A stretch of 64,000 nt of DNA from Pleurocapsa sp. PCC 7327. GTDB lineage: Bacteria; Cyanobacteriota; Cyanobacteriia; Cyanobacteriales; Microcystaceae. Positions within the stretch are counted from its first letter, which is position 1. Each line of letters opens with the position of its first letter. The notes under the pieces are model-generated. The model saw only the letters and a program-made list of their open reading frames with translations, was not told the DNA's origin and did not search any database. Made by a program: the position numbers and the translations under genes. The stretch lies in the NCBI RefSeq assembly GCF_000317025.1, contig NC_019689.1, positions 447,501 through 511,500 of the forward strand, written 5' to 3'. Below, one piece after another: positions 1-64,000 of the stretch.

Positions 1-699
1 GGCGATGAAGAAGCTAGACGACGGGGTAGCCAGAAGACCGTGCGAGAACGCAAAGCGCCTCCCACTTTTGACATTGCCGTAGAAATGCTGGAACGGCAGC
101 GCTGGGTGGTTCATGAAAGCGTCGCCGATACCGTAGATAGCCTCCTGCGGGGGCATCAGCCACATCTGCAAGTGAGAACGATGAATGGAAACGGTCGGGT
201 CGCGATTACTCGCACGGTTCCCCGCGTGCCAGTGCACAGACAATCAATTTCCTACGAACTTTTAGACGTTTCCGAGTCAAACGGTTGGCAAAAGACTGGG
301 CAAATCATCCCTTTCCCAAACGTGCAATTCTCGGACTCTGTTCGTTACAAGCTGGCTCTCATGGGCAAAACTGCGCCGTTGCGTCTCTATGCCTACGGCA
401 TTGGTCTTCACCAACTGATGTCTGCGATCGAGACGCTGAATTTACCTATCGTCCTGACCCGGAAAATCGAGAAGGCTGATGCCATCTTGGCATTGCGATC
501 GCACTTGAGAAAAAACGCCGACCTACCGCGCATAGCTAAAAACTATCGAGTGCCAATCCATACCCTTAAAACCAACACAATTTCTCAGATTACTCAAGCC
601 TTACAACAGTTGTCGGACATGAATGAAATAAGGATCGCACTCGGTAAGCAAGATCGACTCGGACAAGTCAAGGAAGCGATCGCTGCCAGCCCGATTTAG
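1..699 (+). CDS. C-terminal part of a cyanobacterial AAA-ATPase/R3H-type nucleic-acid-binding protein (partial)
   Basis: The frame is already open at base 1 and ends with TAG at 697-699, so the start lies outside the window; the GTG at 40 is not a likely start because coding continues left of it. About 232 residues are visible. They begin with an Arg/Glu-rich linker and continue into the alpha/beta C-terminal region known from cyanobacterial proteins that carry an N-terminal SpoIIIAA-like AAA ATPase and an R3H motif. Neither the ATPase motifs nor the R3H motif are in the visible part, so the assignment rests on remembered similarity of the tail. Its stop overlaps the stop of the converging GYD gene. 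Confidence 0.55.
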   Translation, partial: GDEEARRRGSQKTVRERKAPPTFDIAVEMLERQRWVVHESVADTVDSLLRGHQPHLQVRTMNGNGRVAITRTVPRVPVHRQSISYELLDVSESNGWQKTGQIIPFPNVQFSDSVRYKLALMGKTAPLRLYAYGIGLHQLMSAIETLNLPIVLTRKIEKADAILALRSHLRKNADLPRIAKNYRVPIHTLKTNTISQITQALQQLSDMNEIRIALGKQDRLGQVKEAIAASPI

Positions 700-1016
700 A
701 CAGAGGTGACTAACTCAGCCGTATCGGTCTTTTTTTGGAAACTGCCGATGAATTCATCAATCGGAATGGCTGCCATAGTTAGAACTCTTACGCTGCCACG
801 GGAGCTTAACTCAGCAGCTATCCGCGCCATTTGCACGTTGTCCGGTCCCTCGACGATATTAACGAAATCATAAGGTCCAAGCACGGCATACTGCGAGAGA
901 ACTTTCACGCCCAGGGCTTCAAATTCCTTATTAACTTCTTTGATTCGCTCTGGGTTGTGTTTGAGGGTTTTGGCTCCTTCATCAGTTAGATTGCTCAAAA
1001 TAATGTAGGTGGACAT
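696..1016 (-). CDS. GYD domain protein
   Basis: A 106-residue protein starting MSTYIILSNLTDEG, the typical opening of GYD-domain proteins (Pfam GYD), which are small alpha/beta-barrel-like proteins of unknown role. The G-P-Y-D motif that names the family is present around residue 49. A longer open frame reaches 1124, but the ATG at 1016 has a strong Shine-Dalgarno site (AGGAGG, 5-6 bases upstream) and matches the usual family length, so this start is preferred. It lies on the same strand as the flavin-type and DUF1816 genes at 1170-1878, although the gap to the first of them is 150 bases. Confidence 0.85.
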   Translation of the reverse strand: MSTYIILSNLTDEGAKTLKHNPERIKEVNKEFEALGVKVLSQYAVLGPYDFVNIVEGPDNVQMARIAAELSSRGSVRVLTMAAIPIDEFIGSFQKKTDTAELVTSV

Positions 1017-1169
1017 ACCAAACCTCCTAAAGCATCTTATCAAAAAGCTTTTCCTAAAGATAAAGAACTTTTCTAACTCCCCTCCACTTCTAGTGTAACG
1101 ATCGGCTAATTGACCTAACCTCAATAAATGTTAAGCAGCCAGCGTACCCAACCATTTATCAAACTTCCC

Positions 1170-1619
1170 CTAAACTTCAATCAGATCGGTATGTCCAAAT
1201 CCCAATGCATAGTTAAGCACTGAAATTACCTTGGGCGTAATCTTGAGAAGCGCCACTGTCTCAGCAGTGGGATGCCAAGACATACTCGCGATCTGTGGAA
1301 ACTTGTTTTCGAGAATGGCGATCGCGCGCTCGAACTCATCGGGATCGGTGACAATTTCAGCAATCGCTCCCATTGAGAGTCCTTTAATCTGATTCCAGTC
1401 TTCGTAGTCGCGATCGATGGTCAGCGATACCTTATTGCACTTTTTGATATTGTGTACTTTCTGGCTGTCTGGGGATACAACAGCGTAGATCGTCAAGCCA
1501 TCATTGGCATAAGCAACTGTAGTCGCTTGGGGATATCCATCTTCGCGAATAGTTGCTAAGGTCATTATGTTGTGTTCCCCCATCAGTTCGAGGATGAAGT
1601 TTTTGACTTTCTCCTCCAT
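1170..1619 (-). CDS. pyridoxamine 5'-phosphate oxidase-like flavoprotein
   Basis: A 149-residue protein with the split-barrel FMN-binding pattern of the PNPOx-like superfamily: a start helix, then a strand reading NIMTLATIREDGYPQATTV, followed by the strand pair around VVSPDSQKVHNI. Members bind FMN, haem or F420 and are often general-stress proteins; true PNPOx activity is not implied because the protein is short. The ATG is preceded by AGGAG with good spacing. It is probably cotranscribed with the DUF1816 gene immediately upstream (16-base gap). The substrate cannot be told from sequence. Confidence 0.8.
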   Translation of the reverse strand: MEEKVKNFILELMGEHNIMTLATIREDGYPQATTVAYANDGLTIYAVVSPDSQKVHNIKKCNKVSLTIDRDYEDWNQIKGLSMGAIAEIVTDPDEFERAIAILENKFPQIASMSWHPTAETVALLKITPKVISVLNYALGFGHTDLIEV

Positions 1620-1635
1620 GACTCACTCCTCTTTT

Positions 1636-1878
1636 CTAGCAACTTTCCCCCTCAAATATGGTTAACTGTTTTGGGTTACAGTATTTGATGCTCGCTTGAA
1701 TTTCTTTAGCCCCCTCTGCTTGTAAGTCTTCGATATAACCCGGACCCATAGTTTGAGCTTCTTGAGAACTCTGAAAGGGTCCGAAGTAGTAGATGCACTG
1801 AGGGTTAGCTGTGACGATCTCTACCCACCAATATTTACCATCAATTGATGAATCACTACTTCGATCGATTGTCATCAT
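1636..1878 (-). CDS. DUF1816 domain protein
   Basis: An 80-residue protein containing the cyanobacterial DUF1816 pattern (WWVEIVTANPQCIYYFGPF, then SSQEAQTMGPGYIEDL), a small domain related to the CpcD linker fold and found almost only in cyanobacteria. No enzyme motif is visible. The open frame extends to a GTG at 1893; ATG at 1878 or 1875 are alternatives and none has a convincing ribosome-binding site, so the start is uncertain. It sits 16 bases upstream of the PNPOx-like gene on the same strand, suggesting a two-gene unit. Confidence 0.75.
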   Translation of the reverse strand: MMTIDRSSDSSIDGKYWWVEIVTANPQCIYYFGPFQSSQEAQTMGPGYIEDLQAEGAKEIQASIKYCNPKQLTIFEGESC

Positions 1879-2105
1879 GCATAATACTTGCACTGATTCA
1901 AAGAGGGTGTTATCAATCTAACTCTACCGATTGAAAGTGAGGAAATTGTGAGGGTTTATGGTAGTAGAACTTGAGAGTCTCTAGTCTCAATTAATTTTTT
2001 TATGATTCTGTGGAGAAGATATCAATTTTTCTAAACGCTTCTATCTACGAAAACCCGATCGCGTTAGAAAGATATTGAAGCTGCGTTCCGCGCGATCGAG
2101 TAGTC

Positions 2106-3158
2106 ATGGCAATGAAAGAAGCAATGCTTTATGAAAAGCTAGCAGACAATCGAGTTCGCTGCCATCTGTGCGCCCATCGTTGCCTCATCGCCGATGGCAA
2201 AATGGGGATTTGTCAAGTTCGCGAAAATGAAGGCGGAAAGCTTTATACGCTGGTTTACGGGCGCACGATTAGCCAAAATATAGACCCAGTAGAGAAAAAG
2301 CCGTTGTTTCATTTTTATCCGGGTTCGACCGCTTATTCGATCGCCACCCCAGGTTGTAACTTTCGCTGTGCCTGGTGCCAAAATTGGGAGATTTCCCAAA
2401 TGCCGCGTCTCGGGCATATCATTGCTGGCTATGAGGCAACCCCCGAACAAATCGTGGCTGATGCACAGCGCTTCGGCTGTCACAGTGTTGCTTACACCTA
2501 CACGGAGCCGACCATCTTTTTCGAGTATACCTATGATACGGCACGACTCGCTCGTGCGGCTGGTTTAGCCAACATTTACGTGACTAACGGCTACATGACC
2601 GCTGAAATGTTGGAGACCATCCAACCTTATCTGGATGCTGCCAATATTGACCTGAAAGCATTTCGCGATCGAACCTATCGGCACTATATCGGGGCGCGGC
2701 TACAGCCAGTGCTAGACAGTCTCAAGACAATGAAACGGCTGGGGATTTGGCTCGAAGTGACGACCTTGGCAATCCCCGGCATCAATGACGATCCGGCAGA
2801 GTTGAGGGATGCCGCGCAATTCATCGCTCAAGAGCTTGGTGTGGATACCCCCTGGCATCTCAGCCGCTTCTTCCCGGATTACAAGCTGACCGATGTGCCA
2901 CCGACAGCGCTAGATAAGCTGCGTCAGGCACGGGAAATCGGACTGGCAGCCGGGCTAAGATACGTCTACATAGGCAATGTCCCCGATGCGGAGAGCCAGA
3001 ACACTTACTGTCCCGGATGCGGTAGCGTACTGATTGAGCGCAGTGGTTTGGGAATGTTAGACAACCGAATCCAAGATGGATGCTGCCCGGATTGTGGATT
3101 CGCGATCGCGGGGGTTGGGATGCATGGTGGATCGTTTGCGTCAGGAGTCGTCGTTTAG
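2106..3158 (+). CDS. amrS: AmmeMemoRadiSam-type radical SAM enzyme (AmrS-like)
   Basis: A 350-residue protein of the pyruvate-formate-lyase-activating-enzyme-like group. An N-terminal cysteine set (C19, C22, C26, C36) precedes the radical SAM CxxxCxxC cluster at C84, C88, C91 (GCNFRCAWCQNW). The C-terminus carries two more Cys pairs (CPGC and CPDC) that look like a zinc ribbon. This architecture fits AmrS, whose usual partners are an AMMECR1 protein and a MEMO-like protein; neither is in this window. The reaction is not well established. ATG 2106 and ATG 2112 are both possible starts, and neither has a strong ribosome-binding site. Confidence 0.82.
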   Translation: MAMKEAMLYEKLADNRVRCHLCAHRCLIADGKMGICQVRENEGGKLYTLVYGRTISQNIDPVEKKPLFHFYPGSTAYSIATPGCNFRCAWCQNWEISQMPRLGHIIAGYEATPEQIVADAQRFGCHSVAYTYTEPTIFFEYTYDTARLARAAGLANIYVTNGYMTAEMLETIQPYLDAANIDLKAFRDRTYRHYIGARLQPVLDSLKTMKRLGIWLEVTTLAIPGINDDPAELRDAAQFIAQELGVDTPWHLSRFFPDYKLTDVPPTALDKLRQAREIGLAAGLRYVYIGNVPDAESQNTYCPGCGSVLIERSGLGMLDNRIQDGCCPDCGFAIAGVGMHGGSFASGVVV

Positions 3159-3319
3159 GATGCCATCGCGATCGTCTCACAAGGGTCTCATCTCAAGTGT
3201 TTATTAGACCCCTTGTAAAAATATTAAGAAGTCTATTAGGCAAGAAAACTAATAGATTGCCATAATAATAGTGGTCAAAGAAGAGCCAATCGCGATGAAT
3301 AGATCGAGTTCATAGCAAC

Positions 3320-4396
3320 ATGAACTATTTAACCTGGTTAAGTAAGGGAGCTTCCCTCTATTTTTCCCAACTAGATCGTTCTCGCCGATGGCTCGCACGC
3401 CAACTCGCTGAGTTCGGGTTAGGAGCAGTAGAAACTCCGTTTCAGATTATTTTTTCCGAACCTGGGATCGGGCTTCGCTCCTATAGATCCGACTGGGAGA
3501 GCGGGCCAGTAATGCTAATCGTTCCCGCCCCGATTAAAAGCGCATCGATTTGGGATTTGAGTCCCTCGGTCAGCGTTGTGCGGCATTGCCTTCGGGCAGG
3601 ATTGCAAATATACCTTATCGAGTGGGAGCCGCCAGGAGAAGCTCAACGAGATTTTGGTTTGTCGGAATATGCTGACCGCCTTATTCTAGACTGCTTGGAA
3701 CAGATCTCGCTGGAGACCGGACAATCACAGATTTTCCTAGCCGGGCATTCCTTGGGAGGAACTCTCGCTGCCATCTTTTGCGCCCTCCACCCCGAACGAG
3801 TCAAAGGACTGATCCTCCTGGGATCTCCTCTTGGTTTTGGTTCGTCGTCGGGAATTCTGGCTTCTTTCGTAGCAGCTTCTCCCAAAACTTCTTTTTTAAC
3901 GGCAGCTCTGGGAAATGTTCCCGGCTCATTTCTCTCTATCGTCTCCGGAACTATCGCTCCAGTCCCCCTCGGATTTGACCGATGGCTGGATTGGATTTTA
4001 AGCCTTCGGGATCGCCACGCCCGATTGACCCACCTGCGGGTCGTCCACTGGACGCTCGAAGAGATGCCGATGGCACAGCATCTTTTTGAAGAAGTTGTTG
4101 AGAAATTGTATCGCGAAGATCGCTTTCTGAGCGGAACCTTAAGAGTTGGGGGAAAGCTGGCTCTGCCAGAGCAGGTGACGGCTTCGGTGCTGAGCGTGGT
4201 AGATGCGCGATGCCGACTCGTTCCGCCTCAGTCCGTCGTGCCATTCCATCAAGCCATTCGCCATCCCGATTCTCAACTGCTTTGGTATGAAGGAGACACG
4301 GGAGTCGCTCTGCAACACGTCGGGATGCTCGTCGGACGGCAGGCTCATCTGCACATTTGGCCGCAAGCGATTCGCTGGATTCAAACTCATTCGTGA
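3320..4396 (+). CDS. alpha/beta hydrolase related to class III PHA synthase (PhaC-like)
   Basis: A 358-residue alpha/beta-fold protein. The nucleophile elbow is GHSLGG with Ser144; the other likely triad residues are Asp295 (in VVDARCRLVP) and His333 (in LQHVGM). The spacing and the Asp and His contexts resemble PHA synthases, but true PhaC enzymes use Cys in the elbow, so this protein is more likely a hydrolase or acyltransferase than a polymerase. No PhaE-like partner is nearby. It converges with the acyl-CoA synthetase fusion at 4432, which could supply or use CoA thioesters; that link is inference. Confidence 0.75.
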   Translation: MNYLTWLSKGASLYFSQLDRSRRWLARQLAEFGLGAVETPFQIIFSEPGIGLRSYRSDWESGPVMLIVPAPIKSASIWDLSPSVSVVRHCLRAGLQIYLIEWEPPGEAQRDFGLSEYADRLILDCLEQISLETGQSQIFLAGHSLGGTLAAIFCALHPERVKGLILLGSPLGFGSSSGILASFVAASPKTSFLTAALGNVPGSFLSIVSGTIAPVPLGFDRWLDWILSLRDRHARLTHLRVVHWTLEEMPMAQHLFEEVVEKLYREDRFLSGTLRVGGKLALPEQVTASVLSVVDARCRLVPPQSVVPFHQAIRHPDSQLLWYEGDTGVALQHVGMLVGRQAHLHIWPQAIRWIQTHS

Positions 4397-4431
4397 ACTG
4401 CTGCAAGTTCTTCTCTGTCATAATAGTAAAT

Positions 4432-7170
4432 TCATAAATCAATCTCTGCTTTCACTAACTCAGGAGTGCGACGGAGGCGAAAACCGACTTTTTCACACAC
4501 TCGCTGCATGGCATGATTTTCAGGCAAAATTTCAGCCGAGATCCGCTCTAATTGCTCGTCGCGACCAACTTGTACCAGTCGTTTCAGCAACTCAGTCCCT
4601 AAGCCAAGACGCTGGTATGGATCGCTGACCAGCATAGCGAATTCACCCTCGTTCACCCCTGGCAATTTACTTAAGCGACCTACTGCTAGGATTTCGGGGG
4701 TTCCAGTTGCCGGATTTCGGTGCTCTGCCACCAGTGCCATCTCGCGGTCGTAGTCAATAAAGCAGAGGCGGGTTAACCACTCGTGGGTAGTGAGCCGACT
4801 CAGTGCCATCAGATGGAAGTAACGCAAATAGATACTTTGCTCGGAGAGGGTTTGGTAGAATTGAACCATTTGCGGCTCATCTTCGGGTCGAATGGGGCGA
4901 ATCGTGACGGGGGTGCCATCTTCCATCTTCCATAGTGCGACGTATTGGAGTGGATAGGGACGAATTGCTAGTTTGGGAAGTCGGCCTTCTGTGACCTCTT
5001 CTGGGTGAAGCACGATCCGGGCATCCAGCACCATCATCTGTTCTGAAGAGACGAACAGAGGATTGATGTCAATTTCTCTAATCCAAGGCTGCTCGACCAC
5101 AAGCTGGCTGAATCGAACTATCAGATGCTCTAAAGCGCGAAGATCCACAGATTTGCGTCCTCGGACTCCTTTGAGGGCTTTATAAATTTTGGTTTGTTCC
5201 ATCATCCGCCGCGCCAGGGTTGTATTGAGAGGAGGTAGCGCTAGCGCTCGATCTCTAAACACCTCTACCAGTTGTCCCCCGGAGCCAAACAGCAGCACTG
5301 GTCCAAATTGGGGATCGACGCTACTACCGACGATTAGTTCATAACCGCCATTGAGGTTGAGCATTGGCTGTACGGTTACTCCTAGGAAATGCTCCTTCCC
5401 AGCTTTTTCTCTCACCGATGTTTCAATGGCACGATAAGCCCATTTGACATCTTCTGCGCTAAGGAGATTCAACTGCACCCCACCTACATCGGTTTTATGG
5501 GTAATGGTTTCCGACAGGAGTTTCAGCACTACGGGATAGCCGATAGCGTTAGCTAATTCTACTGCTTCGGTTTCATTCTCGGCTATCGCCGTCTGGATAA
5601 CAGGAAGACCGTAGGCGGACAGAATGCGTTTAGATTCCAGTTCGGTGAGAATAGTTCTACCTTTGTGGCGCACTGATTTGATAATCGCTTCTGCCAGAAC
5701 GCGATTAGGCACTCCTTCCTCATCTGGGGGTATCGTCGGAGTTTCGTAGATGCCGCTCAAGTTGTAGCTGTATCGCCACATGAAATTAAAGAGCCGCGCT
5801 GCTGAATCGGGATAGCGATAGGTGGAAATGCCAGCGCGATTGAGAATAGACTCACCCGCTGCTATCTGATCTCCCCCCATCCAACTAGCCAAGACGGGTT
5901 TGTCAGCCTTTTTAGCGAGATGTTTCAACTGTTCGGCTGTCTGGGTGGGATCGGTCATGGCTTGGGGAGTTAGAATCACCAGTAAACCGTCACTGCCCGG
6001 ATCTTTGAGGGCAATCTCTACGGCTTTGGCATAGCGTTCTGGGTTCGCGTCACCTAGAATGTCAATCGGGTTGCCATGACTCCAGTGAGGGGGCAGACAT
6101 TCGTTGAGTTGGGCAATTGTTGTTTCAGAAAGTTCTGCCAGTTCGCCTCCCGTGGCAATTAAGGTATCAGTCGCCAGTACCCCCGGTCCTCCAGCATTGG
6201 TGATAATGGTCAGTCGAGGCCCTTTGGGCAAGCGGGGATGTTTGGCTAGTACCTCTGCCAGAGCGAACAGTTCTGAAATGCGATTGACCCGCAGCACCCC
6301 GCAGCGGCGAAAGGCAGCATCGATAACTTCGTCACTACCTGCCATGGCTCCGGTATGGGAGGCGGATGCCTTAGCTGCTGCTTGCGTCTGACCCGCTTTG
6401 ATGACGATGATTGGCTTAGTTAATGCCACCTCCCTTGCCGCAGAGAGGAAAGATCGGGCATCACCTATCGACTCCATGTAAATAATAATGCTCTGAGTGT
6501 AGGGATCGCTACCGAGATAGTCAATCAGATCGCCCCAACCCACATCTAGCATCGTGCCAGTGGAAATAAAGGCACTAAAACCGACATTCTCAGAAAAGCT
6601 CCAATCGAGGACAGCAGTACATAGGGCACCGCTCTGACTGATAAAGCCAACATTTCCGGGACGAGCTATTGCGCTGGCAAAAGTGGCATTGAGACCCGTA
6701 TGCGGATTCATGACTCCAAGGCAATTGGGACCGATAATGCGCATCTTGCCCCGTGCTTTCTCGATGATTTGCCGCTCTAAATCGAGTCCCGCCGAGCCGA
6801 TTTCTTTAAAGCCCGCAGAAATGATAATCGCACCTTTGACACCAGCTTCAACGCACTCTCCAATGATGCCGGGCACTGTCGGTGCGGGAGTAGCAATGAC
6901 CGCTAGCTCCACTGGTTCTGGGACTGCCTTGATATTGGGGTAGGCTTTAATGCCCAGGACACTGCGTCGGGCGGGATTGATGGGAAAAACCGTACCGCCA
7001 AATGGGTTGCTGATTAGGTTCCACAGTAAAGTTCGCCCCACACTTCCTTCTTTTTCGGTAGCCCCGAACACGGCTATCGTCTCCGGTGCCAAGATGGAGT
7101 TGAGGGGCTGGCGCTCGGAGCGGAAAATATCGTAAGCCGGATCGGTAGTGGGTTTAAAGGGCTTTATCAT
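4432..7170 (-). CDS. bifunctional ADP-forming acyl-CoA synthetase/GNAT acetyltransferase (Pat-like)
   Basis: A 912-residue fusion. The N-terminal part (about 25-125) is a CoA-binding Rossmann domain ([17 protein letters not shown]), followed by two succinyl-CoA-ligase-like domains with a GPNCLG motif and the phosphohistidine-type SHTGAMAG region, an ATP-grasp domain (about 490-710, [15 protein letters not shown]), and a C-terminal GNAT acetyltransferase domain (about 745-905, with RLGLGTELL as acetyl-CoA loop). The order matches PatZ/Pka-like protein lysine acetyltransferases, where the synthetase part is often inactive, and also ADP-forming acyl-CoA synthetases. The ATG has an upstream AGGA. 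Catalytic status of the synthetase half is not decided here. Confidence 0.88.
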
Positions 7171-7956
7171 TTTTATATTCCTCGTAAGTAATTACTTACA
7201 TAGCTAGTTGCTTTAAATGGGTATGATTTTGTCTCTCCAATTCCTATTTTATAGAAAATTTTTGTTATTTTTTTGCCGGGGTTGAAGCGACAGCAAAATT
7301 GCTTTTAAATCTAAAATAATAAGAAAAAAGAACTCTAACATTTGGATTTGTTAGTAAAATTTATTAAGATATCGAACTAGGTATCTAAAAATTATTCTCG
7401 CTTTTTATCTGGTTACTTTTCGTTGTGTTTTGAGTTTTGACTGGGTTGAAGGATAGCGATCGCTTGCGGGAAATTCCTACCCAGAACTAATCGAGCGGGT
7501 CATGCTCAAAATTAAAAGATGATGAATTCATCAATTAATTAACTGCAAGTCTGCTTTTACTTGAGTTGATAACTCTGTCTTGCAAAACCCATTAGAATTC
7601 GCACAATAGATTTTATTGCTACATGACAGCGTGCCAACACACTTTGTCTTTAAATAAGTTATTATGTTATATGTATATTGGTCATGAACTCAGTAGCATT
7701 CTTAGACTCGAATGTTACTGGTTCTGAGCGTTATGATACTTGGCTTTATCCCTTCACTTGCCAAGGTAAAAGCACGTTGTTAGGAACCTAGCAACAGTGA
7801 GACTATTCCCGCAGCAGAAATACTAGGCGAGACGCTAACGTATCGAATGTTAACGCTTCACCAATACTCGCGATCGCATTTACACATCTACACTACGTAA
7901 TCGCGATCGCACAGGCAAAGTAACACTCAATCAATAATGGGAAGAAGGAGATAACT
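7171..7956. other. gene-free AT-rich stretch
   Basis: No convincing coding frame. The stretch upstream of the acyl-CoA synthetase fusion is AT-rich. It holds a hairpin at 7692-7719 (10-bp stem with one G-U pair, 8-base loop) and a GATGAATTCATC palindrome near 7530 followed by ATTAATTAA; a nearly identical block in reverse lies at 46364-46388. Promoters of both flanking genes should lie here, but none can be pinned down. Confidence 0.5.
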
Positions 7957-8103
7957 ATGTCTACTTATAAACACAGCTATTGGCAGTATGAGGACAATAC
8001 TGCCTACTATGTCAGCGTATATGCTGACAGCACCCATGAATGGAAAACTATTTACCGTCAGCTTAATGACGGGTTTGAATACGTGGAGACAAGAGAATGT
8101 TAG
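7957..8103 (+). CDS. small unknown protein, 48 residues
   Basis: An ATG preceded by AGAAGGAG with a 6-base spacer opens a 48-codon frame ending TAG at 8101-8103. The product begins MSTYKHSYWQYEDNTAYY and is rich in Tyr, Trp and acidic residues, with no signal peptide or membrane segment. The strong ribosome-binding site in an otherwise gene-poor stretch argues for real translation. I do not recognise the family. The downstream sequence to 8689 contains only short broken frames, so it could also be the first part of a decayed longer gene. Confidence 0.5.
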   Translation: MSTYKHSYWQYEDNTAYYVSVYADSTHEWKTIYRQLNDGFEYVETREC

Positions 8104-8689
8104 CCCTTTGGTACATTAATTATCTTCATTGGAGACGCTGGATGCCCTTGATGACTTTTATCATCTAGCAACTACTGCGTTGTAGTAGTAGCAAGAAAGG
8201 CGTTGACGAAAGGCGAACGCCAAGAAGCTTCCCCAAATATCAACATCTATACAATGCTCGCTTGGGGAAGCAACGGGCGCGTAAATTTTACCCTACATGA
8301 ATAGAGAAAAGGTGATGCAATGTGACTGGGTACGAACGCTTACACAACTATTTATACCAACAGTCATTATCTTGGGACGGCGAAAGATTGAACGTCTATG
8401 AAAATAGAACCGAAGGACAAGATCGTGACCGGAGGACATCTTACTTGGGAAGAGGCACTGTATTCCCCTACTTAGCGAGGATACTCAGAAGTTCTGTGAC
8501 AAAATTTTTTTGAAAAGTTAAAGCAGATCGCCTCGCGAGGATCGGCGGAATGACTACACGGTAAAATAGTGACTCCGATAGGCTGTCCGACGTGCTGGAA
8601 GATTATACTAATTTGAAAAATCTTGGCTACAGATGGGTTTTAAAACCTGGATGAGATGAGTCTTTCTCAATCCAAAATCCAAAATGGTA
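8104..8689. other. gene-free stretch with an inverted repeat and short broken frames
   Basis: Contains a perfect 10-bp inverted repeat, GCTTCCCCAA at 8227-8236 and TTGGGGAAGC at 8262-8271, with a 25-base loop. Further on, 8398-8475 encodes a 25-residue frame (start MKIEPKDK, then TGGHLTWEEAL) that ends at a TAG and may be the first part of a lost gene. A GTG-started 63-codon frame at 8322-8513 overlaps it but has no ribosome-binding site. Nothing here is called as a working gene. Confidence 0.4.
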
Positions 8690-9670
8690 TTAATCACGTT
8701 CAGTCCAAAAAGTTCGTTCTCCACTGAGCAAAGCAATCCCTAGCGTGACGATGCCAATTCCGACAATCTGAATCCCATCAAGAGTTTCGCGAATTGTTGC
8801 CCATGCGAGTAGTGCCGTCAATGCCGGACTACTAGAACCAATTATAGAAGCGGCAGTTGCACCAATTATACGAATGCCGATATTGTTGAGGGTATGTCCG
8901 ATAAAGCTGACCAAACCTGAAAAGATACTGCCAATCCACAAGGGAGTCCATGCAAGTCGAGCATCGGGAAGCTGCCAAAACAATAAGCTAATGCCAGAAA
9001 GCAGCAGTGTAGAGGCAAAACTAATCCAAGTAAAGGGGATCGGGTGCAGTCTTTCAAAACATTTTTGGGCAATCACATTGTAAAAAGCATAAACGATCCC
9101 AGAACCGATACTGGCGAGAATGCCGCTCGCAATCGCATAATGGTTATTAGTGGCAGAAGACCGGGGAATAGTAAGGGCACTGCCTGCCAAAATCATGCCC
9201 ATGATTATCCAGCGAAAAAACGTAGGACGATCGCCAAAAAACTTCCAGGATAGTAATGCCGTAAAAACTGGATAGGTAAAGAAGAGCGTCATGGCAATTC
9301 CAGTCGGAATCAAACCAATGGCAATATAGAGCGAGGCAATGTAGACAAACATCAACACGCCACAGCCAAATGCTTGCATCAGAGCATCCCTGCGATCGCG
9401 GACAAATAAGTCTCGGAATTCTTTTAAAGCCGATGGATACAGCCGGATAGCGAGAACTATTATTAGTGGAACTACTAACAGCATCCGCATAAACATCAGC
9501 AAAAATGAATTAGGCAAATTGGGTTTAACATATCCGCCGAGTAGGAATAAACCAAGAAAGAGATGCTCTGAAAACAGAACTCGGACAGTAATGTTGTGGA
9601 AAGTTAAGAAAAAGGCGGATAGAAGAACTGTTAGAATTCCCTGCACAATTAAAAAGTTTTTTAAAACCAA
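8690..9670 (-). CDS. EamA/DMT-family membrane transporter
   Basis: A 326-residue, highly hydrophobic protein with about ten predicted membrane helices arranged as two EamA repeats; the second half shows GHTLNNIGIRIIGATAASIIG, typical of drug/metabolite-type exporters. It should sit in the cytoplasmic membrane and export a small metabolite, substrate unknown. The frame opens with TTG at 9670 and there is no in-frame ATG before the membrane part, so the start is uncertain; the ribosome-binding site is weak. It lies just downstream of ftsH on the same strand (72-base gap). Confidence 0.85.
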   Translation of the reverse strand: MVLKNFLIVQGILTVLLSAFFLTFHNITVRVLFSEHLFLGLFLLGGYVKPNLPNSFLLMFMRMLLVVPLIIVLAIRLYPSALKEFRDLFVRDRRDALMQAFGCGVLMFVYIASLYIAIGLIPTGIAMTLFFTYPVFTALLSWKFFGDRPTFFRWIIMGMILAGSALTIPRSSATNNHYAIASGILASIGSGIVYAFYNVIAQKCFERLHPIPFTWISFASTLLLSGISLLFWQLPDARLAWTPLWIGSIFSGLVSFIGHTLNNIGIRIIGATAASIIGSSSPALTALLAWATIRETLDGIQIVGIGIVTLGIALLSGERTFWTERD

Positions 9671-9742
9671 TCCAATCTAGCTATTTTACTTAGATCGGAT
9701 CTTGAGCGATCGCCTGATGGGAGCGCGAACCATCCAAACTTT

Positions 9743-11722
9743 CTAACTTCCAAGAGCAGCTACAGCAACCGATTGTTGGTTATCGAGTTTCGTTTGCATC
9801 AACTGCGTTCCAGGAGAAAGTTTGCCAGTTTGTAACCATTGAGTCACCTCCGTACAAGATTGTGCCCGGCTAAGCCACTCTTTGAGGTTTTCTCCCTCCA
9901 AGGTTTCGCTATCGAGGAGCGCAGTCGCCATCTCTTCGAGCAGATTCCGATTCTTAGCTAAGATCGTCAGCGCGATGTGATGTGCGCTATCGACAATCTC
10001 CTTCACTTCGCGATCGATCTCTTCAGCGACTTTAGGGCTGACCGAACGCCGAGGATTAATAGTTCCTTCCAAAAATTGTTGTTGGGTTCTCTCGAAAGCA
10101 ATAGGTCCGAGTTCATCACTCATCCCGTAGAGAGTGACAAATCGCTCAGCCAGATCGGTGGCTTTTTGAATATCATCGCTCGCTCCCGTGGAAACCTGAC
10201 CGAAGATCAATTCTTCTGCCGAGCGTCCGCCTAAAAGAGTCACAATCCGACCCCGAAGCTCATTTTCGATCATCAAGAAGCGATCTTCCTCCGGTAATTG
10301 TAACGTATAGCCCAAAGCTCCAACTCCACGGGGAACAACCGAGATTTTCTCAACCGTGCCTGCACCTGGCATCAGCGCTCCAATAATCGCATGACCGACT
10401 TCGTGATATGCTACTGTCTTTTTCTCAAGATCGTTCAAGACGCGAGATTTTTTCTCCAGCCCGGTCACAATTCGCTCGATCGCTTCGTTAAAGTCAGTCA
10501 TAGTGACTGTATCGCGGTTCCTCCGGGCTGCTAACAGCGCGGCTTCATTGACGAGATTCGCCAGATCTGCCCCCGCAAACCCTGGCGTGCGGGCTGCCAG
10601 TTTCGCCAAGTCAACATCTTCAGCCAGTTTTACGGTTTTGGAATGGACTCTTAAAATTGCCTCTCGACCGCTTTTATCCGGGCGATCGACGACAACCTGA
10701 CGGTCAAACCGACCAGGGCGCAAGAGCGCCGGATCGAGAATCTCAGGGCGGTTTGTAGCAGCCAAGAGAATAACGCCGGTATTGGGATCGAAGCCATCCA
10801 TTTCGGAGAGAAGTTGGTTGAGGGTTTGTTCTCGCTCCTCGGTGCCGCCTAAAGGAAACCCAGCACCTGCCCGCGATCTGCCAAGAGCGTCCAATTCGTC
10901 AATGAAAACGATGCAGGGGGCTTGTTGCTTTGCCTGCTCAAATAGGTCGCGTACTCGTGCTGCCCCAAGACCGACGAATAATTCAATAAACTCGGAACCT
11001 GAAATGCTGAAAAAGGGAACGCCAGCCTCTCCGGCGATTGCTCTTGCTAGTAAAGTTTTACCCGTTCCTGGGGGACCAACTAGCAACACGCCTTTGGGGA
11101 TTTTAGCACCCAAACGAGTATATTTACCGGCATTTTTGAGAAAATCGACAATCTCTTGCAGTTCTGCTTTCGCTTCATCCACCCCAGCCACATCATCAAA
11201 CGTCACGCCCGTGCTGCCTTCAGAGTAAATACGAGCCTTGCTCTTCCCAATGGTTAAAGCAGCAGGACCAGCCCCTTGACTGCGGCTGAGCAGCCAAGCC
11301 CAAATGCCAACGAAAATAAGAGGTGGGACAACCCAACCCAATACCGTTCGGAGCCAGCCCATACCACTTGGAGGTCGAACAAAGTATTTGACATTATGCT
11401 CCCTTAGCAGCTTGGGCAATTCAAAATCTGTAGGCACGGGAATGGTGTCAAAAACTTGACCGGGTTGAATCCCAGTTCGATCGGCACCGCGATCGGTTTT
11501 CAAAATGTATCGGATTCGTTCGGGACCGATTTCCGCCCGCTCGACCTGACCCGCTTCTACCTGAGCAATAAAATCGCTATAGGCTGTTGTAGGATACCGA
11601 GGTCCTTGCAATAAAAACAAATTAAAAAGAATAAGGAGCGCGAATAGGAGAATCAAGCTGCCGCCAAACTGCTTTGGCTCAGGCATTTTCAGACGACGAT
11701 TGTTATTTGTATCGATAGGCAT
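9743..11722 (-). CDS. ftsH: ATP-dependent zinc metalloprotease FtsH
   Basis: A 659-residue membrane-anchored AAA+ protease. Two membrane segments (about 20-40 and 123-145) flank a periplasmic or lumenal domain; Walker A is GPPGTGKT at 216-223, Walker [12 protein letters not shown], the second region of homology [21 protein letters not shown], and the zinc site HEVGH. The ATG at 11722 has AGGAG upstream and is the preferred start. It is the third gene of a minus-strand group after hsp20 and dnaK (90-base gap from dnaK), which fits a shared role in protein quality control. Cyanobacteria carry several FtsH paralogues; which one this is cannot be settled here. Confidence 0.96.
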
Positions 11723-11812
11723 TGCTAGTAGCTCCTTGTCAAATCAATTGAGTAATGTGTCCTACTTGCACGGCGCGATCGCTAGTGCCGATGAATTTTT
11801 AACCTTTGTGGA

Positions 11813-13684
11813 TTACTTGTTTTCCACAAAGTCGGCATCGATAACATCATTGCCGCCAGCCGTTCCGCCCGTCGCGCTTCCAGCTTGAGCGTAAATGTTG
11901 CTGCCTACTTGCATGAGCAGCTGCTGCAACTCGTTAGTGAGAGACTTCATCCGATCGTAGTTTTCTTGGTTAATCGCTTCGCGCAAATCCTTCACCAATC
12001 CCTCTACTCGGCTCTTATCGGCAGCACTGACGCGATCGCCCAAATCTCGGAGTTGTTTCTCGGCTTGATAGGCGGCAGAGTCTGCCAGATTCTTGGTATC
12101 GATTTGTTCGCGGCGCTTTCTGTCTTCGGCTGCATGGGATTCGGCATCTCGTACCATGCGTTCCACTTCATTTTTCGGTAACGTGGAAGCACCCGTAATC
12201 GAAATCGACTGCTGTTTGCCCGTGCCCCGATCTCTGGCAGTAACTGAGAGGATGCCATTAGCATCGATATCGAAGGTAACTTCAATCTGCGGTACGCCTC
12301 TGGGAGCCGGAGGAATTCCCATCAAGTGGAATGTACCCAGACTCTTATTGTCTTTGGCTAATTCTCGTTCGCCTTGGAGGACGTGAACTTCTACGTCCGT
12401 CTGCCCGTCCGCCGCCGTGGAGAAGATCTCCGATTTCTTGGTAGGAATCGTGGTATTGCGAGGAATAATCTTGGTCATTACGCCGCCTAGGGTTTCCACG
12501 CCCAAGGATAGGGGCGTAACATCGAGCAGCAAGATGTCGGACACTTCACCTGCTAGAACGCCCGCTTGAATTGCAGCACCGACGGCGACGACTTCATCGG
12601 GGTTAACGCCTTGGCAGGGTTCCTTACCCGTCATTTGCCGCACGAGAGCTTGAACGGCTGGCATGCGCGTCGCACCGCCGACTAGGACTACCTCATCGAT
12701 GTCGGCAGTCGTGAGTTTAGCATCTTGAAGCGCCTGTTGCACTGGCTTGCGGCAGCGATCGATGAGGTCGGAACACATCTGCTCGAATTGTGCCCGCGTC
12801 AGGGTCATTTCTAGGTGTTTTGGTCCTTCGTGGGTAGCAGTGATAAAAGGCAGGTTAATATTAGTTTGAGTGGCACTCGAAAGCTCGATCTTAGCTTTCT
12901 CTGCTGCTTCCGTCAGCCGCTGCAACGCTTGCCTATCTTTGCGCAGGTCGATGCCTTCGTTGCGCTTAAACTCGTCAGCCAGCCAATCGACAATTTTTTT
13001 ATCGAAGTCATCGCCGCCGAGGTGCGTGTCGCCGCTAGTAGATTTCACTTCAAAGACTCCATCGCCCACTTCGAGGATGGATACGTCGAAAGTGCCACCG
13101 CCGAGGTCAAAGACGAGAATAGTTTCATTCGTCTTTTTATCTAAACCGTAGGCGAGGGCAGCTGCTGTAGGTTCGTTGATGATGCGCAGAACTTCGAGAC
13201 CAGCGATTTTTCCCGCGTCTTTAGTGGCTTGCCGTTGGGAGTCATTGAAGTAAGCAGGAACAGTAATCACTGCTTGAGTGACTTTTTCTCCCAAATATTT
13301 GCTTGCGTCCTCAGCCAGCTTGCGCAGCACTTGAGCAGAAATCTCTTCGGGGGCAAATTGTTTGCCGGCGACGGGGCAATTGAGTTTGACGTTGCCGTTG
13401 CTGTCGCGCAGGACTTTGTAAGAGACTTCGGTTGCTTCGTGGGTAACTTCATCATATTTGCGACCGACGAAGCGCTTGATCGAATAAAATGTATTTTCTG
13501 GGTTCATTACCGCTTGGCGTTTGGCAATTTGACCGACCAAGCGATCGCCCGTTTTGGTATATGCGACGACGGAGGGAGTAGTACGCTGTCCTTCGGCATT
13601 AGCAATGACCGTTGGCTGTCCTCCCTCCATAACAGCAATGCAAGAGTTTGTCGTTCCTAAATCGATTCCAACTACTTTTGGCAT
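11813..13684 (-). CDS. dnaK: chaperone DnaK (Hsp70)
   Basis: A 623-residue Hsp70 beginning [15 protein letters not shown]. The nucleotide-binding domain has the phosphate loops [12 protein letters not shown] and the adenosine motif [12 protein letters not shown]; the substrate-binding domain and helical lid follow, ending in [10 protein letters not shown]. An in-frame GTG at 13714 would add ten residues that do not fit the family; the ATG at 13684 has GGGAGA upstream. The cyanobacterial genome probably holds more than one DnaK. It lies between hsp20 and ftsH on the same strand; no dnaJ or grpE is adjacent. Confidence 0.97.
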
Positions 13685-13799
13685 ACACGTTCTCTCCCCA
13701 GCCAATCGTTGCATTTAGAAAAGAATAGGGTTGACAGGACTGGTAGTGAAAATTAAGTTACCAATCCTGTTCGCTTCGCAAGTGAATCTCTAACCTAAC

Positions 13800-13851
13800 C
13801 GAGTGCAAGATAGTCCGCCGTTGCATGGCGGAGCCTGAAAAGCACTTCGTC
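13800..13851 (-). repeat. 50-bp palindromic dispersed element (copy 1, inverted)
   Basis: Lies between hsp20 and dnaK, three bases after the hsp20 stop. Its reverse complement matches the units at 53603-53653 and 59001-59050: it starts GACGAAGTGC, contains CAGGCTCCGCC and ends near TTGCACTCG. The core forms a stem TCCGCC (13814-13819) with GGCGGA (13827-13832). It could act as a hairpin between hsp20 and dnaK. Confidence 0.8.
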
Positions 13852-13853
13852 AA

Positions 13854-14375
13854 TTAAGCAACGCTAACCTTGACGACTTTGTGTTTTTCTGTCTCGGTTT
13901 TCGGCATAGTGAGACTCAAGACCCCGTTTTTGTATTCGGCTTGAACTTTGTCGGTTTGAATGTGGGCAGGTAATGGAATCGTTCGCTCGAACTTGCCATA
14001 GTAGAATTCAGAGCGAGTGACTCCTATTCCTTCAGTCTTAGTGGCAGACTTGCGCTCGCCGCTAATCGAAACCGAGTCAGCGGTCACTTCAATGTTGAGA
14101 TCTTTAGCTTCCAAACCTGGGACTTCGAGTTTGAGGTGAATCTCGCTGTCGGTTTCTTCCATTTCAGCAACAGGAACGCCAAAAGAAAGCGCTCTTCCGC
14201 CATCGGGCATCAATCTTTCAAACAAGCGATTCATGCGCTGTTGTATGCGTTCCATTTCCCGCCAGGGTTCCCAACGTTCGATTTCTCGGAAAGGTTCCCA
14301 ACGTTCGATTTCTCGGAAAGGTTCCCAACGTTCGATTTCTCGGAAAGGTTCCCAACGAAAACGAATAAGTGACAT
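13854..14375 (-). CDS. hspA: small heat shock protein Hsp20 with tandem N-terminal repeats
   Basis: A 173-residue small heat shock protein. Residues from about 60 to the end form the alpha-crystallin domain, with the A-x-Y-x-N-G-V-L signature in YKNGVLSLTMPKTE, and the protein ends in a short tail. The N-terminus repeats WEPFREIER three times, then WEPWREMER; usual cyanobacterial HspA has one such unit. The repeats come from a 27-bp DNA tandem repeat. GGAGG lies 7 bases before the ATG and can pair with an upstream CTCC. It heads a minus-strand hsp20-dnaK-ftsH group. The repeats may change oligomer assembly or client binding, which is inference. Confidence 0.95.
   Translation of the reverse strand: MSLIRFRWEPFREIERWEPFREIERWEPFREIERWEPWREMERIQQRMNRLFERLMPDGGRALSFGVPVAEMEETDSEIHLKLEVPGLEAKDLNIEVTADSVSISGERKSATKTEGIGVTRSEFYYGKFERTIPLPAHIQTDKVQAEYKNGVLSLTMPKTETEKHKVVKVSVA
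14266..14357 (-). repeat. 27-bp tandem repeat inside hsp20
   Basis: Three identical 27-bp units (14266-14292, 14293-14319, 14320-14346) and an 11-base fourth start (14347-14357). Because 27 is a multiple of three, each unit encodes nine residues of the Hsp20 N-terminus. Perfect identity points to a recent expansion or ongoing slippage. Confidence 0.97.
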
Positions 14376-14381
14376 AACTAC

Positions 14382-14398
14382 ACCTCCAATCTTGGAGT
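14382..14398 (-). promoter_or_regulatory. possible RNA thermometer hairpin over the hsp20 ribosome-binding site
   Basis: In the hsp20 leader, CTCCA pairs with TGGAG across a 4-base AGAT loop, so most of the Shine-Dalgarno GGAGG (14383-14387) is in the stem. Short hairpins of this type control hsp17 of Synechocystis as RNA thermometers (established for that gene). Here it is read from sequence only. Confidence 0.5.
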
Positions 14399-14407
14399 TT
14401 TTTCATG

Positions 14408-14431
14408 GGAGGCTTAAGCTCAAGCTTCCCG
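14408..14431 (-). promoter_or_regulatory. second hairpin in the hsp20 leader
   Basis: GGGAGGCTT and AAGCTTCCC form a 9-bp stem (one G-U pair) around a 6-base loop, 33-56 bases upstream of the hsp20 ATG. It could be a 5' leader stabiliser or an upper arm of the thermometer; no function is shown. Confidence 0.4.
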
Positions 14432-14616
14432 ATTCGTCGGAAATTGGTAAGGTTTTTCAATTCCAGGTTTCGATTTCGGGAAGCTCGATCTCAGGTTTCC
14501 CAGTTACAAGCTAACAAGAAAATCTCGGTGCACTAGGTTCGGTTCTCTGGCTAAAGCGATCGCAATTTCCGTACCCCGACCATACTGATGAATTTTCTTA
14601 TGGTTCGCATCTTATC

Positions 14617-14701
14617 CCATTTCTAAAAAAGAACGCTATAGATGCTCGATGAAAAAGCCTTACACACAGAGCTGCTGACTAATTGCGAACTGATAATTGC
14701 C
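14617..14701 (+). repeat. dispersed repeat, partial copy
   Basis: Shares CCATTTCTAAAAAAGAACGC and the following stretch (GATGCTCGA, GAAAAAG, TTACAC, CAGAG, GACTAATTG) with 53311-53375, and its second half with 58831-58865. It lies in the spacer between hsp20 and hmgA. The rest of the 14376-14764 spacer shows no gene. Confidence 0.8.
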
Positions 14702-14764
14702 AACCGACGCGGACTTCCACGAAGTGGAGGAGCATCGGCGAATTGGTATTAGATCTTGTTTAGG

Positions 14765-15925
14765 TTATTGCCCTCTCCAACTGTAGGGGTAGTCTTTGTC
14801 CTCTAAGGCAGCCGCGTATTGCGTGAGCTTCAGCGGACGAAAGGTATCGATCATTACGGCGAGTTCGTCAGTCCGTTCCTTGCCGATAGAACCCTCGTAA
14901 GTTCCTGGGTGAGGACCGTGGGGAATGCCGCCGGGATGAATGGTAATTGATGCCCGCTCGATTCCTTTGCGCGACATGAAGTTCCCCTCAACGTAGTAAA
15001 GAACTTCATCCGAATCGACGTTGGAATGGTTGTATGGAGCCGGAATCGCCAAAGGGTGATAGTCGAACAGCCGAGGGACGAAAGAACACACAACAAAGCC
15101 AGGACCTTCAAAAGTTTGATGCACGGTCGGCGGTTGGTGAACCCGACCTGTAATTGGCTCAAAATCCTCGATATTGAAGGCATAGGGCCAAAGATGACCA
15201 TCCCAACCGACCACATCGAGGGGATGATAGCGATAAAAGTAGCGGGTAATGCGATCGCGAGCTTTGACTCGAATCTCGAACTCGCCTTCTTCGTCGTGGG
15301 CAATCAGTTCCTCTGGCGGGCGAATGTCGCGCTCGCAATAGGGAGAGTGTTCTAGAAATTGACCGTAACGATTGAGATAGCGGGCGGGCGGTTCGACGTG
15401 CCCATTGGCTTCGATAACCAGCATTCGCTGTTGGCTACCTTCATCGGGAAGGATGCGCCAAAGCACTCCGGTAGGAATCACTAAATAATCACCCGGTCGG
15501 TAGCGAAGAATTCCGAATTGACTCTCTAGTACGCCGCTGCCTTCGTGGATGAAAATGACCTCATCGCCGTGGGCAAAACGATACCAGTAGGACATCAGTT
15601 CCGTCGGTCGCGCCACTGAGATGCAGACGTTGTCATTAGCTGCGAGCGGAACTCTTGCCGCGATCGCATCGCCCCCAGTGGCTACAGTTGCCGCACGCAG
15701 ATGGCGGGGATGCAATGCTCCTGGTTCTTCATAGGGGATTTCTAGTACGCTATCGAGCAATAGTTTATCGAGCTGGGTAGGCGGGTGCAGGTGGTAGAGC
15801 AGAGATTGCACGCCCGAAAAGCCGCGAGTGCTAATCAACTCTTCGCGATACAAAGATCCGTCGGCTTGACGAAATTGCGTATGCCGCTTGTGGGGAATGC
15901 GTCCTAACTTGTAGTAGTAAGTCAT
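14765..15925 (-). CDS. hmgA: homogentisate 1,2-dioxygenase
   Basis: A 386-residue cupin-type iron dioxygenase that opens the homogentisate ring to maleylacetoacetate. Typical family blocks are visible: the N-terminal YYYKLGRIPHKRHTQFR, the GDYLVIPTGVLWR cupin strand, and the metal region with HSNVDSDEVLYYVEGNF (His, Glu) and GGIPHGPHPGTYEG (His). The length is slightly below that of animal enzymes. An open frame extends to 15961, but the ATG at 15925 fits the family start. It follows hpd on the same strand with an 84-base gap, so product and substrate steps are probably cotranscribed. Confidence 0.93.
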   Translation of the reverse strand: MTYYYKLGRIPHKRHTQFRQADGSLYREELISTRGFSGVQSLLYHLHPPTQLDKLLLDSVLEIPYEEPGALHPRHLRAATVATGGDAIAARVPLAANDNVCISVARPTELMSYWYRFAHGDEVIFIHEGSGVLESQFGILRYRPGDYLVIPTGVLWRILPDEGSQQRMLVIEANGHVEPPARYLNRYGQFLEHSPYCERDIRPPEELIAHDEEGEFEIRVKARDRITRYFYRYHPLDVVGWDGHLWPYAFNIEDFEPITGRVHQPPTVHQTFEGPGFVVCSFVPRLFDYHPLAIPAPYNHSNVDSDEVLYYVEGNFMSRKGIERASITIHPGGIPHGPHPGTYEGSIGKERTDELAVMIDTFRPLKLTQYAAALEDKDYPYSWRGQ

Positions 15926-16009
15926 GGTTTCATCCCTGTGCTTTGTCTGTTTCCTATCCATCTAAGGCAAAAAGGACAAGTGAGAAGTCAGTATTTTGCC
16001 TTTTTCCTT

Positions 16010-17104
16010 CTATAGATTGCCCCGCATCGCCTGTTCGCGCTCGATCGCCTCGAACAAAGCTTTAAAATTCCCCTCACCAAAGCCCTGCGCTCCGTGCCGT
16101 TCGATTATCTCGAAGAATAGCGTCGGTCGATCTTGCACGGGTTGGGTGAAAATCTGGAGTAAATACCCTTCTTCATCCCGATCTACCAGAATTCCCAATT
16201 CTGCTAGCTTATCGATCGGCTCGTCGATCTTGCCGACTCGTTTCTCCAAGTTCTCGTAATAGGTTTTCGGGGTGTCGAGAAACTCAACTCCTGCCGCCTT
16301 GAGCTGGGCGACTGTCGCGATAATATCGTCAGTAGCGAGAGCAACGTGTTGAATTCCCGGACCGCAATGGTATTCCAAATACTCTTGGATCTGGGATTTC
16401 CGTTTGCCCCCGGCAGGCTCGTTGATCGGCAATTTAATTTTGCCCGTATTGTCCTGCATTACTTTAGACATTAATGCCGAGTACTCTGTCGAGATCGTTT
16501 TCTCGTCAAAATGTACCAATAGGCTAAAGCCCATCGTGTCGGCAAAAAACTTTGCCCAGCGCTCCATGCCGCCGACTTCAACGTTTCCGACTACGTGGTC
16601 GATCGCTTTTAGTTTCGTCTCATAAGAGAGAGGGCGATCGCTGTAACGAGACTCGAAACCCGGTGCAAACGCCCCAGAATAATCGCTGCGATCGACGAAT
16701 TTGATTAATACGTCTCCGTAGGCGTGGATAGCGGCGTAGCGGAAGATCCCGCGCCCGTCTTCTTCTTCAGTCGGCGCGATCGCGGTTTCGGCTCCTCGCT
16801 CGACTGCCGCTTTGTAGGCATCGACAGCATCCGGAACTTCTATGGCAATGACGGCTACGCCATCTCCATGCTTGAGAACGCTTTTTGAGATTGGGTGGTC
16901 TGGATTCAGCCCCGTACTCAAAACAAAGCGGACATCTCCTTGCTCCATTACATAAGAAGCGGTTTCGCGGCTGCCAGTTTCCAGACCCCGGTATGCCGTA
17001 TTGGTGAATCCGAAACATTTTGAGTAATAGAACGCTGCCTGCTTGGCGTTGCCGACATAGAACTCAAGATGGTCGAATCCCTTAATAGGAAAAAAGTCGC
17101 TCAT
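16010..17104 (-). CDS. hpd: 4-hydroxyphenylpyruvate dioxygenase
   Basis: A 364-residue two-module vicinal-oxygen-chelate enzyme that converts 4-hydroxyphenylpyruvate to homogentisate. The iron ligands of the family are present: His170 (KAIDHVVGNV), His253 (GIQHVALATDDI) and Glu332 (LFFEIIERHG), and the C-terminal helix GFGEGNFKALFEAIEREQ is conserved. GGAGA precedes the ATG. Homogentisate can serve tocopherol synthesis, but here hpd is followed by hmgA, which commits it to breakdown. It diverges from an Lrp/AsnC-type regulator gene, its likely controller. Confidence 0.95.
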   Translation of the reverse strand: MSDFFPIKGFDHLEFYVGNAKQAAFYYSKCFGFTNTAYRGLETGSRETASYVMEQGDVRFVLSTGLNPDHPISKSVLKHGDGVAVIAIEVPDAVDAYKAAVERGAETAIAPTEEEDGRGIFRYAAIHAYGDVLIKFVDRSDYSGAFAPGFESRYSDRPLSYETKLKAIDHVVGNVEVGGMERWAKFFADTMGFSLLVHFDEKTISTEYSALMSKVMQDNTGKIKLPINEPAGGKRKSQIQEYLEYHCGPGIQHVALATDDIIATVAQLKAAGVEFLDTPKTYYENLEKRVGKIDEPIDKLAELGILVDRDEEGYLLQIFTQPVQDRPTLFFEIIERHGAQGFGEGNFKALFEAIEREQAMRGNL

Positions 17105-17399
17105 TTGAATTTCTCCTTTAAAGCAGTCTTTAGGACTGCCTTTCTCGATGTTGTTGGGAGAGCAATTGGGGATGGGGATACTCAGACGCAGACTTAGATG
17201 CTTGCTAGAAATCGAAAGCTGGTTTTTAATGGCTTGACCTTTAGTTGCGTTAATTAACTAAAAGCCTTTAATAAGATTATAAATTTTATTTTTAAAGTTA
17301 TGAAAGTATCGATCGTTACCTTATATACTTTGATTTGATTCGATCTTCTACCAATGTATCCGTCGAACATCCTCGAACGAGTCTAACTGGAGAGATAAA
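17105..17399. promoter_or_regulatory. divergent control region between hpd and the Lrp/AsnC-type regulator
   Basis: AT-rich spacer between divergent genes. It holds an inverted repeat TTAGTT (17241-17246) and AACTAA (17256-17261) with a 9-base spacer containing GTTAATT, followed by A/T tracts to about 17300. The size and symmetry suit a site for an Lrp/AsnC-family dimer; promoter elements cannot be fixed by eye. Confidence 0.45.
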
Positions 17400-17954
17400 T
17401 TGCTAAAGAACAACACTAAGGTAAAGCCAGCGCCAAAAAACGCCGAACAACTTCAACAGTTGGATGAGATAGACCGACAGATCTTGCACCTGTTGCAAAA
17501 CAACAGCCGGATCCCTAGCGCTGAATTGGCTCGTCGGGTCAATCTCTCAGCGCCGGGACTGCAAAAAAGACTGAAGAAGCTTGAAGAAAGCGGCATCATT
17601 GAAGGTTACGTTACGTTGGTCAATCGCGAGGCGATAGGTTTAGACTTGTTATGTTTTGCACAGATAACGCTTGCCCACCATCAACCTGAATATGTCGGGC
17701 AATTTTGCGATCGCGTCAAGGAATTACCAGAAGTCCTAGAATGTCACCACCTTACTGGCGAATTTGATTATCTGCTGAAAGTAGTTGTCTCCAATCGCCA
17801 GCATCTAGAAAGGTTTTTGTTCGACAAAATTACTCGCATTCCAGGTGTGGATAAGATTCGTACTAGCATCGTTCTCAACGAAATCAAAGCATCTACTTCA
17901 TTGCCATTGTCTGAAGCTGCAATTGACAGCGTGAGTTTGAGCGAAAATGAATAA
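17400..17954 (+). CDS. Lrp/AsnC-family transcriptional regulator
   Basis: A 184-residue regulator. An N-terminal winged helix-turn-helix (about 25-75, with the recognition part NLSAPGLQKRLKKLEESGII) is followed by the RAM/AsnC effector domain (about 85-165). Members bind amino acids and act as octameric local regulators. The frame starts at TTG 17400 with GGAGAG just upstream; no in-frame ATG fits. Being divergent from hpd-hmgA and upstream of the genes leading to fahA, it probably senses tyrosine, phenylalanine or a pathway intermediate. That role is inferred from position. Confidence 0.88.
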   Translation: MLKNNTKVKPAPKNAEQLQQLDEIDRQILHLLQNNSRIPSAELARRVNLSAPGLQKRLKKLEESGIIEGYVTLVNREAIGLDLLCFAQITLAHHQPEYVGQFCDRVKELPEVLECHHLTGEFDYLLKVVVSNRQHLERFLFDKITRIPGVDKIRTSIVLNEIKASTSLPLSEAAIDSVSLSENE

Positions 17955-17984
17955 TGTAGGCTCAGACCTCTTGTTGGAGTTACC

Positions 17985-18539
17985 ATGTCTGGTTTAAAGG
18001 TTAAAGATCTCGAAAGATTGCAAGCTCAAAATCCCGAACTTCGGATGGAATTAGTGGGTGGGAAGATTATTGTTATGAGTCCGTCTGGATTGGAATCGGA
18101 CGAAGTTGCCGCAGCCATTGTTACTGAACTGAACAACTGGGTTAGACCTCGTAGGTTAGGGCGCGTCACAGCTTCGAGTGCCGGGTTTGTCTTGCCTAAT
18201 GAAGATGGGGATGTCCGTGCGCCAGATGCCTCATTTATTCGTGCCGAACGGTTAAAACGAACGACTGAAGATTATGCCCAACTCGTGCCCGATCTGATGT
18301 TCGAGGTCAAATCGAAAACAGATACGCTTCAAAAACTGCGCGACAAAATTCAGGAGTTTCTGAGATTGGGCACGCAAGTTGGGGTGTTGGTCGATCCGCG
18401 AACCCGCACCATGGAGGTGTATCGCCCTGGGATGGAAAATCCAGAGGTTTTAGGCAATGGAGATATATTGACGGTGCCGGAGTTGCTTCCTGGCTGGGAA
18501 CTGGCAGTTGCCAGTATTTGGGCACCGGAATTTGAGTAG
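17985..18539 (+). CDS. Uma2-family (DUF820) putative nuclease
   Basis: A 184-residue protein of the Uma2/DUF820 family, which is greatly expanded in cyanobacteria and has a restriction-endonuclease-like fold. The motif residues are visible: RMELVGGKI near the start, RAPDASFI (Asp of the active site), and LMFEVKSKTDTLQKLRDK (Glu-x-Lys), then VGVLVDPRTRTMEVYRPG. GGAG precedes the ATG. It lies 30 bases after the regulator and 13 bases before the unknown gene at 18553, so it seems to be part of this transcription unit although no link to tyrosine breakdown is known. Confidence 0.85.
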   Translation: MSGLKVKDLERLQAQNPELRMELVGGKIIVMSPSGLESDEVAAAIVTELNNWVRPRRLGRVTASSAGFVLPNEDGDVRAPDASFIRAERLKRTTEDYAQLVPDLMFEVKSKTDTLQKLRDKIQEFLRLGTQVGVLVDPRTRTMEVYRPGMENPEVLGNGDILTVPELLPGWELAVASIWAPEFE

Positions 18540-18552
18540 AAAGTGAGGCTTT

Positions 18553-19428
18553 ATGCTTGGATCGATAAAAACACTTCTCTCATCGATCGTGGACTATGCC
18601 GGACTTTTCCCGCCAGCCAAGTTTGACATGCGGGAGGCGATGGCGAATTACGATCGCGATCGGATGAGTTCCTATGATTGGATGCTGGGTCGTTTTGTCC
18701 TGCCAGCATCCCGACTGAACGAGTTTGAACAACTCTTGCCAGCATTTCCCCTAGAACAATGGTCGATCGCAGTTATTCTTTCGGGAAATCTGGAGTCAGA
18801 ACTTGAAAGGGTACAATCTATCTCTGACGGGGGCAAAATAAAGCTCGCTGCCCTAGAATTTCCGCCACTTCCCCCCGACGAAATCGAAAGCGTATTTCCC
18901 AATCTCTCGGCTGGCGTTGACGCATTCTTTGAAATACCTTTGGATGGAAACTTAGAAGCCTATCTAGCTGCCCTGCAATACGCCGATGCATTGGCTAAAA
19001 TCCGAACTGGAAGCACGACCGCCGATGCTTTTCCAACCGCATCCCAACTAAGTCATTACATCGTTTCGTTTGCCGAAGCTCAAGTTCCCTTTAAGGCAAC
19101 CGCCGGGCTGCATCACGCCTTACCAGGCGACTATCCCCTAACCTACGAGCCACAGAACAATTCTACCGCAATGCACGGTTTTCTTAACGTTGCGATCGCG
19201 GCAGCACTCACCTATTGGCAAAAAATCACGCGAGAAGAAGCGCTAGCAATTCTTCAGGAATCTTCCATCGAAGGTTTCCGATTCGCAGAAGACGGAATTA
19301 GCTGGGCATCCCATCATCTAAACCTTTCAGAAATAGAGGGAGCCAGACAACGTTTCTTTCGATCCTTTGGTTCCTGCTCCTTTCAAGAGCCAATAGACGA
19401 CCTCAAGACACTAAAACTGTTAAGCTAA
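18553..19428 (+). CDS. conserved unknown protein in the tyrosine-catabolic unit
   Basis: A 291-residue soluble protein with no signal peptide. I cannot name a family. Conserved-looking blocks are VDYAGLFPPAKFDMREA near the N-terminus, KIRTGSTTADAFPTASQL in the middle, and VPFKATAGLHHALPGDYPL, then MHGFLNV. The Lys/Arg-Gly and Lys-Ala-Thr-Ala-Gly-x-His-His patterns look like active-site loops of a barrel-type enzyme. It sits between the regulator/Uma2 genes and fahA, on the same strand, with AGTGAGG before the ATG. Because the window has no maleylacetoacetate isomerase, this is the best local candidate for a missing or accessory step; that is inference. Confidence 0.75.
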   Translation: MLGSIKTLLSSIVDYAGLFPPAKFDMREAMANYDRDRMSSYDWMLGRFVLPASRLNEFEQLLPAFPLEQWSIAVILSGNLESELERVQSISDGGKIKLAALEFPPLPPDEIESVFPNLSAGVDAFFEIPLDGNLEAYLAALQYADALAKIRTGSTTADAFPTASQLSHYIVSFAEAQVPFKATAGLHHALPGDYPLTYEPQNNSTAMHGFLNVAIAAALTYWQKITREEALAILQESSIEGFRFAEDGISWASHHLNLSEIEGARQRFFRSFGSCSFQEPIDDLKTLKLLS

Positions 19429-19551
19429 TTGGTTGTTAGGAGTTAGTGATTTGATGAAAGGATTTTGGATTTTGGATTGGAGAGTAGGGGTAGTTTTTTT
19501 GCAGGAAGTGTCGGTAAATCTCTAGGATTTTTAGATAAACCCACCCGTACA

Positions 19552-19620
19552 GTTGTTAGTGGCTAGTTTTCTCCCCACACTCCCCATACTTCCAGTCCCC
19601 CCGTCTCAGAAGTCTCCTCC
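19552..19620 (+). repeat. C/T-rich dispersed repeat upstream of fahA
   Basis: Begins GTTGTTAGTGGCTAG and continues into CTCCCCACACTCCCC, TTCCAGTCCCCCCGTCTCAGAAGTCTCC. The same TTCCAGTC, CCCC and GTCTCAGAAGTC elements occur at 52305-52337. It separates the unknown gene from fahA, so fahA may have its own promoter. Confidence 0.7.
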
Positions 19621-19649
19621 TGCTCCCAATTACGAATTACGAATGACGT

Positions 19650-20969
19650 ATGATCCGTCCCATCGATGCCACACACGATCCGAATTTGCGCAGTTGGGTA
19701 GAATCGGCGAATCAAAAAGACACCGATTTTCCTATCCAAAACCTTCCTTTAGGAGTATTTCGCAGGCGGGATAGCATTGACTCCTCGCGTATTGGCGTTG
19801 CGATAGGCGATCGCATTCTCGATTTGTCTTTATGTGTCGAAGCCGGACTCCTAGAAGAACTTCCGGGGAAACTGCAAGAAGCTTGTGCGGCAACCAATCT
19901 CAATCCACTGATGGCGATGGGGAGCGAAGCTTCCTTGGCGCTGCGCCGTTGCTTGAGCGCACTGTTGCGATACGACAAACAAAAATCCCTTCCAGAACGA
20001 GAAATTCTCGTATCGATGTCCGATGCCGAACTTTTACTACCCGCCGAGATTGGCGATTATACGGACTTCTACGCCTCAATTTTTCATGCCACCAACGTTG
20101 GCAAGCTATTCCGCCCCGACAATCCCCTACTTCCCAACTACAAGTATGTCCCCATCGCCTACCACGGACGTGCTTCCTCTATCGTACCCAGCGGCACGTA
20201 TATTAATCGTCCCAAAGGTCAGCGAAAGCGTCCCGATGAGACAGCCCCCAGTTTCGGTTCTTCTCGACTTCTCGACTACGAAATGGAAGTCGGATTCTTT
20301 GTGGGAGCTGGAAATAAACTAGGTCAGCCCATCCCAATAGACAATGCTGAGGAACACATCTTTGGACTTTGCTTGGTTAACGATTGGTCGGCACGAGATA
20401 TCCAAGCCTGGGAATACCAACCCCTCGGTCCTTTTCTGTCCAAGAATTTTGCCACCACCATCTCGCCTTGGGTAGTGACTCTGGAAGCGCTTGTCCCTTT
20501 TCGCTGTTCGGCGTTTTCTCGTCCCCAAGGAGATCCCCCGCCGTTGCCCTATCTTTTTTCGCGGCAGGATGCTAGTCTGGGCGGGATCGACCTCACGGTA
20601 GAAGTATGGCTGCTTTCGGCTCAGATGCGCGAGGTGGGGATGGAGCCATTTTGTTTGAGTCGTGCTTCTTTTGCACAGATGTATTGGACATTGGCTCAGA
20701 TGCTTGCCCATCACTCAAGTAATGGTTGCAATCTCCGCACAGGAGATTTACTGGCTAGCGGCACAGTCTCAGGTGCCGAAGAAGGTTCGCAAGGATCTCT
20801 GCTCGAACTTACCCAGCGCGGCTCACAACCCATTCAACTGCCAACAGGTGAAAAGCGAGGTTTCTTATCTGATGGAGACGAAGTGATTTTGCGAGGATAC
20901 TGCGAAAAAGAAGGCTACGCCAGAGTAGGATTCGGAGAATGCCGAGGCACAGTTCTATCTGTAGAGTAG
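19650..20969 (+). CDS. fahA: fumarylacetoacetase
   Basis: A 439-residue enzyme that hydrolyses fumarylacetoacetate to fumarate and acetoacetate, the last step of tyrosine breakdown. The family signature is complete: DYTDFYASIFHATNVGKLFR (metal Asp and catalytic His), YHGRASSIVPSG, DYEMEVGFF (metal Glu pair) and LVNDWSARDIQAWEY (metal Asp). Length is close to that of other long FAH proteins (about 420). The ribosome-binding site is weak, and a repeat lies just upstream. It follows the unknown gene at 18553 by 221 bases on the same strand and converges with the aminotransferase gene. Confidence 0.95.
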   Translation: MIRPIDATHDPNLRSWVESANQKDTDFPIQNLPLGVFRRRDSIDSSRIGVAIGDRILDLSLCVEAGLLEELPGKLQEACAATNLNPLMAMGSEASLALRRCLSALLRYDKQKSLPEREILVSMSDAELLLPAEIGDYTDFYASIFHATNVGKLFRPDNPLLPNYKYVPIAYHGRASSIVPSGTYINRPKGQRKRPDETAPSFGSSRLLDYEMEVGFFVGAGNKLGQPIPIDNAEEHIFGLCLVNDWSARDIQAWEYQPLGPFLSKNFATTISPWVVTLEALVPFRCSAFSRPQGDPPPLPYLFSRQDASLGGIDLTVEVWLLSAQMREVGMEPFCLSRASFAQMYWTLAQMLAHHSSNGCNLRTGDLLASGTVSGAEEGSQGSLLELTQRGSQPIQLPTGEKRGFLSDGDEVILRGYCEKEGYARVGFGECRGTVLSVE

Positions 20970-21004
20970 ACTTCTTGCTTTAACCCTCTTCTGTCAAATA
21001 GATT

Positions 21005-22171
21005 TTATTTGAGCTTGCTAATGGCTGCTTGAATCCGCTCTAGTGCTTCTTGGATATTCTCTAAAGAATTGGCATAAGAAAGCCTCAAGTATCCATCGCC
21101 AAATTTTCCAAAAGCCGTACCGGACAATACCGCTACTCCCGCTTCTTCGAGTAGATAGTCGGCAAGTTCCCCGCAGGAAAGGGGCAACTGCTTCACATTG
21201 GGGAAGACATAAAAAGCGCCTGCGGGTTTAAGGCAACTAATTCCCTCAATGGTATTTAAACCTTCTACAATTGCATCCCGCCGCTGTTTGAATTGGGCAA
21301 CCATTTGGGTAACGAAATCTTGCGATCCTTTGAGCGCTTCAATTCCCGCTATTTGCGTAAACGAACAAGTACAGGAATTAGAATTAATCGTTAATCGTAC
21401 AATCTCCTCAACAAGCGGCTTGGGAGCGATAGCGTAGCCCAATCGCCATCCCGTCATTGCATAGGTTTTTGAATGACCGTCGAGCAAAATTGTTCGCTCT
21501 TTCATGCCAGGAAAACCAATAATACTTTCGTGTTGTCCTTCATAGAGAATGCGGGAATAGATTTCGTCGGAGAGGACGTAAAAATCGTATTTATTTGCCA
21601 GATTGGCAATTGCCTCTAAATCCTCTTTTTTGAGAAAACTGCCCGTCGGATTTTGGGGAGAATTAAGAATTAATAGGCGAGTGCGATCGGAAATTGCGGC
21701 AATTAAATCTTCAACGCGAAAGCGAAAATCAACTTCCTCTCGCAAGGGCAGCGGAACGGCTTTTGCGCCCACAAAGTTAATAACCGATTCATAAATAGGA
21801 AAACCCGGATTGGGATAAATTACCTCATCTCCTTTCTCAATCAGCGCTAGGATAGTAAAAAAAACAATCGGTTTGGCGCCGGGAGTCACGACAACTTCAT
21901 CGGGATGGATCGCAATACCTCTTGTTTGCGAAATATGTTCGGCTACGACTTCGCGAAATTCCCATAGTCCGGCAGCAGGGCTGTATTCGGTGTATCCATC
22001 TTTCATCGCCTGGAAAGCAGCTGCACAAATATTCATGGGGGTTTTAAAATCGGGCTGACCGATTTCGAGGTGAATAATCTTTCTGCCTTGCGCCTCTAAA
22101 TTTTTTGCTCTGGCAAAGACCTCGAAAGCTGATTCAGTTCCTAAACGACTCATTCGCTTGGCAAATTTCAT
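21005..22171 (-). CDS. class I PLP-dependent aminotransferase
   Basis: A 388-residue fold-type I aminotransferase. It shows the substrate/PLP motifs LEIGQPDFKTP, NSPQNPTG, DEIYSRILYEG and the Schiff-base lysine in SKTYAMTGWRLGY. Aspartate, aromatic and other specificities share this core, so the substrate is not fixed by sequence. Its position next to fahA in a tyrosine locus makes an aromatic (tyrosine to 4-hydroxyphenylpyruvate) role plausible. AAGGA precedes the ATG. Confidence 0.88.
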   Translation of the reverse strand: MKFAKRMSRLGTESAFEVFARAKNLEAQGRKIIHLEIGQPDFKTPMNICAAAFQAMKDGYTEYSPAAGLWEFREVVAEHISQTRGIAIHPDEVVVTPGAKPIVFFTILALIEKGDEVIYPNPGFPIYESVINFVGAKAVPLPLREEVDFRFRVEDLIAAISDRTRLLILNSPQNPTGSFLKKEDLEAIANLANKYDFYVLSDEIYSRILYEGQHESIIGFPGMKERTILLDGHSKTYAMTGWRLGYAIAPKPLVEEIVRLTINSNSCTCSFTQIAGIEALKGSQDFVTQMVAQFKQRRDAIVEGLNTIEGISCLKPAGAFYVFPNVKQLPLSCGELADYLLEEAGVAVLSGTAFGKFGDGYLRLSYANSLENIQEALERIQAAISKLK

Positions 22172-22599
22172 AGGAATTCCTTTTTTCTAGAGCAGCAAAG
22201 TTAACTGGAGAAGTTAATCTTCAAGAGAAGCTAAGAACTCTTCTCTGAGAGGGGCGGAAACATAATTGTTCAATTCGCTTGAGTTTCTACTGGCGCAACT
22301 GGGAATACATATCCCACCATCGTGAAGAGAAACCATACTGCTAATAACCCATCATACCTTTCTAGTAAATAGCTCACGCTACGTTAACCAATCTCTATCC
22401 TTCTTAAGCTAAGCTGCTGATGGATCTGCGTTACATTACGATGCTTTCGATCTCGATGCGCTTTTCTCATGGCAGATAGAAGCCATCGTTGTCGTATCTG
22501 CCGAACAGCCTGACCATTCTACATTTATTAGAAATAGAATAATGTAATTACCACCTCACACTCACAAGTAGCAGAGCAGTAAAACAGTCAAACAAGAAG
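22172..22599. other. gene-free stretch
   Basis: Spacer between the divergent aminotransferase gene and the small cysteine-protein gene. I see no coding frame with a ribosome-binding site, no tRNA-like cloverleaf and no strong inverted repeat. It must contain the promoters of both flanking genes. Confidence 0.5.
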
Positions 22600-22797
22600 A
22601 TGCCGAGCAAGAAAGTTTATGTCAAAGAATACACGGTCAGAGCGCATACTAGAACGATTCACACTAGGATATACAAATTTATTTGTCACTTTTGTCATGA
22701 AGATGTCGAACGAGAAACCTACACAACAACTTGTCCCAAATATGGCAACAAATGCAACGGAGTAGCAAGTAAATGCCTGCGCTGTATTAAAAACTAA
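22600..22797 (+). CDS. small basic protein with a possible zinc-binding Cys set
   Basis: A 65-residue protein. The first 27 residues are rich in Lys, Arg, His and Thr; the rest has six cysteines at 29, 32, 45, 52, 59 and 62 in a C-x2-C ... C-x2-C frame typical of zinc ribbons or knuckles. I do not recognise the family. The start lacks a strong ribosome-binding site (AAGAAG directly upstream). It lies 12 bases before the gene at 22810, so the two are probably translated from one message, and a nucleic-acid-related role for the pair is a reasonable guess. Confidence 0.55.
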   Translation: MPSKKVYVKEYTVRAHTRTIHTRIYKFICHFCHEDVERETYTTTCPKYGNKCNGVASKCLRCIKN

Positions 22798-22809
22798 GGG
22801 GAATTAAAG

Positions 22810-23643
22810 ATGACGAAATTGCCGCTACCAGAACCGCCACAGAATAGCGAACAGTTCTTGCACGAGTTGGCGAATTATTATCGTGCCCTGCTTAATTATC
22901 ACCAACGCTCTGCTACTTTAGCTGCTTCTCGTTTAGCTCACGTGGAAACCCTGCTCAATCTAGGTCAGCCTACTCTAGAGCAGCAAGCAACTTTGGAGCC
23001 AGGGTTAGACAGTGTCATTAAGACAACGGTCGAGCGGCAAGAATCGTTAACATCAACTCAACTGCCCAGCTCAGAACAACCAGGAGCGATCTCTATCGGG
23101 TCATTTCTTCCCAATCTAGAAGATTTAGAAGAACTCTTGAAAACTAATCGAGGAAAAATGTTACACCTCGATTACATCGTAAGGATACTTTGCGGGCGGT
23201 TAGCAGACAAAGAACTTTACTCAGTCAAGCAGGTAGTAAAGCAACTTCTCGAACGAGGAGCGAGCCAAGGAAGATGGATGGCAGTGCCCGATTCCCCCGA
23301 CTGTTGGACGATTGACTTGAGCGAATTTCCCGAACTTGCCTCTCTCCCTACTAAAGGAAGATCTAGAAAAAGAGGGGTATCTCGCCTACCCGGTAACGAG
23401 AAATTAGATCGGTATAAAAACCTCACCGAAGCGATAAGAAATTGCTTGGAAGAAAATATGCCTAAGGCAATGAGCATTAATGATATTTTGGATTGGTTCT
23501 ATCCTCAAGGGCTGCCCCAAGAAAACAAAAAGCGAGCGCGTCAAGCTATTAGGGATGTTGTCATTAAAAAGTGCGGTCAGGTTGGTTGTTGGAAGCGTTT
23601 TGCAGTCGGTCTTTATATGCCCTATCCTGCCGAGCCTAAATAA
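22810..23643 (+). CDS. unknown protein with two winged-helix-like segments
   Basis: A 277-residue soluble protein. An N-terminal helical stretch (to about 60) is followed by a Ser/Gln-rich linker. A compact helical segment follows (about 115-170, LHLDYIVRILCGRLADKEL ... VKQLLERGASQGRW), then a basic linker KGRSRKRG and a second similar segment (about 205-270, AIRNCLEENMPKAMSINDIL). Both resemble HARE-HTH or other winged-helix folds, which suggests DNA or chromatin-protein binding; no match is certain. GGGG lies before the ATG, and the gene follows the zinc-type small gene by 12 bases. Confidence 0.65.
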   Translation: MTKLPLPEPPQNSEQFLHELANYYRALLNYHQRSATLAASRLAHVETLLNLGQPTLEQQATLEPGLDSVIKTTVERQESLTSTQLPSSEQPGAISIGSFLPNLEDLEELLKTNRGKMLHLDYIVRILCGRLADKELYSVKQVVKQLLERGASQGRWMAVPDSPDCWTIDLSEFPELASLPTKGRSRKRGVSRLPGNEKLDRYKNLTEAIRNCLEENMPKAMSINDILDWFYPQGLPQENKKRARQAIRDVVIKKCGQVGCWKRFAVGLYMPYPAEPK

Positions 23644-23798
23644 AGTAAATCACTTCATTTAAGAAATTGAGTAAAAGATGAAGGATTGATAATAAATTTT
23701 AAATATTTTTGTGAATTCTTAGATTTAGTTGCTGTTCCTTTTAGCATAGAAGCAAATTAGCCCATCAAAAATACTTTTTAAAAAGAGTGGAGGTTCCT

Positions 23799-24170
23799 AT
23801 GGTTAGCTACGTAGGAATGCAAATGCCTCTGACTGCCAATCCAGGGGATAGAATTGCTGAAGAATCTCAAACGATTGAGGAAAAAGCCAAACAAATAGCG
23901 GTAGATAAGTACGATATTACAGGTGCCCACATTAAAGTTCCCACCTATTTCATTGTCACCTATCCCAATGGGGAAACTAAGGCACTCCATCATGTTAGGG
24001 ATGCTAAGGAAATTTCTGATGTCATCCGACAAATGCATTTAGAAGAAGAGCCAACGCCAAGCAACACAAGCGAGCATAAGTCGAACCTCAATGGTTTAAT
24101 TGCCGTCATAGGCGTGTCTATGTTGGCTTTGTTTTTGATGACAGCCGCTATCGCTATCGGCGTGTTTTAA
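23799..24170 (+). CDS. unknown tail-anchored membrane protein
   Basis: A 123-residue protein starting MVSYVGMQMPLTANPG, with a soluble N-terminal part (about 1-95, containing TYFIVTYPNGETKALHHV) and one C-terminal membrane helix (GLIAVIGVSMLALFLMTAAIAIGVF region). It should be anchored by its tail with most of the protein in the cytoplasm. GGAGG lies 5 bases before the ATG at 23799; an in-frame GTG at 23787 is less likely. No family is recognised. A HIP1-built terminator follows. Confidence 0.7.
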   Translation: MVSYVGMQMPLTANPGDRIAEESQTIEEKAKQIAVDKYDITGAHIKVPTYFIVTYPNGETKALHHVRDAKEISDVIRQMHLEEEPTPSNTSEHKSNLNGLIAVIGVSMLALFLMTAAIAIGVF

Positions 24171-24202
24171 GTTTAGGACAAAAAATCTTTAGTAGTATTT
24201 TG

Positions 24203-24240
24203 GCGATCGCGTATCCTTGTCGGCGCGATCGCTTTTTTTT
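24203..24240 (+). terminator. Rho-independent terminator built from HIP1 palindromes
   Basis: GCGATCGCG (24203-24211) and CGCGATCGC (24224-24232) form a perfect 9-bp stem around a 12-base loop, followed directly by eight T residues (24233-24240). It ends the message of the tail-anchored protein gene. Confidence 0.85.
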
Positions 24241-24391
24241 GTTACATTACATTAAAAATTTAAGAAAAGAAAAATTTCTTAACCTAAAGATTAACTTGCC
24301 CTGTTTCACTGTAAGAGATCGTTTGAACTAATACAAATAGGACAAAGGACAAATGACCTATGACTTGATGATTAATTCGGAGACTTAAGTA

Positions 24392-25126
24392 ATGTCGTGG
24401 ACAGATTTTGTTGTGCGCTTACTGGTTGCCTTCATTCTCGGTGCCGCAATCGGAGTCGAGAGACAGTGGCTCAAAACGAGAGCGGTACTCAAAACCAATG
24501 TTTTAGTTTCTCTCGGTGCAGCCATGTTTGTCATGATGTCTGCTATGACTCCGGGGGATTCAAGTCCGACGAGGGTAGCCGCTCAAGTCGTCTCCGGAAT
24601 AGGCTTTCTAGGAGGAGGCGTGATTTTGCGCGAGGGAGCTACCGTGCGCGGCATTAATACAGCAGCCACTTTGTGGTGCGCAGCTGCGATCGGTACGCTG
24701 GCAGGTTCGGGTTTTTTTTTGCAAGCTTATATTGGAGCGATAGCTGTTGTAGGAGCAAATTTTCTTCTGCGACCGCTCATTCCTATCTTCCAACAAGTTG
24801 ACGGGAATGTCAATTTGGCGACACAAACCCAACCAAGCATCAACTATCGCTGTTGGTTGATCTGTCAAGCAGAAGATGAAATGAACGTTCGCACTTTGTT
24901 ATTTCAGTCGCTTAGAGAGAGAGAACTGACGCTGACTGCAATTCACAGCAAAACGATAAGAAGTGGGGATCCAACTCAATCGTCAGTAGTAGAGATTCAA
25001 GCCGATTTCTTCTGCGGAGAGAATGCTGATGAATTAGAACTGATAGAACAAGTATTAAATACGCTCAAGCAACAGACAAAAATCGATCGCGTCAGTTGGG
25101 AGTTAGTGCCAAGCGATCGTGATTGA
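24392..25126 (+). CDS. MgtC/SapB-family membrane protein
   Basis: A 244-residue protein. The N-terminal two thirds are hydrophobic (about five helices) and carry the MgtC/SapB signature: ILGAAIGVERQ, the polar QVVSGIGFLGGG loop and RGINTAATLW. The C-terminal part (about 150-240) is soluble and ACT-like. MgtC proteins are linked to growth in low Mg2+ and to control of membrane potential in bacteria; the cyanobacterial function is not fixed. GGAG lies about 11 bases before the ATG. Confidence 0.88.
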   Translation: MSWTDFVVRLLVAFILGAAIGVERQWLKTRAVLKTNVLVSLGAAMFVMMSAMTPGDSSPTRVAAQVVSGIGFLGGGVILREGATVRGINTAATLWCAAAIGTLAGSGFFLQAYIGAIAVVGANFLLRPLIPIFQQVDGNVNLATQTQPSINYRCWLICQAEDEMNVRTLLFQSLRERELTLTAIHSKTIRSGDPTQSSVVEIQADFFCGENADELELIEQVLNTLKQQTKIDRVSWELVPSDRD

Positions 25127-25561
25127 CGGACAATGCATGAATAAAACTTAAATATCAAAAAAAGATGGCAAAAAGCGTTGCTTGACTTAGTTTATGACGA
25201 TAATATCGGAAATTACGTAAAATTTAACGTAAAATAATGTAAAATATCTTGTAAGATTTAAGTGAAATTACCGATGGACAACGAGCCATTATTTATGGAT
25301 AATTAAATTTTCGGTAATAGTAAGGTTAAGATAAGCAGAGAACAAAACTCTCTCGTGTTGGTGAGAGATTCGCAAAATGTATCGTGCTTGAGCCGAACCT
25401 GCGGCAAGCCAATCAAGCGTTAGTGCGAGTTACCAACTAACCAACTAGAAGAGCCAGAGTTTTTGCTGAAAAATTTACGTATTCTTGCCGACTTAAGGAT
25501 ATCGATCGCATGTGATTTCGATCCGACTGTAGCAATTGTTATATAGGAGCGCGGGGAAGCC
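25127..25561. promoter_or_regulatory. AT-rich spacer with iterated GTAAAAT boxes
   Basis: Four GTAAAAT-type heptamers (25217, 25229, 25239; GTAAGAT at 25251) are spaced 12, 10 and 12 bases, close to one helical turn each, as in iterated activator sites. Downstream, ATTACCGA (25267-25274) and TCGGTAAT (25311-25318) form an 8-bp inverted repeat. No gene is seen. The boxes lie 300 bases before the binding-protein gene at 25562. Confidence 0.4.
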
Positions 25562-27010
25562 ATGGTAGGCAACAAAATCCAAATCGACAAAAAAAAATTA
25601 GTTCTTCTCGCTTACGTTGCTATGCTCAGTTCGATCGGTTTCGCGATCTTAGTGTTTGGTAGCCAAGGTACATCCGACCCTTCTAAAACATTATCAGATT
25701 TGTCAAAATCGCTCACCAGCCAAGCCATTCAAAGACGCATGAGCATGGGCGAGCGAATTTTGGTGACGGCGAATAACAGTCCCGACAAACAAGCGGCAAC
25801 TAAGGCATTCGCCAGTCGCGACTATACCAAAGCCGTCGAACTACTTAATTCGTCGCTGCAACTCAATCGCAACGATCCGGAAGCCTGGATCTATATGAAC
25901 AATGCACAAGCAGCCGAACGAGGAGATTCGATTGCCATCAGTGCAGTCGTGCCTATCGGTGGAAATTTAAATATTGCCAAAGAAATCCTGCGAGGCGTGG
26001 CTCAGGCTCAGCACCAAATCAATCAAAAAGGCGGGATTGGCGGAAGGCTGATTCAAGTTAAAATTGCCAACGATGAAAACGATCCAGAAGTTGCCAAAAA
26101 AATAGCCGAACAATTAGTTAAAGAACGCCAGATCCTAGCAGTCATCGGACATAATGCCAGCGATGCTTCAATAGCGGCGGCTCCCATTTATCAAGCGGGA
26201 GGCTTAGTTGCGATTTCTCCCACTAGCAGCGCTAATGAGCTTTCAGGAATCGGAAGTTACATATTTCGCACGACTCCCAGCGTTAGAGTCACTGCCGAGA
26301 CGTTGGCACAATACACCGTCAAAACCGCACGCAAATCGAAAATCGCCATTTGTGCCGATTCTACAGATAAAGCCAGTATGTCTTTTAAGGAGGAATTTAC
26401 ATGGACTGTCGTGGCGGCTGGGAGTCAAGTGACTGCCACGGTCTGCGATTTTGCCAACGCCGATTTCAACGCGACAGAAATTCCCTCAAAAGCAATTAGC
26501 GATGGAGCAGATGCTTTGGTGCTAGCTCCTTCTATTAAGAAAATCAATCAAGCGATCGATGTAGCGCAAGCGAATCAAAATCGACTCGCAATGTTTGGCA
26601 ATCAAACTATGTATGCATTTGAAACCCTAAAACAGGGACAAACGAATGTTAATGGGATGGTATTAGCAGTGGCTTGGCATCCAGCAGCTAATGGCGACCA
26701 GACTTATTTGAAAAATGCCAGAAATCTTTGGGGCGGTATAGGAAACTGGCGCATGGCAACTGCTTATGATGCGACTGAGGTGGCGAGCGCGGGTTTGAAG
26801 TCCGAGCCGAAGCGCGATGCTTTGCAAAAAGCTTTGTCCAATTCTGGGTTTTCCTTTAAGGGAGCTACGGGAGAAATTCGTTTTCTTCCCTCTGGCGATC
26901 GCTATGGAGCAGCAGTACTGGTCAAAATTCAGCCCGGAAAAACCTCTGGCACGGGTTACGATTTTACTATTCTCAAGCCAGCCATCAGCGGTCAGTTACC
27001 AGTTAATTAA
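25562..27010 (+). CDS. TPR-linked periplasmic-binding-protein-like (Leu/Ile/Val type) protein
   Basis: A 482-residue protein. A single N-terminal membrane helix or uncleaved signal (about 12-34) is followed by a short helical repeat (about 80-118, RDYTKAVELLNSSLQLNRNDPEAW, TPR-like) and a type I periplasmic-binding domain (about 125-480, IAISAVVPIGGNLNIAKEILRGV ... AVIGHNASDASIAAAPIY). Related cyanobacterial proteins pair such domains with kinases or act as amino-acid receptors. No permease or ATPase gene is nearby, so it may be a sensor rather than a transport component. GGAG precedes the ATG. Confidence 0.8.
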   Translation: MVGNKIQIDKKKLVLLAYVAMLSSIGFAILVFGSQGTSDPSKTLSDLSKSLTSQAIQRRMSMGERILVTANNSPDKQAATKAFASRDYTKAVELLNSSLQLNRNDPEAWIYMNNAQAAERGDSIAISAVVPIGGNLNIAKEILRGVAQAQHQINQKGGIGGRLIQVKIANDENDPEVAKKIAEQLVKERQILAVIGHNASDASIAAAPIYQAGGLVAISPTSSANELSGIGSYIFRTTPSVRVTAETLAQYTVKTARKSKIAICADSTDKASMSFKEEFTWTVVAAGSQVTATVCDFANADFNATEIPSKAISDGADALVLAPSIKKINQAIDVAQANQNRLAMFGNQTMYAFETLKQGQTNVNGMVLAVAWHPAANGDQTYLKNARNLWGGIGNWRMATAYDATEVASAGLKSEPKRDALQKALSNSGFSFKGATGEIRFLPSGDRYGAAVLVKIQPGKTSGTGYDFTILKPAISGQLPVN

Positions 27011-27027
27011 TCGAGAACGATAGATTA

Positions 27028-28191
27028 TTAGCGCCAATAGGCAAGAGCTATACCCCCTGTCAGTAGCTGGACGAACACAATAAGCTCTACGCAAGCCGAC
27101 CAACCGCCTAGCGACCAGACAAAGCCAGGAAGTATTGCACCAACACTGCCGCCCATATAAAAGCAACACACGTAGAGTCCAGAAGCCGAAGATCGTCCCT
27201 CTTTGGCAACTACACCGACGTAGCTTTTGGCGGCTGACTGACAGACAAAAATTCCTGACGAGCCGAGCGCGAGTCCGATAATTACCAGCCACAATTTTGG
27301 TACCAGCGTAATCAGTACGCCTAAACCAGCAGTCGCGATCGCGACCGCCAACACGAGACGATAGCCAATTGAGTCAAGCCATTTTCCTACTATGGGAGTT
27401 ACCACAGCACCAATTAGGTAGACGAAAAAAATTGCCCCTAAAGCTGTGGTTCCCAGATGAAATGGCGGTGCCGCCAAGTAAAAATTCACGTAAGTAAACG
27501 TACTAACGTTGGCAAAAAGCACGTTAAATCCCACCGCATAGGCGGCTAATAGGCGGCGATTGCGCAGGTGCATGCCAAAAGCACGCACCGAGGTTATTAT
27601 ATTTTTCTGACATACAAAATGTCGCGATCGCGGTAGCCACACTAAAACAAAAAAAACACAAACTAAGTTCAGGCACCCAAGAATAATAAAAGCTAAACGC
27701 CAACTAAAATAGTCGGCAACCACCCCTGAGAGAAATCTTCCTAAAACTCCACCAACAATATTGCCAGTAATATAAGCAGACATTGCCGAGCCGACTCCAA
27801 CATCTGCCCACTCCTCACTAATGTAAGCAATTGTCACCGAGAAGATTACTGCGATAAAAAGACCTTGTGCAAAACGCCACCCAATTAACGCATTAAGATC
27901 GAGGGCAGTTGCCGTCAAAAACGTTGGTATGGAAAGACCTCCGATTGCCGAGCAGATAACATATTTACGACCCACAACGTCAGCAAGAATACCAACCAAA
28001 GGGGCAGCCAAACCAACTGCAATCGTCGTTGCGCTAACCGTTAAACTTACCTCAACTTTAGAAGCATGAAAGACTTGCGAGAAAAGAGGAAGAAGCGACT
28101 GCGTAGCATACAAATTCAGAAAAGCGCTAAACCCTGCTAGGGCTATGGCTAAAACTCGTGTATTGACTTTTTTAAAGAAATGGCTCAGCAA
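27028..28191 (-). CDS. MFS transporter (drug/metabolite efflux type)
   Basis: A 387-residue major-facilitator protein with about 12 membrane helices. The loop 2-3 signature is GILADVVGRKYV and an antiporter-like motif GNIVGGVLGRFLSGVVAD is present in helix 5, as in proton-driven exporters. It starts at TTG 28191, because no ATG lies before the first helix. The 24-base gap from the 2-oxoglutarate dioxygenase gene upstream on the same strand suggests a two-gene unit in which the product of the dioxygenase is exported; this is inferred. Confidence 0.87.
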   Translation of the reverse strand: MLSHFFKKVNTRVLAIALAGFSAFLNLYATQSLLPLFSQVFHASKVEVSLTVSATTIAVGLAAPLVGILADVVGRKYVICSAIGGLSIPTFLTATALDLNALIGWRFAQGLFIAVIFSVTIAYISEEWADVGVGSAMSAYITGNIVGGVLGRFLSGVVADYFSWRLAFIILGCLNLVCVFFVLVWLPRSRHFVCQKNIITSVRAFGMHLRNRRLLAAYAVGFNVLFANVSTFTYVNFYLAAPPFHLGTTALGAIFFVYLIGAVVTPIVGKWLDSIGYRLVLAVAIATAGLGVLITLVPKLWLVIIGLALGSSGIFVCQSAAKSYVGVVAKEGRSSASGLYVCCFYMGGSVGAILPGFVWSLGGWSACVELIVFVQLLTGGIALAYWR

Positions 28192-28215
28192 AATAAAAAT
28201 CGTAGATCGAAGCTA

Positions 28216-29202
28216 TTAAGCACTAGCTAAGAGCGCTGGTTTGGAAACTACAGGTTGACTGCTCATACGAACTCGGATGAGATGGCGATCCCGATCCTGA
28301 AAACTGGTACGACCATGAAGTGCTACATGATTGTTGCAGATTGCTAAAGCATCGTCGCTCATGTAATATTCCACTACGTTTGCCTTGTTTTCTAAAACAT
28401 CAAGGAGAACTTTTAAGGCATTGCGAGCTTCTGGAACATCGAGATCCCGACGAGATTGAAATCCCTTCTCAAGGGTATCGTAGCGAAATCGAATAAACGG
28501 TTCGTCACTGAAGATAGGGGCTAAAGTAGTTTTGACCGATCCAATGGTTCCTGCCTGTGTAAAGGTTGTGGGAATCCGAAATGGAAACTTGAAGCTTGAT
28601 AGTGTCTCATAGGCTTCGCGTCCTTGCTCTGTTTCGAGCAAACGATTCTTAACCTCGCGACTATTGCAGATGAGAGACTTTCCGCCACCACATCTGGCTG
28701 CTCGGACAACATAAAGCAGAAAATACTTTTCTGGTCGTAAATAGTATTGCGTATCCGTATGGAGATCGGCGCGATCGCTGTGTTCGGAGTAGGTAGCAAA
28801 ATGTCCGACTGGAAGATACCGAGGCTTTACATCCCAAAGCAGTTTACCGATACGAGGGTCGGTTGGCGTAGGGTAACCCAGAGCTAAACTCAGTGCATAG
28901 AGTAATTTGTTGCGATCGATTTCAGAAAACGAACATAGATGGGTTCGATCCAAAAAAATAGCACAGTATCGGTCGCTCAGAAGCTGTTTGAGGTTTTCTT
29001 GCAAAGCCTTAAGCTCAGCACTAACAGACAAAACCGCTTGGCGAAAAGTTATCTCGTTAAAGTGAGGATAAAATCCTTTGGCAACTGGCTTGTCGTAAAA
29101 TTCGTCAATTGTCTCTGTGATTTTTAGAGCAATTTTGTTCCAGATATCCGAAAATACAAATCTACCTATTCCTGGAGCTAAATCTTCTTTGTGGAAAAGC
29201 AT
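28216..29202 (-). CDS. TauD/clavaminate-synthase-like Fe(II)/2-oxoglutarate dioxygenase
   Basis: A 328-residue enzyme of the TauD/CAS-like group. The iron facial triad is visible as His-x-Asp in DLHTDTQYY and the distal His in VALHGRTSF, followed by the 2-oxoglutarate-binding Arg in RHLIRVRM. Relatives hydroxylate amino acids or taurine; the sequence does not say which substrate. The open frame has a GTG at 29205 and ATG at 29202; the ATG is preferred. It is followed by an MFS exporter. No peptide synthetase or other biosynthetic gene is nearby. Confidence 0.82.
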   Translation of the reverse strand: MLFHKEDLAPGIGRFVFSDIWNKIALKITETIDEFYDKPVAKGFYPHFNEITFRQAVLSVSAELKALQENLKQLLSDRYCAIFLDRTHLCSFSEIDRNKLLYALSLALGYPTPTDPRIGKLLWDVKPRYLPVGHFATYSEHSDRADLHTDTQYYLRPEKYFLLYVVRAARCGGGKSLICNSREVKNRLLETEQGREAYETLSSFKFPFRIPTTFTQAGTIGSVKTTLAPIFSDEPFIRFRYDTLEKGFQSRRDLDVPEARNALKVLLDVLENKANVVEYYMSDDALAICNNHVALHGRTSFQDRDRHLIRVRMSSQPVVSKPALLASA

Positions 29203-29239
29203 CACACTTACTAAGTTAGGTTGACAATCTACGATTCAA

Positions 29240-29397
29240 CTGAGATCTTGCACCATTCTCAACAACTGTTACTGTCATTAATTTCTCGTTCAATTTCTTG
29301 TTTGACCGAAAAAGAATTTCAGCCTATTTTAATCTAGTTGAGTTTTGAGCCTAGAACTTTAGTTCTAGGCGTTGATGCCAAAGGTACAAGATCTGAG
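29240..29397. mobile_element. 158-bp MITE-like element with terminal inverted repeats and target duplication
   Basis: Left end CTGAGATCTTGCACC (29240-29254) and right end GGTACAAGATCTGAG (29383-29397) are inverted repeats matching at 13 of 15 positions. ATTCAA occurs directly outside both ends (29234-29239 and 29398-29403), as a 6-bp target duplication would. Near the right end a perfect 9-bp hairpin, GCCTAGAAC (29349-29357) and GTTCTAGGC (29362-29370), has a 4-base loop. There is no coding frame inside, so it would need a transposase from elsewhere. Confidence 0.65.
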
Positions 29398-29792
29398 ATT
29401 CAAGGCAGTTAGGGAGAAACCAACAGAAATCGTAGCCCCAACGTTAAAAATTATAATTTTTGGGCACTCTGTTGATTAAACAACTATTAAGTAAAATATG
29501 AGTTAATAAAAAATTAAATTTAGATTAAAAATCACAAAATTCCAAGATTTTTTTTATAAACTTAAACCTTATTTATTTAATTATTAACAAATCAATAAAT
29601 TAAAAAATGATTAAAACCAAATTTTAATGCCTAGAAAACTAGCAAGAAAAATTGCCTAGTACACGACAATTGTTTGACAGGCGATCGAGCTTTTAGTCTC
29701 TGCTCGCGATCGCAAACTGGCAGAATCTTTACTGAATTAGTTAAAGATTTCGTTAAAATTTACTGTCATCGGAGTTGGAGAAGAGTAAAGCC
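29398..29792. other. gene-free AT-rich stretch
   Basis: Very AT-rich spacer before the binding-protein gene, with long A and T runs at 29500-29640. It probably holds the promoter of the gene at 29793. No coding frame or structured RNA is apparent. Confidence 0.5.
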
Positions 29793-31139
29793 ATGAGCCA
29801 AACCCAAAAAAATCGTCGCATCAAGTCTCCCCTTGCATTTCCCCTTGCGATCGCCACTTTGACAACTAGCTTTCTAACTACTGCTTGCAACACAAGCCTG
29901 ATTACTGAAGGTGGCGGGCCACCCCCAACCTCCCCAGGAGTGTCTCCCGATGCCGTGACTGGCGGTGGCGAGGGATTAAAGTTGGGGGCACTACTGCCAA
30001 TCACGGGCGACCTAGCATCGATCGGACAAAATATGCCCGATGCTGCCAAGTTAGCAGTAGACACGATAAATGCCTGCGGAGGAGTCAACGGAAAACCCGT
30101 TACGCTAATCGCCGAAGACGATCAAACCGATCCGGCTGCTGGTGCGGCAGCCATGACAAAACTAGCAGAATCGGATCGAGTTGCTGGCGTTGTCGGTTCG
30201 TTTGCCAGTAGCGTGTCTGGTGCGGCAGTCGATATTGCCATTCAAAACAAGATTATGTTAGTTTCTCCGGGCAGCACCAGTCCTGTTTTTACCGAACGCG
30301 CGAAAAAAGGAGAACTGCAAGGCTATTGGGCGAGAACGGCTCCTCCCGATACCTATCAGGCACAAGCTCTAGCAGCGCTGGCAAATAAAAAAGGTTTCAA
30401 GAATGTCGGGACTGTCGTCATCAACAACGATTATGGCGTTGGTTTCGAGCAGTCATTCGTCAAGTCTTTTGAAAAACAAGGCGGCAAGATTACCGATAAA
30501 AGTAACCCCGTTCGCTACGATCCCAAGGCAGCTACTCTCGATAGCGAAGCGGCTGCTGCTTTTGCAGGCAAACCCGATGCCGTCGCCGCCGTCCTCTATG
30601 CCGAGACGGGCAGTTTGCTGCTAGAAGCTGCCTACAAGCAAGGCTTGACCGAAGGCGTAACCCTGCTTCTAACTGATGGGGTTTATTCGGAAGATTTTGT
30701 TAAGTCGGTGGGCAAAACCAGCGACGGCAAATCGATTATCAGTGGTGCCCTCGGAACTGTACCCGCAGCCGACGGTAAAGCCTTAGAAAACTTTACCAAG
30801 CTGTGGAAAGAGAAGACGGGGAAAGAGGTAACGGCTTACGTGCCCCATACCTGGGATGCAGCGGTTCTCTTGATGCTAGCCGCACAAGCAGCTAAAACGA
30901 ATACGGGAGAGGGGATTAAGAGTAAAATCCGCGAAGTCGCCGGACCTCCGGGTACTGCCGTAACTGATGCTTGCCAAGCCATAGAGTTAGTCAAAAAAGG
31001 TGAAGATATCGACTATCAAGGTGCTAGCGGCAACGTCGATATCGATGAATATGGAGATGTTGTGGGAAATTACGATGTCTGGACGGTAAAAGATGACGGA
31101 ACGCTAGAGATTATCGATAAAGTGTCTCCCGCTCAATAA
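29793..31139 (+). CDS. natB: amino-acid ABC transporter substrate-binding lipoprotein (NatB/LivJ-like)
   Basis: A 448-residue exported binding protein. A basic N-terminus and hydrophobic segment end in FLTTAC, an acceptable lipobox, followed by a Gly/Pro/Ser-rich linker. The rest is a type I periplasmic-binding domain (LKLGALLPITGDLASIGQN, then GVVGSFASSVSGAAVDIA and VVINNDYGVGFEQSF). Similar cyanobacterial proteins include NatB of the neutral amino-acid system; the symbol is tentative and no transporter genes are adjacent. The ATG at 29793 is chosen over an upstream TTG at 29775. Confidence 0.82.
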   Translation: MSQTQKNRRIKSPLAFPLAIATLTTSFLTTACNTSLITEGGGPPPTSPGVSPDAVTGGGEGLKLGALLPITGDLASIGQNMPDAAKLAVDTINACGGVNGKPVTLIAEDDQTDPAAGAAAMTKLAESDRVAGVVGSFASSVSGAAVDIAIQNKIMLVSPGSTSPVFTERAKKGELQGYWARTAPPDTYQAQALAALANKKGFKNVGTVVINNDYGVGFEQSFVKSFEKQGGKITDKSNPVRYDPKAATLDSEAAAAFAGKPDAVAAVLYAETGSLLLEAAYKQGLTEGVTLLLTDGVYSEDFVKSVGKTSDGKSIISGALGTVPAADGKALENFTKLWKEKTGKEVTAYVPHTWDAAVLLMLAAQAAKTNTGEGIKSKIREVAGPPGTAVTDACQAIELVKKGEDIDYQGASGNVDIDEYGDVVGNYDVWTVKDDGTLEIIDKVSPAQ

Positions 31140-31161
31140 GTTACAAGTGCTATCGCGCCGA

Positions 31162-32910
31162 TTATCTAACCTTCTGTTTCAAAATCGCGTCGAGCATCGC
31201 GAGTAATTTTCTCTCGTCAAAAGGCTTGCTGAGATAACCAGCAGCCCCCAATTCTCTTGCCAAGCGACGGTGGCGATCGCTGTTATACGTACTGATCAAA
31301 ATGACGGGGACTTTAGCTAGCTGCGAGTTTTGACGGCAAGATTTGAGAACGCCAAACCCATTGAGATTAGGCATTTCAATATCGCTGACGATCGAATCGA
31401 CGGCTGGATTTTGGAGCAATTGTCGCATGCCTTCTTTCCCGTCTTGCGCTTGTATGACTCGATAACCTGCTTTTTGCAGAGTCAAAACGAGCACCCGCCG
31501 CGAGGTGCTCGAATCGTCGATAACCAAAATCGTAGCAGGGGCAGGTTTGGATCCTGCCCTTACTGCTATCGGCATTCGGTCGAGCTTTTGAGCGAGTAAA
31601 GCCTCAACATCGATGACCGCGACCAAATTTTTGTCCTCTAGAATCGCGCAGCCAGCGCAGTAACTTGGAGGTGCGATCGCGCTGCCAAAAGGCTTGATAA
31701 CCAGTTCTGGCACTGCCATCAAGCGATCGACGGCTAACTCGACGGCGATCGTCTGCCAACCGAGATCGAGGACGACGACCATAAGATCGCTAGGATCGGT
31801 TGTACCTCCAATACCAACTGGCAGGGGGCTATTGTATTCGAGCAGTTCGGATAGGAGGTAAAGAGGAAGATCGCTGTCTTGCCAGTGTAACCACTGCCGT
31901 CCGCTCGCATCGATGGAGCATTTGCCTTGAGCTAGCAAAATTTCTCGGACTTGTTGGCAAGAGACGACAAAGGCAGCAGAACCCGCCAACCAAACGAGCG
32001 AATTAGCTGTCTTCAGCTTTCGTTCCTTGCTTAACGTTTCCTGTGCGCCAGCGATTGGGGAAACCGCCCGCTCTCGTTCCAGTTCCAAAAACTGTTCTGC
32101 GGCTGGGATTTCTGCGTCCCATAAGTCCTCTTGTTTGACTTTTGTCGTCAAACTGCTTTTGACGGTTGCCTTCCAAATGCCTCTAAAACCTGCTAAAGCC
32201 AACTGTCCGATAGTAGGAGCCGTTTGAGGACTCACTTGCAGCGTTGCCAGCGTAATTTGGGCAACAGCAACAAACTCGGAGATCTCTAACAGTTCGCCCA
32301 AGCTTAAAAACTCTTCGATTTGAGCCATGAGTGCTGTTGCCAGGTTAGAGGTTTCGGGACGAGACAAGATCGCCTCCAGATTTGCCAGTGCTTGAAGAAC
32401 TTCCTGGTTCAACAGCGATTCTGTTTCTTCCTCCGCTTCCTTCTGATGCTCCTCTTCCTCCAGGTCATCATCGAGCGCCAGCAGTTCTTCTAGTTCGTCT
32501 GGCACAGGAGTCAGGTAGGCTTCGAGTCGGGTAAAAATGGGTTCTGCTTTGGCGATCGCGTTTGCCCCCTCCTCGCGATCGGCTTGAATTTGGGTCAGCA
32601 GAGATTGGCGCAGACATTCATATGCCTGCCAGAGCAGATCTGCGAGTTCGGGATCGACGATTAGCTTTTCTTGCCACACTCGGCGAAAAAAATTCTCGAA
32701 CCGATCGGCTAGAGTATAGATGTCGGTTAATTTAACTTGGGCTGCGCCGCTCTTGATAGTACTCGCCGCCCGCACCAATCCATAAACATTGGTAAGGCTG
32801 AGGTCATCAGGGAGTTTTAGCAATGTTTCTTGGATCTGCTGTAGGAGTTCTAGCGCTTCCTCGACGAAGAGATGATAGGCTTGGTCGTGGAAATCGGGAT
32901 CGAGGGTCAT
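31162..32910 (-). CDS. CheA/PixL-like protein without kinase domain: Hpt-like, CheW, receiver
   Basis: A 582-residue cytoplasmic protein. Residues 1-115 form an Hpt-like helical bundle, but the phospho-accepting His is replaced by Ser50 (RAASTIKSGAAQV). A linker rich in Glu and Leu follows. The middle (about 290-450) is a CheW-like domain (LVWLAGSAAFVVSCQQVREILL), and the C-terminus (about 460-582) is a receiver with IDD, SDIEMPN and LSKPF intact. The dimerisation and ATPase domains of CheA are absent. It follows the PixJ-like receptor on the same strand (63-base gap), so it is probably an adaptor/receiver of the same phototaxis pathway. Confidence 0.85.
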   Translation of the reverse strand: MTLDPDFHDQAYHLFVEEALELLQQIQETLLKLPDDLSLTNVYGLVRAASTIKSGAAQVKLTDIYTLADRFENFFRRVWQEKLIVDPELADLLWQAYECLRQSLLTQIQADREEGANAIAKAEPIFTRLEAYLTPVPDELEELLALDDDLEEEEHQKEAEEETESLLNQEVLQALANLEAILSRPETSNLATALMAQIEEFLSLGELLEISEFVAVAQITLATLQVSPQTAPTIGQLALAGFRGIWKATVKSSLTTKVKQEDLWDAEIPAAEQFLELERERAVSPIAGAQETLSKERKLKTANSLVWLAGSAAFVVSCQQVREILLAQGKCSIDASGRQWLHWQDSDLPLYLLSELLEYNSPLPVGIGGTTDPSDLMVVVLDLGWQTIAVELAVDRLMAVPELVIKPFGSAIAPPSYCAGCAILEDKNLVAVIDVEALLAQKLDRMPIAVRAGSKPAPATILVIDDSSTSRRVLVLTLQKAGYRVIQAQDGKEGMRQLLQNPAVDSIVSDIEMPNLNGFGVLKSCRQNSQLAKVPVILISTYNSDRHRRLARELGAAGYLSKPFDERKLLAMLDAILKQKVR

Positions 32911-32973
32911 CGTTAGTTTCCTGTCATCGTCTATTGTTTAGAATTCAACGCACAGAATTCAAAATCCGGATGA

Positions 32974-35946
32974 CTATGGCTTTTCGCTCTGAAGTTGGTG
33001 GGCAACTGCTGCTAGCTTGTTAAAGGACTCGACTACTGCCATTGATTGCTCGGAGGTTCGGCTGGCAAGATTGGCAATATTGAGAACCGATTGGCTTGCC
33101 GAGGCTGAGGTTTGTGCTTGGCGATCGGCGGATTGGACGATCTCTGCTACTAGCGCGTTCATTCGTTCGCTGACGGTGGCAATTTGCTGAAGCGCTTTTT
33201 GAGTTTCGCTGACTACTTGACTTTCTGCGATCGCCCTCTCTTGTCCGGTTCCGATCGCGGCAGCCACTTGTCGGGTTTGTACTTGGATTTCCTCGATCAA
33301 AGGTGCGATCGCGGCAATATCGGCGTCCAACTGCCGCGCCAAAGCCAGCACTTTTTCGCCGATCGCTGCGAAGTCTTTGCCTGCCTCTCCGGTTCTCGCC
33401 GCTTCCAGGGCGGCATTCATTGCCTGAAGCTTCATCTGCGATGCTACCTGAGAGAGCATATCGACGATCTCGGCAAGCTTGCAAGAGGGTCGGTCGAGAC
33501 GCTTGACTTGCTCGGTTGCTGCCAATGCCGTTTCTTGAATGGCAGCCATCCCTTTGACGATGCGACCCATCGCCCGCTGGGAAAACTGGACGGTTTGAGC
33601 GACCTGCTGCTTGTGCATGTCTACTTGTTGGGCGCTGGCGCTCGTGGTTTGGGCTAAATGATTGACTTCTTTAATCTGATTGTAGGCAGCCGTCACTGAT
33701 TCCATCTGACTCATTGCTTCGGTCGAAAGGGTTTCGACGGCAGTCTGGCTATTTCTGAGCAGTTCGGCGACTTGAGCCAGAAGAACCTCTTTTTGTTGGC
33801 GCTGTTGGTAAGCCAATCCTTCGGCTCGGTGGTAAGCCTGCTCTAACTGAGAAAGCAGCTGCGCGTGGTCGAGGGCAAGTCCGACCTGTAGGGCTAGCTG
33901 GGCAACGAGATCGATCTCGGCTCGCTGCCAGGTGCGGTAGCTAGAACACTGATGGAGGATCAGCAAACCGAATAACCGATTGTCTTTAATAATCGGAGCC
34001 ACTAAATTCGCCTTGATTTCTAACCGTTTCATTAACTGCAAATGGTCGGGATGAAACCCCGCCTCGAAGACGTTGCTAGTGGGAACGACGCGACCCCTTA
34101 GATAAGCTTGACGCAACTGTTCGGGAATGCAAGGGTCTTCAATCCGGTGTTCTAGGGCGTGCGTCCAGCCGGATAGTACGGATTCGGCGGCGATATAGCC
34201 GCTCCAGTCGGAGTTGAAGCGATAAACGACTGCGCGATCGGCTCGAATGGCTTTACGGATTTCTTCTACCGTGGTGTTGAGAATACTTTCTTCGCTGAGC
34301 GATTCCCGAATGCGACGGCTGAGGTAGGCTAATAACTCGGTTCGTACCGCTTCGGAATCCATGCGCTCCAGGAGTCTGGCTTGGTCGAGGGCAAAGCCGA
34401 CTTGCATCGCTATCTGGGTTAAGAAATCGATTTCTGACTGCTGCCAGTTGCGTGGGGCAGAGCATTGATGGGCGATCAGCAACCCGAATAACCGCCCGTC
34501 TTTGAGAATGGGGGCAACTAAATTGGCTTTGACGGCAAACGGTTCGAGTTGTCTGAGGTGGCATTCGGTCAGACCAGCCTTATAAATATCCGGCGTTGCC
34601 TGCACGCGACCCGCTTGGTATTGTTCGACATAGCCTTCGGCAAAGCAGGGGTCTTTGATGCGAGCGTGGATTGCCTTGGGCAAACCGGGCACCACCGATT
34701 CGGCGACTACGGTTCCGTACCATTGTTCGTCGAAACTGTAAACGACGACGCGATCGCTTCTGATTGCCTTGCGCACTTCGTCAACCGTCGTTTTGAGAAT
34801 GTCCTCCTCGACTAAAGACTCGCGAATGCGGCGCGTGATTTCGATAAATAGCTGCGCGCGATCGAATTTTGTATCTAACTGTTCTAGCGTCTGCGTGTAG
34901 TCGAGGGCAAAACCGACTTGAGTGGCGATTTGAGCAAACAAATCGATTTCGGCAGCTTGCCAATAGCGAGGTGCAGAGCATTGATTGGCAATGAGCAAGG
35001 CAAACAGCCGATTATTTTTAAGAATGGGGGCAATCAGATTTGCCTTGACCGCAAATCGCTCCAACAGCCCGATATGACAATCGTTAAGACCAGCGTTATG
35101 AATATCATCGATCGCTCTGACGCGACCGTTGCGATAGAGTTCGACATATTCCTCTAAACAGGCATCTGAGAGCGTCGCCCACAACATTTTCGGCCAGCCC
35201 GCCGCCACCGATTCTTCGACGATTACCCCCTCGACGTTAGAGTTAGCGTCGAAGCGAAATATGGCTACGCGGTCGGTTCTGAGGGATTGACGCACTTCTT
35301 CGACAGCGAATCTGAGGACTTCTTCTTGAGAGCGCGCTTCCCGCAGGCGACGGGTAATTTTCATCAAAATTTGAAAGCGTTCGGCTTCGGCTTCTTGTTT
35401 CCAAAGTAGGTCTGGCAGTTGTTCGTTGAGCAAGCTGAGGTTAGTTTTCAAAGCCACCAATTCATCTTTGCCCGCCACGCGATCGCAAATTTTCGTGTCT
35501 TCTCGCCGCAGTCGATTGACCAATTGATTTGAGGTTTCGGCGGCATTGAGAACTGGTCGCAAGGTTCGATTGGCGGCAATCGCCGCTATCGCGCCTGCTA
35601 TAGCTGCGGTGGCTGCCGTTCCCAACCCTAGCAGGGATAGTTGGTTTTGGAACGCGATTTTTTCTGTGAGCAATCCAGCTTGCTCTAGCTCCTCCTGAAA
35701 CGATTGGTTGCTCATATAAGTAACCGTCCCCACGATGAGCGGAGGAATCGTGCCGATGGCGATCGCGATCGCTAATACCTTCGATTTCAGACTCCGCTCG
35801 CGTCGCCCGCTCTGCTGCCGCCTCGGTTCTGCTTGCCGCTGAGGCGCTCCTAATTCGGGACGAGGAGAAAGTTTGTCGATTCTCTGGGTAGAATCGAGAG
35901 GATTGTCTGGATTTTTACTAGACTTTGGGGACGGAGACTGAGACAT
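32974..35946 (-). CDS. pixJ: PixJ-like phototaxis receptor with three GAF (cyanobacteriochrome-type) domains
   Basis: A 990-residue receptor. A proline-rich basic N-terminus is followed by two membrane helices (about 57-78 and 103-125). Three GAF domains lie at about 195-350, 370-520 and 545-693, then a methyl-accepting signalling domain to the end. GAF1 has Cys263 in DACL and the chromophore Cys290-His291; GAF2 has Cys434 in DPCF and Cys462-His463; GAF3 has Cys606 in DPCI but Asp634-His635 in place of Cys-His. GAF2 closely resembles the bilin GAF of PixJ from Thermosynechococcus, a blue/green DXCF sensor. The likely partner is the CheA-like protein downstream. Confidence 0.92.
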   Translation of the reverse strand: MSQSPSPKSSKNPDNPLDSTQRIDKLSPRPELGAPQRQAEPRRQQSGRRERSLKSKVLAIAIAIGTIPPLIVGTVTYMSNQSFQEELEQAGLLTEKIAFQNQLSLLGLGTAATAAIAGAIAAIAANRTLRPVLNAAETSNQLVNRLRREDTKICDRVAGKDELVALKTNLSLLNEQLPDLLWKQEAEAERFQILMKITRRLREARSQEEVLRFAVEEVRQSLRTDRVAIFRFDANSNVEGVIVEESVAAGWPKMLWATLSDACLEEYVELYRNGRVRAIDDIHNAGLNDCHIGLLERFAVKANLIAPILKNNRLFALLIANQCSAPRYWQAAEIDLFAQIATQVGFALDYTQTLEQLDTKFDRAQLFIEITRRIRESLVEEDILKTTVDEVRKAIRSDRVVVYSFDEQWYGTVVAESVVPGLPKAIHARIKDPCFAEGYVEQYQAGRVQATPDIYKAGLTECHLRQLEPFAVKANLVAPILKDGRLFGLLIAHQCSAPRNWQQSEIDFLTQIAMQVGFALDQARLLERMDSEAVRTELLAYLSRRIRESLSEESILNTTVEEIRKAIRADRAVVYRFNSDWSGYIAAESVLSGWTHALEHRIEDPCIPEQLRQAYLRGRVVPTSNVFEAGFHPDHLQLMKRLEIKANLVAPIIKDNRLFGLLILHQCSSYRTWQRAEIDLVAQLALQVGLALDHAQLLSQLEQAYHRAEGLAYQQRQQKEVLLAQVAELLRNSQTAVETLSTEAMSQMESVTAAYNQIKEVNHLAQTTSASAQQVDMHKQQVAQTVQFSQRAMGRIVKGMAAIQETALAATEQVKRLDRPSCKLAEIVDMLSQVASQMKLQAMNAALEAARTGEAGKDFAAIGEKVLALARQLDADIAAIAPLIEEIQVQTRQVAAAIGTGQERAIAESQVVSETQKALQQIATVSERMNALVAEIVQSADRQAQTSASASQSVLNIANLASRTSEQSMAVVESFNKLAAVAHQLQSEKP

Positions 35947-36007
35947 AAATCGAACCTCGCTTGGAGCAGTTGACTAGTTGACTAAAATTTCTTTTTTGCC
36001 CGCACTT

Positions 36008-37621
36008 CTAGGATAGAATCCTATCTGCTAACCGATGAAGATTTCCGTCTATTTCTTTTTGGCGATCGAAAGAAGGCTCGCTCTGGCAATTACATTCATC
36101 CATTCTCTGTACCAAAGACACAAACCCCAAGCGCCACCAACCGCAAGCCCCTCGCGCTACCCCCGCCCGATTGAAAACGTCAACGAAACAAGCTGGCAGG
36201 TGTCCTGGAACTGCCGACAGATCGAGGGTTAACTCATGATAATTCAACCATTTTCCTTTTGCGTACCAGCCGACGCGATCGCCAAACGCTCTCCAAATTT
36301 CGTAATCGAACCCACTGGTTCCCCCCAGTCGCTGATAAATTTGTTTCTGCTGGCTCAAACCAAAGCGTCCATTGCTATACTCCTGCCAGATGCGATCGAT
36401 CGTATATAAATCCGTGCAGGGAAATTGTTCGATCGCGTTGAGATTCAAACATCCCTCCTGTTCGCGAAGAGCTACTCTCAGCATCAAATTCCAGGTTTCG
36501 CGATCTGCCTCTCCATAGTTCCCTGTCGCTAGTAATGCTCGCAGTTGGCTGTAATCAACCGTCATGGGCGCCGTGCGTCGGGATTCTCTTGGTTGGGAGA
36601 ATTGCTGGCGCGGGTTTTCCGACCTATCATCACTGGCATTGGGTTGTTCTTCTTGGAAGCAAGCAGCATCAGGAAGGACGGAAACGGTAGGAGTCAGACT
36701 TTTTTTGTCTGTTAGCGTTATCGTTGGCGTTAAAGTCAAGGCTTGCAGGACTTCTGCGGCAGACTGAAAGCGATCGCTGGCTTTCCACTGCAACATTTTG
36801 TCTAGAATCGCTTCTAAGTGGGCGCTTACTGCAATGTCTTGCTCTCGCCAGTTAAATTGCTTGCGCTCGGCATCAAAAAGCGGGTCGCCCTCCTCATCGG
36901 TCGGAAAGCATCCGGTTAGCAATCGAATGCAAGTCATGGCTAAACTATAGAGATCGCTGGCAGGAGAAACGTTCCCTCGCATTTGTTCTGGTGCGGCGTA
37001 TCCCGGCGTTCCAGTAATCGGACTTTTCCCAAAAGGGAAGTCAGCACTTAGCTGTTGAGAGCCGCCAAAATCGATCAGGACAACGGCACCTTGCGATCGC
37101 CGGATAATATTACTCGGCTTGATATCTCGGTGAATGACTTGTCGTTCGTGAATAAACTCAAGGACTGGTAGCAACTCGACGAGAATTTGCCGCACTTTTT
37201 GTTCGCTAAAAGCTCCGCTCCCTTTGACTTCTCTATACAAATCCAGCCCGTCGATAAATTCCTCGACGATATACAATCGTCCCTCCTGCTTGATGAAAGC
37301 AAGTAGTTCTGGAATCTGAACGTGTTGACCCAGTTTTTTGAGAATTTCTGCTTCTTGCTGAAACAAAGTTAAGGATTTCTGGTATGCTTGGCTGCTTTGG
37401 GGAAGCGGGCAAAACTGCTTGATAACGCAGGGATTGTCCAATAAATGTTCGTCCACTGCTGCAAACGTTCGAGCAAATCCCCCAGATCCAATTTGGCGAA
37501 CGGCTCGATATCGAGACGCCAGTAACAAGTTTAAACCGCACCGCTGACAGTTCGTACTGTTGTATGGATTATGATAAAGGCAATTAGGATTCATGCACTG
37601 GCTGGTTTTCAAGGCAGTCAT
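36008..37621 (-). CDS. Ser/Thr protein kinase with zinc ribbon and C-terminal GUN4 domain
   Basis: A 537-residue protein. An N-terminal zinc ribbon (QCMNPNCLYHNPYN ... CQRCG) precedes a Hanks-type kinase domain with catalytic Lys68 (PCVIKQF), HRDIKPSN at 164-171 and DFG at 184-186. After a Thr/Ser-rich linker, the C-terminal 150 residues form a GUN4 domain (TVDYSQLRALLATGNYGEADRET), the tetrapyrrole-binding module. The start at 37621 keeps the first zinc cysteine; ATG 37594 would remove it. Fusions of kinase and GUN4 are known in cyanobacteria and could link porphyrin sensing to phosphorylation. Confidence 0.93.
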   Translation of the reverse strand: MTALKTSQCMNPNCLYHNPYNSTNCQRCGLNLLLASRYRAVRQIGSGGFARTFAAVDEHLLDNPCVIKQFCPLPQSSQAYQKSLTLFQQEAEILKKLGQHVQIPELLAFIKQEGRLYIVEEFIDGLDLYREVKGSGAFSEQKVRQILVELLPVLEFIHERQVIHRDIKPSNIIRRSQGAVVLIDFGGSQQLSADFPFGKSPITGTPGYAAPEQMRGNVSPASDLYSLAMTCIRLLTGCFPTDEEGDPLFDAERKQFNWREQDIAVSAHLEAILDKMLQWKASDRFQSAAEVLQALTLTPTITLTDKKSLTPTVSVLPDAACFQEEQPNASDDRSENPRQQFSQPRESRRTAPMTVDYSQLRALLATGNYGEADRETWNLMLRVALREQEGCLNLNAIEQFPCTDLYTIDRIWQEYSNGRFGLSQQKQIYQRLGGTSGFDYEIWRAFGDRVGWYAKGKWLNYHELTLDLSAVPGHLPACFVDVFNRAGVARGACGWWRLGFVSLVQRMDECNCQSEPSFDRQKEIDGNLHRLADRILS

Positions 37622-37949
37622 CCTCTTGCTTTTTAAATAAATGATGGAAGTTTGACACAATTAGAGATATCGATAGCCAGTTATTTATCTACAATTGAAG
37701 TCTGTTTGACGAGATAAAGTTAGGAAATCAACCGATATACAACGAGTAACAAGCTTGCGAAAAGCTTATCCTTATAATGCATTTTACAGCAAACAAAAGC
37801 TGACGTTGAAAAACTCTAAAATCACCCCCCCCTTTCTTTCAAAGTAGCAGTTTAATAGAATTTAAGTCATGTTGTCTTTATACAGCTATATTGTGTTTGG
37901 GAAAGTAACAATTAGTTTTACAAAATTTATTACTTCTGCGTGAAAAACA
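37622..37949. promoter_or_regulatory. divergent AT-rich spacer
   Basis: Separates the divergent kinase-GUN4 and MshEN genes and should carry both promoters. It is AT-rich, with one run of eight C residues at 37825-37832, a possible slippage site. No small gene or hairpin was found. Confidence 0.45.
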
Positions 37950-39257
37950 ATGCCCCAACCCAGCGACCCTTTTCAATTTTCTCAACCCGAACCCGCTCCG
38001 TCTCAGACGGGTTGGTCAGCTAGCAATTTCGAGCAAGCCTTTCGGCTGATCGACTCGCTCATTCCTAAAGCAGCTTGTCTTTACCATCAGATTTTACCGC
38101 TATCGCTGGTCGAGAAGCATCTGACTCTGGGGATGGTAAACTTGAAAGATGCGGCAGCGCTCGATTACGTCCGGTCCCTTTTATCTTCCGGCGACTATTG
38201 TCTAAAAATTCAGCCCATAGACTCTAAAACGCTGCAACTTATTCTTTCTGCTCATTCCAGCTCTCTGCAAGCGGCTCCTTCAGACCTGCAAGACGCGAAG
38301 TTGGCACAACAACAGATTCCCCAACTTCCAACTAATTTCAACACCCAGCCAACGCTAATTCATGACACGTTCGCGTTGGAACGACCAAATGCCGACTCCG
38401 CAACTCATTTCAACAATCGCTCGGCACTAATTAACGAGCGAGCGACGCTAATCGTTGATAACCCAGAAGACCTATCGCCTAGCTTGGCAGACAGCGCTTC
38501 CGATGCTTTCCCCCCTCCTCCATCTGCTACCAACTTTAACGAACAACCGACTCTAATTGTCGATAGTCTAGATGAGCTATCTCCAGAGCTAGCAGAGAGG
38601 ATCTTCGGTTCGGCTTCGCCCCAAAACGCTAATTCGCCAGCGGAAGAGCTATCCGATGTCGCTTCCCAACCGCTATTGGAAGTACAAACCTACTCGACGT
38701 CGCAATCTCTTGACTTTCTGGCGAAATTGTCGCCCCAAAAGCTATGGCAAGAATTATTGACTCGAGTGCTCAGCGAAGGGATCGGGCGACTCTATTTTGA
38801 ACGACATTCCCATCACGGACGCATTTTTTGGAGTAAAAATGGCGTTTTGCAATTGTCTTTGGAAAAAGTAACGCCATCGGTTTTCCAGGGAACGATCGAC
38901 GAGTTTAAGCGATTGCTCAAGCTACCCGCTACGCCGCTTCAACAAGCGAGAAAAGGAGAACTAGAACGATACTATCGGCAAGAACGTTTGTTACTGCGCT
39001 GGCAGGTCATACCGGGTAAATACGGGGAGGAAGGAACGCTGCAAGTGTTGCGAGGCAAAGCATCGGAGTTGTATCAACAACGGCAGATGGATGAATTAGG
39101 ACAGCAAGCCTTGCGATTGGCTGAAAGCTTGGAGAGAAAATTAAGACAAATTCAAGCGATGTCTAAAATTAATCCTACTCGACTAGAGATGCTTCCTTCT
39201 CTGCGCCAGATCCACGAAAAAATCAATCGATCTTTAGAAGATTTAGAGAAATATTAG
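37950..39257 (+). CDS. MshEN (GspE/PilB N-terminal-like) domain protein
   Basis: A 435-residue protein. A short Pro/Gln-rich start is followed by a MshEN-like domain (about 25-110, DSLIPKAACLYHQILPLSL ... LTLGMVNLKDAAALDYVRSLL), the module that opens PilB/GspE ATPases and binds cyclic di-GMP in some. A long low-complexity linker contains repeats around NEQPTLIVDSLDELSPEL. The C-terminal 180 residues form a second folded part with no Walker motifs, so it is not an ATPase itself. It could regulate pili, which would fit the nearby phototaxis genes; this is inferred. Confidence 0.7.
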   Translation: MPQPSDPFQFSQPEPAPSQTGWSASNFEQAFRLIDSLIPKAACLYHQILPLSLVEKHLTLGMVNLKDAAALDYVRSLLSSGDYCLKIQPIDSKTLQLILSAHSSSLQAAPSDLQDAKLAQQQIPQLPTNFNTQPTLIHDTFALERPNADSATHFNNRSALINERATLIVDNPEDLSPSLADSASDAFPPPPSATNFNEQPTLIVDSLDELSPELAERIFGSASPQNANSPAEELSDVASQPLLEVQTYSTSQSLDFLAKLSPQKLWQELLTRVLSEGIGRLYFERHSHHGRIFWSKNGVLQLSLEKVTPSVFQGTIDEFKRLLKLPATPLQQARKGELERYYRQERLLLRWQVIPGKYGEEGTLQVLRGKASELYQQRQMDELGQQALRLAESLERKLRQIQAMSKINPTRLEMLPSLRQIHEKINRSLEDLEKY

Positions 39258-39349
39258 TTTTTCATGAGTGACAATTTATCTGCTGCGATCGCAATCTGTA
39301 GTTAGTTTTAAGAGAAAGTATCTACTCTCCCTTTCCATCAATCTTTTAA

Positions 39350-40531
39350 ATGTTAACCCATTCAAACTCTCAAGTTTTGCTCGATCTTCTCCTCGAACGC
39401 CTCTCTACCTCTAGCCAGCAACGCCTAACTTTTGCTGACTATATGGACTTAGTTTTATACCATCCCCAGTATGGCTATTACTCCTCCGGGACAGTCGAGA
39501 TTGGCGCTAGCGGAGATTTTTTTACTTCCTCTTGTTTAGGAGGAGATTTTGGCGAGTTGCTCGCTAAGCAATTGGCTGAAATGTGGGAAATTTTAGGATG
39601 TCCAACCCCTTTTTTATTAGTAGAATTGGGTGCGGGATCGGGATTATTAGCTTCAGATATTTTGTCCGAGCTACAACAAAATTATTTAGACTGCTTCAAG
39701 GTCATCGAATATATTATTATCGAACAGGCAAAAGGATTAATCGCTCGGCAACAAAATTTATTAAAACCATGGCGCGATCGCGGTCTAAAACTCTTCTGGA
39801 AAGAGTGGCAAGAGATTTTAGAAAATTCAATTGTTGGCTGTATTTTCAGTAACGAATTAGTCGATGCGCTGCCCGTCCATCAAATCGCGATCGCGCAAGG
39901 TCATTTAAAAGAAGTCTACGTCACTCATTCCCAAGGCAGATTGATAGAAACGATCGACGAAATTTCAACGCCCAAGCTGAGGGAATATTTTAACCTAGTC
40001 GGCGTTGACTTGCCCTCTGATTCATATCCAGAGGGCTATAGAACAGAAGTCAATCTAGCGGCTCTAGACTGGTTGAAAACAGTGTCCGACAAATTAAAGC
40101 GCGGCTATCTTTTGACCATCGATTATGGCTATAGCGCTCGACGTTACTATAATCCCCAACGGTATCGAGGCACCTTGCAATGCTACTACCAGCATCGCCG
40201 TCACGACGATCCCTACATAAATATCGGCTACCAGGATATTACCGCCCATGTAGACTTTAGCGCTCTAGAACGTCAGGGAGAATTATGCGGGTTGTCCAAG
40301 ATCGGATTCACGCAACAGGGAATGTTTTTAATGGCATTGGGATTGGGCGATCGCCTACGGGAGCTGTCTAGGGGAAAATACAATGTCGAGCAAATCATCA
40401 AGCGTCGCGACGCATTGCATCAGTTAATCGATCCGGCTGGGTTGGGAGGATTTGGCGTGTTGATTCAAGGGAAAGGCTTGACAGAACAAGAGAGAGCGCG
40501 ACCTCTCAAAGGGCTGACGCAACCCGAATGA
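39350..40531 (+). CDS. MidA/NDUFAF7-like SAM-dependent methyltransferase
   Basis: A 393-residue protein with the features of the NDUFAF7/MidA family: YHPQYGYYSSG near the N-terminus, the SAM-binding loop LVELGAGSGLLASDIL, and FSNELVDALPVHQ. Mitochondrial NDUFAF7 dimethylates an arginine of complex I; the cyanobacterial counterpart may act on NDH-1 or another target, which is not shown. The start has no clear ribosome-binding site. The gene lies upstream of plsX on the same strand but separated by 165 bases. Confidence 0.88.
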   Translation: MLTHSNSQVLLDLLLERLSTSSQQRLTFADYMDLVLYHPQYGYYSSGTVEIGASGDFFTSSCLGGDFGELLAKQLAEMWEILGCPTPFLLVELGAGSGLLASDILSELQQNYLDCFKVIEYIIIEQAKGLIARQQNLLKPWRDRGLKLFWKEWQEILENSIVGCIFSNELVDALPVHQIAIAQGHLKEVYVTHSQGRLIETIDEISTPKLREYFNLVGVDLPSDSYPEGYRTEVNLAALDWLKTVSDKLKRGYLLTIDYGYSARRYYNPQRYRGTLQCYYQHRRHDDPYINIGYQDITAHVDFSALERQGELCGLSKIGFTQQGMFLMALGLGDRLRELSRGKYNVEQIIKRRDALHQLIDPAGLGGFGVLIQGKGLTEQERARPLKGLTQPE

Positions 40532-40695
40532 TTTTGAATTAATAGCTACTTGGCAATTTTAAATTAACAGAAATTAGGCAAAAAAGCGAGCAGCTAAGGC
40601 TAGAATAAACCAAAATTGCTACTAAAGTAGCAAAGTAGTCGCCGTTAAGTCGAACTCCAATGATACAATCTTTAAGGCTTCTATAACTTCGATCG

Positions 40696-41766
40696 ATGGC
40701 ATCAACTCGCGCAAGAATTGCAGTAGACGCTATGGGAGGGGATTACGCTCCTCAGGAAATCGTCGCTGGAGCAATTAGAGCCGCCGCAGAATTAGAGGTA
40801 GAAATTCTGCTGGTAGGCGAACCAGAGCAGCTCGAATCCTCCCTCAAGCAACATACCACCACTAGCAATAACAATATCGAAATTGTTCCTGCTGAAGGTG
40901 TAGTCGGCATGCACGAAGAACCTATAGTGGGAATTCGACGCAAACCCAATGCGTCGATTAACGTGGCGATGAATTTGGTTAAAGAAAAACGAGCCGATGC
41001 CGTCGTGTCGGCAGGGCATTCCGGTGCGGCTATGGCAGCGGCATCGCTGCGCTTGGGTCGTCTCAAAGGCATCGACCGTCCGGCGATCGGGGCAGTCTTT
41101 CCGACGATGCTGGCAGGAAAATCGGTCATCATCCTCGATGTTGGGGCTAACGTAGACAGCCGTCCCAAGTACTTAGAACAATTTGCCTTGATGGGGACGA
41201 TTTATAGTAAGTACGTGCTGGGTGTCGAAGATCCAAAAGTAGGCTTGCTCAATATTGGGGAAGAACCGTCAAAAGGCAACGATCTGGCTTTGCGAACTTA
41301 TCAACTGCTAGAAACCAACGGACAAATTCCCTTTATCGGCAATGCCGAGGGGAGAGATGTCCTGTCCGGTCGGTTCGATGTAATCGTCTGCGACGGTTTT
41401 GTGGGCAATATTTTGCTCAAATTTGCCGAAGCCGTCGGGGAAATTGTGCTGCAAATCGTGCGAGAAGAGTTACCCCAAGGATTGCGGGGTCAGATCGGAA
41501 CGGCAATTTTGAAGCCAAATTTACGGCGAATCAAGCAGCGCATCGATCATGCCGAACACGGCGGCGCACTGTTATTTGGGGTGGCTGGCGTTTGCATTAT
41601 TAGCCACGGCAGTTCTCAAGCTCCCTCAATCTTTAATGCCATTCGCCTCGCTAAAGAAGCGATCGACCATCGAGTGCTCGATCGCATTCAGGGATATAAA
41701 GAAAGACCCACAAAAGACGGCGATCGAGTCTCAGAAACCGCGCTCGGCGGGAACAGCGAGCAGTAA
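40696..41766 (+). CDS. plsX: phosphate acyltransferase PlsX
   Basis: A 356-residue enzyme that makes acyl phosphate from acyl-ACP at the start of phospholipid synthesis. It shows the family start RIAVDAMGGDYAPQEIV, the middle motif VSAGHSGAAMA and the IGEEPSKGND region. It is followed on the same strand by fabH (86-base gap) and fabD, the common bacterial plsX-fabH-fabD order. The ATG has no strong ribosome-binding site. Confidence 0.97.
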   Translation: MASTRARIAVDAMGGDYAPQEIVAGAIRAAAELEVEILLVGEPEQLESSLKQHTTTSNNNIEIVPAEGVVGMHEEPIVGIRRKPNASINVAMNLVKEKRADAVVSAGHSGAAMAAASLRLGRLKGIDRPAIGAVFPTMLAGKSVIILDVGANVDSRPKYLEQFALMGTIYSKYVLGVEDPKVGLLNIGEEPSKGNDLALRTYQLLETNGQIPFIGNAEGRDVLSGRFDVIVCDGFVGNILLKFAEAVGEIVLQIVREELPQGLRGQIGTAILKPNLRRIKQRIDHAEHGGALLFGVAGVCIISHGSSQAPSIFNAIRLAKEAIDHRVLDRIQGYKERPTKDGDRVSETALGGNSEQ

Positions 41767-41852
41767 AGATTGTCATTCGTCGTTGGTCAGTGGGAATACA
41801 ACCAAGGACAAATGGCAAACATCGCTGATAACTGAAAAAAGGGAGAAAGGCA

Positions 41853-42854
41853 TTGAAAGCACAAGGGGCAGGCATCGCAATTGCCGGAAGCGGTTCGGCA
41901 ACACCAGCACAGATTCTCGATAACCACGACCTCAGTCAAATGGTCGAAACGTCTGATGAATGGATTAGAAGCCGAACGGGGATAGGAAGGCGACACCTAG
42001 CTGCCGCTTCTAGTTCCCTGAGCGAACTTGCCGCTAAAGCGAGTCAAGGCGCGATCGCGATGGCAGGTCTTAGTGCCTGCGATCTCGATTTGATCGTCTT
42101 GGCGACTTCTACTCCCGACGATTTGTATGGAAGCGCTTGTCAAGTACAAAGCTTGCTAGGAGCTACCAAAGCTGTTGCCTTCGATCTCACGGCTGCTTGT
42201 TCGGGTTTTGTCTTCGGTCTAATTACTGCCTCTCAATTCATTCGCACGGGAGTTTATCACAACGTTCTCGTCATTGGGGCAGATGTCAATTCTCGCTGGC
42301 TCGATTGGTCAGATAGAAGCACCTGCGTTCTCTTTGGCGACGGAGCAGGAGCAGTGATATGTCAAGGGATTGAAAATGGCGATCGCCTTTTGGGGTTTGA
42401 AATGCATAGCGATGGTACCCAAAATGGCTCTCTCAATCTAGCTTATCGAGGAGAGCCGAAAATTCTTAAAGAAGATATCGCGATCGCTTCCGGAACTTAT
42501 CAACCAATTTCAATGAACGGTCGAGAGGTCTACCGCTTCGCCGTCGAAAAAGTCCCGGAAGTCATTGAAAAAGCTCTTTATCGGGCTAACCTCGCAGTTG
42601 AGGAGATAGATTGGCTCATTCTGCATCAAGCCAATCAACGAATTATGGATGCCGTTGCTAGCCGTCTTAAAATCCCTAGCGAGAAAGTCATTAGCAATCT
42701 TGCCGAATATGGCAATACTTCTGCTGCTTCCATTCCCATCGCCCTCGACGAAGCAGTACGACAAGGAAAAATTCAACCGGGCGATACCATCGTCACTTCT
42801 GGTTTTGGCGCAGGACTGACCTGGGGAGCAGCGATTTTTCAATGGGGAAAATAG
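41853..42854 (+). CDS. fabH: beta-ketoacyl-ACP synthase III
   Basis: A 333-residue condensing enzyme that joins acetyl-CoA and malonyl-ACP to start fatty-acid synthesis. The catalytic Cys is in LTAACSGFVFGL, the His in LILHQANQRI and the Asn in YGNTSAASIP. The frame opens with TTG at 41853, supported by GGGAGAAAGG immediately upstream. It lies between plsX and fabD on the same strand. Confidence 0.96.
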   Translation: MKAQGAGIAIAGSGSATPAQILDNHDLSQMVETSDEWIRSRTGIGRRHLAAASSSLSELAAKASQGAIAMAGLSACDLDLIVLATSTPDDLYGSACQVQSLLGATKAVAFDLTAACSGFVFGLITASQFIRTGVYHNVLVIGADVNSRWLDWSDRSTCVLFGDGAGAVICQGIENGDRLLGFEMHSDGTQNGSLNLAYRGEPKILKEDIAIASGTYQPISMNGREVYRFAVEKVPEVIEKALYRANLAVEEIDWLILHQANQRIMDAVASRLKIPSEKVISNLAEYGNTSAASIPIALDEAVRQGKIQPGDTIVTSGFGAGLTWGAAIFQWGK

Positions 42855-42856
42855 GA

Positions 42857-42929
42857 GATGGGGAACCCGGAGAGTGGGGAGATGGGGAGACAATTAACGA
42901 CTAACGACTAACCACTAACCACTAACCAA
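42857..42929. repeat. G-rich block plus five 7-bp tandem repeats
   Basis: Located between fabH and fabD. A G-rich stretch (GGAGATGGGGA type, 42857-42890) precedes five consecutive heptamers of the form TAACSAC at 42895-42929. On the opposite strand it reads like the block at 52278-52330 (GTGGTTA units, TTAATTGTC, then C/T-rich). It splits the otherwise tight plsX-fabH-fabD run by 108 bases. Confidence 0.85.
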
Positions 42930-42962
42930 TCCTTTTATCCAAAATTTAAGAACAGATAACAG

Positions 42963-43838
42963 ATGAGAACAGCGTGGGTATTTCCGGGACAAGGTTCGCA
43001 AGCAGTAGGAATGGGAGTCGATCTCAAAGACATCCCAGCAGCTAAGACAAAATTCGATCGCGCCGAACAAATATTGGGCTGGCCTGTTTTAGAAATGTGC
43101 CAAGGTGAGGAAGAGCAACTATCTCGCACCCTCTACACCCAACCTTGCCTGTATGTTATCGAAAGCATTCTAGCCGATCTATTGATGGAGAGAGGACAGT
43201 TTCCCGATTTCGTTGCGGGTCACAGTTTAGGAGAATACATTGCCCTGTATGCAGCGCGAGTCTTCGATTTTGAAACCGGGTTGCGACTGGTCAAGCATCG
43301 CTCCGAACTCATGGATGCTGCGGCTGGCGGTAAAATGGTAGCTATGATGAAATTTGACCGAGAAACGCTAGAAAAGGTCGTTGAAACTACCCCAGATGTC
43401 GTCATCGCTAACGATAATAGTCCCGAACAAGTTGTCATTTCTGGAACGCCAGAAGCTGTCGATTCGGTTCTCTCTCAAGTTTTAGCCAAACGAGCCGTTG
43501 GGCTGAAAGTCTCCGGTGCGTTTCACTCGCCGATGATGGTACCAGCCGCCCAACAGTTCCAAGAAATCTTAGAGTCAGTTACCTTTAGTGATGCCAAAGT
43601 TCCTGTCCTATCAAACGTCGATCCTGCGCCTGCCACCAAAGGAACTGAGATAAAAATGCGCCTGATAAAGCAGATGACTGGAACAGTTCGCTGGCGAGAA
43701 ATTATGCTGCAATTGCCAAAAGAAGGAGTTTCTCAAGCTGTAGAGGTGGGACCCGGCAAAGTATTGACTGGTTTGATTAAGAGAATTTGTCCCGATATAA
43801 AACTGAAAAATGTCAGCAGCTTAGCAGATATAGGTTGA
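42963..43838 (+). CDS. fabD: malonyl-CoA:ACP transacylase
   Basis: A 291-residue enzyme that charges ACP with malonyl. The nucleophile motif is GHSLGEY and the catalytic His lies in GAFHSPMM; the N-terminal VFPGQGSQAVGMG is typical. It completes the plsX-fabH-fabD group, though a repeat block lies before it and it may be expressed partly on its own. Confidence 0.96.
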   Translation: MRTAWVFPGQGSQAVGMGVDLKDIPAAKTKFDRAEQILGWPVLEMCQGEEEQLSRTLYTQPCLYVIESILADLLMERGQFPDFVAGHSLGEYIALYAARVFDFETGLRLVKHRSELMDAAAGGKMVAMMKFDRETLEKVVETTPDVVIANDNSPEQVVISGTPEAVDSVLSQVLAKRAVGLKVSGAFHSPMMVPAAQQFQEILESVTFSDAKVPVLSNVDPAPATKGTEIKMRLIKQMTGTVRWREIMLQLPKEGVSQAVEVGPGKVLTGLIKRICPDIKLKNVSSLADIG

Positions 43839-43943
43839 AGTCTCAACATTGAAAATAGGGAAGTCACAATCACAATTTAGCCGTTGGCGTAAGGGCGATC
43901 GCTAAGGCTAAACTATTTTCAAGGTGCCCTATAGACAGACGAG

Positions 43944-45233
43944 ATGACAGATCGACCCGATTCCAGTCAAACTCCCAATTCCTCTGAAACGCTTCAGGAT
44001 CGAAATGGCAAGCCAAATCCTGCCTCTCAAGCTTCATCGGGCGATTCCTTTTCGACTTCAACAGAGCAAGCAAATATCGTTATTCCTCCTCCTCAAATTT
44101 CTTCCCAACGCAAACCACTCTACTTGCGAGAGGTAGACTCATCTAATCCCTGGCTGCTAATAGCAACTGTGGCAGTTATGGGCATAGGCTTATGGTCTAA
44201 TGTAGCTTGGATAGGGTTTTCTGGCGCATTAGTTGCCCTGTTTCTCTCACTACGAGTGATTTTGCCGTCCCTACGAGGCTGGATTAGCCGATATCTAACG
44301 CCTAACGAGCGAAGGACGGTGTTTGGATTTATTGTTTTTCTGCTGGCAGTGGCTAGTTTAATCAAGTATTTTGGGGTTTATAGGATTATAAGCAATTGGC
44401 TCAATAATTTTAAGTACGATGAATTTGGCTCTTGGGCAGAATGGGTGGGAGCGTTGGGTCAGATTATGATTGCAATTTTGGCGGTCTATGTAGCTTGGGA
44501 ACAGTATGTCATCTCCAAAGATTTAACGATCCAACAAAACCGCATTACGCAACAGCAGACGATTGATGCTTATTTTCAAGGAATTTCTGATTTAGCTCTC
44601 GATGAAGAAGGTTTGCTAGAAGATTGGCCCCAAGAAAGAGCGATTGCAGAAGGACGTACCGCCGCTCTTATGAGTAGCGTAGACGCGACAGGAAAAGCCA
44701 AAATTTTGCGTTTCTTATCTCAATCTAAATTATTAACGCCGATCGCGCGCGATCGCTATTTAGGCAGACCGATTCTCGACGGTTCCGGCGGCTATGCAGA
44801 AGATCGCTCCCAGGGAATACGGGTTATTAATTTAGGTGTCATGTTAGCACTAGCCGATCTTGCCGGACAGGATTTGCGCTGGACAGATTTAAGCGAAGCC
44901 AATATGGTTCGCGCTAATTTGAGCTACTGCGATCTCGTCAAAGCTAACCTCTCCCGCACAATTTTATATGAAGCCAATCTCCAGGGAGCCGATCTCAAGG
45001 GAGCGCGATTATTCTACGGTTCTGTTGAAACCGCCAGTCCTCGCAGTCGTAATGCTCCTGCCAACTACCAAACGGGCGCTCATACGGGAGCAGTTATCGA
45101 AAATGCCGATCTCACGGGCGTTCAAAATCTCAGCGAGGAACAGCGCTATTATTGCTGCGCTTGGGGAGGAGAAAAAACTCGCTCGACAATCCCCGGCGGT
45201 TGCGAAGGAATTCCCAATCAGTTAGGTCGTTAA
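43944..45233 (+). CDS. pentapeptide-repeat membrane protein
   Basis: A 429-residue protein. The first 65 residues are polar and disordered; several membrane helices follow (about 70-190, WLLIATVAVMGIGLWSNVAWIG and FGFIVFLLAVASLIKYFG). The C-terminal part (about 310-400) is a pentapeptide-repeat helix (DLRWTDLSEANMVRANLSYC, then ANLQGADLKGARL). Such proteins are common in cyanobacteria and mostly uncharacterised. Both ends of the protein probably face the cytoplasm. Confidence 0.88.
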   Translation: MTDRPDSSQTPNSSETLQDRNGKPNPASQASSGDSFSTSTEQANIVIPPPQISSQRKPLYLREVDSSNPWLLIATVAVMGIGLWSNVAWIGFSGALVALFLSLRVILPSLRGWISRYLTPNERRTVFGFIVFLLAVASLIKYFGVYRIISNWLNNFKYDEFGSWAEWVGALGQIMIAILAVYVAWEQYVISKDLTIQQNRITQQQTIDAYFQGISDLALDEEGLLEDWPQERAIAEGRTAALMSSVDATGKAKILRFLSQSKLLTPIARDRYLGRPILDGSGGYAEDRSQGIRVINLGVMLALADLAGQDLRWTDLSEANMVRANLSYCDLVKANLSRTILYEANLQGADLKGARLFYGSVETASPRSRNAPANYQTGAHTGAVIENADLTGVQNLSEEQRYYCCAWGGEKTRSTIPGGCEGIPNQLGR

Positions 45234-45258
45234 AGATACGATTTTTAATTTTTTATCA

Positions 45259-45297
45259 AATAAGGCTCCCAATCTCTCGGCGATCGCGAGCCTTATT
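45259..45297. terminator. inverted repeat between converging genes
   Basis: AATAAGGCTC (45259-45268) and GAGCCTTATT (45288-45297) form a perfect 10-bp stem with a 19-base loop that contains a HIP1 octamer. It lies between the pentapeptide gene and the converging gene at 45377. There is no long T run on either side, so it may be a weak or bidirectional terminator. Confidence 0.5.
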
Positions 45298-45376
45298 AGC
45301 GGCTAGACATTTTACCAACTTTTTAGTCAAAAATCATAGATCTCGAAGGTTTTTGTGTGGCACTTTTGTTGCAGCT

Positions 45377-45565
45377 TTACAACTTTTCGCTCGTCGGGCG
45401 TTCGATCTTACCCTCGCTGTAACCTAGTTGGTACAGAGTAGCTGCCCGCGAATCATCCTCTGGCGGAGACATAGGTTTTCCAGCCCAGGCATCAGCTTTT
45501 CCTAAGTTAAACCAGTCTTCGTCAGTCAGGAAGACTTTCGATGAATTTGTCGTTGTCTTATTCAT
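45377..45565 (-). CDS. small conserved-type protein, possibly Rmf-like
   Basis: A 62-residue acidic protein with a very strong ribosome-binding site (AGGAGG, 5 bases before the ATG). The core reads DWFNLGKADAWAGKPMSPPE ... YQLGYSEG. The pattern of two glycines and an alanine, a Pro-rich turn and a closing G-Y-x-x-G resembles the ribosome-modulation-factor/CrpP fold, but the match is loose. No membrane segment. A role in stationary-phase ribosomes would be speculation. Confidence 0.7.
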   Translation of the reverse strand: MNKTTTNSSKVFLTDEDWFNLGKADAWAGKPMSPPEDDSRAATLYQLGYSEGKIERPTSEKL

Positions 45566-45670
45566 ATTTACCTCCTAAAGCTTACTGTTGCTGGATGAGG
45601 AATCGATCGCTTCTGCTAGATCCTAACTAGCAATTTAGTTACCTGTTAAGTAGTTCCAATGAGGAATTGG

Positions 45671-46216
45671 CTAGGAAACCCCACGCAGTTTGCGGGTATT
45701 CTCGACTAAGCTTTGAGCGAATTGGTCGAATCGCTGGGAGAGTTTTTCATCTAACAGTTTTCCTTCACCATCGAAGGCTTTCCAAGCTTGTCCGATCGCG
45801 ATTTGTTCTGGTATTACCCAGGCATGAACCCATCTCATAATCGTGCGCATATCGTTGAGTGCGTTACTGTTGGATTGTCCTCCCAAAACGCTAATCAATC
45901 CCGTCATTTTGTCGGATAGCTCCTCAAATCCCATTAAATCGAGTGCATTCTTGAGAACGCCGCTGACGCTGCCGTGATACTCTGGCGTTACTAAAATCAG
46001 TCCGTCTGCTTCCCGAACTGCCTTTTGCAGTTTCTCTACATCTGGATAGCCTGGATACTCGTCCCCGCCGTTGCAAAAGGGAAGAGACATCTCTCTAAGG
46101 TCGAGTATTTCTACTTCTGCACCCAAAGCACGCACTCGCGTTGCTGCTAGATCGAGTGCTTGAGCGCTATAGGATTCAGGACGCAAACTACCGCTGATAC
46201 CGACAATTTTGACCAT
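45671..46216 (-). CDS. NAD(P)H-dependent FMN reductase / quinone reductase
   Basis: A 181-residue flavodoxin-like reductase. The FMN phosphate loop is GISGSLRPESYS, and the second flavin motif is TPEYHGSVSGVLKNALDLM. Relatives reduce quinones, azo compounds, chromate or free flavin, often in defence against oxidative stress; the substrate is not given by sequence. It diverges from the RnfD-like gene at 46513. Confidence 0.9.
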   Translation of the reverse strand: MVKIVGISGSLRPESYSAQALDLAATRVRALGAEVEILDLREMSLPFCNGGDEYPGYPDVEKLQKAVREADGLILVTPEYHGSVSGVLKNALDLMGFEELSDKMTGLISVLGGQSNSNALNDMRTIMRWVHAWVIPEQIAIGQAWKAFDGEGKLLDEKLSQRFDQFAQSLVENTRKLRGVS

Positions 46217-46512
46217 GAGTTCGATCGCTCCAACTGGTACGAGAGTTTTGCTATTAAAATGAAGTCGTTATGACTACATAGAGGCTAACGAATTCGATCG
46301 CGTTCTGTCAAGCTAAATAAAGTAGTGGAAGGTTCGGGAATCCGCCCCTGATAGATTGTGGAAATAAATTAATTGATGAATTTATCAACGAATTTTGACT
46401 GTTGTTGGTCATATCGATCGATAGGAGTCAAAATAGAGAATTCTATGCCTTGTTACAGAAAATGTAACGTTTTAGCCGTATAGGTGTTAAAACAGGCATA
46501 CTAGAGCAGAAG
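46217..46512. promoter_or_regulatory. divergent control region with inverted repeats
   Basis: Holds TTGAT-GAATTT-ATCAA (46373-46388) and GTTACA-GAAAA-TGTAAC (46452-46468), two dyads upstream of the gene at 46513. The first shares its AATTAATTGATGAATT context with a reversed copy near 7527. Both are candidate operators; neither matches the NtcA site pattern. Confidence 0.4.
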
Positions 46513-47412
46513 TTGAGCGATCGCCAAATAATGCTGTTTAAAGATGCACGCGACTATCAAATTCTTTTTCTTTCAGGCTTCCTATTTTTGGGGATTTTTA
46601 CGAGGGACTGGACGCTGCGGTTGGATCTTATCGGCGTGCTTTTCTTGAGTTGCTTACTGACTCAAGGATTTTTGTCCTTAGCGGTTCGCGCGATCAAACA
46701 GTATGTGCCACAATACCATTACGATAGTCAATTTTATCATTTAAAAAATTTACTGTCTATTTCCTCATTGCGGAGTGCAACAATTACTGCTTTGGGATTA
46801 TGTTTGTTGCTGCGAGGAAATCACTGGACGACGATAGCGATCGCGGGATGTTTGGCTATTGCCAGTAAGTTTATTTTTCGCTTTCGAGAAAAGCATTTTT
46901 TCAACCCTGCCAATTTTGGCATTATTGCCACTTTGATTCTGACCAATGATGCCTGGGTTTCTCCCGGACAATGGGGAACGGATTGGTGGTATTTGCTATT
47001 GTTTGCTGGAACGGGAGGAATCATTTTAAAACGAGTAGGGCGGTGGGATACTTCGGCAGCATTTTTATTGACTTATATTGGTTTGGAAGCGATCCGAAAT
47101 TTTTGGCTGGGATGGAGTTTAGATGTTCTGCAACATCAATTAACGAGCGGAAGTTTATTGCTGTTTGCTTTCTTTATGATTACCGATCCTCGTTCCATTC
47201 CTAACGCTACTATTAGCCGCATTATTTGGGCTGTTAGTATTGCCATTTTAACCTTTATTATTCAACATGCTTTCTATCTATCTAATGCTGTCTTTTGGGC
47301 TTTATTTATCCTCTCACCTTTGACGATAATTTTAGATTCAATTTGGTCTGCACATAGATTTTCTTGGCAATCAAACTCGGTCGGTCGTCTAAATCTCGGT
47401 CGAGTTGTTTAG
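46513..47412 (+). CDS. RnfD/NqrB-like membrane protein
   Basis: A 299-residue protein with about eight to nine membrane helices. The motif FREKHFFNPANFGIIATLIL, followed by WVSPGQWGTDWW, matches RnfD/NqrB-type subunits of ion-translocating electron-transport complexes, but no other Rnf or Nqr subunit is nearby. It starts at TTG 46513; an ATG at 46531 is an alternative. A DUF2330 gene follows after 21 bases, so the two are likely one unit. Function as a solitary subunit is unknown. Confidence 0.75.
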   Translation: MSDRQIMLFKDARDYQILFLSGFLFLGIFTRDWTLRLDLIGVLFLSCLLTQGFLSLAVRAIKQYVPQYHYDSQFYHLKNLLSISSLRSATITALGLCLLLRGNHWTTIAIAGCLAIASKFIFRFREKHFFNPANFGIIATLILTNDAWVSPGQWGTDWWYLLLFAGTGGIILKRVGRWDTSAAFLLTYIGLEAIRNFWLGWSLDVLQHQLTSGSLLLFAFFMITDPRSIPNATISRIIWAVSIAILTFIIQHAFYLSNAVFWALFILSPLTIILDSIWSAHRFSWQSNSVGRLNLGRVV

Positions 47413-47433
47413 TAAGTAAAACTAGCAATAAGA

Positions 47434-48759
47434 ATGATCCTAATGAAAATTAAGCGACTATTTATTACATTAATTCTACTTGCGATCGCGGTAATTTCTT
47501 TTCCCGAACCTGCCCGGGCTTTTTGTGGGTTTTATGTTGCTAAAGCGGATGCAAAATTATACAACAAATCCTCTCAAGTAATTATTGCTCGAAATGGCGA
47601 TCGCACCGTTTTAACAATGGCAAATGACTATCAAGGCGAGATCGAAGATTTTGCTTTAGTCGTTCCCGTTCCCGTTATTTTAACTCAAGAACAAGTGCAA
47701 GTTGGCAACTCCAAAATTATCGAGCGATTGGATGCATTTAGCGCACCGCGATTAGTAGAATATTTCGATTCCGATCCTTGTGGAATTAACGTTCGACCAG
47801 AAGATATGTTATATCGAACGCGAGGAGAGACAGTAGCAGTTCCTCAAAGCAGAGAAAAAACCGATAATGCTTTAGGTGTAACGGTAGAACAACAATTTAC
47901 TGTTGGCGAATACGACATTGTCATTCTTAGCGCTAAAGAATCAAATGGGCTAGAAACTTGGTTAAAGCAAAATGGCTATAAAATTCCTAGCGCTGCGAGT
48001 CAATTATTAAGTCCTTACATCCGAGGGGGACTGAAATTTTTTGTCGCTAAAGTCAATTTACAAGAATATGCTAATACAGGATTTAAATCGCTACGTCCCC
48101 TAATGATGGCTTATGAATCTCCCAAATTTATGTTGCCGATTCGTCTGGGAATGATAAATGCCAAAGACGAACAAGATTTAATTGTTTACTTACTTTCACC
48201 CAAGGGGCAAATTGAATTAACTAATTATCGAACTATCAAAATTCCGTCAGATATAGAAGTTCCTGAATTTATCGCACAAGAATTTAAGAATTTCTATCAG
48301 GCAATGTTTAAAAAATCTCACGAACGGGCAGGAAAAAAAATAGCTTTTCTTGAATATACTTGGGATACGAACAACTGCGATCCCTGTTCGGCTCAACCTT
48401 TAAATTCAGAAGAATTAAAACAAGCAGGAGTTTTTTGGTTGAATTCCGATCGCTTACCTAATGTATTTATTACTCGACTGCGCGTCCGTTATGCTCGCGA
48501 TAAATTTCCAGAAGATTTACAGTTTCAAGAAACAGCCAATCATCAATTATTTCAAGGACGTTATATTATTCATCACCCCTATCGAGAAGAAGCTAACTGC
48601 GATGCAGCGAAAGACTACTATCAATCAGTAAAAAAACGACAAGAAAAAGAAGCGCAAACATTAGTTCAGTTGACGGGATGGAATATTAACGAAATTCTTA
48701 AAAAGATAAATTTTGTAGAGGCCAAACAAAATGCTTGGTGGAACAGTATCTGGCGTTAA
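47434..48759 (+). CDS. DUF2330 exported protein
   Basis: A 441-residue protein with a signal peptide (RLFITLILLAIAVISF ... ARA, cut before FCGFYVAKAD). The mature part carries the DUF2330 pattern: FCGFYVAKADAKLYNKSSQV near the start and DFALVVPVPVIL. It has several cysteines (around DSDPCG and CDPCSA). The protein should be outside the cytoplasmic membrane. ATG 47434 and 47443 are both possible. Its tight pairing with an RnfD-like membrane protein suggests they work together in a membrane redox or assembly step. Confidence 0.82.
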   Translation: MILMKIKRLFITLILLAIAVISFPEPARAFCGFYVAKADAKLYNKSSQVIIARNGDRTVLTMANDYQGEIEDFALVVPVPVILTQEQVQVGNSKIIERLDAFSAPRLVEYFDSDPCGINVRPEDMLYRTRGETVAVPQSREKTDNALGVTVEQQFTVGEYDIVILSAKESNGLETWLKQNGYKIPSAASQLLSPYIRGGLKFFVAKVNLQEYANTGFKSLRPLMMAYESPKFMLPIRLGMINAKDEQDLIVYLLSPKGQIELTNYRTIKIPSDIEVPEFIAQEFKNFYQAMFKKSHERAGKKIAFLEYTWDTNNCDPCSAQPLNSEELKQAGVFWLNSDRLPNVFITRLRVRYARDKFPEDLQFQETANHQLFQGRYIIHHPYREEANCDAAKDYYQSVKKRQEKEAQTLVQLTGWNINEILKKINFVEAKQNAWWNSIWR

Positions 48760-48780
48760 ATCAGCGATCGCGAATAGTTG

Positions 48781-49431
48781 CTAACTGGTTTGATGTTTAG
48801 AATTGGCGTTATCGACGTTATCTCCATCTTCAAGAGAAGCAAATTTCTCTTCTAGGCTATCTGTCACTGAAGCGCTCGTTAATTGCGATCGCGCTTCGAG
48901 TTCGAGAATTTTAGTCTCTATCTGCTCGAAAACGCTCACAGAACTTGCACTATTAAGATTACTTGTTATCTCGTGAATTTTTTGAGTTGCCATAGCCGAG
49001 CGCAAACGAGCAATATAAAGATTTTTCTTAGCTTTAGCTTCGGTGTATTTATGTTCTAGAGTCCGCAAATCTTTTTTAAGCTTGCCGATTACTTCACCTT
49101 GCTCCTCTAGCTGAGCTTGTAAAGATTGGGCTTGCTTTTGATAGGATTGGCGCTGAAGCAGCGCTTCTTTTGCCAAGGCTTCGTTTCCTTTTTCCAAAGC
49201 GATTTGAGCGCGTTCGTACCATTTCTGGCTCGCCTGTTGATAATTAGCGATATATCGTTCTGTGCTTTTTTGCGTCGCGATCGCTTCTGCTAGCGCCCGT
49301 CGCATTTCAATCAACTTTTGTTCCATATCCATAACAGCCTTCTCCAGAATTTTTTCTGGATCTTCAGCTTCATTTACCAGGCTGTTCATCTGTGCGCGAA
49401 GCACTCGTCCCATACGCTCCAGCCAGCCCAT
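48781..49431 (-). CDS. pspA: PspA/IM30-family membrane-associated protein
   Basis: A 216-residue, almost entirely helical protein starting MGWLERMGRVLRAQMNSLVNEAEDPEKIL, the PspA/Vipp1 opening that binds membranes as an amphipathic helix. Long coiled-coil segments follow. Its length is near that of PspA (about 222) and it lacks the longer C-terminal extension of typical Vipp1, although a short acidic tail is present. Cyanobacteria often have both genes; this looks like the PspA paralogue. It maintains membrane integrity under stress. Confidence 0.92.
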   Translation of the reverse strand: MGWLERMGRVLRAQMNSLVNEAEDPEKILEKAVMDMEQKLIEMRRALAEAIATQKSTERYIANYQQASQKWYERAQIALEKGNEALAKEALLQRQSYQKQAQSLQAQLEEQGEVIGKLKKDLRTLEHKYTEAKAKKNLYIARLRSAMATQKIHEITSNLNSASSVSVFEQIETKILELEARSQLTSASVTDSLEEKFASLEDGDNVDNANSKHQTS

Positions 49432-49480
49432 AACTCTACTCCGCTAACAGGATTAGTTTAAAGCAATCGCTAAGCTTATC

Positions 49481-50167
49481 CTATCGCAAACTGTTACTTC
49501 TTATCTCCACCGAACCATCATTATTCATCTCTACTAAAGGTCTACCTTTATTTGACGGAGATGCATCGATCGTGGATGGTTGTGGATTGTTAGTAGTTAG
49601 TGGTTGGTTGCTAATAGCTGGTTGCTGGCTGCTGGCTACTGACCCGCCATTTGTCGAATTGAGAATTTGCTCTTTTTGTTGTTGCTGAAAATACCGTATT
49701 AACCCGTCAGGATTAAGTTGATTTTGTTTGGCGATCCCTTCGAGACGCGTTTTTTGATAAAGACTGGGAGTTGGTAAATTTTCAGCCTCTAACCGCCTTT
49801 GCTCTGCGGCATGACGTTGAGAAAATTCTGCCATGGGATCGGCGTTTTGAGGAAGAGTGGGTACTGTTTGAGCTTGTTGGACTGACTGAGTTGAGGAAAT
49901 AACTGGAGGTGGAGGAGTTTGAAGCTGTTGAACGTGAGAGGACGGCTGAGGTGGCTGGCTTGGTAATTGCAGGGAAGCCACTGGCAGAGAAGGCGGTAGG
50001 GTATAAGTTTGAATGGTCTGCTGTGGTTGCACGGAAAGAGGCAGGAGAGCTTGTGTTAGGCTTGGAGTGGGTTTAGCTGCGATCGCTTTTGCTTGAGCGG
50101 GAGGAGTTTGAGAGGAAGCAGTCGGCGTGCTTGACTTGCTAGCAGAATCCGGTTTGACTTGACTCAA
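49481..50167 (-). CDS. Pro/Gln-rich frame, probably the 3' part of a frameshifted gene
   Basis: A 228-codon frame that starts only at a TTG (50167) without a ribosome-binding site. The same frame stays open upstream to about 50326 with coding-like content (TLSTPKNLDLATEKFDRLNVE) but has no ATG, GTG or TTG there, and it overlaps the end of the gene at 50263-50652 in another frame. The product is rich in Pro, Gln, Ser and Thr and has a helical stretch about 115-165 (EFSQRHAAEQRRLEAENL). The simplest reading is one gene broken by a frameshift in 50263-50326. A stretch near its end is made of 7-bp repeats. Confidence 0.55.
   Translation of the reverse strand: MSQVKPDSASKSSTPTASSQTPPAQAKAIAAKPTPSLTQALLPLSVQPQQTIQTYTLPPSLPVASLQLPSQPPQPSSHVQQLQTPPPPVISSTQSVQQAQTVPTLPQNADPMAEFSQRHAAEQRRLEAENLPTPSLYQKTRLEGIAKQNQLNPDGLIRYFQQQQKEQILNSTNGGSVASSQQPAISNQPLTTNNPQPSTIDASPSNKGRPLVEMNNDGSVEIRSNSLR
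49589..49637 (-). repeat. 7-bp tandem repeats inside a coding frame
   Basis: Seven consecutive heptamers (GTTAGTA, GTTAGTG, GTTGGTT, GCTAATA, GCTGGTT, GCTGGCT, GCTGGCT) at 49589-49637, degenerate but in strict 7-base register. Translated, they give the SSQQPAISNQPLTTNN segment of the Pro/Gln-rich frame. Confidence 0.75.
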
Positions 50168-50262
50168 AACCTCTACATTTAAGCGATCGAATTTTTCGGT
50201 CGCTAGATCGAGGTTTTTAGGGGTGGATAATGTCTGTAGCTGTTGTGTGGATGGAGTCGCGG

Positions 50263-50652
50263 TTAAATATCCTGCTCTGCCGTCATCTGGTTTGGACGGC
50301 TCAACTGAGAGAAACTGAGAAGGATATTAGCACTCAGCACCAATAGCATAGAAGCAATTGTCCAGGGAGTCATCATATCATCGAGCCAATTGCGATCGCG
50401 ATCGGGACGTGTCGTTCTTTCTGCTTCTGGAATAGCTTCATAGGATGCGGGAAGGAGTTTGACGACGCGATAAACTTTAACCGATCTTCTCTGAATTGGG
50501 TTTCTTTTGACGTTGACGATACTATTGGATGAGCAACGATCGTTTTCTACAATTTCTGCATCTATCGACTGTACCGAGTCTTCAGATGCAGGTGTAGTAG
50601 ACGAAGTAATTGATGATTTTTCAGGAGAGTTATTTGAATCTGAGCGGTTCAT
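50263..50652 (-). CDS. membrane protein, probably the 5' part of a frameshifted gene
   Basis: A 129-residue frame. ATG 50652 has GGAAG 6 bases upstream and is preferred over 50688. The N-terminal half is polar (Ser, Asn, Glu), then basic, and a single membrane helix lies near the end (PWTIASMLLVLSANILLSFSQ). It stops shortly after the helix at 50263. The frame of 49481-50326 continues directly with a Pro/Thr-rich, coding-like sequence, so the intact protein was probably anchored once and carried a long Pro/Gln-rich tail. Confidence 0.65.
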   Translation of the reverse strand: MNRSDSNNSPEKSSITSSTTPASEDSVQSIDAEIVENDRCSSNSIVNVKRNPIQRRSVKVYRVVKLLPASYEAIPEAERTTRPDRDRNWLDDMMTPWTIASMLLVLSANILLSFSQLSRPNQMTAEQDI

Positions 50653-50872
50653 GGATTTCTTCCATTTTTTTGCAAATCTATTTTGCATTCTATCGGGGGT
50701 TGAAGTTCTTTGGTTCAGTTTATTACAGCTTTAGTATCTAAAAACAGCCGCAATAATAATTCCGTGAGATTACGCATATTTGTCGAACGCAACTGCTAGA
50801 GATCGGTGGAATTACTGAGAAGGACTAAGTCTTGCTAATTTGTTTTCAGGATTTTTGCACTAGGTATTAACT

Positions 50873-51466
50873 ATGTCTTTCGACTCTCTCGATCGCATTC
50901 TTGAAGCGCTTGAAAAACAAGCGGATTGGGAAATTCAGCAACAGTATCGCCACTTGCTGCAATGCTGGGAAACTGTAGTCGATCCTAAAGTTGTCCGACA
51001 AACGCGACCTTTGTATATTGCTCGCAATGTTTTATGGGTAGCGACTTCTAGTTCTGTCTGGGCGCAAAATTTATCTTTTCAGAGGTATTCATTGCTAAAA
51101 AAACTAAATGCGCTGTTATCGGAGCCTTTAACCGATATTCGCTTTTCTACGGCTCAATGGCATAATTCTAAGCGTCTTACTGATTCTGCGCCCAAATCGA
51201 TTAGTCAGGAAAAACATCCTAGCGCGATCGAGATGACCTCCCAACCACCTTTAATAGAGTTACCCAAAGCGGGAAAAACGCCTGAAGCAGCATTTCAAAG
51301 TTGGGCGGCAGTTATTGGAGCGCGATCGCAAAACCTTCCCCTTTGTCCTCGCTGTCAGAGTCCTACTCCGCCCGGAGAACTGGAACGATGGAGTGTCTGT
51401 GCCCACTGCATAGCCAAGCAATGGTCTTCCGAAAGCTCGACTACTTTCAAGAAAAATCTATCTTAA
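50873..51466 (+). CDS. DciA-like (DUF721) protein with C-terminal zinc ribbon
   Basis: A 197-residue protein. The DUF721 domain (about 1-100, CWETVVDPKVVRQTRPLYI, then LWVATSSSVWAQNLSFQR) is that of DciA, a loader or operator of the replicative helicase in bacteria lacking DnaC. The C-terminus has two Cys pairs, CPRC and CAHC, forming a zinc ribbon (about 158-180) seen in cyanobacterial members. The ribosome-binding site is weak. Confidence 0.82.
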   Translation: MSFDSLDRILEALEKQADWEIQQQYRHLLQCWETVVDPKVVRQTRPLYIARNVLWVATSSSVWAQNLSFQRYSLLKKLNALLSEPLTDIRFSTAQWHNSKRLTDSAPKSISQEKHPSAIEMTSQPPLIELPKAGKTPEAAFQSWAAVIGARSQNLPLCPRCQSPTPPGELERWSVCAHCIAKQWSSESSTTFKKNLS

Positions 51467-51830
51467 ATAAGTCTAAAAAAAAATTGAGAAGTTACACTCT
51501 TAAGGTATTTTTTTACTAATCTAAGTAATTTCTATTAAAAATAGCTTAAGTGTTTTTTCTTATTTTTGGTCGATCCCCATTTTTTTATACCGAAAAATAC
51601 TGAATTCGCGTAAACCCATTAGAGTAATAAATTGCTTAGGTTTTTAATTAATTGTATATTTGTATTAATTAATAATTAAAAAAATATAAAGATTAAAAAC
51701 ATGGCGGGGATCGCATAAATCTATACGGAATCGAAGCTTTAACCATTAACCTCCTAGTTTCCTCAAGAAGGAAAATAGAATTAAGGGCGGAGATAAAGCT
51801 CTATCAAAGGCTATCGTTTGAAACAAACTT
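51467..51830. other. gene-free AT-rich stretch
   Basis: Long AT-rich spacer. CGATCCCC (51571-51578) and GGGGATCG (51706-51713) are inverted repeats 127 bases apart; the related TGGGGATCGAC occurs again at 55534-55545. No gene is seen. It holds the promoter of the gene at 51831. Confidence 0.45.
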
Positions 51831-52112
51831 ATGAAAACAGCCAATTTCTTAACTTCTTCGTGTCGTTACTGCCGTTACTATCATCCAGAAGGGCGTAGAG
51901 GGGGCATGTGCCAGCAACTGGGAGTTCCCGTACAGGCTGGCTGGAAGGCTTGCGCTTTAGCAGCCCGACCGTTTAGTGCTCCTTGGGAAAGTCTCGAAGA
52001 AGTCGTTCATTTAGAAAATTCTTTGACGTTGAAACATCCGGCTGAATGCACTTCGGTTATTACTTCAAGTACGACACCCGATCTCGAATCAAAACAACCT
52101 GCAACAGTTTAA
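51831..52112 (+). CDS. small Cys-rich conserved-type protein
   Basis: A 93-residue protein with a Cys-rich N-terminal half (SSCRYCRYYHPEGRRGGMCQ, then AGWKACALAARPF) that could bind one zinc or an iron-sulfur centre, and an unstructured Ser/Thr tail. The sequence style is familiar from cyanobacterial conserved hypotheticals, but no function is known to me. The ribosome-binding site is weak. A terminator follows at 52185. Confidence 0.75.
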   Translation: MKTANFLTSSCRYCRYYHPEGRRGGMCQQLGVPVQAGWKACALAARPFSAPWESLEEVVHLENSLTLKHPAECTSVITSSTTPDLESKQPATV

Positions 52113-52184
52113 GCAACTATTTTCCCTAACTTGACAAGATATCTATTGAGTTTTCAAATCTTCTATAAAAATTTAGCGCTTGCG

Positions 52185-52214
52185 ATCGCACCTTATTTTC
52201 AACCGAGGTGCGAT
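52185..52214 (+). terminator. Rho-independent-type terminator
   Basis: ATCGCACCT (52185-52193) and AGGTGCGAT (52206-52214) form a 9-bp stem with a 12-base loop, followed by a T-rich stretch. The first arm overlaps a HIP1 octamer. It ends the message of the Cys-rich gene. Confidence 0.75.
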
Positions 52215-52242
52215 TTTAGTTTTTGTCATTTATCCTTTATCC

Positions 52243-52335
52243 TTTGTCATTTGTCATTTGTCATTTGTCATTTGTTAGTGGTTAGTGGTTAGTCGTTAAT
52301 TGTCTTCCAGTCTCCCCATCCCCCAGTCTCAGAAG
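52243..52335 (+). repeat. eight 7-bp tandem repeats followed by a C/T-rich block
   Basis: TTTGTCA four times, then TTTGTTA, GTGGTTA twice and GTCGTTA fill 52243-52298 without a gap. ATTGTCTTCCAGTCTCCCC and CCCAGTCTCAGAAG follow to 52335. It lies immediately downstream of menB and matches, in reverse, the block between fabH and fabD. Confidence 0.9.
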
Positions 52336-52347
52336 TCCTCTTATCCC

Positions 52348-53181
52348 TCAAGGTAGCCAAGGGTATTTGCGAAAATCGGGCGAGCGTTTTTCGAGAAAAG
52401 CTTGTTTTCCCTCTGCGCCTTCTTCGGTCATGTAATAGAGTAGCGTTGCATTGCCAGCCAATTCTTGCAACCCAACTTGACCGTCGCAATCGGCATTAAA
52501 AGCAGCTTTGAGACAACGAATCGCGATGGGACTTTTCTCTAGAATCTCATTTGCCCATTGAATACCTTCTGCCTCTAATTGCTCGACTGGGACGACACAA
52601 TTCACCAAACCCATATCTAAAGCTTGAGCTGCCGTATACTGACGACAGAGAAACCAAATTTCTCTAGCTTTTTTTTGTCCGACGATGCGAGCGAGATAGC
52701 TAGCCCCAAATCCACCGTCAAAACTGCCAACTTTAGGACCAGTTTGTCCAAAAATGGCATTATCAGCGGCTATGGTTAAGTCGCAAACCAAATGTAAAAC
52801 GTGACCGCCACCAATTGCATATCCAGCAACCAGGGCGATTACAACTTTGGGAATAGAACGAATCAGGCGTTGCAAATCGAGGACGTTTAAGCGAGGCACG
52901 CCATCGTCATCGAGATAGCCTGCCTCTCCCCTGACGCTTTGATCTCCGCCAGAACAAAAGGCATATTTGCCGTCGGTGTGGGGTCCTGCCCCCGTTAGCA
53001 AGATAACGCCAATGTGACGATCTTCGCGGGCATCGCAAAAGGCATCGTAGAGTTCAAAAACGGTTTTGGGGCGAAAGGCATTGCGTTTGTGAGGACGATT
53101 AATAGTAATTTTCGCAATGCCTTCAAACTTGTGATACAGAATATCTTCGTAGGTTTTAGCAGTTTGCCATTCAACTTGCAT
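52348..53181 (-). CDS. menB: 1,4-dihydroxy-2-naphthoyl-CoA synthase
   Basis: A 277-residue crotonase-fold enzyme that closes the naphthoquinone ring in phylloquinone (photosystem I cofactor) synthesis. Typical blocks are [17 protein letters not shown], the oxyanion-hole region [35 protein letters not shown] and the C-terminal EKRSPDF. The start ATG at 53181 fits the family. No other men gene is in the window. A 7-bp repeat block lies just after the stop. Confidence 0.96.
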
Positions 53182-53310
53182 AAGAGGCGGTCATTTCTAT
53201 CGCTTTGGCAATCTTACCGCAAAGCGCGATCCGCTTAACATTTGCCTCAATTGCTAAAGAAAAAAATTCTGCACTCGATCGCAAGTTTTGAACTGAAAAC
53301 TGCTGTAAGA

Positions 53311-53560
53311 CCATTTCTAAAAAAGAACGCTACAGATGCTCGAGGAAAAAGTCTTACACCCAGAGCCGATCACTAATTGATAATTCGCAATTGATAATTC
53401 GCCATTCGCCATTAAAATCTAAAAACATTGAATTTCTAGCTAGAATCCATCTCTATTTCCCAATTGCGAATTGATAATTGCCAATTACAAATTGCTATAA
53501 GATGTTTCGCTTTGCGATCGCGACGCTCAACATGACATTCTATACTTTTGAGACAACCTG
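53311..53560 (+). repeat. 250-bp dispersed repeat (copy 2)
   Basis: Begins CCATTTCTAAAAAAGAACGC, runs through AATTCGCAATTGATAATTCG-type units and CTAGCTAGAATCC, and ends TTTTGAGACAACCTG. It matches 58829-59074 over most of its length and 14617-14701 at its start. Compared with the copy at 58829 it lacks the palindromic unit after CAACATGAC. The spacer 53182-53725 holds no gene. Confidence 0.88.
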
Positions 53561-53602
53561 TAAGGAGTAACATTACAGAAATCATTATATTTCGTTAGAC
53601 TT

Positions 53603-53653
53603 GACGAAGTACAAGCAGGCTCCGCCGTCTCACGGCGGAGTACCTTGCACTCG
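53603..53653 (+). repeat. 50-bp palindromic dispersed element (copy 2)
   Basis: Starts GACGAAGTAC and ends TTGCACTCG. The centre is a perfect hairpin: CTCCGCCG (53620-53627), loop TCTCA, CGGCGGAG (53633-53640). Related units are at 13800-13851 (inverted) and 59001-59050. Confidence 0.88.
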
Positions 53654-53725
53654 ATTACACTTTTTTGCTAGCTTTTAAATCCCAAGAAACTAAACTTTAG
53701 TTTCTAATTTAATTATGAAGAAATT

Positions 53726-55471
53726 ATGTTATTCCTAAAAAAATTGTCGCACCACTTACAAGATCGTTTTCCTGAAATTTGGGTTTTAATTTTAGTTTTT
53801 ATTATCTTCTATACTTGGATTTATAGCCGAAGTTATCGTTTCCAAAATCCTTTTGTTTTCTTTAAAAGAGCTAATCCCAGTCTGGTTGTTTCTATTAAAT
53901 CGAATTCTACTAACTACTTAAGCATTTTACTTTTCCTGATATTTTTTATAGTTTATATATCTCTCTCATCCTTTATAAGGCAGATTTTGCTTACTATGAT
54001 TGTAATATTTTTACCAGTTATACATTACAAGGAAAAAACTATGGGCCTCCTATTTGGATAGAGAACGGTCGATTTTTTCCGCTTGGACATCAAGAGTGGA
54101 ACCTAATTCGGTTTCTAACCAAATCTCCAGTTGGATATCACGTCTTTCCGATTCTTCAACTTTTAAGCCTAGTAATTGTGCTATTTGTTCTATTAGGTCG
54201 ATTCTCAATCTTCAGTTGTCTGCTAGCCATCTTATTTATCTTAACTATCCCTAGTTTTGTTATATCCTTCTTTTCGCTTCATATCCCCGAACGCAATGTC
54301 ATTTTTTGGTTGTTAGTTTTCCTACTCTGTTTTAAGTGTTTTTTAAAGACTGGTCATCCTCTCTATTTTGGAATAGTTTTAATTGCCACACATTTTGCTC
54401 TCTACTATAAAGAGCCTGTTTTTCTGATTTTTGGCGGTTTTTCTAGTGTTCGTTTAATTTTTTATGCTTGGGTTGAGCGGGGTTGATTAAGGCAGAATTT
54501 CTATAAAACATTTTTTAAACTTTATCAAATAGACTTTGGAATTATAGTTCTCTCATTAATATTTATTCTGCTTTATAGTATGATTAATTTACCATACATG
54601 AATTTTACATATGCAACTAGTCGTGCTATTGGTCTGTAGGCAACCTTGCGTGGCTACATAACATCGAATCCTTTATTAATTATATTTTTAATGACAGTTG
54701 CCACGAAATTTATTTATTTAATTATCTTTAAAAAAATCACCTGATATATTTTGGGATTCTTTGGCAATTGCTGCCATATTATACTTTCTTTTTTATGTCA
54801 AAATAGAGCTATTTAGGTCATATTTTACAGCTCCCATTGATTTAATTTTTAGTTTATATATTATGCGATTTATTCCTTTAACTCTAGGAATAAACAGAGT
54901 TAAAAAAATAGTTATTTTAGCTTTTATTCTATTGTTTCTACACAATACTTATAAGTTTCCAAGGTTAATTTTTTCTCAAAAGAATTTTATTCATGGTAGA
55001 GCGCAGATTGCTCATTTTTTGAAGAACTATGCCTAACAGGATGTTCCCGATCGCGTTACTTTATTTTTTCCTTATGTTAAGAAACAGCCTATTCTTTACT
55101 TTCTCTCTAGTTATTTAGAATATCAAAAACTTCGACTCGCTAAGCTTCAATTCGCTGAATCTACACATGAAACTATTTTTATTCTGAAGAGTCCCCTAAA
55201 ATTTTCTAAGAATAATCTATGCGTTGCTTGGGAACCTGACTACTATTGTTATCACGCAAAAGTTCCTCAAACAGGTGACTTAATTGTAGTTTTGCCAGAG
55301 GACAAGATTTCGCCAGAAGCTTTCAAAGAGTTGCAGCAGCATGAAACTCTCTTGTTTCACTATCAATTTCTTCCTTTTAGCCCTCAGATGGATGCCTACA
55401 TTTTCAGAAAAAAATTAAATATTAATTTTTTCTTAAGAAATCAGCAATTTTATCCAAGCGATCCCTCATAA
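53726..55471 (+). pseudogene. decayed gene for a polytopic membrane protein
   Basis: One long protein can be followed through several frames. It starts MLFLKKLSHHLQDRFPEIW (53726) with two helices, then shifts frame near 53980 into DFAYYDCNIFTSYTLQGKNY and several more helices. It has in-frame stops TGA 54484, TAG 54637 and TAA 55034 and a second frameshift near the A7 run at 54730. A soluble C-terminal part (RVTLFFPYVKKQPILYFLSSY) ends at TAA 55469-55471. The intact protein would be about 580 residues; the layout resembles GT-C-type glycosyltransferases, which is a guess. The region is very AT-rich compared with its neighbours, suggesting transfer from outside. Confidence 0.85.
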
Positions 55472-55480
55472 ACCGAACAA

Positions 55481-55556
55481 CTCTTGTCAATCGCTCATTT
55501 GATATAAGTACTAGATTAAAAAATATAAATTCAATGGGGATCGACATTGACAAGAG
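55481..55556. repeat. 11-bp inverted repeat after the pseudogene
   Basis: CTCTTGTCAAT (55481-55491) and ATTGACAAGAG (55546-55556) are perfect inverted repeats 54 bases apart. Shortly after, TTAGTTA (55614-55620) and TAACTAA (55629-55635) form a 7-bp dyad upstream of the next gene. Either could be a mobile-element end or a regulatory site. Confidence 0.55.
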
Positions 55557-55682
55557 AGATATGACTGGCTAACATATAAAAAGTAATTATCAAGTTTATC
55601 AAAAAAAAACTAATTAGTTACTAAAAAATAACTAATCAACTTCTTTTCAAAATTAGTTGTCACGGAATTAAAAGGTTTTAAA

Positions 55683-55922
55683 ATGACTAAAACTTTACAA
55701 GTCCGCTGCCCAAATTGCGGCAGTCCTGCAAAACGATTTTATTTTTTAAACAACCAAATTACAGAAACTTCCTGTCCGGTTTGCGATTACCTAATGGTGA
55801 ACTGCTCCGTTACGGGTAAAGTGTTAGAGTCCTACGCACCCGGCATTGCCGTGATGGACGCATCGCGATGCACCCCTATACCCACCCCTCCATCTCCGTT
55901 ATCCGTAGCCACTTTTAACTGA
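55683..55922 (+). CDS. small zinc-ribbon protein
   Basis: A 79-residue protein with a zinc ribbon: RCPNCGSPAKR and then SCPVCDYLMVNCS. The C-terminus is a Pro/Ser-rich tail. Such short ribbon proteins are frequent in cyanobacteria and of unknown role. The stop is 7 bases from the stop of converging rlmN. Confidence 0.8.
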   Translation: MTKTLQVRCPNCGSPAKRFYFLNNQITETSCPVCDYLMVNCSVTGKVLESYAPGIAVMDASRCTPIPTPPSPLSVATFN

Positions 55923-55929
55923 AATCGGA

Positions 55930-57048
55930 TTAAACTTTCGATGCCCGCAACTGTCCGCAAGCTGCATCGGCTTCCAATCCGCGAGAGTAGCGAACGCTAA
56001 CGGCAATGCGTTTTTGTCTTAAGATATCCGCAAAGGCTTCGATGCGTTGGCGATCGGGACGCTGATAATCCACTTCTTGAATTGGATTATAGGGAATCAG
56101 ATTGACGTGGGTTTGGAATCCCCGCAGCAGTTTAGCCAACTCTAGCGCGTGTTCCGGTAAGTCGTTTGTGCCTGCTAAAAGAATATATTCAAACGTGACT
56201 CGCCGTCCTGTTATGCGAACGTATTCCCGACAGTCGTCAATGAGATTATCTAGAGTATAGTGCTTGGCACTGGGAATGAGTCGTTCGCGCAACCGTTGGT
56301 TAGAAGCGTGAAGGCTAACCGCCAAGGTCACTTGCAGGTGATGTTGGGCAAGCTGGCGAATTTTGTTGGGGATGCCTACTGTAGAGATAGTTAGCGATCG
56401 CTGTCCGATTCCCACATCCCGATTCAAGCAATGAACCGCAGCAACGACTTCATTCAGATTCAGAAGCGGTTCTCCCATCCCCATAAAAACCCCGTTAGTA
56501 ACCCGTTGCCTAAAGTCTTCTTGTACGGTCAAAACCTGATCGACAATTTCATGAGACTTTAGATTGCGGATGAATCCGCCTTTCCCCGTCGCACAAAAAT
56601 CGCATGCCATCGGACAACCGACTTGAGAAGACACGCAAACGGTAAGGCGTTCTAGGGATTTTGGATTAATTGTCCCCCAGTCTCCTTGTCCCCCAGTCTC
56701 CTTGTCTCCCCCTCTTTTGAAGGTGGGAATGCCTACGGTTTCAATAATCAATCCATCGGCGAGGCGTAGGAGATACTTTCGGGTTTTATCCGAGGCAATG
56801 CTGCGATAATGGATGGTAGAACGATAAATCGGATAATCTGCAAGCGTTTCGCGCCACTGTTTCGGAAAAACGGAGATTTCCCCAAGCGATCGCGCTCCCT
56901 TTTCATATAACCACTGATGGAGTTGCTTGCCGCGATAAGCAGGCTGTCCTCGTTGTTGTACCCATGCGGTTAATTGCTCTAGAGATTTCCCTAACAAAAC
57001 CTCGTTCTTGTCAGTTGCGATCGATTGCTTCTCAAGCTGGATAGTCAT
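55930..57048 (-). CDS. rlmN: 23S rRNA/tRNA adenine-C2 methyltransferase RlmN, with an in-frame repeat insertion
   Basis: A 372-residue radical SAM enzyme that methylates A2503 of 23S rRNA and A37 of some tRNAs. The iron-sulfur motif is C145, C149, C152 (GCPMACDFC), and the second catalytic Cys lies in AACGQLRAS at the C-terminus. Between ETVGIPT and LTVCVSSQ, where relatives have a few residues, there are about 20 extra ones ([16 protein letters not shown]) encoded by a C/T-rich tandem repeat. The insertion keeps the frame, and all catalytic motifs remain, so the enzyme may still work. Confidence 0.95.
56670..56710 (-). repeat. 16-bp tandem repeat inserted inside rlmN
   Basis: TTGTCCCCCAGTCTCC occurs at 56670-56685 and 56686-56701, with a third, partial unit at 56702-56710. 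It is preceded by ATTAAT. The CCCAGTCTCC and TTAATTGTC elements are shared with intergenic blocks at 52290-52335 and, in reverse, 42857-42895. Confidence 0.9.
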
Positions 57049-57128
57049 AGTTGTCGATGATGCCGAGCAAATACTAATATGCTCCTTATCTATTTTGACT
57101 TAGCCGCGCGATTGTTATTTTTCAACTT

Positions 57129-58727
57129 CTACGTCCAACTAATTGGCACACTGGAAGATAAGTGTAGATTAGAAGTATCGGACATTAGTTTTGTTTCTGC
57201 ATCTAATACCTGCTCCACCTGTTGATAAAGCGCTTCTGCTTGTGCCCAAGAATTGCCGATGCATGTTAATCCTAGCTTGCCAAACTCAGATAAAGCTCCC
57301 ATTAAATGAAACACCGTACCCGTTTTGGTGCTGCTGTCAAAGTGCAGGCGATATTTGGCAATGATATCCATCAAGTCGTGGGGAAGCAATCCTTGATAGT
57401 GGGGCTTTTGTAAATTATCCGAAGCAATATAATATTTTTCCCGGCGGTGTTGGCTGTAGAAGAGACCCGTTGTGTAATCGTAGTTGCCGTTAGTCAGTAA
57501 CCTCAACGTCATAAATGGATGGGTCGTTCCCCCTTTGCGCAGGTTAATTTCAATTGCCTGAATCTCCCATTCCGGAGAATTTCCTGGCTGGCGAACCGCA
57601 ATGAAATCGACCCCGTACCGTTCCATGGCTCCTCTTCTGGCAAGGGCTTGTCCGACTTTCATTCCCAATTCTTGCAAGCGCAACCGATAGGCATCGTTCG
57701 CCGGAAAGCGACAGCCGAGGTAAATTTGACCGTCGGGGCCGCCGAGAATTTGGTCGTGGGTGGAGAGGATTTCTACTTTTCCAGTTGGGTCGATATAGCC
57801 TTGGACGCTGGGCGATCGCTTTTCTTCCCCTTCGATAAACGCCTCCACGATCGCTCCCAATTCGGGAAGGCGGCTGGAAAAGGTAGCCCAGGTTTCATCT
57901 TTGGCTTGAAAACTCAAATTTTCCAGATGCTCGCGCAATACGACTATTCTCTCGGCTTGGGTTGCCCGTCCCGGTGCGACATGTTGAATCGGTCGTAAAT
58001 CGAGTACTGCGTTTCCTTCCCCAGAGAAGCCTTCATTGAGTTTAACAACCATCCGTTTTAATTGCGGCTGGCGTTCCCAGAGTCGCACGGCTTCGATTAC
58101 AAGGTCATCGACCGTCATCACGCACGGACTGCCGTCGGGATGAGGAATCTCGCATTCGGCAAAGATTTCTCGACTGCCGCTTTTTGAACCCCAGTGGAGT
58201 AACTCTGGACTAGAAGCCAGTAGAGGAATTCCCAACTGTAGAGACAGTTCGTATTCCAGCCAAGTTGAGTTGAAGCAAACCATGTAGGATTTTCCGGGAC
58301 GCAGGGCGCGGCGAATGCGTTCGATGAGGCGAGGGCGTTCTAAAATTTTTTGAGTCAGGGGTTTGAAAGAACCATCGTAGGTAGTCAGGAGTAGCAGGCG
58401 ATCGCGAGCATGAGAAAAAGGAATTCCCGGCAGTAGTTGTAGGTAATAATCGATAATCATCGGCGATAAGGGTTGCGCCGTGACGTAAACTAATCGAGTA
58501 TGGGGATTGCGCAGGCGAATGAGAGAAAATAACAGTCGTTCTTCGTAATGAAGAAATCCTGGAATCTTCTGTCCGACCCGTTGGTCGATGCTGAAAGAAG
58601 GAACGACTAAAATATCGCAATCGTCTTGCTCAAAAGTATCCACACTTTGCCAAAGATCGCGCAACTGATTTTGCAATTGCCGAAACCGATCTGTCTGTCT
58701 GGAGACGGCACAATTGTCTATTTGCAT
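57129..58727 (-). CDS. PGM1-like ATP-grasp peptide ligase
   Basis: A 532-residue protein related to PGM1, the ATP-grasp ligase of pheganomycin synthesis. The N-terminal half (about 40-200) has an alpha/beta fold (ILVVPSFSIDQRVGQKIPG). The ATP-grasp part shows VVKLNEGFSGEGNAVLDL (nucleotide-binding Lys), IVEAFIEGEEKRSPSVQ, and AIEINLRKGGTTHP (metal-binding Glu and Asn). It probably joins an amino acid or peptide to a carboxylate using ATP; the substrate is unknown. No peptide precursor or biosynthetic genes are adjacent. Confidence 0.83.
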   Translation of the reverse strand: MQIDNCAVSRQTDRFRQLQNQLRDLWQSVDTFEQDDCDILVVPSFSIDQRVGQKIPGFLHYEERLLFSLIRLRNPHTRLVYVTAQPLSPMIIDYYLQLLPGIPFSHARDRLLLLTTYDGSFKPLTQKILERPRLIERIRRALRPGKSYMVCFNSTWLEYELSLQLGIPLLASSPELLHWGSKSGSREIFAECEIPHPDGSPCVMTVDDLVIEAVRLWERQPQLKRMVVKLNEGFSGEGNAVLDLRPIQHVAPGRATQAERIVVLREHLENLSFQAKDETWATFSSRLPELGAIVEAFIEGEEKRSPSVQGYIDPTGKVEILSTHDQILGGPDGQIYLGCRFPANDAYRLRLQELGMKVGQALARRGAMERYGVDFIAVRQPGNSPEWEIQAIEINLRKGGTTHPFMTLRLLTNGNYDYTTGLFYSQHRREKYYIASDNLQKPHYQGLLPHDLMDIIAKYRLHFDSSTKTGTVFHLMGALSEFGKLGLTCIGNSWAQAEALYQQVEQVLDAETKLMSDTSNLHLSSSVPISWT

Positions 58728-58828
58728 CTTCCCAAATCAAATGCTCTGCTACCCTGCTATCAGCAATCTTAGCCGCAATCTCATCGCATCGACTAACAAG
58801 CATGACTTTTTCTTAACAATAAATCAAG

Positions 58829-59074
58829 AAGGAAAAAGCCTTACACCCAGAGCGGCTGACTAATTGATAATTCGCAATTGATAATTCGCCATTCGCCATT
58901 AAAATCTAAAAAACATTGAATTTCTAGCTAGAATCCATCTCTATTTCCCAATTGCGAATTGCTATAAGATGTTTTGCTTCGCGATCGCGACGCTCAACAT
59001 GACGAAGTGCTTTTCAGGCTCCGCCGCTCACTTGACAGAGTACCTTGCACCTTCTCTACTTTTGGGACAACCTG
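58829..59074 (+). repeat. dispersed repeat (copy 3) with an inserted palindromic unit at 59001-59050
   Basis: Matches 53330-53560 from GGAAAAAG to the ACAACCTG end. After CAACATGAC it carries about 48 extra bases, the unit starting GAAGTGC and ending CTTGCACC, which the other copy lacks. The palindrome here is degenerate (CTCCGCCG against ACAGAG). The repeat ends exactly at the stop of the next gene. The 58728-59074 spacer has no gene. Confidence 0.88.
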
Positions 59075-59596
59075 TTAGAAATTTCCCTCATTTAGCGGAT
59101 CGACTTGTAAACCTGTTCTTCCCGATGGTTCAAAGTGAATTTCACATTGGTTGGGATTCGTATTGAAATTACAAGAATAGATCGCTAAACATTTTTGCTG
59201 GCGATCGAAGACTCTGAGATTGTATTGATAGTCTCTAGCCACTGTCCCGAATTTGTTAACAAAGCGATAGCGATCCATATAATTTAATAACGACCAAAGT
59301 TGTCGATTGACGACTAGATCGATGCGACGTTCCTTAGGATAGGCTATCCAATTGGTAATTAACCTACCGCCAAAGGGATCGAACTGTTCCTTTGCCCACC
59401 ACAGACTGGGAACCGTTAGTGCTTCTTGAGAAATCGTGCGATCGGTAACGACGTTTTTTGTAGTGAGTGGGCTATTTGTCTCTAACAATTCCAAATCCAA
59501 AGGAACCTCACAGGAAATAGGAGAAGGATTTTGTGCCCAAAGGGGTTGGCAGAGAAAGCTTGTTAGAATTGTTAGGATGATGAAACGCGATCGCAT
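59075..59596 (-). CDS. unknown exported protein
   Basis: A 173-residue protein with a signal peptide (MRSRFIILTILTSFLCQPLWAQ, cut after the Ala-Gln). The mature part contains SLWWAKEQFDPFGGRLITNW and RYRFVNKFGTVARDYQYNLRVFD, and two cysteines near CLAIYSCNF. No family is recognised. ATG 59596 is preferred over TTG 59605. The stop codon abuts the dispersed repeat at 58829-59074, so the original C-terminus may have been changed. It follows the Rieske gene on the same strand. Confidence 0.75.
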   Translation of the reverse strand: MRSRFIILTILTSFLCQPLWAQNPSPISCEVPLDLELLETNSPLTTKNVVTDRTISQEALTVPSLWWAKEQFDPFGGRLITNWIAYPKERRIDLVVNRQLWSLLNYMDRYRFVNKFGTVARDYQYNLRVFDRQQKCLAIYSCNFNTNPNQCEIHFEPSGRTGLQVDPLNEGNF

Positions 59597-59628
59597 GTGA
59601 GACAAAATTGCCAGCTCTAGATAGATCG

Positions 59629-60069
59629 TTACATTTTTTTCGCTAGAATTGTATTCCCCTCAAGCTTGGCTTCATAAGCAGTCAAAGGTTCCTCTGCGGG
59701 ACCTTGGACTACTTTCCCGTCAGGCGCAAACTGAGAACCGTGGCAAGGACAGGCAAATAGCTTTTGGTCGGAGTCCCAGCTCACCGTACAGCCAGCATGG
59801 GTGCAAGTAGGATTGACGGCATTAACGTTCTGAGGATCGGACGGATTGCGGATAACTAATATCGATCCTCCAGCAAATTCCTTATTGAGGATTTGACCTT
59901 GTCGATCTAACTCGGCTATTGTACCGACAGGCGCAAACCCGTTGGCACGGGCAGAATTACTAGAAGAATCTGTCTTGGCGTTTTGACCAGAACAAGCCGC
60001 GATCGCGACTGGCAGAGAACTCGCGATCGCGCCAACCCCAACCCAACCTAAAAATTCACGACGATCCAT
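59629..60069 (-). CDS. exported Rieske [2Fe-2S] protein
   Basis: A 146-residue protein. The Tat-like signal (RREFLGWVGVGAIASSLPVAI) ends in a possible lipobox Cys26. The Rieske site is complete: Cys89-x-His91 and Cys107-x2-His110 bind the cluster, and Cys94 and Cys109 would form the disulfide. It lacks the transmembrane-linked context of PetC and is shorter, so it is a separate, soluble or lipid-anchored Rieske protein. GGAAG precedes the ATG. It lies in a run of exported redox genes (59075-61263). Confidence 0.92.
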   Translation of the reverse strand: MDRREFLGWVGVGAIASSLPVAIAACSGQNAKTDSSSNSARANGFAPVGTIAELDRQGQILNKEFAGGSILVIRNPSDPQNVNAVNPTCTHAGCTVSWDSDQKLFACPCHGSQFAPDGKVVQGPAEEPLTAYEAKLEGNTILAKKM

Positions 60070-60098
60070 ATTACTTCCGTTTAATCAATGATAAATTG

Positions 60099-60171
60099 TA
60101 GTGCGGGCAGGATGCCCGCGAGCGAGACGTTTGCGCGGAGCGCAGCGCCCAAAAGGGCGGATTCGCGCTAC
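60099..60171. repeat. GC-rich palindromic intergenic repeat
   Basis: Contains a perfect hairpin GCGGGCA (60103-60109), loop GGA, TGCCCGC (60113-60119), followed by GCGCCC-AAAA-GGGCGG and ending in GCGCTAC, complementary to the opening GTAGTGC. It looks like a small REP/MITE-like unit between the Rieske and rubrerythrin genes. Confidence 0.7.
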
Positions 60172-60237
60172 TCTTGAATTATGTTTGTTTGAGCAGATTT
60201 GAGATCGCTAAGAATTTCCTTGCGCTCACTTTATCTG

Positions 60238-60918
60238 TTATACTGGCTTTTTAACGCCATCAACGGTGCAATTGGTCTCGTTTGCATTCATTGCCGTCTG
60301 CCCAGACACCGAACAGACGTATAATTGTTTCGGTTCTTTCCAGGCATCAAGATTATTTAACGCTTCAGTGTAGAGTTTGGCGTGTCCGGCTTCAGCATTT
60401 TTGGCATAGGTAAAGGTCTGGACAGCGTTTTTCTTTCCCTTAGCGTTTGCCTCTTTAATGAAATCGGGGTACATCGTATCGCGTTCGTAAGATTCCCCCT
60501 TAATTGCATGTTGTAAGTTTTCTTGAGTGAATTTAACCTCCGGCGTGGCAATTGTATTTTGAGGAGTCCCTCCCATTTCTTTAATTACCTTGGCATGATT
60601 TTCCCTATGAATTTCTTCAGCCCGCGCTGCCGCCCGGAAGAGACTAGCGACTCCTTTATAGCCTTCCTCATCTGCCTTTTTCGCATAATCTAGATATATT
60701 ACGTGGGCATTAGACTCGCCATTGTAAGCTATCTCTAGGTTCTTAAGCGTTGGCGATTGGGCTTTGGTGGCAAGTTGTTCCTCTGACTGGGTTGGTTCGA
60801 CTTTAGCCGATGGCGTAGTTGGCGCGCAGCCCGCGAGTACCAGCATGCCTAGTGCAGCAGCAGACGTAAAGATAGCAGTTTTCTTAGCCATGTAGCGGAT
60901 TTTTAGCGTAGGATTCAT
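60238..60918 (-). CDS. exported rubrerythrin-family lipoprotein with degenerate rubredoxin tail
   Basis: A 226-residue protein. The signal ends in a lipobox LVLAGC (Cys31). The ferritin-like four-helix domain (about 55-190) has the di-iron ligands: EIAYNGESNAHVIYL, ARAEEIHRENHAKV, ESYERDTMYPDF and NAEAGHAKLY. The C-terminal rubredoxin-like part keeps only one Cys of each pair (VCSVSG and NCTVDG instead of CxxC), so it probably cannot bind iron. GGAG precedes the ATG at 60918. A peroxide-scavenging role outside the membrane is likely but unproven. Confidence 0.9.
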   Translation of the reverse strand: MNPTLKIRYMAKKTAIFTSAAALGMLVLAGCAPTTPSAKVEPTQSEEQLATKAQSPTLKNLEIAYNGESNAHVIYLDYAKKADEEGYKGVASLFRAAARAEEIHRENHAKVIKEMGGTPQNTIATPEVKFTQENLQHAIKGESYERDTMYPDFIKEANAKGKKNAVQTFTYAKNAEAGHAKLYTEALNNLDAWKEPKQLYVCSVSGQTAMNANETNCTVDGVKKPV

Positions 60919-60975
60919 TAAAGGCTCCTTAAAAAGCTAATGGGAAAAAAAGTTATTAAAAAATCGGATTTTTGA

Positions 60976-61263
60976 TTAGCGATCGCCCGTACTTTTGGGT
61001 TGAGATCGTTTCTTAAATAATCCCGTCATACTCAAACCCGTGACGATTAAACCCGCTAATCCCAAGCCATTTAGAATTGGGTAGATCGATTCCAGTCCCA
61101 GAATGTCAAGGGTATGAAGTCTCAGAAGAAATCCGCCAATCTCCTCTTGCCCCAACCACTCATCGAAAATGATATAGCCCATTCCCGTAATGACGGTCAG
61201 AATTAAAGGCGCAAAAACCGCGATCGCGATATAACGATGATATTTACGAAAGGAACGGATCAT
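60976..61263 (-). CDS. PepSY-TM-like small membrane protein
   Basis: A 95-residue protein with two membrane helices (about 10-35 and 60-82) and a basic N-terminus. The opening FRKYHRYIAIAVFAPLILTVITGMGY is like the first helix of PepSY-TM proteins. AGAGGT precedes the ATG. It is followed after 57 bases by the rubrerythrin gene and then by the Rieske gene, which suggests a membrane redox unit. Confidence 0.75.
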   Translation of the reverse strand: MIRSFRKYHRYIAIAVFAPLILTVITGMGYIIFDEWLGQEEIGGFLLRLHTLDILGLESIYPILNGLGLAGLIVTGLSMTGLFKKRSQPKSTGDR

Positions 61264-61429
61264 AAGAGTACCTCTGTAAAAACAGTAATGATTTCTTAAC
61301 TAATCTGACCTTCAAACCTTGACATCTTTTAGTTAATAAGTTAATTAGCAAAGGTAAAGAAATCAGGTCGATTTAAAAGATTCCCAAAAATTGCTTAACC
61401 ATCATCTTGCAGCAGTTGCATCAACCGCC

Positions 61430-61476
61430 GGGGAATCAATTCCTCGTCTCATATACCAAGTCCATTGAAATGGACT
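61430..61476. repeat. two adjacent hairpins, remnant of a repeat or MITE
   Basis: GGGGAAT (61430-61436) pairs with ATTCCTC (61439-61445; one G-U), and AGTCCATT (61459-61466) pairs with AATGGACT (61469-61476), both with two-base spacers. A terminal repeat like that of the element at 29240 lies downstream at 61529-61543. The 61264-61543 spacer has no gene. Confidence 0.5.
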
Positions 61477-61528
61477 CAGATCCTTATCCAGAGAACATCG
61501 CTGACTGACCTGACGGACTGTTGAGAAT

Positions 61529-61543
61529 GGTGCAAGATCTTAG
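61529..61543 (+). mobile_element. solitary end of the MITE-like element family
   Basis: GGTGCAAGATCTTAG with upstream GTTGAGAAT matches the reverse complement of the left end of the element at 29240 (about 27 of 29 positions over 61520-61548). It abuts the truncated vapC-like frame; no matching second end was found. Confidence 0.6.
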
Positions 61544-61711
61544 TTAAACTACTGGCAGGCGCACTTTGAAGCAACTGCCAACCCCCAATTGGCTAATGTT
61601 GGTAATGAAACATTGTTCGCCACCCCGAATCAGTTGACTGGCTTGTTTCCATTGGGTTTCATCGTCCCTGGTGAGATAGCGAACGATAATATTCGTATCT
61701 AGTCCAATCAT
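61544..61711 (-). pseudogene. truncated PIN-domain toxin (VapC-like)
   Basis: A 55-residue frame beginning MIGLDTNIIVRYLTRDDETQW, the start of VapC PIN ribonucleases with the first catalytic Asp. Homology appears to end after FITNI (about residue 39), and a foreign tail follows to a stop directly next to a mobile-element end. The later catalytic acidic residues are missing, so it should be inactive. Its ATG overlaps the stop of the antitoxin remnant (ATGA). Confidence 0.82.
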
Positions 61712-61951
61712 AGGCTTGCTCCCTGTCGGATTGCTTTCTCCATATCCTCTAGGGTAGCTGCTTTCATGTCAGGGCGAAGGAGTATGCCCGATAGGGTTTC
61801 CACAGGAACGTTGAGAGGAATGACTTTGACTTGACCGTCTCGCTCGCTCGATTACGAAATCAACCTTGCTGCCAGTTTCTAGTTTTAGATAGTCTCGGAT
61901 TTCTTTGGGAATTGTGACCTACCCTTTGCTGGTGATGGTTGCGCTAGCCAT
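61708..61951 (-). pseudogene. broken AbrB/SpoVT-type antitoxin (VapB-like)
   Basis: Starts MASATITSKG and continues VTIPKEIRDYLKLETGSKVDFVIE, the swapped-hairpin DNA-binding fold, but the codon after Gly10 is TAG (61919-61921) where relatives have Gln. A second lesion, a GAGC duplication near 61850, shifts the frame; the other frame then reads DGQVKVIPLNVPVETLSGIL to the expected end. Both lesions make it inactive. It precedes the truncated toxin in the usual order. Confidence 0.88.
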
Positions 61952-62386
61952 TAGCGATTTTTTTGATTAAATGTCCTTACTTTATTGTAAGGTGTAAGGC
62001 GATCGCCTTCAGACTATTGAAGGAAAATAAATTATTGAGCATTTATAGGAGGGCGAAGAGATCGCCTCCCATTTCAACTTTCAGCCAAACTCAACTCCGC
62101 ACTTAGGAAATCAGTCCGTCAGTCACATCCGCATCCTGGTTAATTTGCTCCATGCGATCGCATCGTTGTCAAGTTCAGTAGTTCAATGGATCTCACCTAC
62201 TGTTGTCTTCTGGCGATCGCCGCAGGCGCACCTTCGGTGAGCGCGTCTTGCCCTTTAAAGGAGCGATCGTCTCCCTGTAAAGTTGCTCTGCTCAATGGAA
62301 TTTCACCTCTGGTTTGATTTTGGCGATCGTATTCAAACTATTCAGGGAAAATAGAGTTATTAGACGTTTACTCAAATCAGGTCATT
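61952..62386. other. spacer with HIP1-bracketed repeats and a scar of a lost module
   Basis: Repeats at 61999-62039 and 62326-62368 share GGCGATCG, TTCARACTATT and GGAAAATA. The first is followed by GAGCATTTATAGGAGGGCGAAG, nearly the same as the 3' end of the toxin gene at 63018-63039. The unit CTGCTCAATGGAATTTCACC and TGTTGTCTTCTGGCGATCGC recurs at 62175, 62262, 63040 and 63128. No working gene lies here. Confidence 0.6.
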
Positions 62387-62698
62387 ATGGAAGTCACTCT
62401 CAATCAGCATATTGAAATTACACCAGGGGTTAGAGGTGGAAAACCTCGAATTGCAGGCACTCGCATGACGGTTGCCGATATTGCCACTGTGTATTTACGG
62501 ATGGGACAGTCTCTGGATTTGATTGCCGGAAAATATCACCTCCCTTTAGCCTCGGTCTATGCGGCGATGGCATACTACTATGACCATCGAGATGAAATAG
62601 AGCAGAATATTCGAGAGGATGAAGCGTTCGCTGACTCGTTGCAGAGCAATTATCCCTCCCGGTTGCAGGCAAAGCTGAAGGAGTTACGCGGTGAGTGA
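62387..62698 (+). CDS. DUF433 antitoxin-like protein
   Basis: A 103-residue protein with the DUF433 winged-helix pattern: ITPGVRGGKPRIAGTRMTVADIATVYLRMGQSLDLIAGKYHLPLASVYAAMAYYYDH, split here as one domain of about 80 residues. DUF433 genes often precede a PIN-like DUF5615 gene and serve as antitoxin. The downstream gene would start at GTG 62691, overlapping this stop by 8 bases, but it is broken. The antitoxin itself looks intact. Confidence 0.88.
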   Translation: MEVTLNQHIEITPGVRGGKPRIAGTRMTVADIATVYLRMGQSLDLIAGKYHLPLASVYAAMAYYYDHRDEIEQNIREDEAFADSLQSNYPSRLQAKLKELRGE

Positions 62699-63029
62699 CC
62701 GCATTCGCTGACCTTTGGATGAAAATGTTGACCCAGATGTAGCGTTGGCTTTGCGCCGTCAGGGGATTATTGATGTGACGACGACTCGTGAGATGGGACT
62801 ACTTGGACAACTGGATGAAGTTCAGTTAGCATTCGCCTGTGAGCAAAGGCGAGCAATTGTCACTCATGGCACCGATTTTCTGAGGCTGGCTAGTCAAAGT
62901 GAAGATCGTTGGGGAGTTGCTTTTTGCAAGAAGAATGCCCGTTTGCTGGGCGAAATCATTCGTAGTTTGGTCTTGATTTACGAAGTGCTGAGTCTTGACG
63001 AGATGCGGGGCTGGATCGAGTATTTATAG
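62691..63029 (+). pseudogene. DUF5615 PIN-like toxin with an early stop codon
   Basis: GTG 62691 has AGGAG 6 bases upstream and reads MSDRIR, then TGA at 62709-62711, then LDENVDPDVALALRRQGI, the normal start region of DUF5615 PIN-like toxins (first Asp of the active site in LDEN). The rest, with VTHGTDFLRLA, is intact to TAG at 63027-63029. Unless translation restarts at TTG 62715, which has no ribosome-binding site, the toxin is not made. Confidence 0.75.
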
Positions 63030-63039
63030 GAGGGCGAAG

Positions 63040-63193
63040 CGATCGCATTCTTGTAAATTTGCTCTGCTCAATAAAACTTCACCTTCTGTTGTCTTCTGGC
63101 GACGCCCCTCTCCCGTTTTCAAGAACGGCGATCGCACTCTTGCAAAGTTAATCTGCTCAATAAAATGTCACCTTCTGTTTGATGCTGGAGATC
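63040..63193 (+). repeat. two HIP1-bracketed repeats
   Basis: Two units of about 70 bases, each starting GCGATCGCA-TCTTG and containing CTGCTCAATAAAA and CACCTTCTGTT, at 63040-63117 and 63128-63193. Related units are at 62175-62216, 62262-62330 and, more distant, 63812-63890. Confidence 0.75.
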
Positions 63194-63204
63194 GCGCCTG
63201 TTCT

Positions 63205-63741
63205 CTAGTGCTGATAGAGTCGAGTCCAAACGTTGTCACCTTGAGCTTCAATTTCGCTAAGTACACGAATCGCTTGCTCAACAATCTCTTCGTCTTCTCT
63301 ATCTCGTTCTATTCGGAATGACTTTTGGCCTGGCGCTCCTGCTTTGCGCTCCCGGTCAACACCGGAAATTACCCAGTTAATAGCATCTTCAACGAGCAAT
63401 TGGTTCGCCAGCGACGGCTCTCTGCTGCATCTTTCTGTGAGCATTTGCAGAGCTTGTCGGGCATCCATATTCTCTAGCTCTGGGAAGAAGAGCTTGAGAT
63501 CGGATAGCAAGTTTCCTCGCCCCAAGTGGTCATCATCATTGAACTGGCTTTCTTCAAGAGTTGGTCTGATTTGACCTGGTAATGGCTCCGCAGCTTTTTG
63601 CTGGGAAAGTTCTGTACCTTCGGACTCCGCATATTTCTCCTGAGACTCCGCATATTTCTCCTGAATTTGGCTAGCCCTTTCGGTTAACTTTTTCAGTCCT
63701 TCAGGATCCATCAACATTCTTTCTAATTCTATTTTTTTCAT
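63205..63741 (-). CDS. unknown acidic protein
   Basis: A 178-residue protein, strongly charged and helical, without signal or membrane segment. A 7-residue unit QEKYAES is repeated twice near residues 27-40, encoded by a 21-bp tandem repeat. The C-terminal half (DARQALQMLTERCSREPSLANQLL ... DAINWVISGVDRERK) is mostly helical. No family recognised. AGGAG precedes the ATG, which overlaps the stop of the upstream frame (ATGA), so the two are translationally coupled. Confidence 0.7.
   Translation of the reverse strand: MKKIELERMLMDPEGLKKLTERASQIQEKYAESQEKYAESEGTELSQQKAAEPLPGQIRPTLEESQFNDDDHLGRGNLLSDLKLFFPELENMDARQALQMLTERCSREPSLANQLLVEDAINWVISGVDRERKAGAPGQKSFRIERDREDEEIVEQAIRVLSEIEAQGDNVWTRLYQH
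63623..63664 (-). repeat. 21-bp tandem repeat within the unknown acidic protein gene
   Basis: Two identical 21-bp units (63623-63643, 63644-63664) encode QEKYAES twice. The perfect identity points to a recent duplication. Confidence 0.95.
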
Positions 63742-64000
63742 TGCTCCGCTCCTTGTGTTAATAACTGTAGTGTCTCTGCGTTGTTGCTCTGAATTGTTTG
63801 GATTAATTCTGGCGATCGCATGTTGCCCTTCAAAGAAGCGATCGCCCTCTCCAATACCACACTGTTCTGGATTGATTTTGGTAGGTGAGCGATCGCCAGT
63901 AACTTCAGCTCCTGAACCAGCATGAACAATGAATAGGGCATCAACAACACCGTTACGATCATTTTGTAATTAATCGGTTCCAGGGGGCAATACGATGATC
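63738..64000 (-). CDS. unknown frame at the window edge (partial)
   Basis: A frame open from the right edge to TGA at 63738-63740. The visible ATG is 63962, without ribosome-binding site, and coding may begin outside. It shows a hydrophobic stretch (TVLLMPYSLFMLVQELKLLAIAHL) and a helical C-terminus (SPELIQTIQSNNAETLQLL). Part of the DNA resembles the HIP1-bracketed repeats, which lowers confidence. Its stop overlaps the ATG of the next gene. Confidence 0.45.
   Translation of the reverse strand, partial: SSYCPLEPINYKMIVTVLLMPYSLFMLVQELKLLAIAHLPKSIQNSVVLERAIASLKGNMRSPELIQTIQSNNAETLQLLTQGAEQ

Follow-up and report, generated by a model that had tools for sequence, protein, structure and literature searches.

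Genes at a probable homogentisate locus of Pleurocapsa sp. PCC 7327

The window analysed here is a stretch of 64,000 nucleotides from Pleurocapsa sp. PCC 7327 (contig NC_019689.1, positions 447,501 to 511,500), and it harbors a probable cluster of genes for homogentisate metabolism (Table 1). The products of hppd and fah score above their NCBIfam cut-offs, and the hmgA homologue passes one of two Pfam cut-offs, falling short of the other with 20.7 bits for PF04209 (gathering 21), and scores 54.9 bits with TIGR01015 (cut-off 510.75). The protein studied here is encoded upstream of fah, and a whole-genome search finds a single match in the source genome at E≤0.001. The coordinates confirm the preliminary description of this DNA, which had placed the gene on the same strand as fahA, between the regulator and fahA, and had proposed its product as a candidate for the missing isomerase of the pathway or for an accessory step. 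An open reading frame of the Uma2 family, absent from that description, separates the Lrp/AsnC-family regulator from the candidate.

Table 1. Genes and motifs of the locus, with positions in the window
Feature	Position	Strand	Basis or remark
Divergent homogentisate 1,2-dioxygenase homologue (hmgA)	14765..15961	-	PF20510 30.1 bits (gathering 20.2)
hppd, 4-hydroxyphenylpyruvate dioxygenase	16010..17104	-	TIGR01263 453.2 bits, cut-off 277
Lrp/AsnC-family regulator, TTG start	17400..17954	+	Upstream of the Uma2-family ORF
Uma2-family putative endonuclease ORF	17985..18539	+	Between regulator and candidate
Candidate maleylacetoacetate isomerase, orphan family, 291 aa	18553..19428	+	ATG start; library searches and family survey
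KIRTGS motif, K149-S154	18997..19014	+	K149 and R151 invariant (45 distinct sequences)
FKATAGLHH motif, F180-H188	19090..19116	+	K181 and T183-H187 invariant (45 distinct sequences)
GSCS motif, G273-S276	19369..19380	+	G273, C275 and S276 invariant; C275 is the candidate nucleophilic cysteine
fah, fumarylacetoacetase	19650..20969	+	TIGR01266 560.7 bits, cut-off 375.3
Class I/II aminotransferase; may be a tyrosine transaminase	21005..22171	-	Homologues in L002, L011, L022 and L116

Searches of sequence libraries and of the literature

No model of Pfam or NCBIfam matches the window protein at E≤10, and the PDB sequences give no match at this threshold, either with the protein itself or with a 19-sequence profile of its family. 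When the 19 members are scanned singly, the matches are weak and scattered: eight Pfam families, each in one or two members (best E 0.04), and four NCBIfam families, each in one member (best E 0.073). The model of the zeta-class glutathione S-transferase (GST) MaiA (TIGR01262, cut-off 171.05 bits) does not match the candidate at E≤10. The Pfam domain of the DinB-like mycothiol-dependent maleylpyruvate isomerase has no match in the window protein at E≤10 either, nor is it among the eight families that the 19 members match at E≤1. A family-profile scan of viral contigs finds no relative. Among the matches listed from the open-licence subset of PMC there is no report of the candidate protein and none of a glutathione-independent maleylacetoacetate isomerase, an earlier description elsewhere being possible. 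In the portions available of three descriptions of actinobacterial clusters, the isomerase step is assigned to another protein or to none (PMC2694998, PMC4591350, PMC11012174). The earlier remark that no characterised family comes to mind is thus borne out by the failure of Pfam, NCBIfam and the PDB sequences to give a match at E≤10, and these searches turned up no known unrelated function.

Co-occurrence with fah in Cyanobacteriota

The family was surveyed in a draw of 388 Cyanobacteriia genomes with the 19-sequence profile, and fah was scored at E≤1e-40; the draws used for the family, fah and maiA are taken to be identical, since their handles and sizes agree. The family is present in 32 genomes and fah in 31, with both in 30, the family alone in two, fah alone in one and neither in 355, so that 30 of the 31 fah-positive genomes carry the family. 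The association has a Fisher p of ~3e-41, uncorrected for shared ancestry, and the 30 double-positive genomes span seven families. One of the two genomes with the family alone (G446) holds as its sole copy a degenerate, unlinked paralogue; the other (G542) holds a paralogue of this kind together with a cluster in which hmgA, candidate and fah are all truncated. At this last site (L108) the three genes match in pieces alone, as if the cluster were decaying as a unit. The candidate of the fah-only genome (G421) may simply be unassembled, as fah is cut upstream by a contig end in an assembly of ~1200 contigs.

According to the coordinates, the candidate adjoins fah in 26 of the 30 double-positive genomes. 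It stays beside hppd, with fah elsewhere, in G309, G316, G325 and G427, and the association is therefore not merely that of one inherited gene block. In all 28 loci of the class survey (L068-L095) the gene is no more than 1.5 kb away from hppd and/or fah, which argues against the frequent occurrence far from homogentisate genes that the preliminary description had regarded as damaging to its proposal; the degenerate paralogue L096 does not lie within that distance of either gene. An intact distant copy in G016 and eight Streptomyces plasmid records, both described below, weigh the other way. A scan of genome contigs finds five relatives with 57-92% identity; hmgA, hppd and a gene of Lrp type occur at every one of the five loci, and fah at four.

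A phylum-wide draw of 292 genomes gives four with the family. In a draw of equal size, three genomes exceed the cut-off for fah, and these are three of the four. The fourth (G016) carries a distant but intact copy, with 28% identity, that comes right after a gene for a different FAA-hydrolase (L010 8647-10131). On its 11-kb contig, the window's hmgA, hppd and fah have no match. The neighbor encodes an FAA-hydrolase of 338 amino acids with a different N-terminal domain (PF18288); perhaps this copy performs an equivalent step of a different pathway, or perhaps the contig is a contaminant.

Pairwise identities across 16 taxa are correlated between the candidate and fah (r 0.93) and between the candidate and hmgA (r 0.92), which common descent alone would also produce in part. 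The candidate evolves faster, with a median identity of 0.33 versus 0.52 for fah and 0.54 for hmgA.

Distribution of maiA

The MaiA model TIGR01262 scores above its cut-off in three of the 388 Cyanobacteriia genomes (G316, G486 and G501), only one of which (G316) is among the 31 fah-positive genomes of the class (maiA vs fah, p 0.22). In cyanobacteria, then, maiA proper does not track fah, whereas the candidate does. The maiA-like GST gene of G316 follows a gene for an FAA-hydrolase of 233 amino acids and lies on a different contig from the cluster (L114 7096-8447), an arrangement that suggests a gentisate-type pair. Nine family-carrying genomes were tested apart, and one of them, G294 (Nostocales HT-58-2), has a maiA-like GST above the cut-off, located ~0.4 Mb from the cluster among other genes. 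Sub-threshold matches to the maiA model, down to E 1e-26, occur among the GSTs of all nine, and one of these GSTs might serve as the isomerase. The family and maiA are thus complementary with the exceptions of G316 and G294, the Gram-positives having been examined on plasmid records alone; there, the search of 10 records, a set without that of Nonomuraea, gives no match to maiA. The preliminary description had advised a neighborhood survey for co-occurrence with hmgA/fahA and anti-occurrence with maiA, and had held that occurrence alongside maiA would weigh against its proposal; the survey speaks in favor of that proposal.

Relatives on plasmids of other phyla

A tblastn search with the window protein against 72,556 plasmid records finds 24 records with 25-57% identity, distributed among Streptomyces (11), Priestia (6), Pseudonocardia (2), Rhodococcus (2), Kovacikia, Nonomuraea and Tsukamurella (1 each). 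The relatives in Actinomycetota and Priestia share 25-33% identity with the window protein. All 24 family-carrying records are among the fah records listed (60 of 119 in each of two listings) and, among the matches listed, the candidate is present in 24 of the 25 Gram-positive or cyanobacterial plasmid records with fah. Nocardia farcinica LN868939 has adjacent hmgA and fah without the candidate, at least on that 2.66-Mb record.

The candidate lies beside fah in all 11 plasmid loci opened, which comprise nine annotated Gram-positive loci and those of Nonomuraea and Kovacikia. Each of the nine annotated loci has the gene directly before fahA under the label 'hypothetical protein', with a 4-base overlap in five of them and gaps of 21-98 bases in four. 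The one Priestia locus displayed in full reads hppD-gene-fahA; Pseudonocardia, Tsukamurella, Rhodococcus and one type of Streptomyces have hmgA-gene-fahA, and the other Streptomyces type has gene-fahA alone. The Nonomuraea and Kovacikia records are unannotated; by similarity, they have fah next to the gene and hmgA nearby. The single proteobacterial cluster opened, on a Sphingobium plasmid, reads AsnC regulator-phhA-hppd-hmgA-fahA-maiA, with maiA at 249.4 bits, and features for fahA and maiA adjoin under several of the plasmid matches listed for fah (60 of 119 records) and for maiA (60 of 231 records).

The HmgA variant of these clusters can be followed in the same way. At an identity of at least 44% it is found in 23 plasmid records, of which 16 also carry the candidate and seven (six of these from Rhodococcus) do not. 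Conversely, eight Streptomyces plasmid records carry the gene and fah with no match to the window HmgA at E≤1e-5. The candidate follows fah more closely than it follows HmgA, as judged from 24 of 25 listed fah records versus 16 of 23 records with the HmgA variant. The HmgA proteins of the window (14765-15961) and of the Priestia and Streptomyces clusters (L014, L016) reach 55-60 bits against TIGR01015, whose cut-off is 510.75; they form a subfamily of their own, missed by this curated model. For the six Rhodococcus plasmid records (H219, H228-H232), which have an HmgA-like cupin, the matches listed include no fah and no candidate, a hint that these six cupins may act on another substrate. Since the HmgA encoded upstream is a divergent form with a putative substrate, the product of ring cleavage at these loci is itself a prediction.

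Conserved residues and predicted fold

An alignment of 47 intact sequences, 45 of them distinct, was used for the analysis of residues, leaving out the degenerate paralogue L096. Twenty positions are invariant in the 45 distinct sequences: D14, A16, P20, P21, E102, E127, K149, R151, P161, K181, T183, A184, G185, L186, H187, G209, G273, C275, S276 and P280. The compact motifs KIRTGS and FKATAGLHH, which had been pointed out at the outset as resembling catalytic loops, are present, and both hold residues from this invariant set. The last serine of KIRTGS is unusual, the position being glycine in 46 of 48 sequences, a set that includes the degenerate paralogue. Four unlinked copies, all from one cyanobacterial family (f26), are degenerate paralogues (L107, L109, L111 and L112). 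P20 is missing from all four, along with one or more of K149, R151, H187 and C275: K149 is replaced by asparagine in two, R151 is changed in two, H187 in two and C275 in three. These paralogues remain full-length open frames of 318-333 amino acids.

Two AlphaFold2 models, each built from a shallow alignment of six sequences, have low confidence (mean pLDDT 61.6 and 58.1) and agree in an alternation of strands and helices. Structure comparison retrieves many TIM barrels, with Z up to 10.3 and 10.2 and no family standing out, and Foldseek gives no match at E≤0.001 for the first model, its best hit being the generic barrel of an IMP dehydrogenase (5.9e-3). The models suggest that the candidate may adopt a TIM barrel, with each of the two lysine motifs placed in a predicted strand or immediately after one. 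In these low-confidence models K149, K181, E102 and E127 are located in predicted strands or at their ends, and C275 falls in a poorly modelled part (pLDDT <50).

The class I aldolases of the DeoC type were considered as possible kin, with a best Z of 10.3 and an rmsd of 3.6 over 188 residues to 2a4a, in a tie with other barrel families. A DeoC profile was prepared from the eight sequences, among 14 submitted (15 loci fetched), that passed a motif filter, and its comparison by hhalign is not significant (E 0.053, probability 1%). In this non-significant alignment, K149 falls on the lysine of the DeoC motif KTSTG and K181 on that of KASGG, two conserved residues that form the DeoC catalytic pair, the Schiff-base and the second lysine, respectively. 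DeoC aldolases differ from the candidate in gene context, besides the lack of a significant sequence relation.

Proposed function and its alternatives

As the family travels with fah in bacteria that mostly do not have the usual isomerase, it probably carries out the missing isomerase step without glutathione. The function as maleylacetoacetate isomerase, by a glutathione-independent protein that has no sequence relation to MaiA, the zeta-class GST, is strongly indicated, with a probability of about 0.7, and either of the chemical details given below is considerably less certain. The suggestion that the gene could supply the missing isomerase is thus supported, as a predicted function, by its co-occurrence with fah and its near-exclusivity with maiA. 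In the proposed model, the candidate would turn the cis product of homogentisate ring cleavage into fumarylacetoacetate, the substrate for Fah, in lineages mostly without maiA. C275 may attack the cis double bond in a reversible addition, the part played by glutathione in MaiA, and/or K149 may form an imine with a ketone of the substrate, together with K181, loosening the double bond, while R151, K181 and H187 would hold the substrate carboxylates. The broader proposal, of an unnamed family, probably of TIM barrels, that isomerises through its own residues (Cys275 and/or Lys149) with no low-molecular-weight thiol, and that is widespread in maiA-free Actinomycetota, Bacillota and Cyanobacteriota, seems to us a little better than an even bet.

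The candidate would share with MaiA (EC 5.2.1.2) its place in the pathway, and it shares with it the position next to fahA in the cluster. The two proteins have no sequence match, and a beta/alpha barrel is predicted, with low confidence, for the candidate, in contrast to the GST fold of MaiA. MaiA depends on glutathione, which is not expected in the Gram-positive hosts of the candidate, and to our knowledge the isomerase of the textbook tyrosine pathway is known as a glutathione-dependent GST alone. The mycothiol-dependent maleylpyruvate isomerase of Corynebacterium glutamicum (NCgl2918), on which Feng et al. are said to have reported in 2006, resembles the proposed enzyme in the cis-trans isomerisation of a maleyl keto acid by a non-GST protein; it differs in serving the gentisate pathway, in belonging to another family and in its need for mycothiol. 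If the proposal is true, maleyl keto acids would have a third independent route of isomerisation, next to the zeta GST and the mycothiol-dependent enzyme, and the annotation of a 'hypothetical protein' would be corrected in three phyla. A published account holds that actinomycetes use mycothiol and Firmicutes bacillithiol (PMC4360819). Actinomycetes and bacilli rely on other thiols and yet have homogentisate genes, a gap that the candidate, if it is the isomerase, would fill.

It could be argued that the protein catalyses another step of the pathway, its substrate being maleylacetoacetate, fumarylacetoacetate or a side product and its activity that of a tautomerase, hydratase or retro-aldol enzyme, and that isomerisation proceeds spontaneously, with the aid of thiols or through another GST. 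Free thiols can isomerise maleylacetoacetate slowly, and cyanobacteria make glutathione, so that an uncatalysed or glutathione-aided isomerisation is conceivable in them; the cyanobacteria tested also have the GSTs below the maiA cut-off, and the predicted barrel has roughly equal likeness to aldolases, to epimerases and to further barrel enzymes. What makes this explanation unlikely is that the candidate adjoins fah, a position that maiA can occupy, and seldom shares a genome with maiA, and that CoA transferase genes provide for the downstream acetoacetate steps in three opened loci, both Rhodococcus loci also having a thiolase. A non-catalytic role, with the protein assisting Fah or the divergent HmgA as accessory subunit, chaperone or scaffold, would account for the tight linkage and the co-inheritance with fah and hmgA, but the invariant residues are of the kind found in enzymes (two lysines, arginine, histidine, cysteine, aspartate and two glutamates). 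The closer tracking of fah than of the HmgA variant and the eight Streptomyces records without a match to the window HmgA also oppose it, as does the fact that Fah works without the candidate in proteobacteria, and we regard such a role as very unlikely.

Isomerisation in the Gram-positives might instead be due to a homologue of the mycothiol-dependent (DinB-like) maleylpyruvate isomerase or to a protein similar to enoyl-CoA hydratases, the candidate family then being something else. In that sense, one report has a table for Rhodococcus in which an enoyl-CoA hydratase-isomerase beside hmgA and fahA is labelled 'mai' (PMC4591350). Neither kind of gene is regularly found near the candidate, however: among the nine annotated Gram-positive loci a crotonase-family gene is found in one Rhodococcus locus, on the opposite strand. 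A gene annotated with a 'maleylpyruvate isomerase N-terminal domain' stands upstream at a distance of ~3.3 kb in L017 and ~4 kb in L067, but these are two of the nine annotated Gram-positive loci, both from one Streptomyces type. Moreover, Priestia and cyanobacteria are not known to make mycothiol, and it is the candidate family that is the element common to all three groups, so that this reading is more improbable still than an accessory role.

Minor features of the window

The Uma2-family open reading frame matches the Hydrococcus locus (L002) with its last 24 residues alone and has no tblastn match in L003-L006. Given this remnant and the lack of a match in the other four loci, it seems to be a recent arrival that split the lrp-candidate pair. 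On the minus strand, at 14375-13854 (13854-14375 in forward coordinates), an Hsp20 open reading frame (Pfam HSP20) contains a 27-bp unit repeated 4.1 times at 14248-14357, which is in frame and extends the N-terminal part of this small heat-shock protein.
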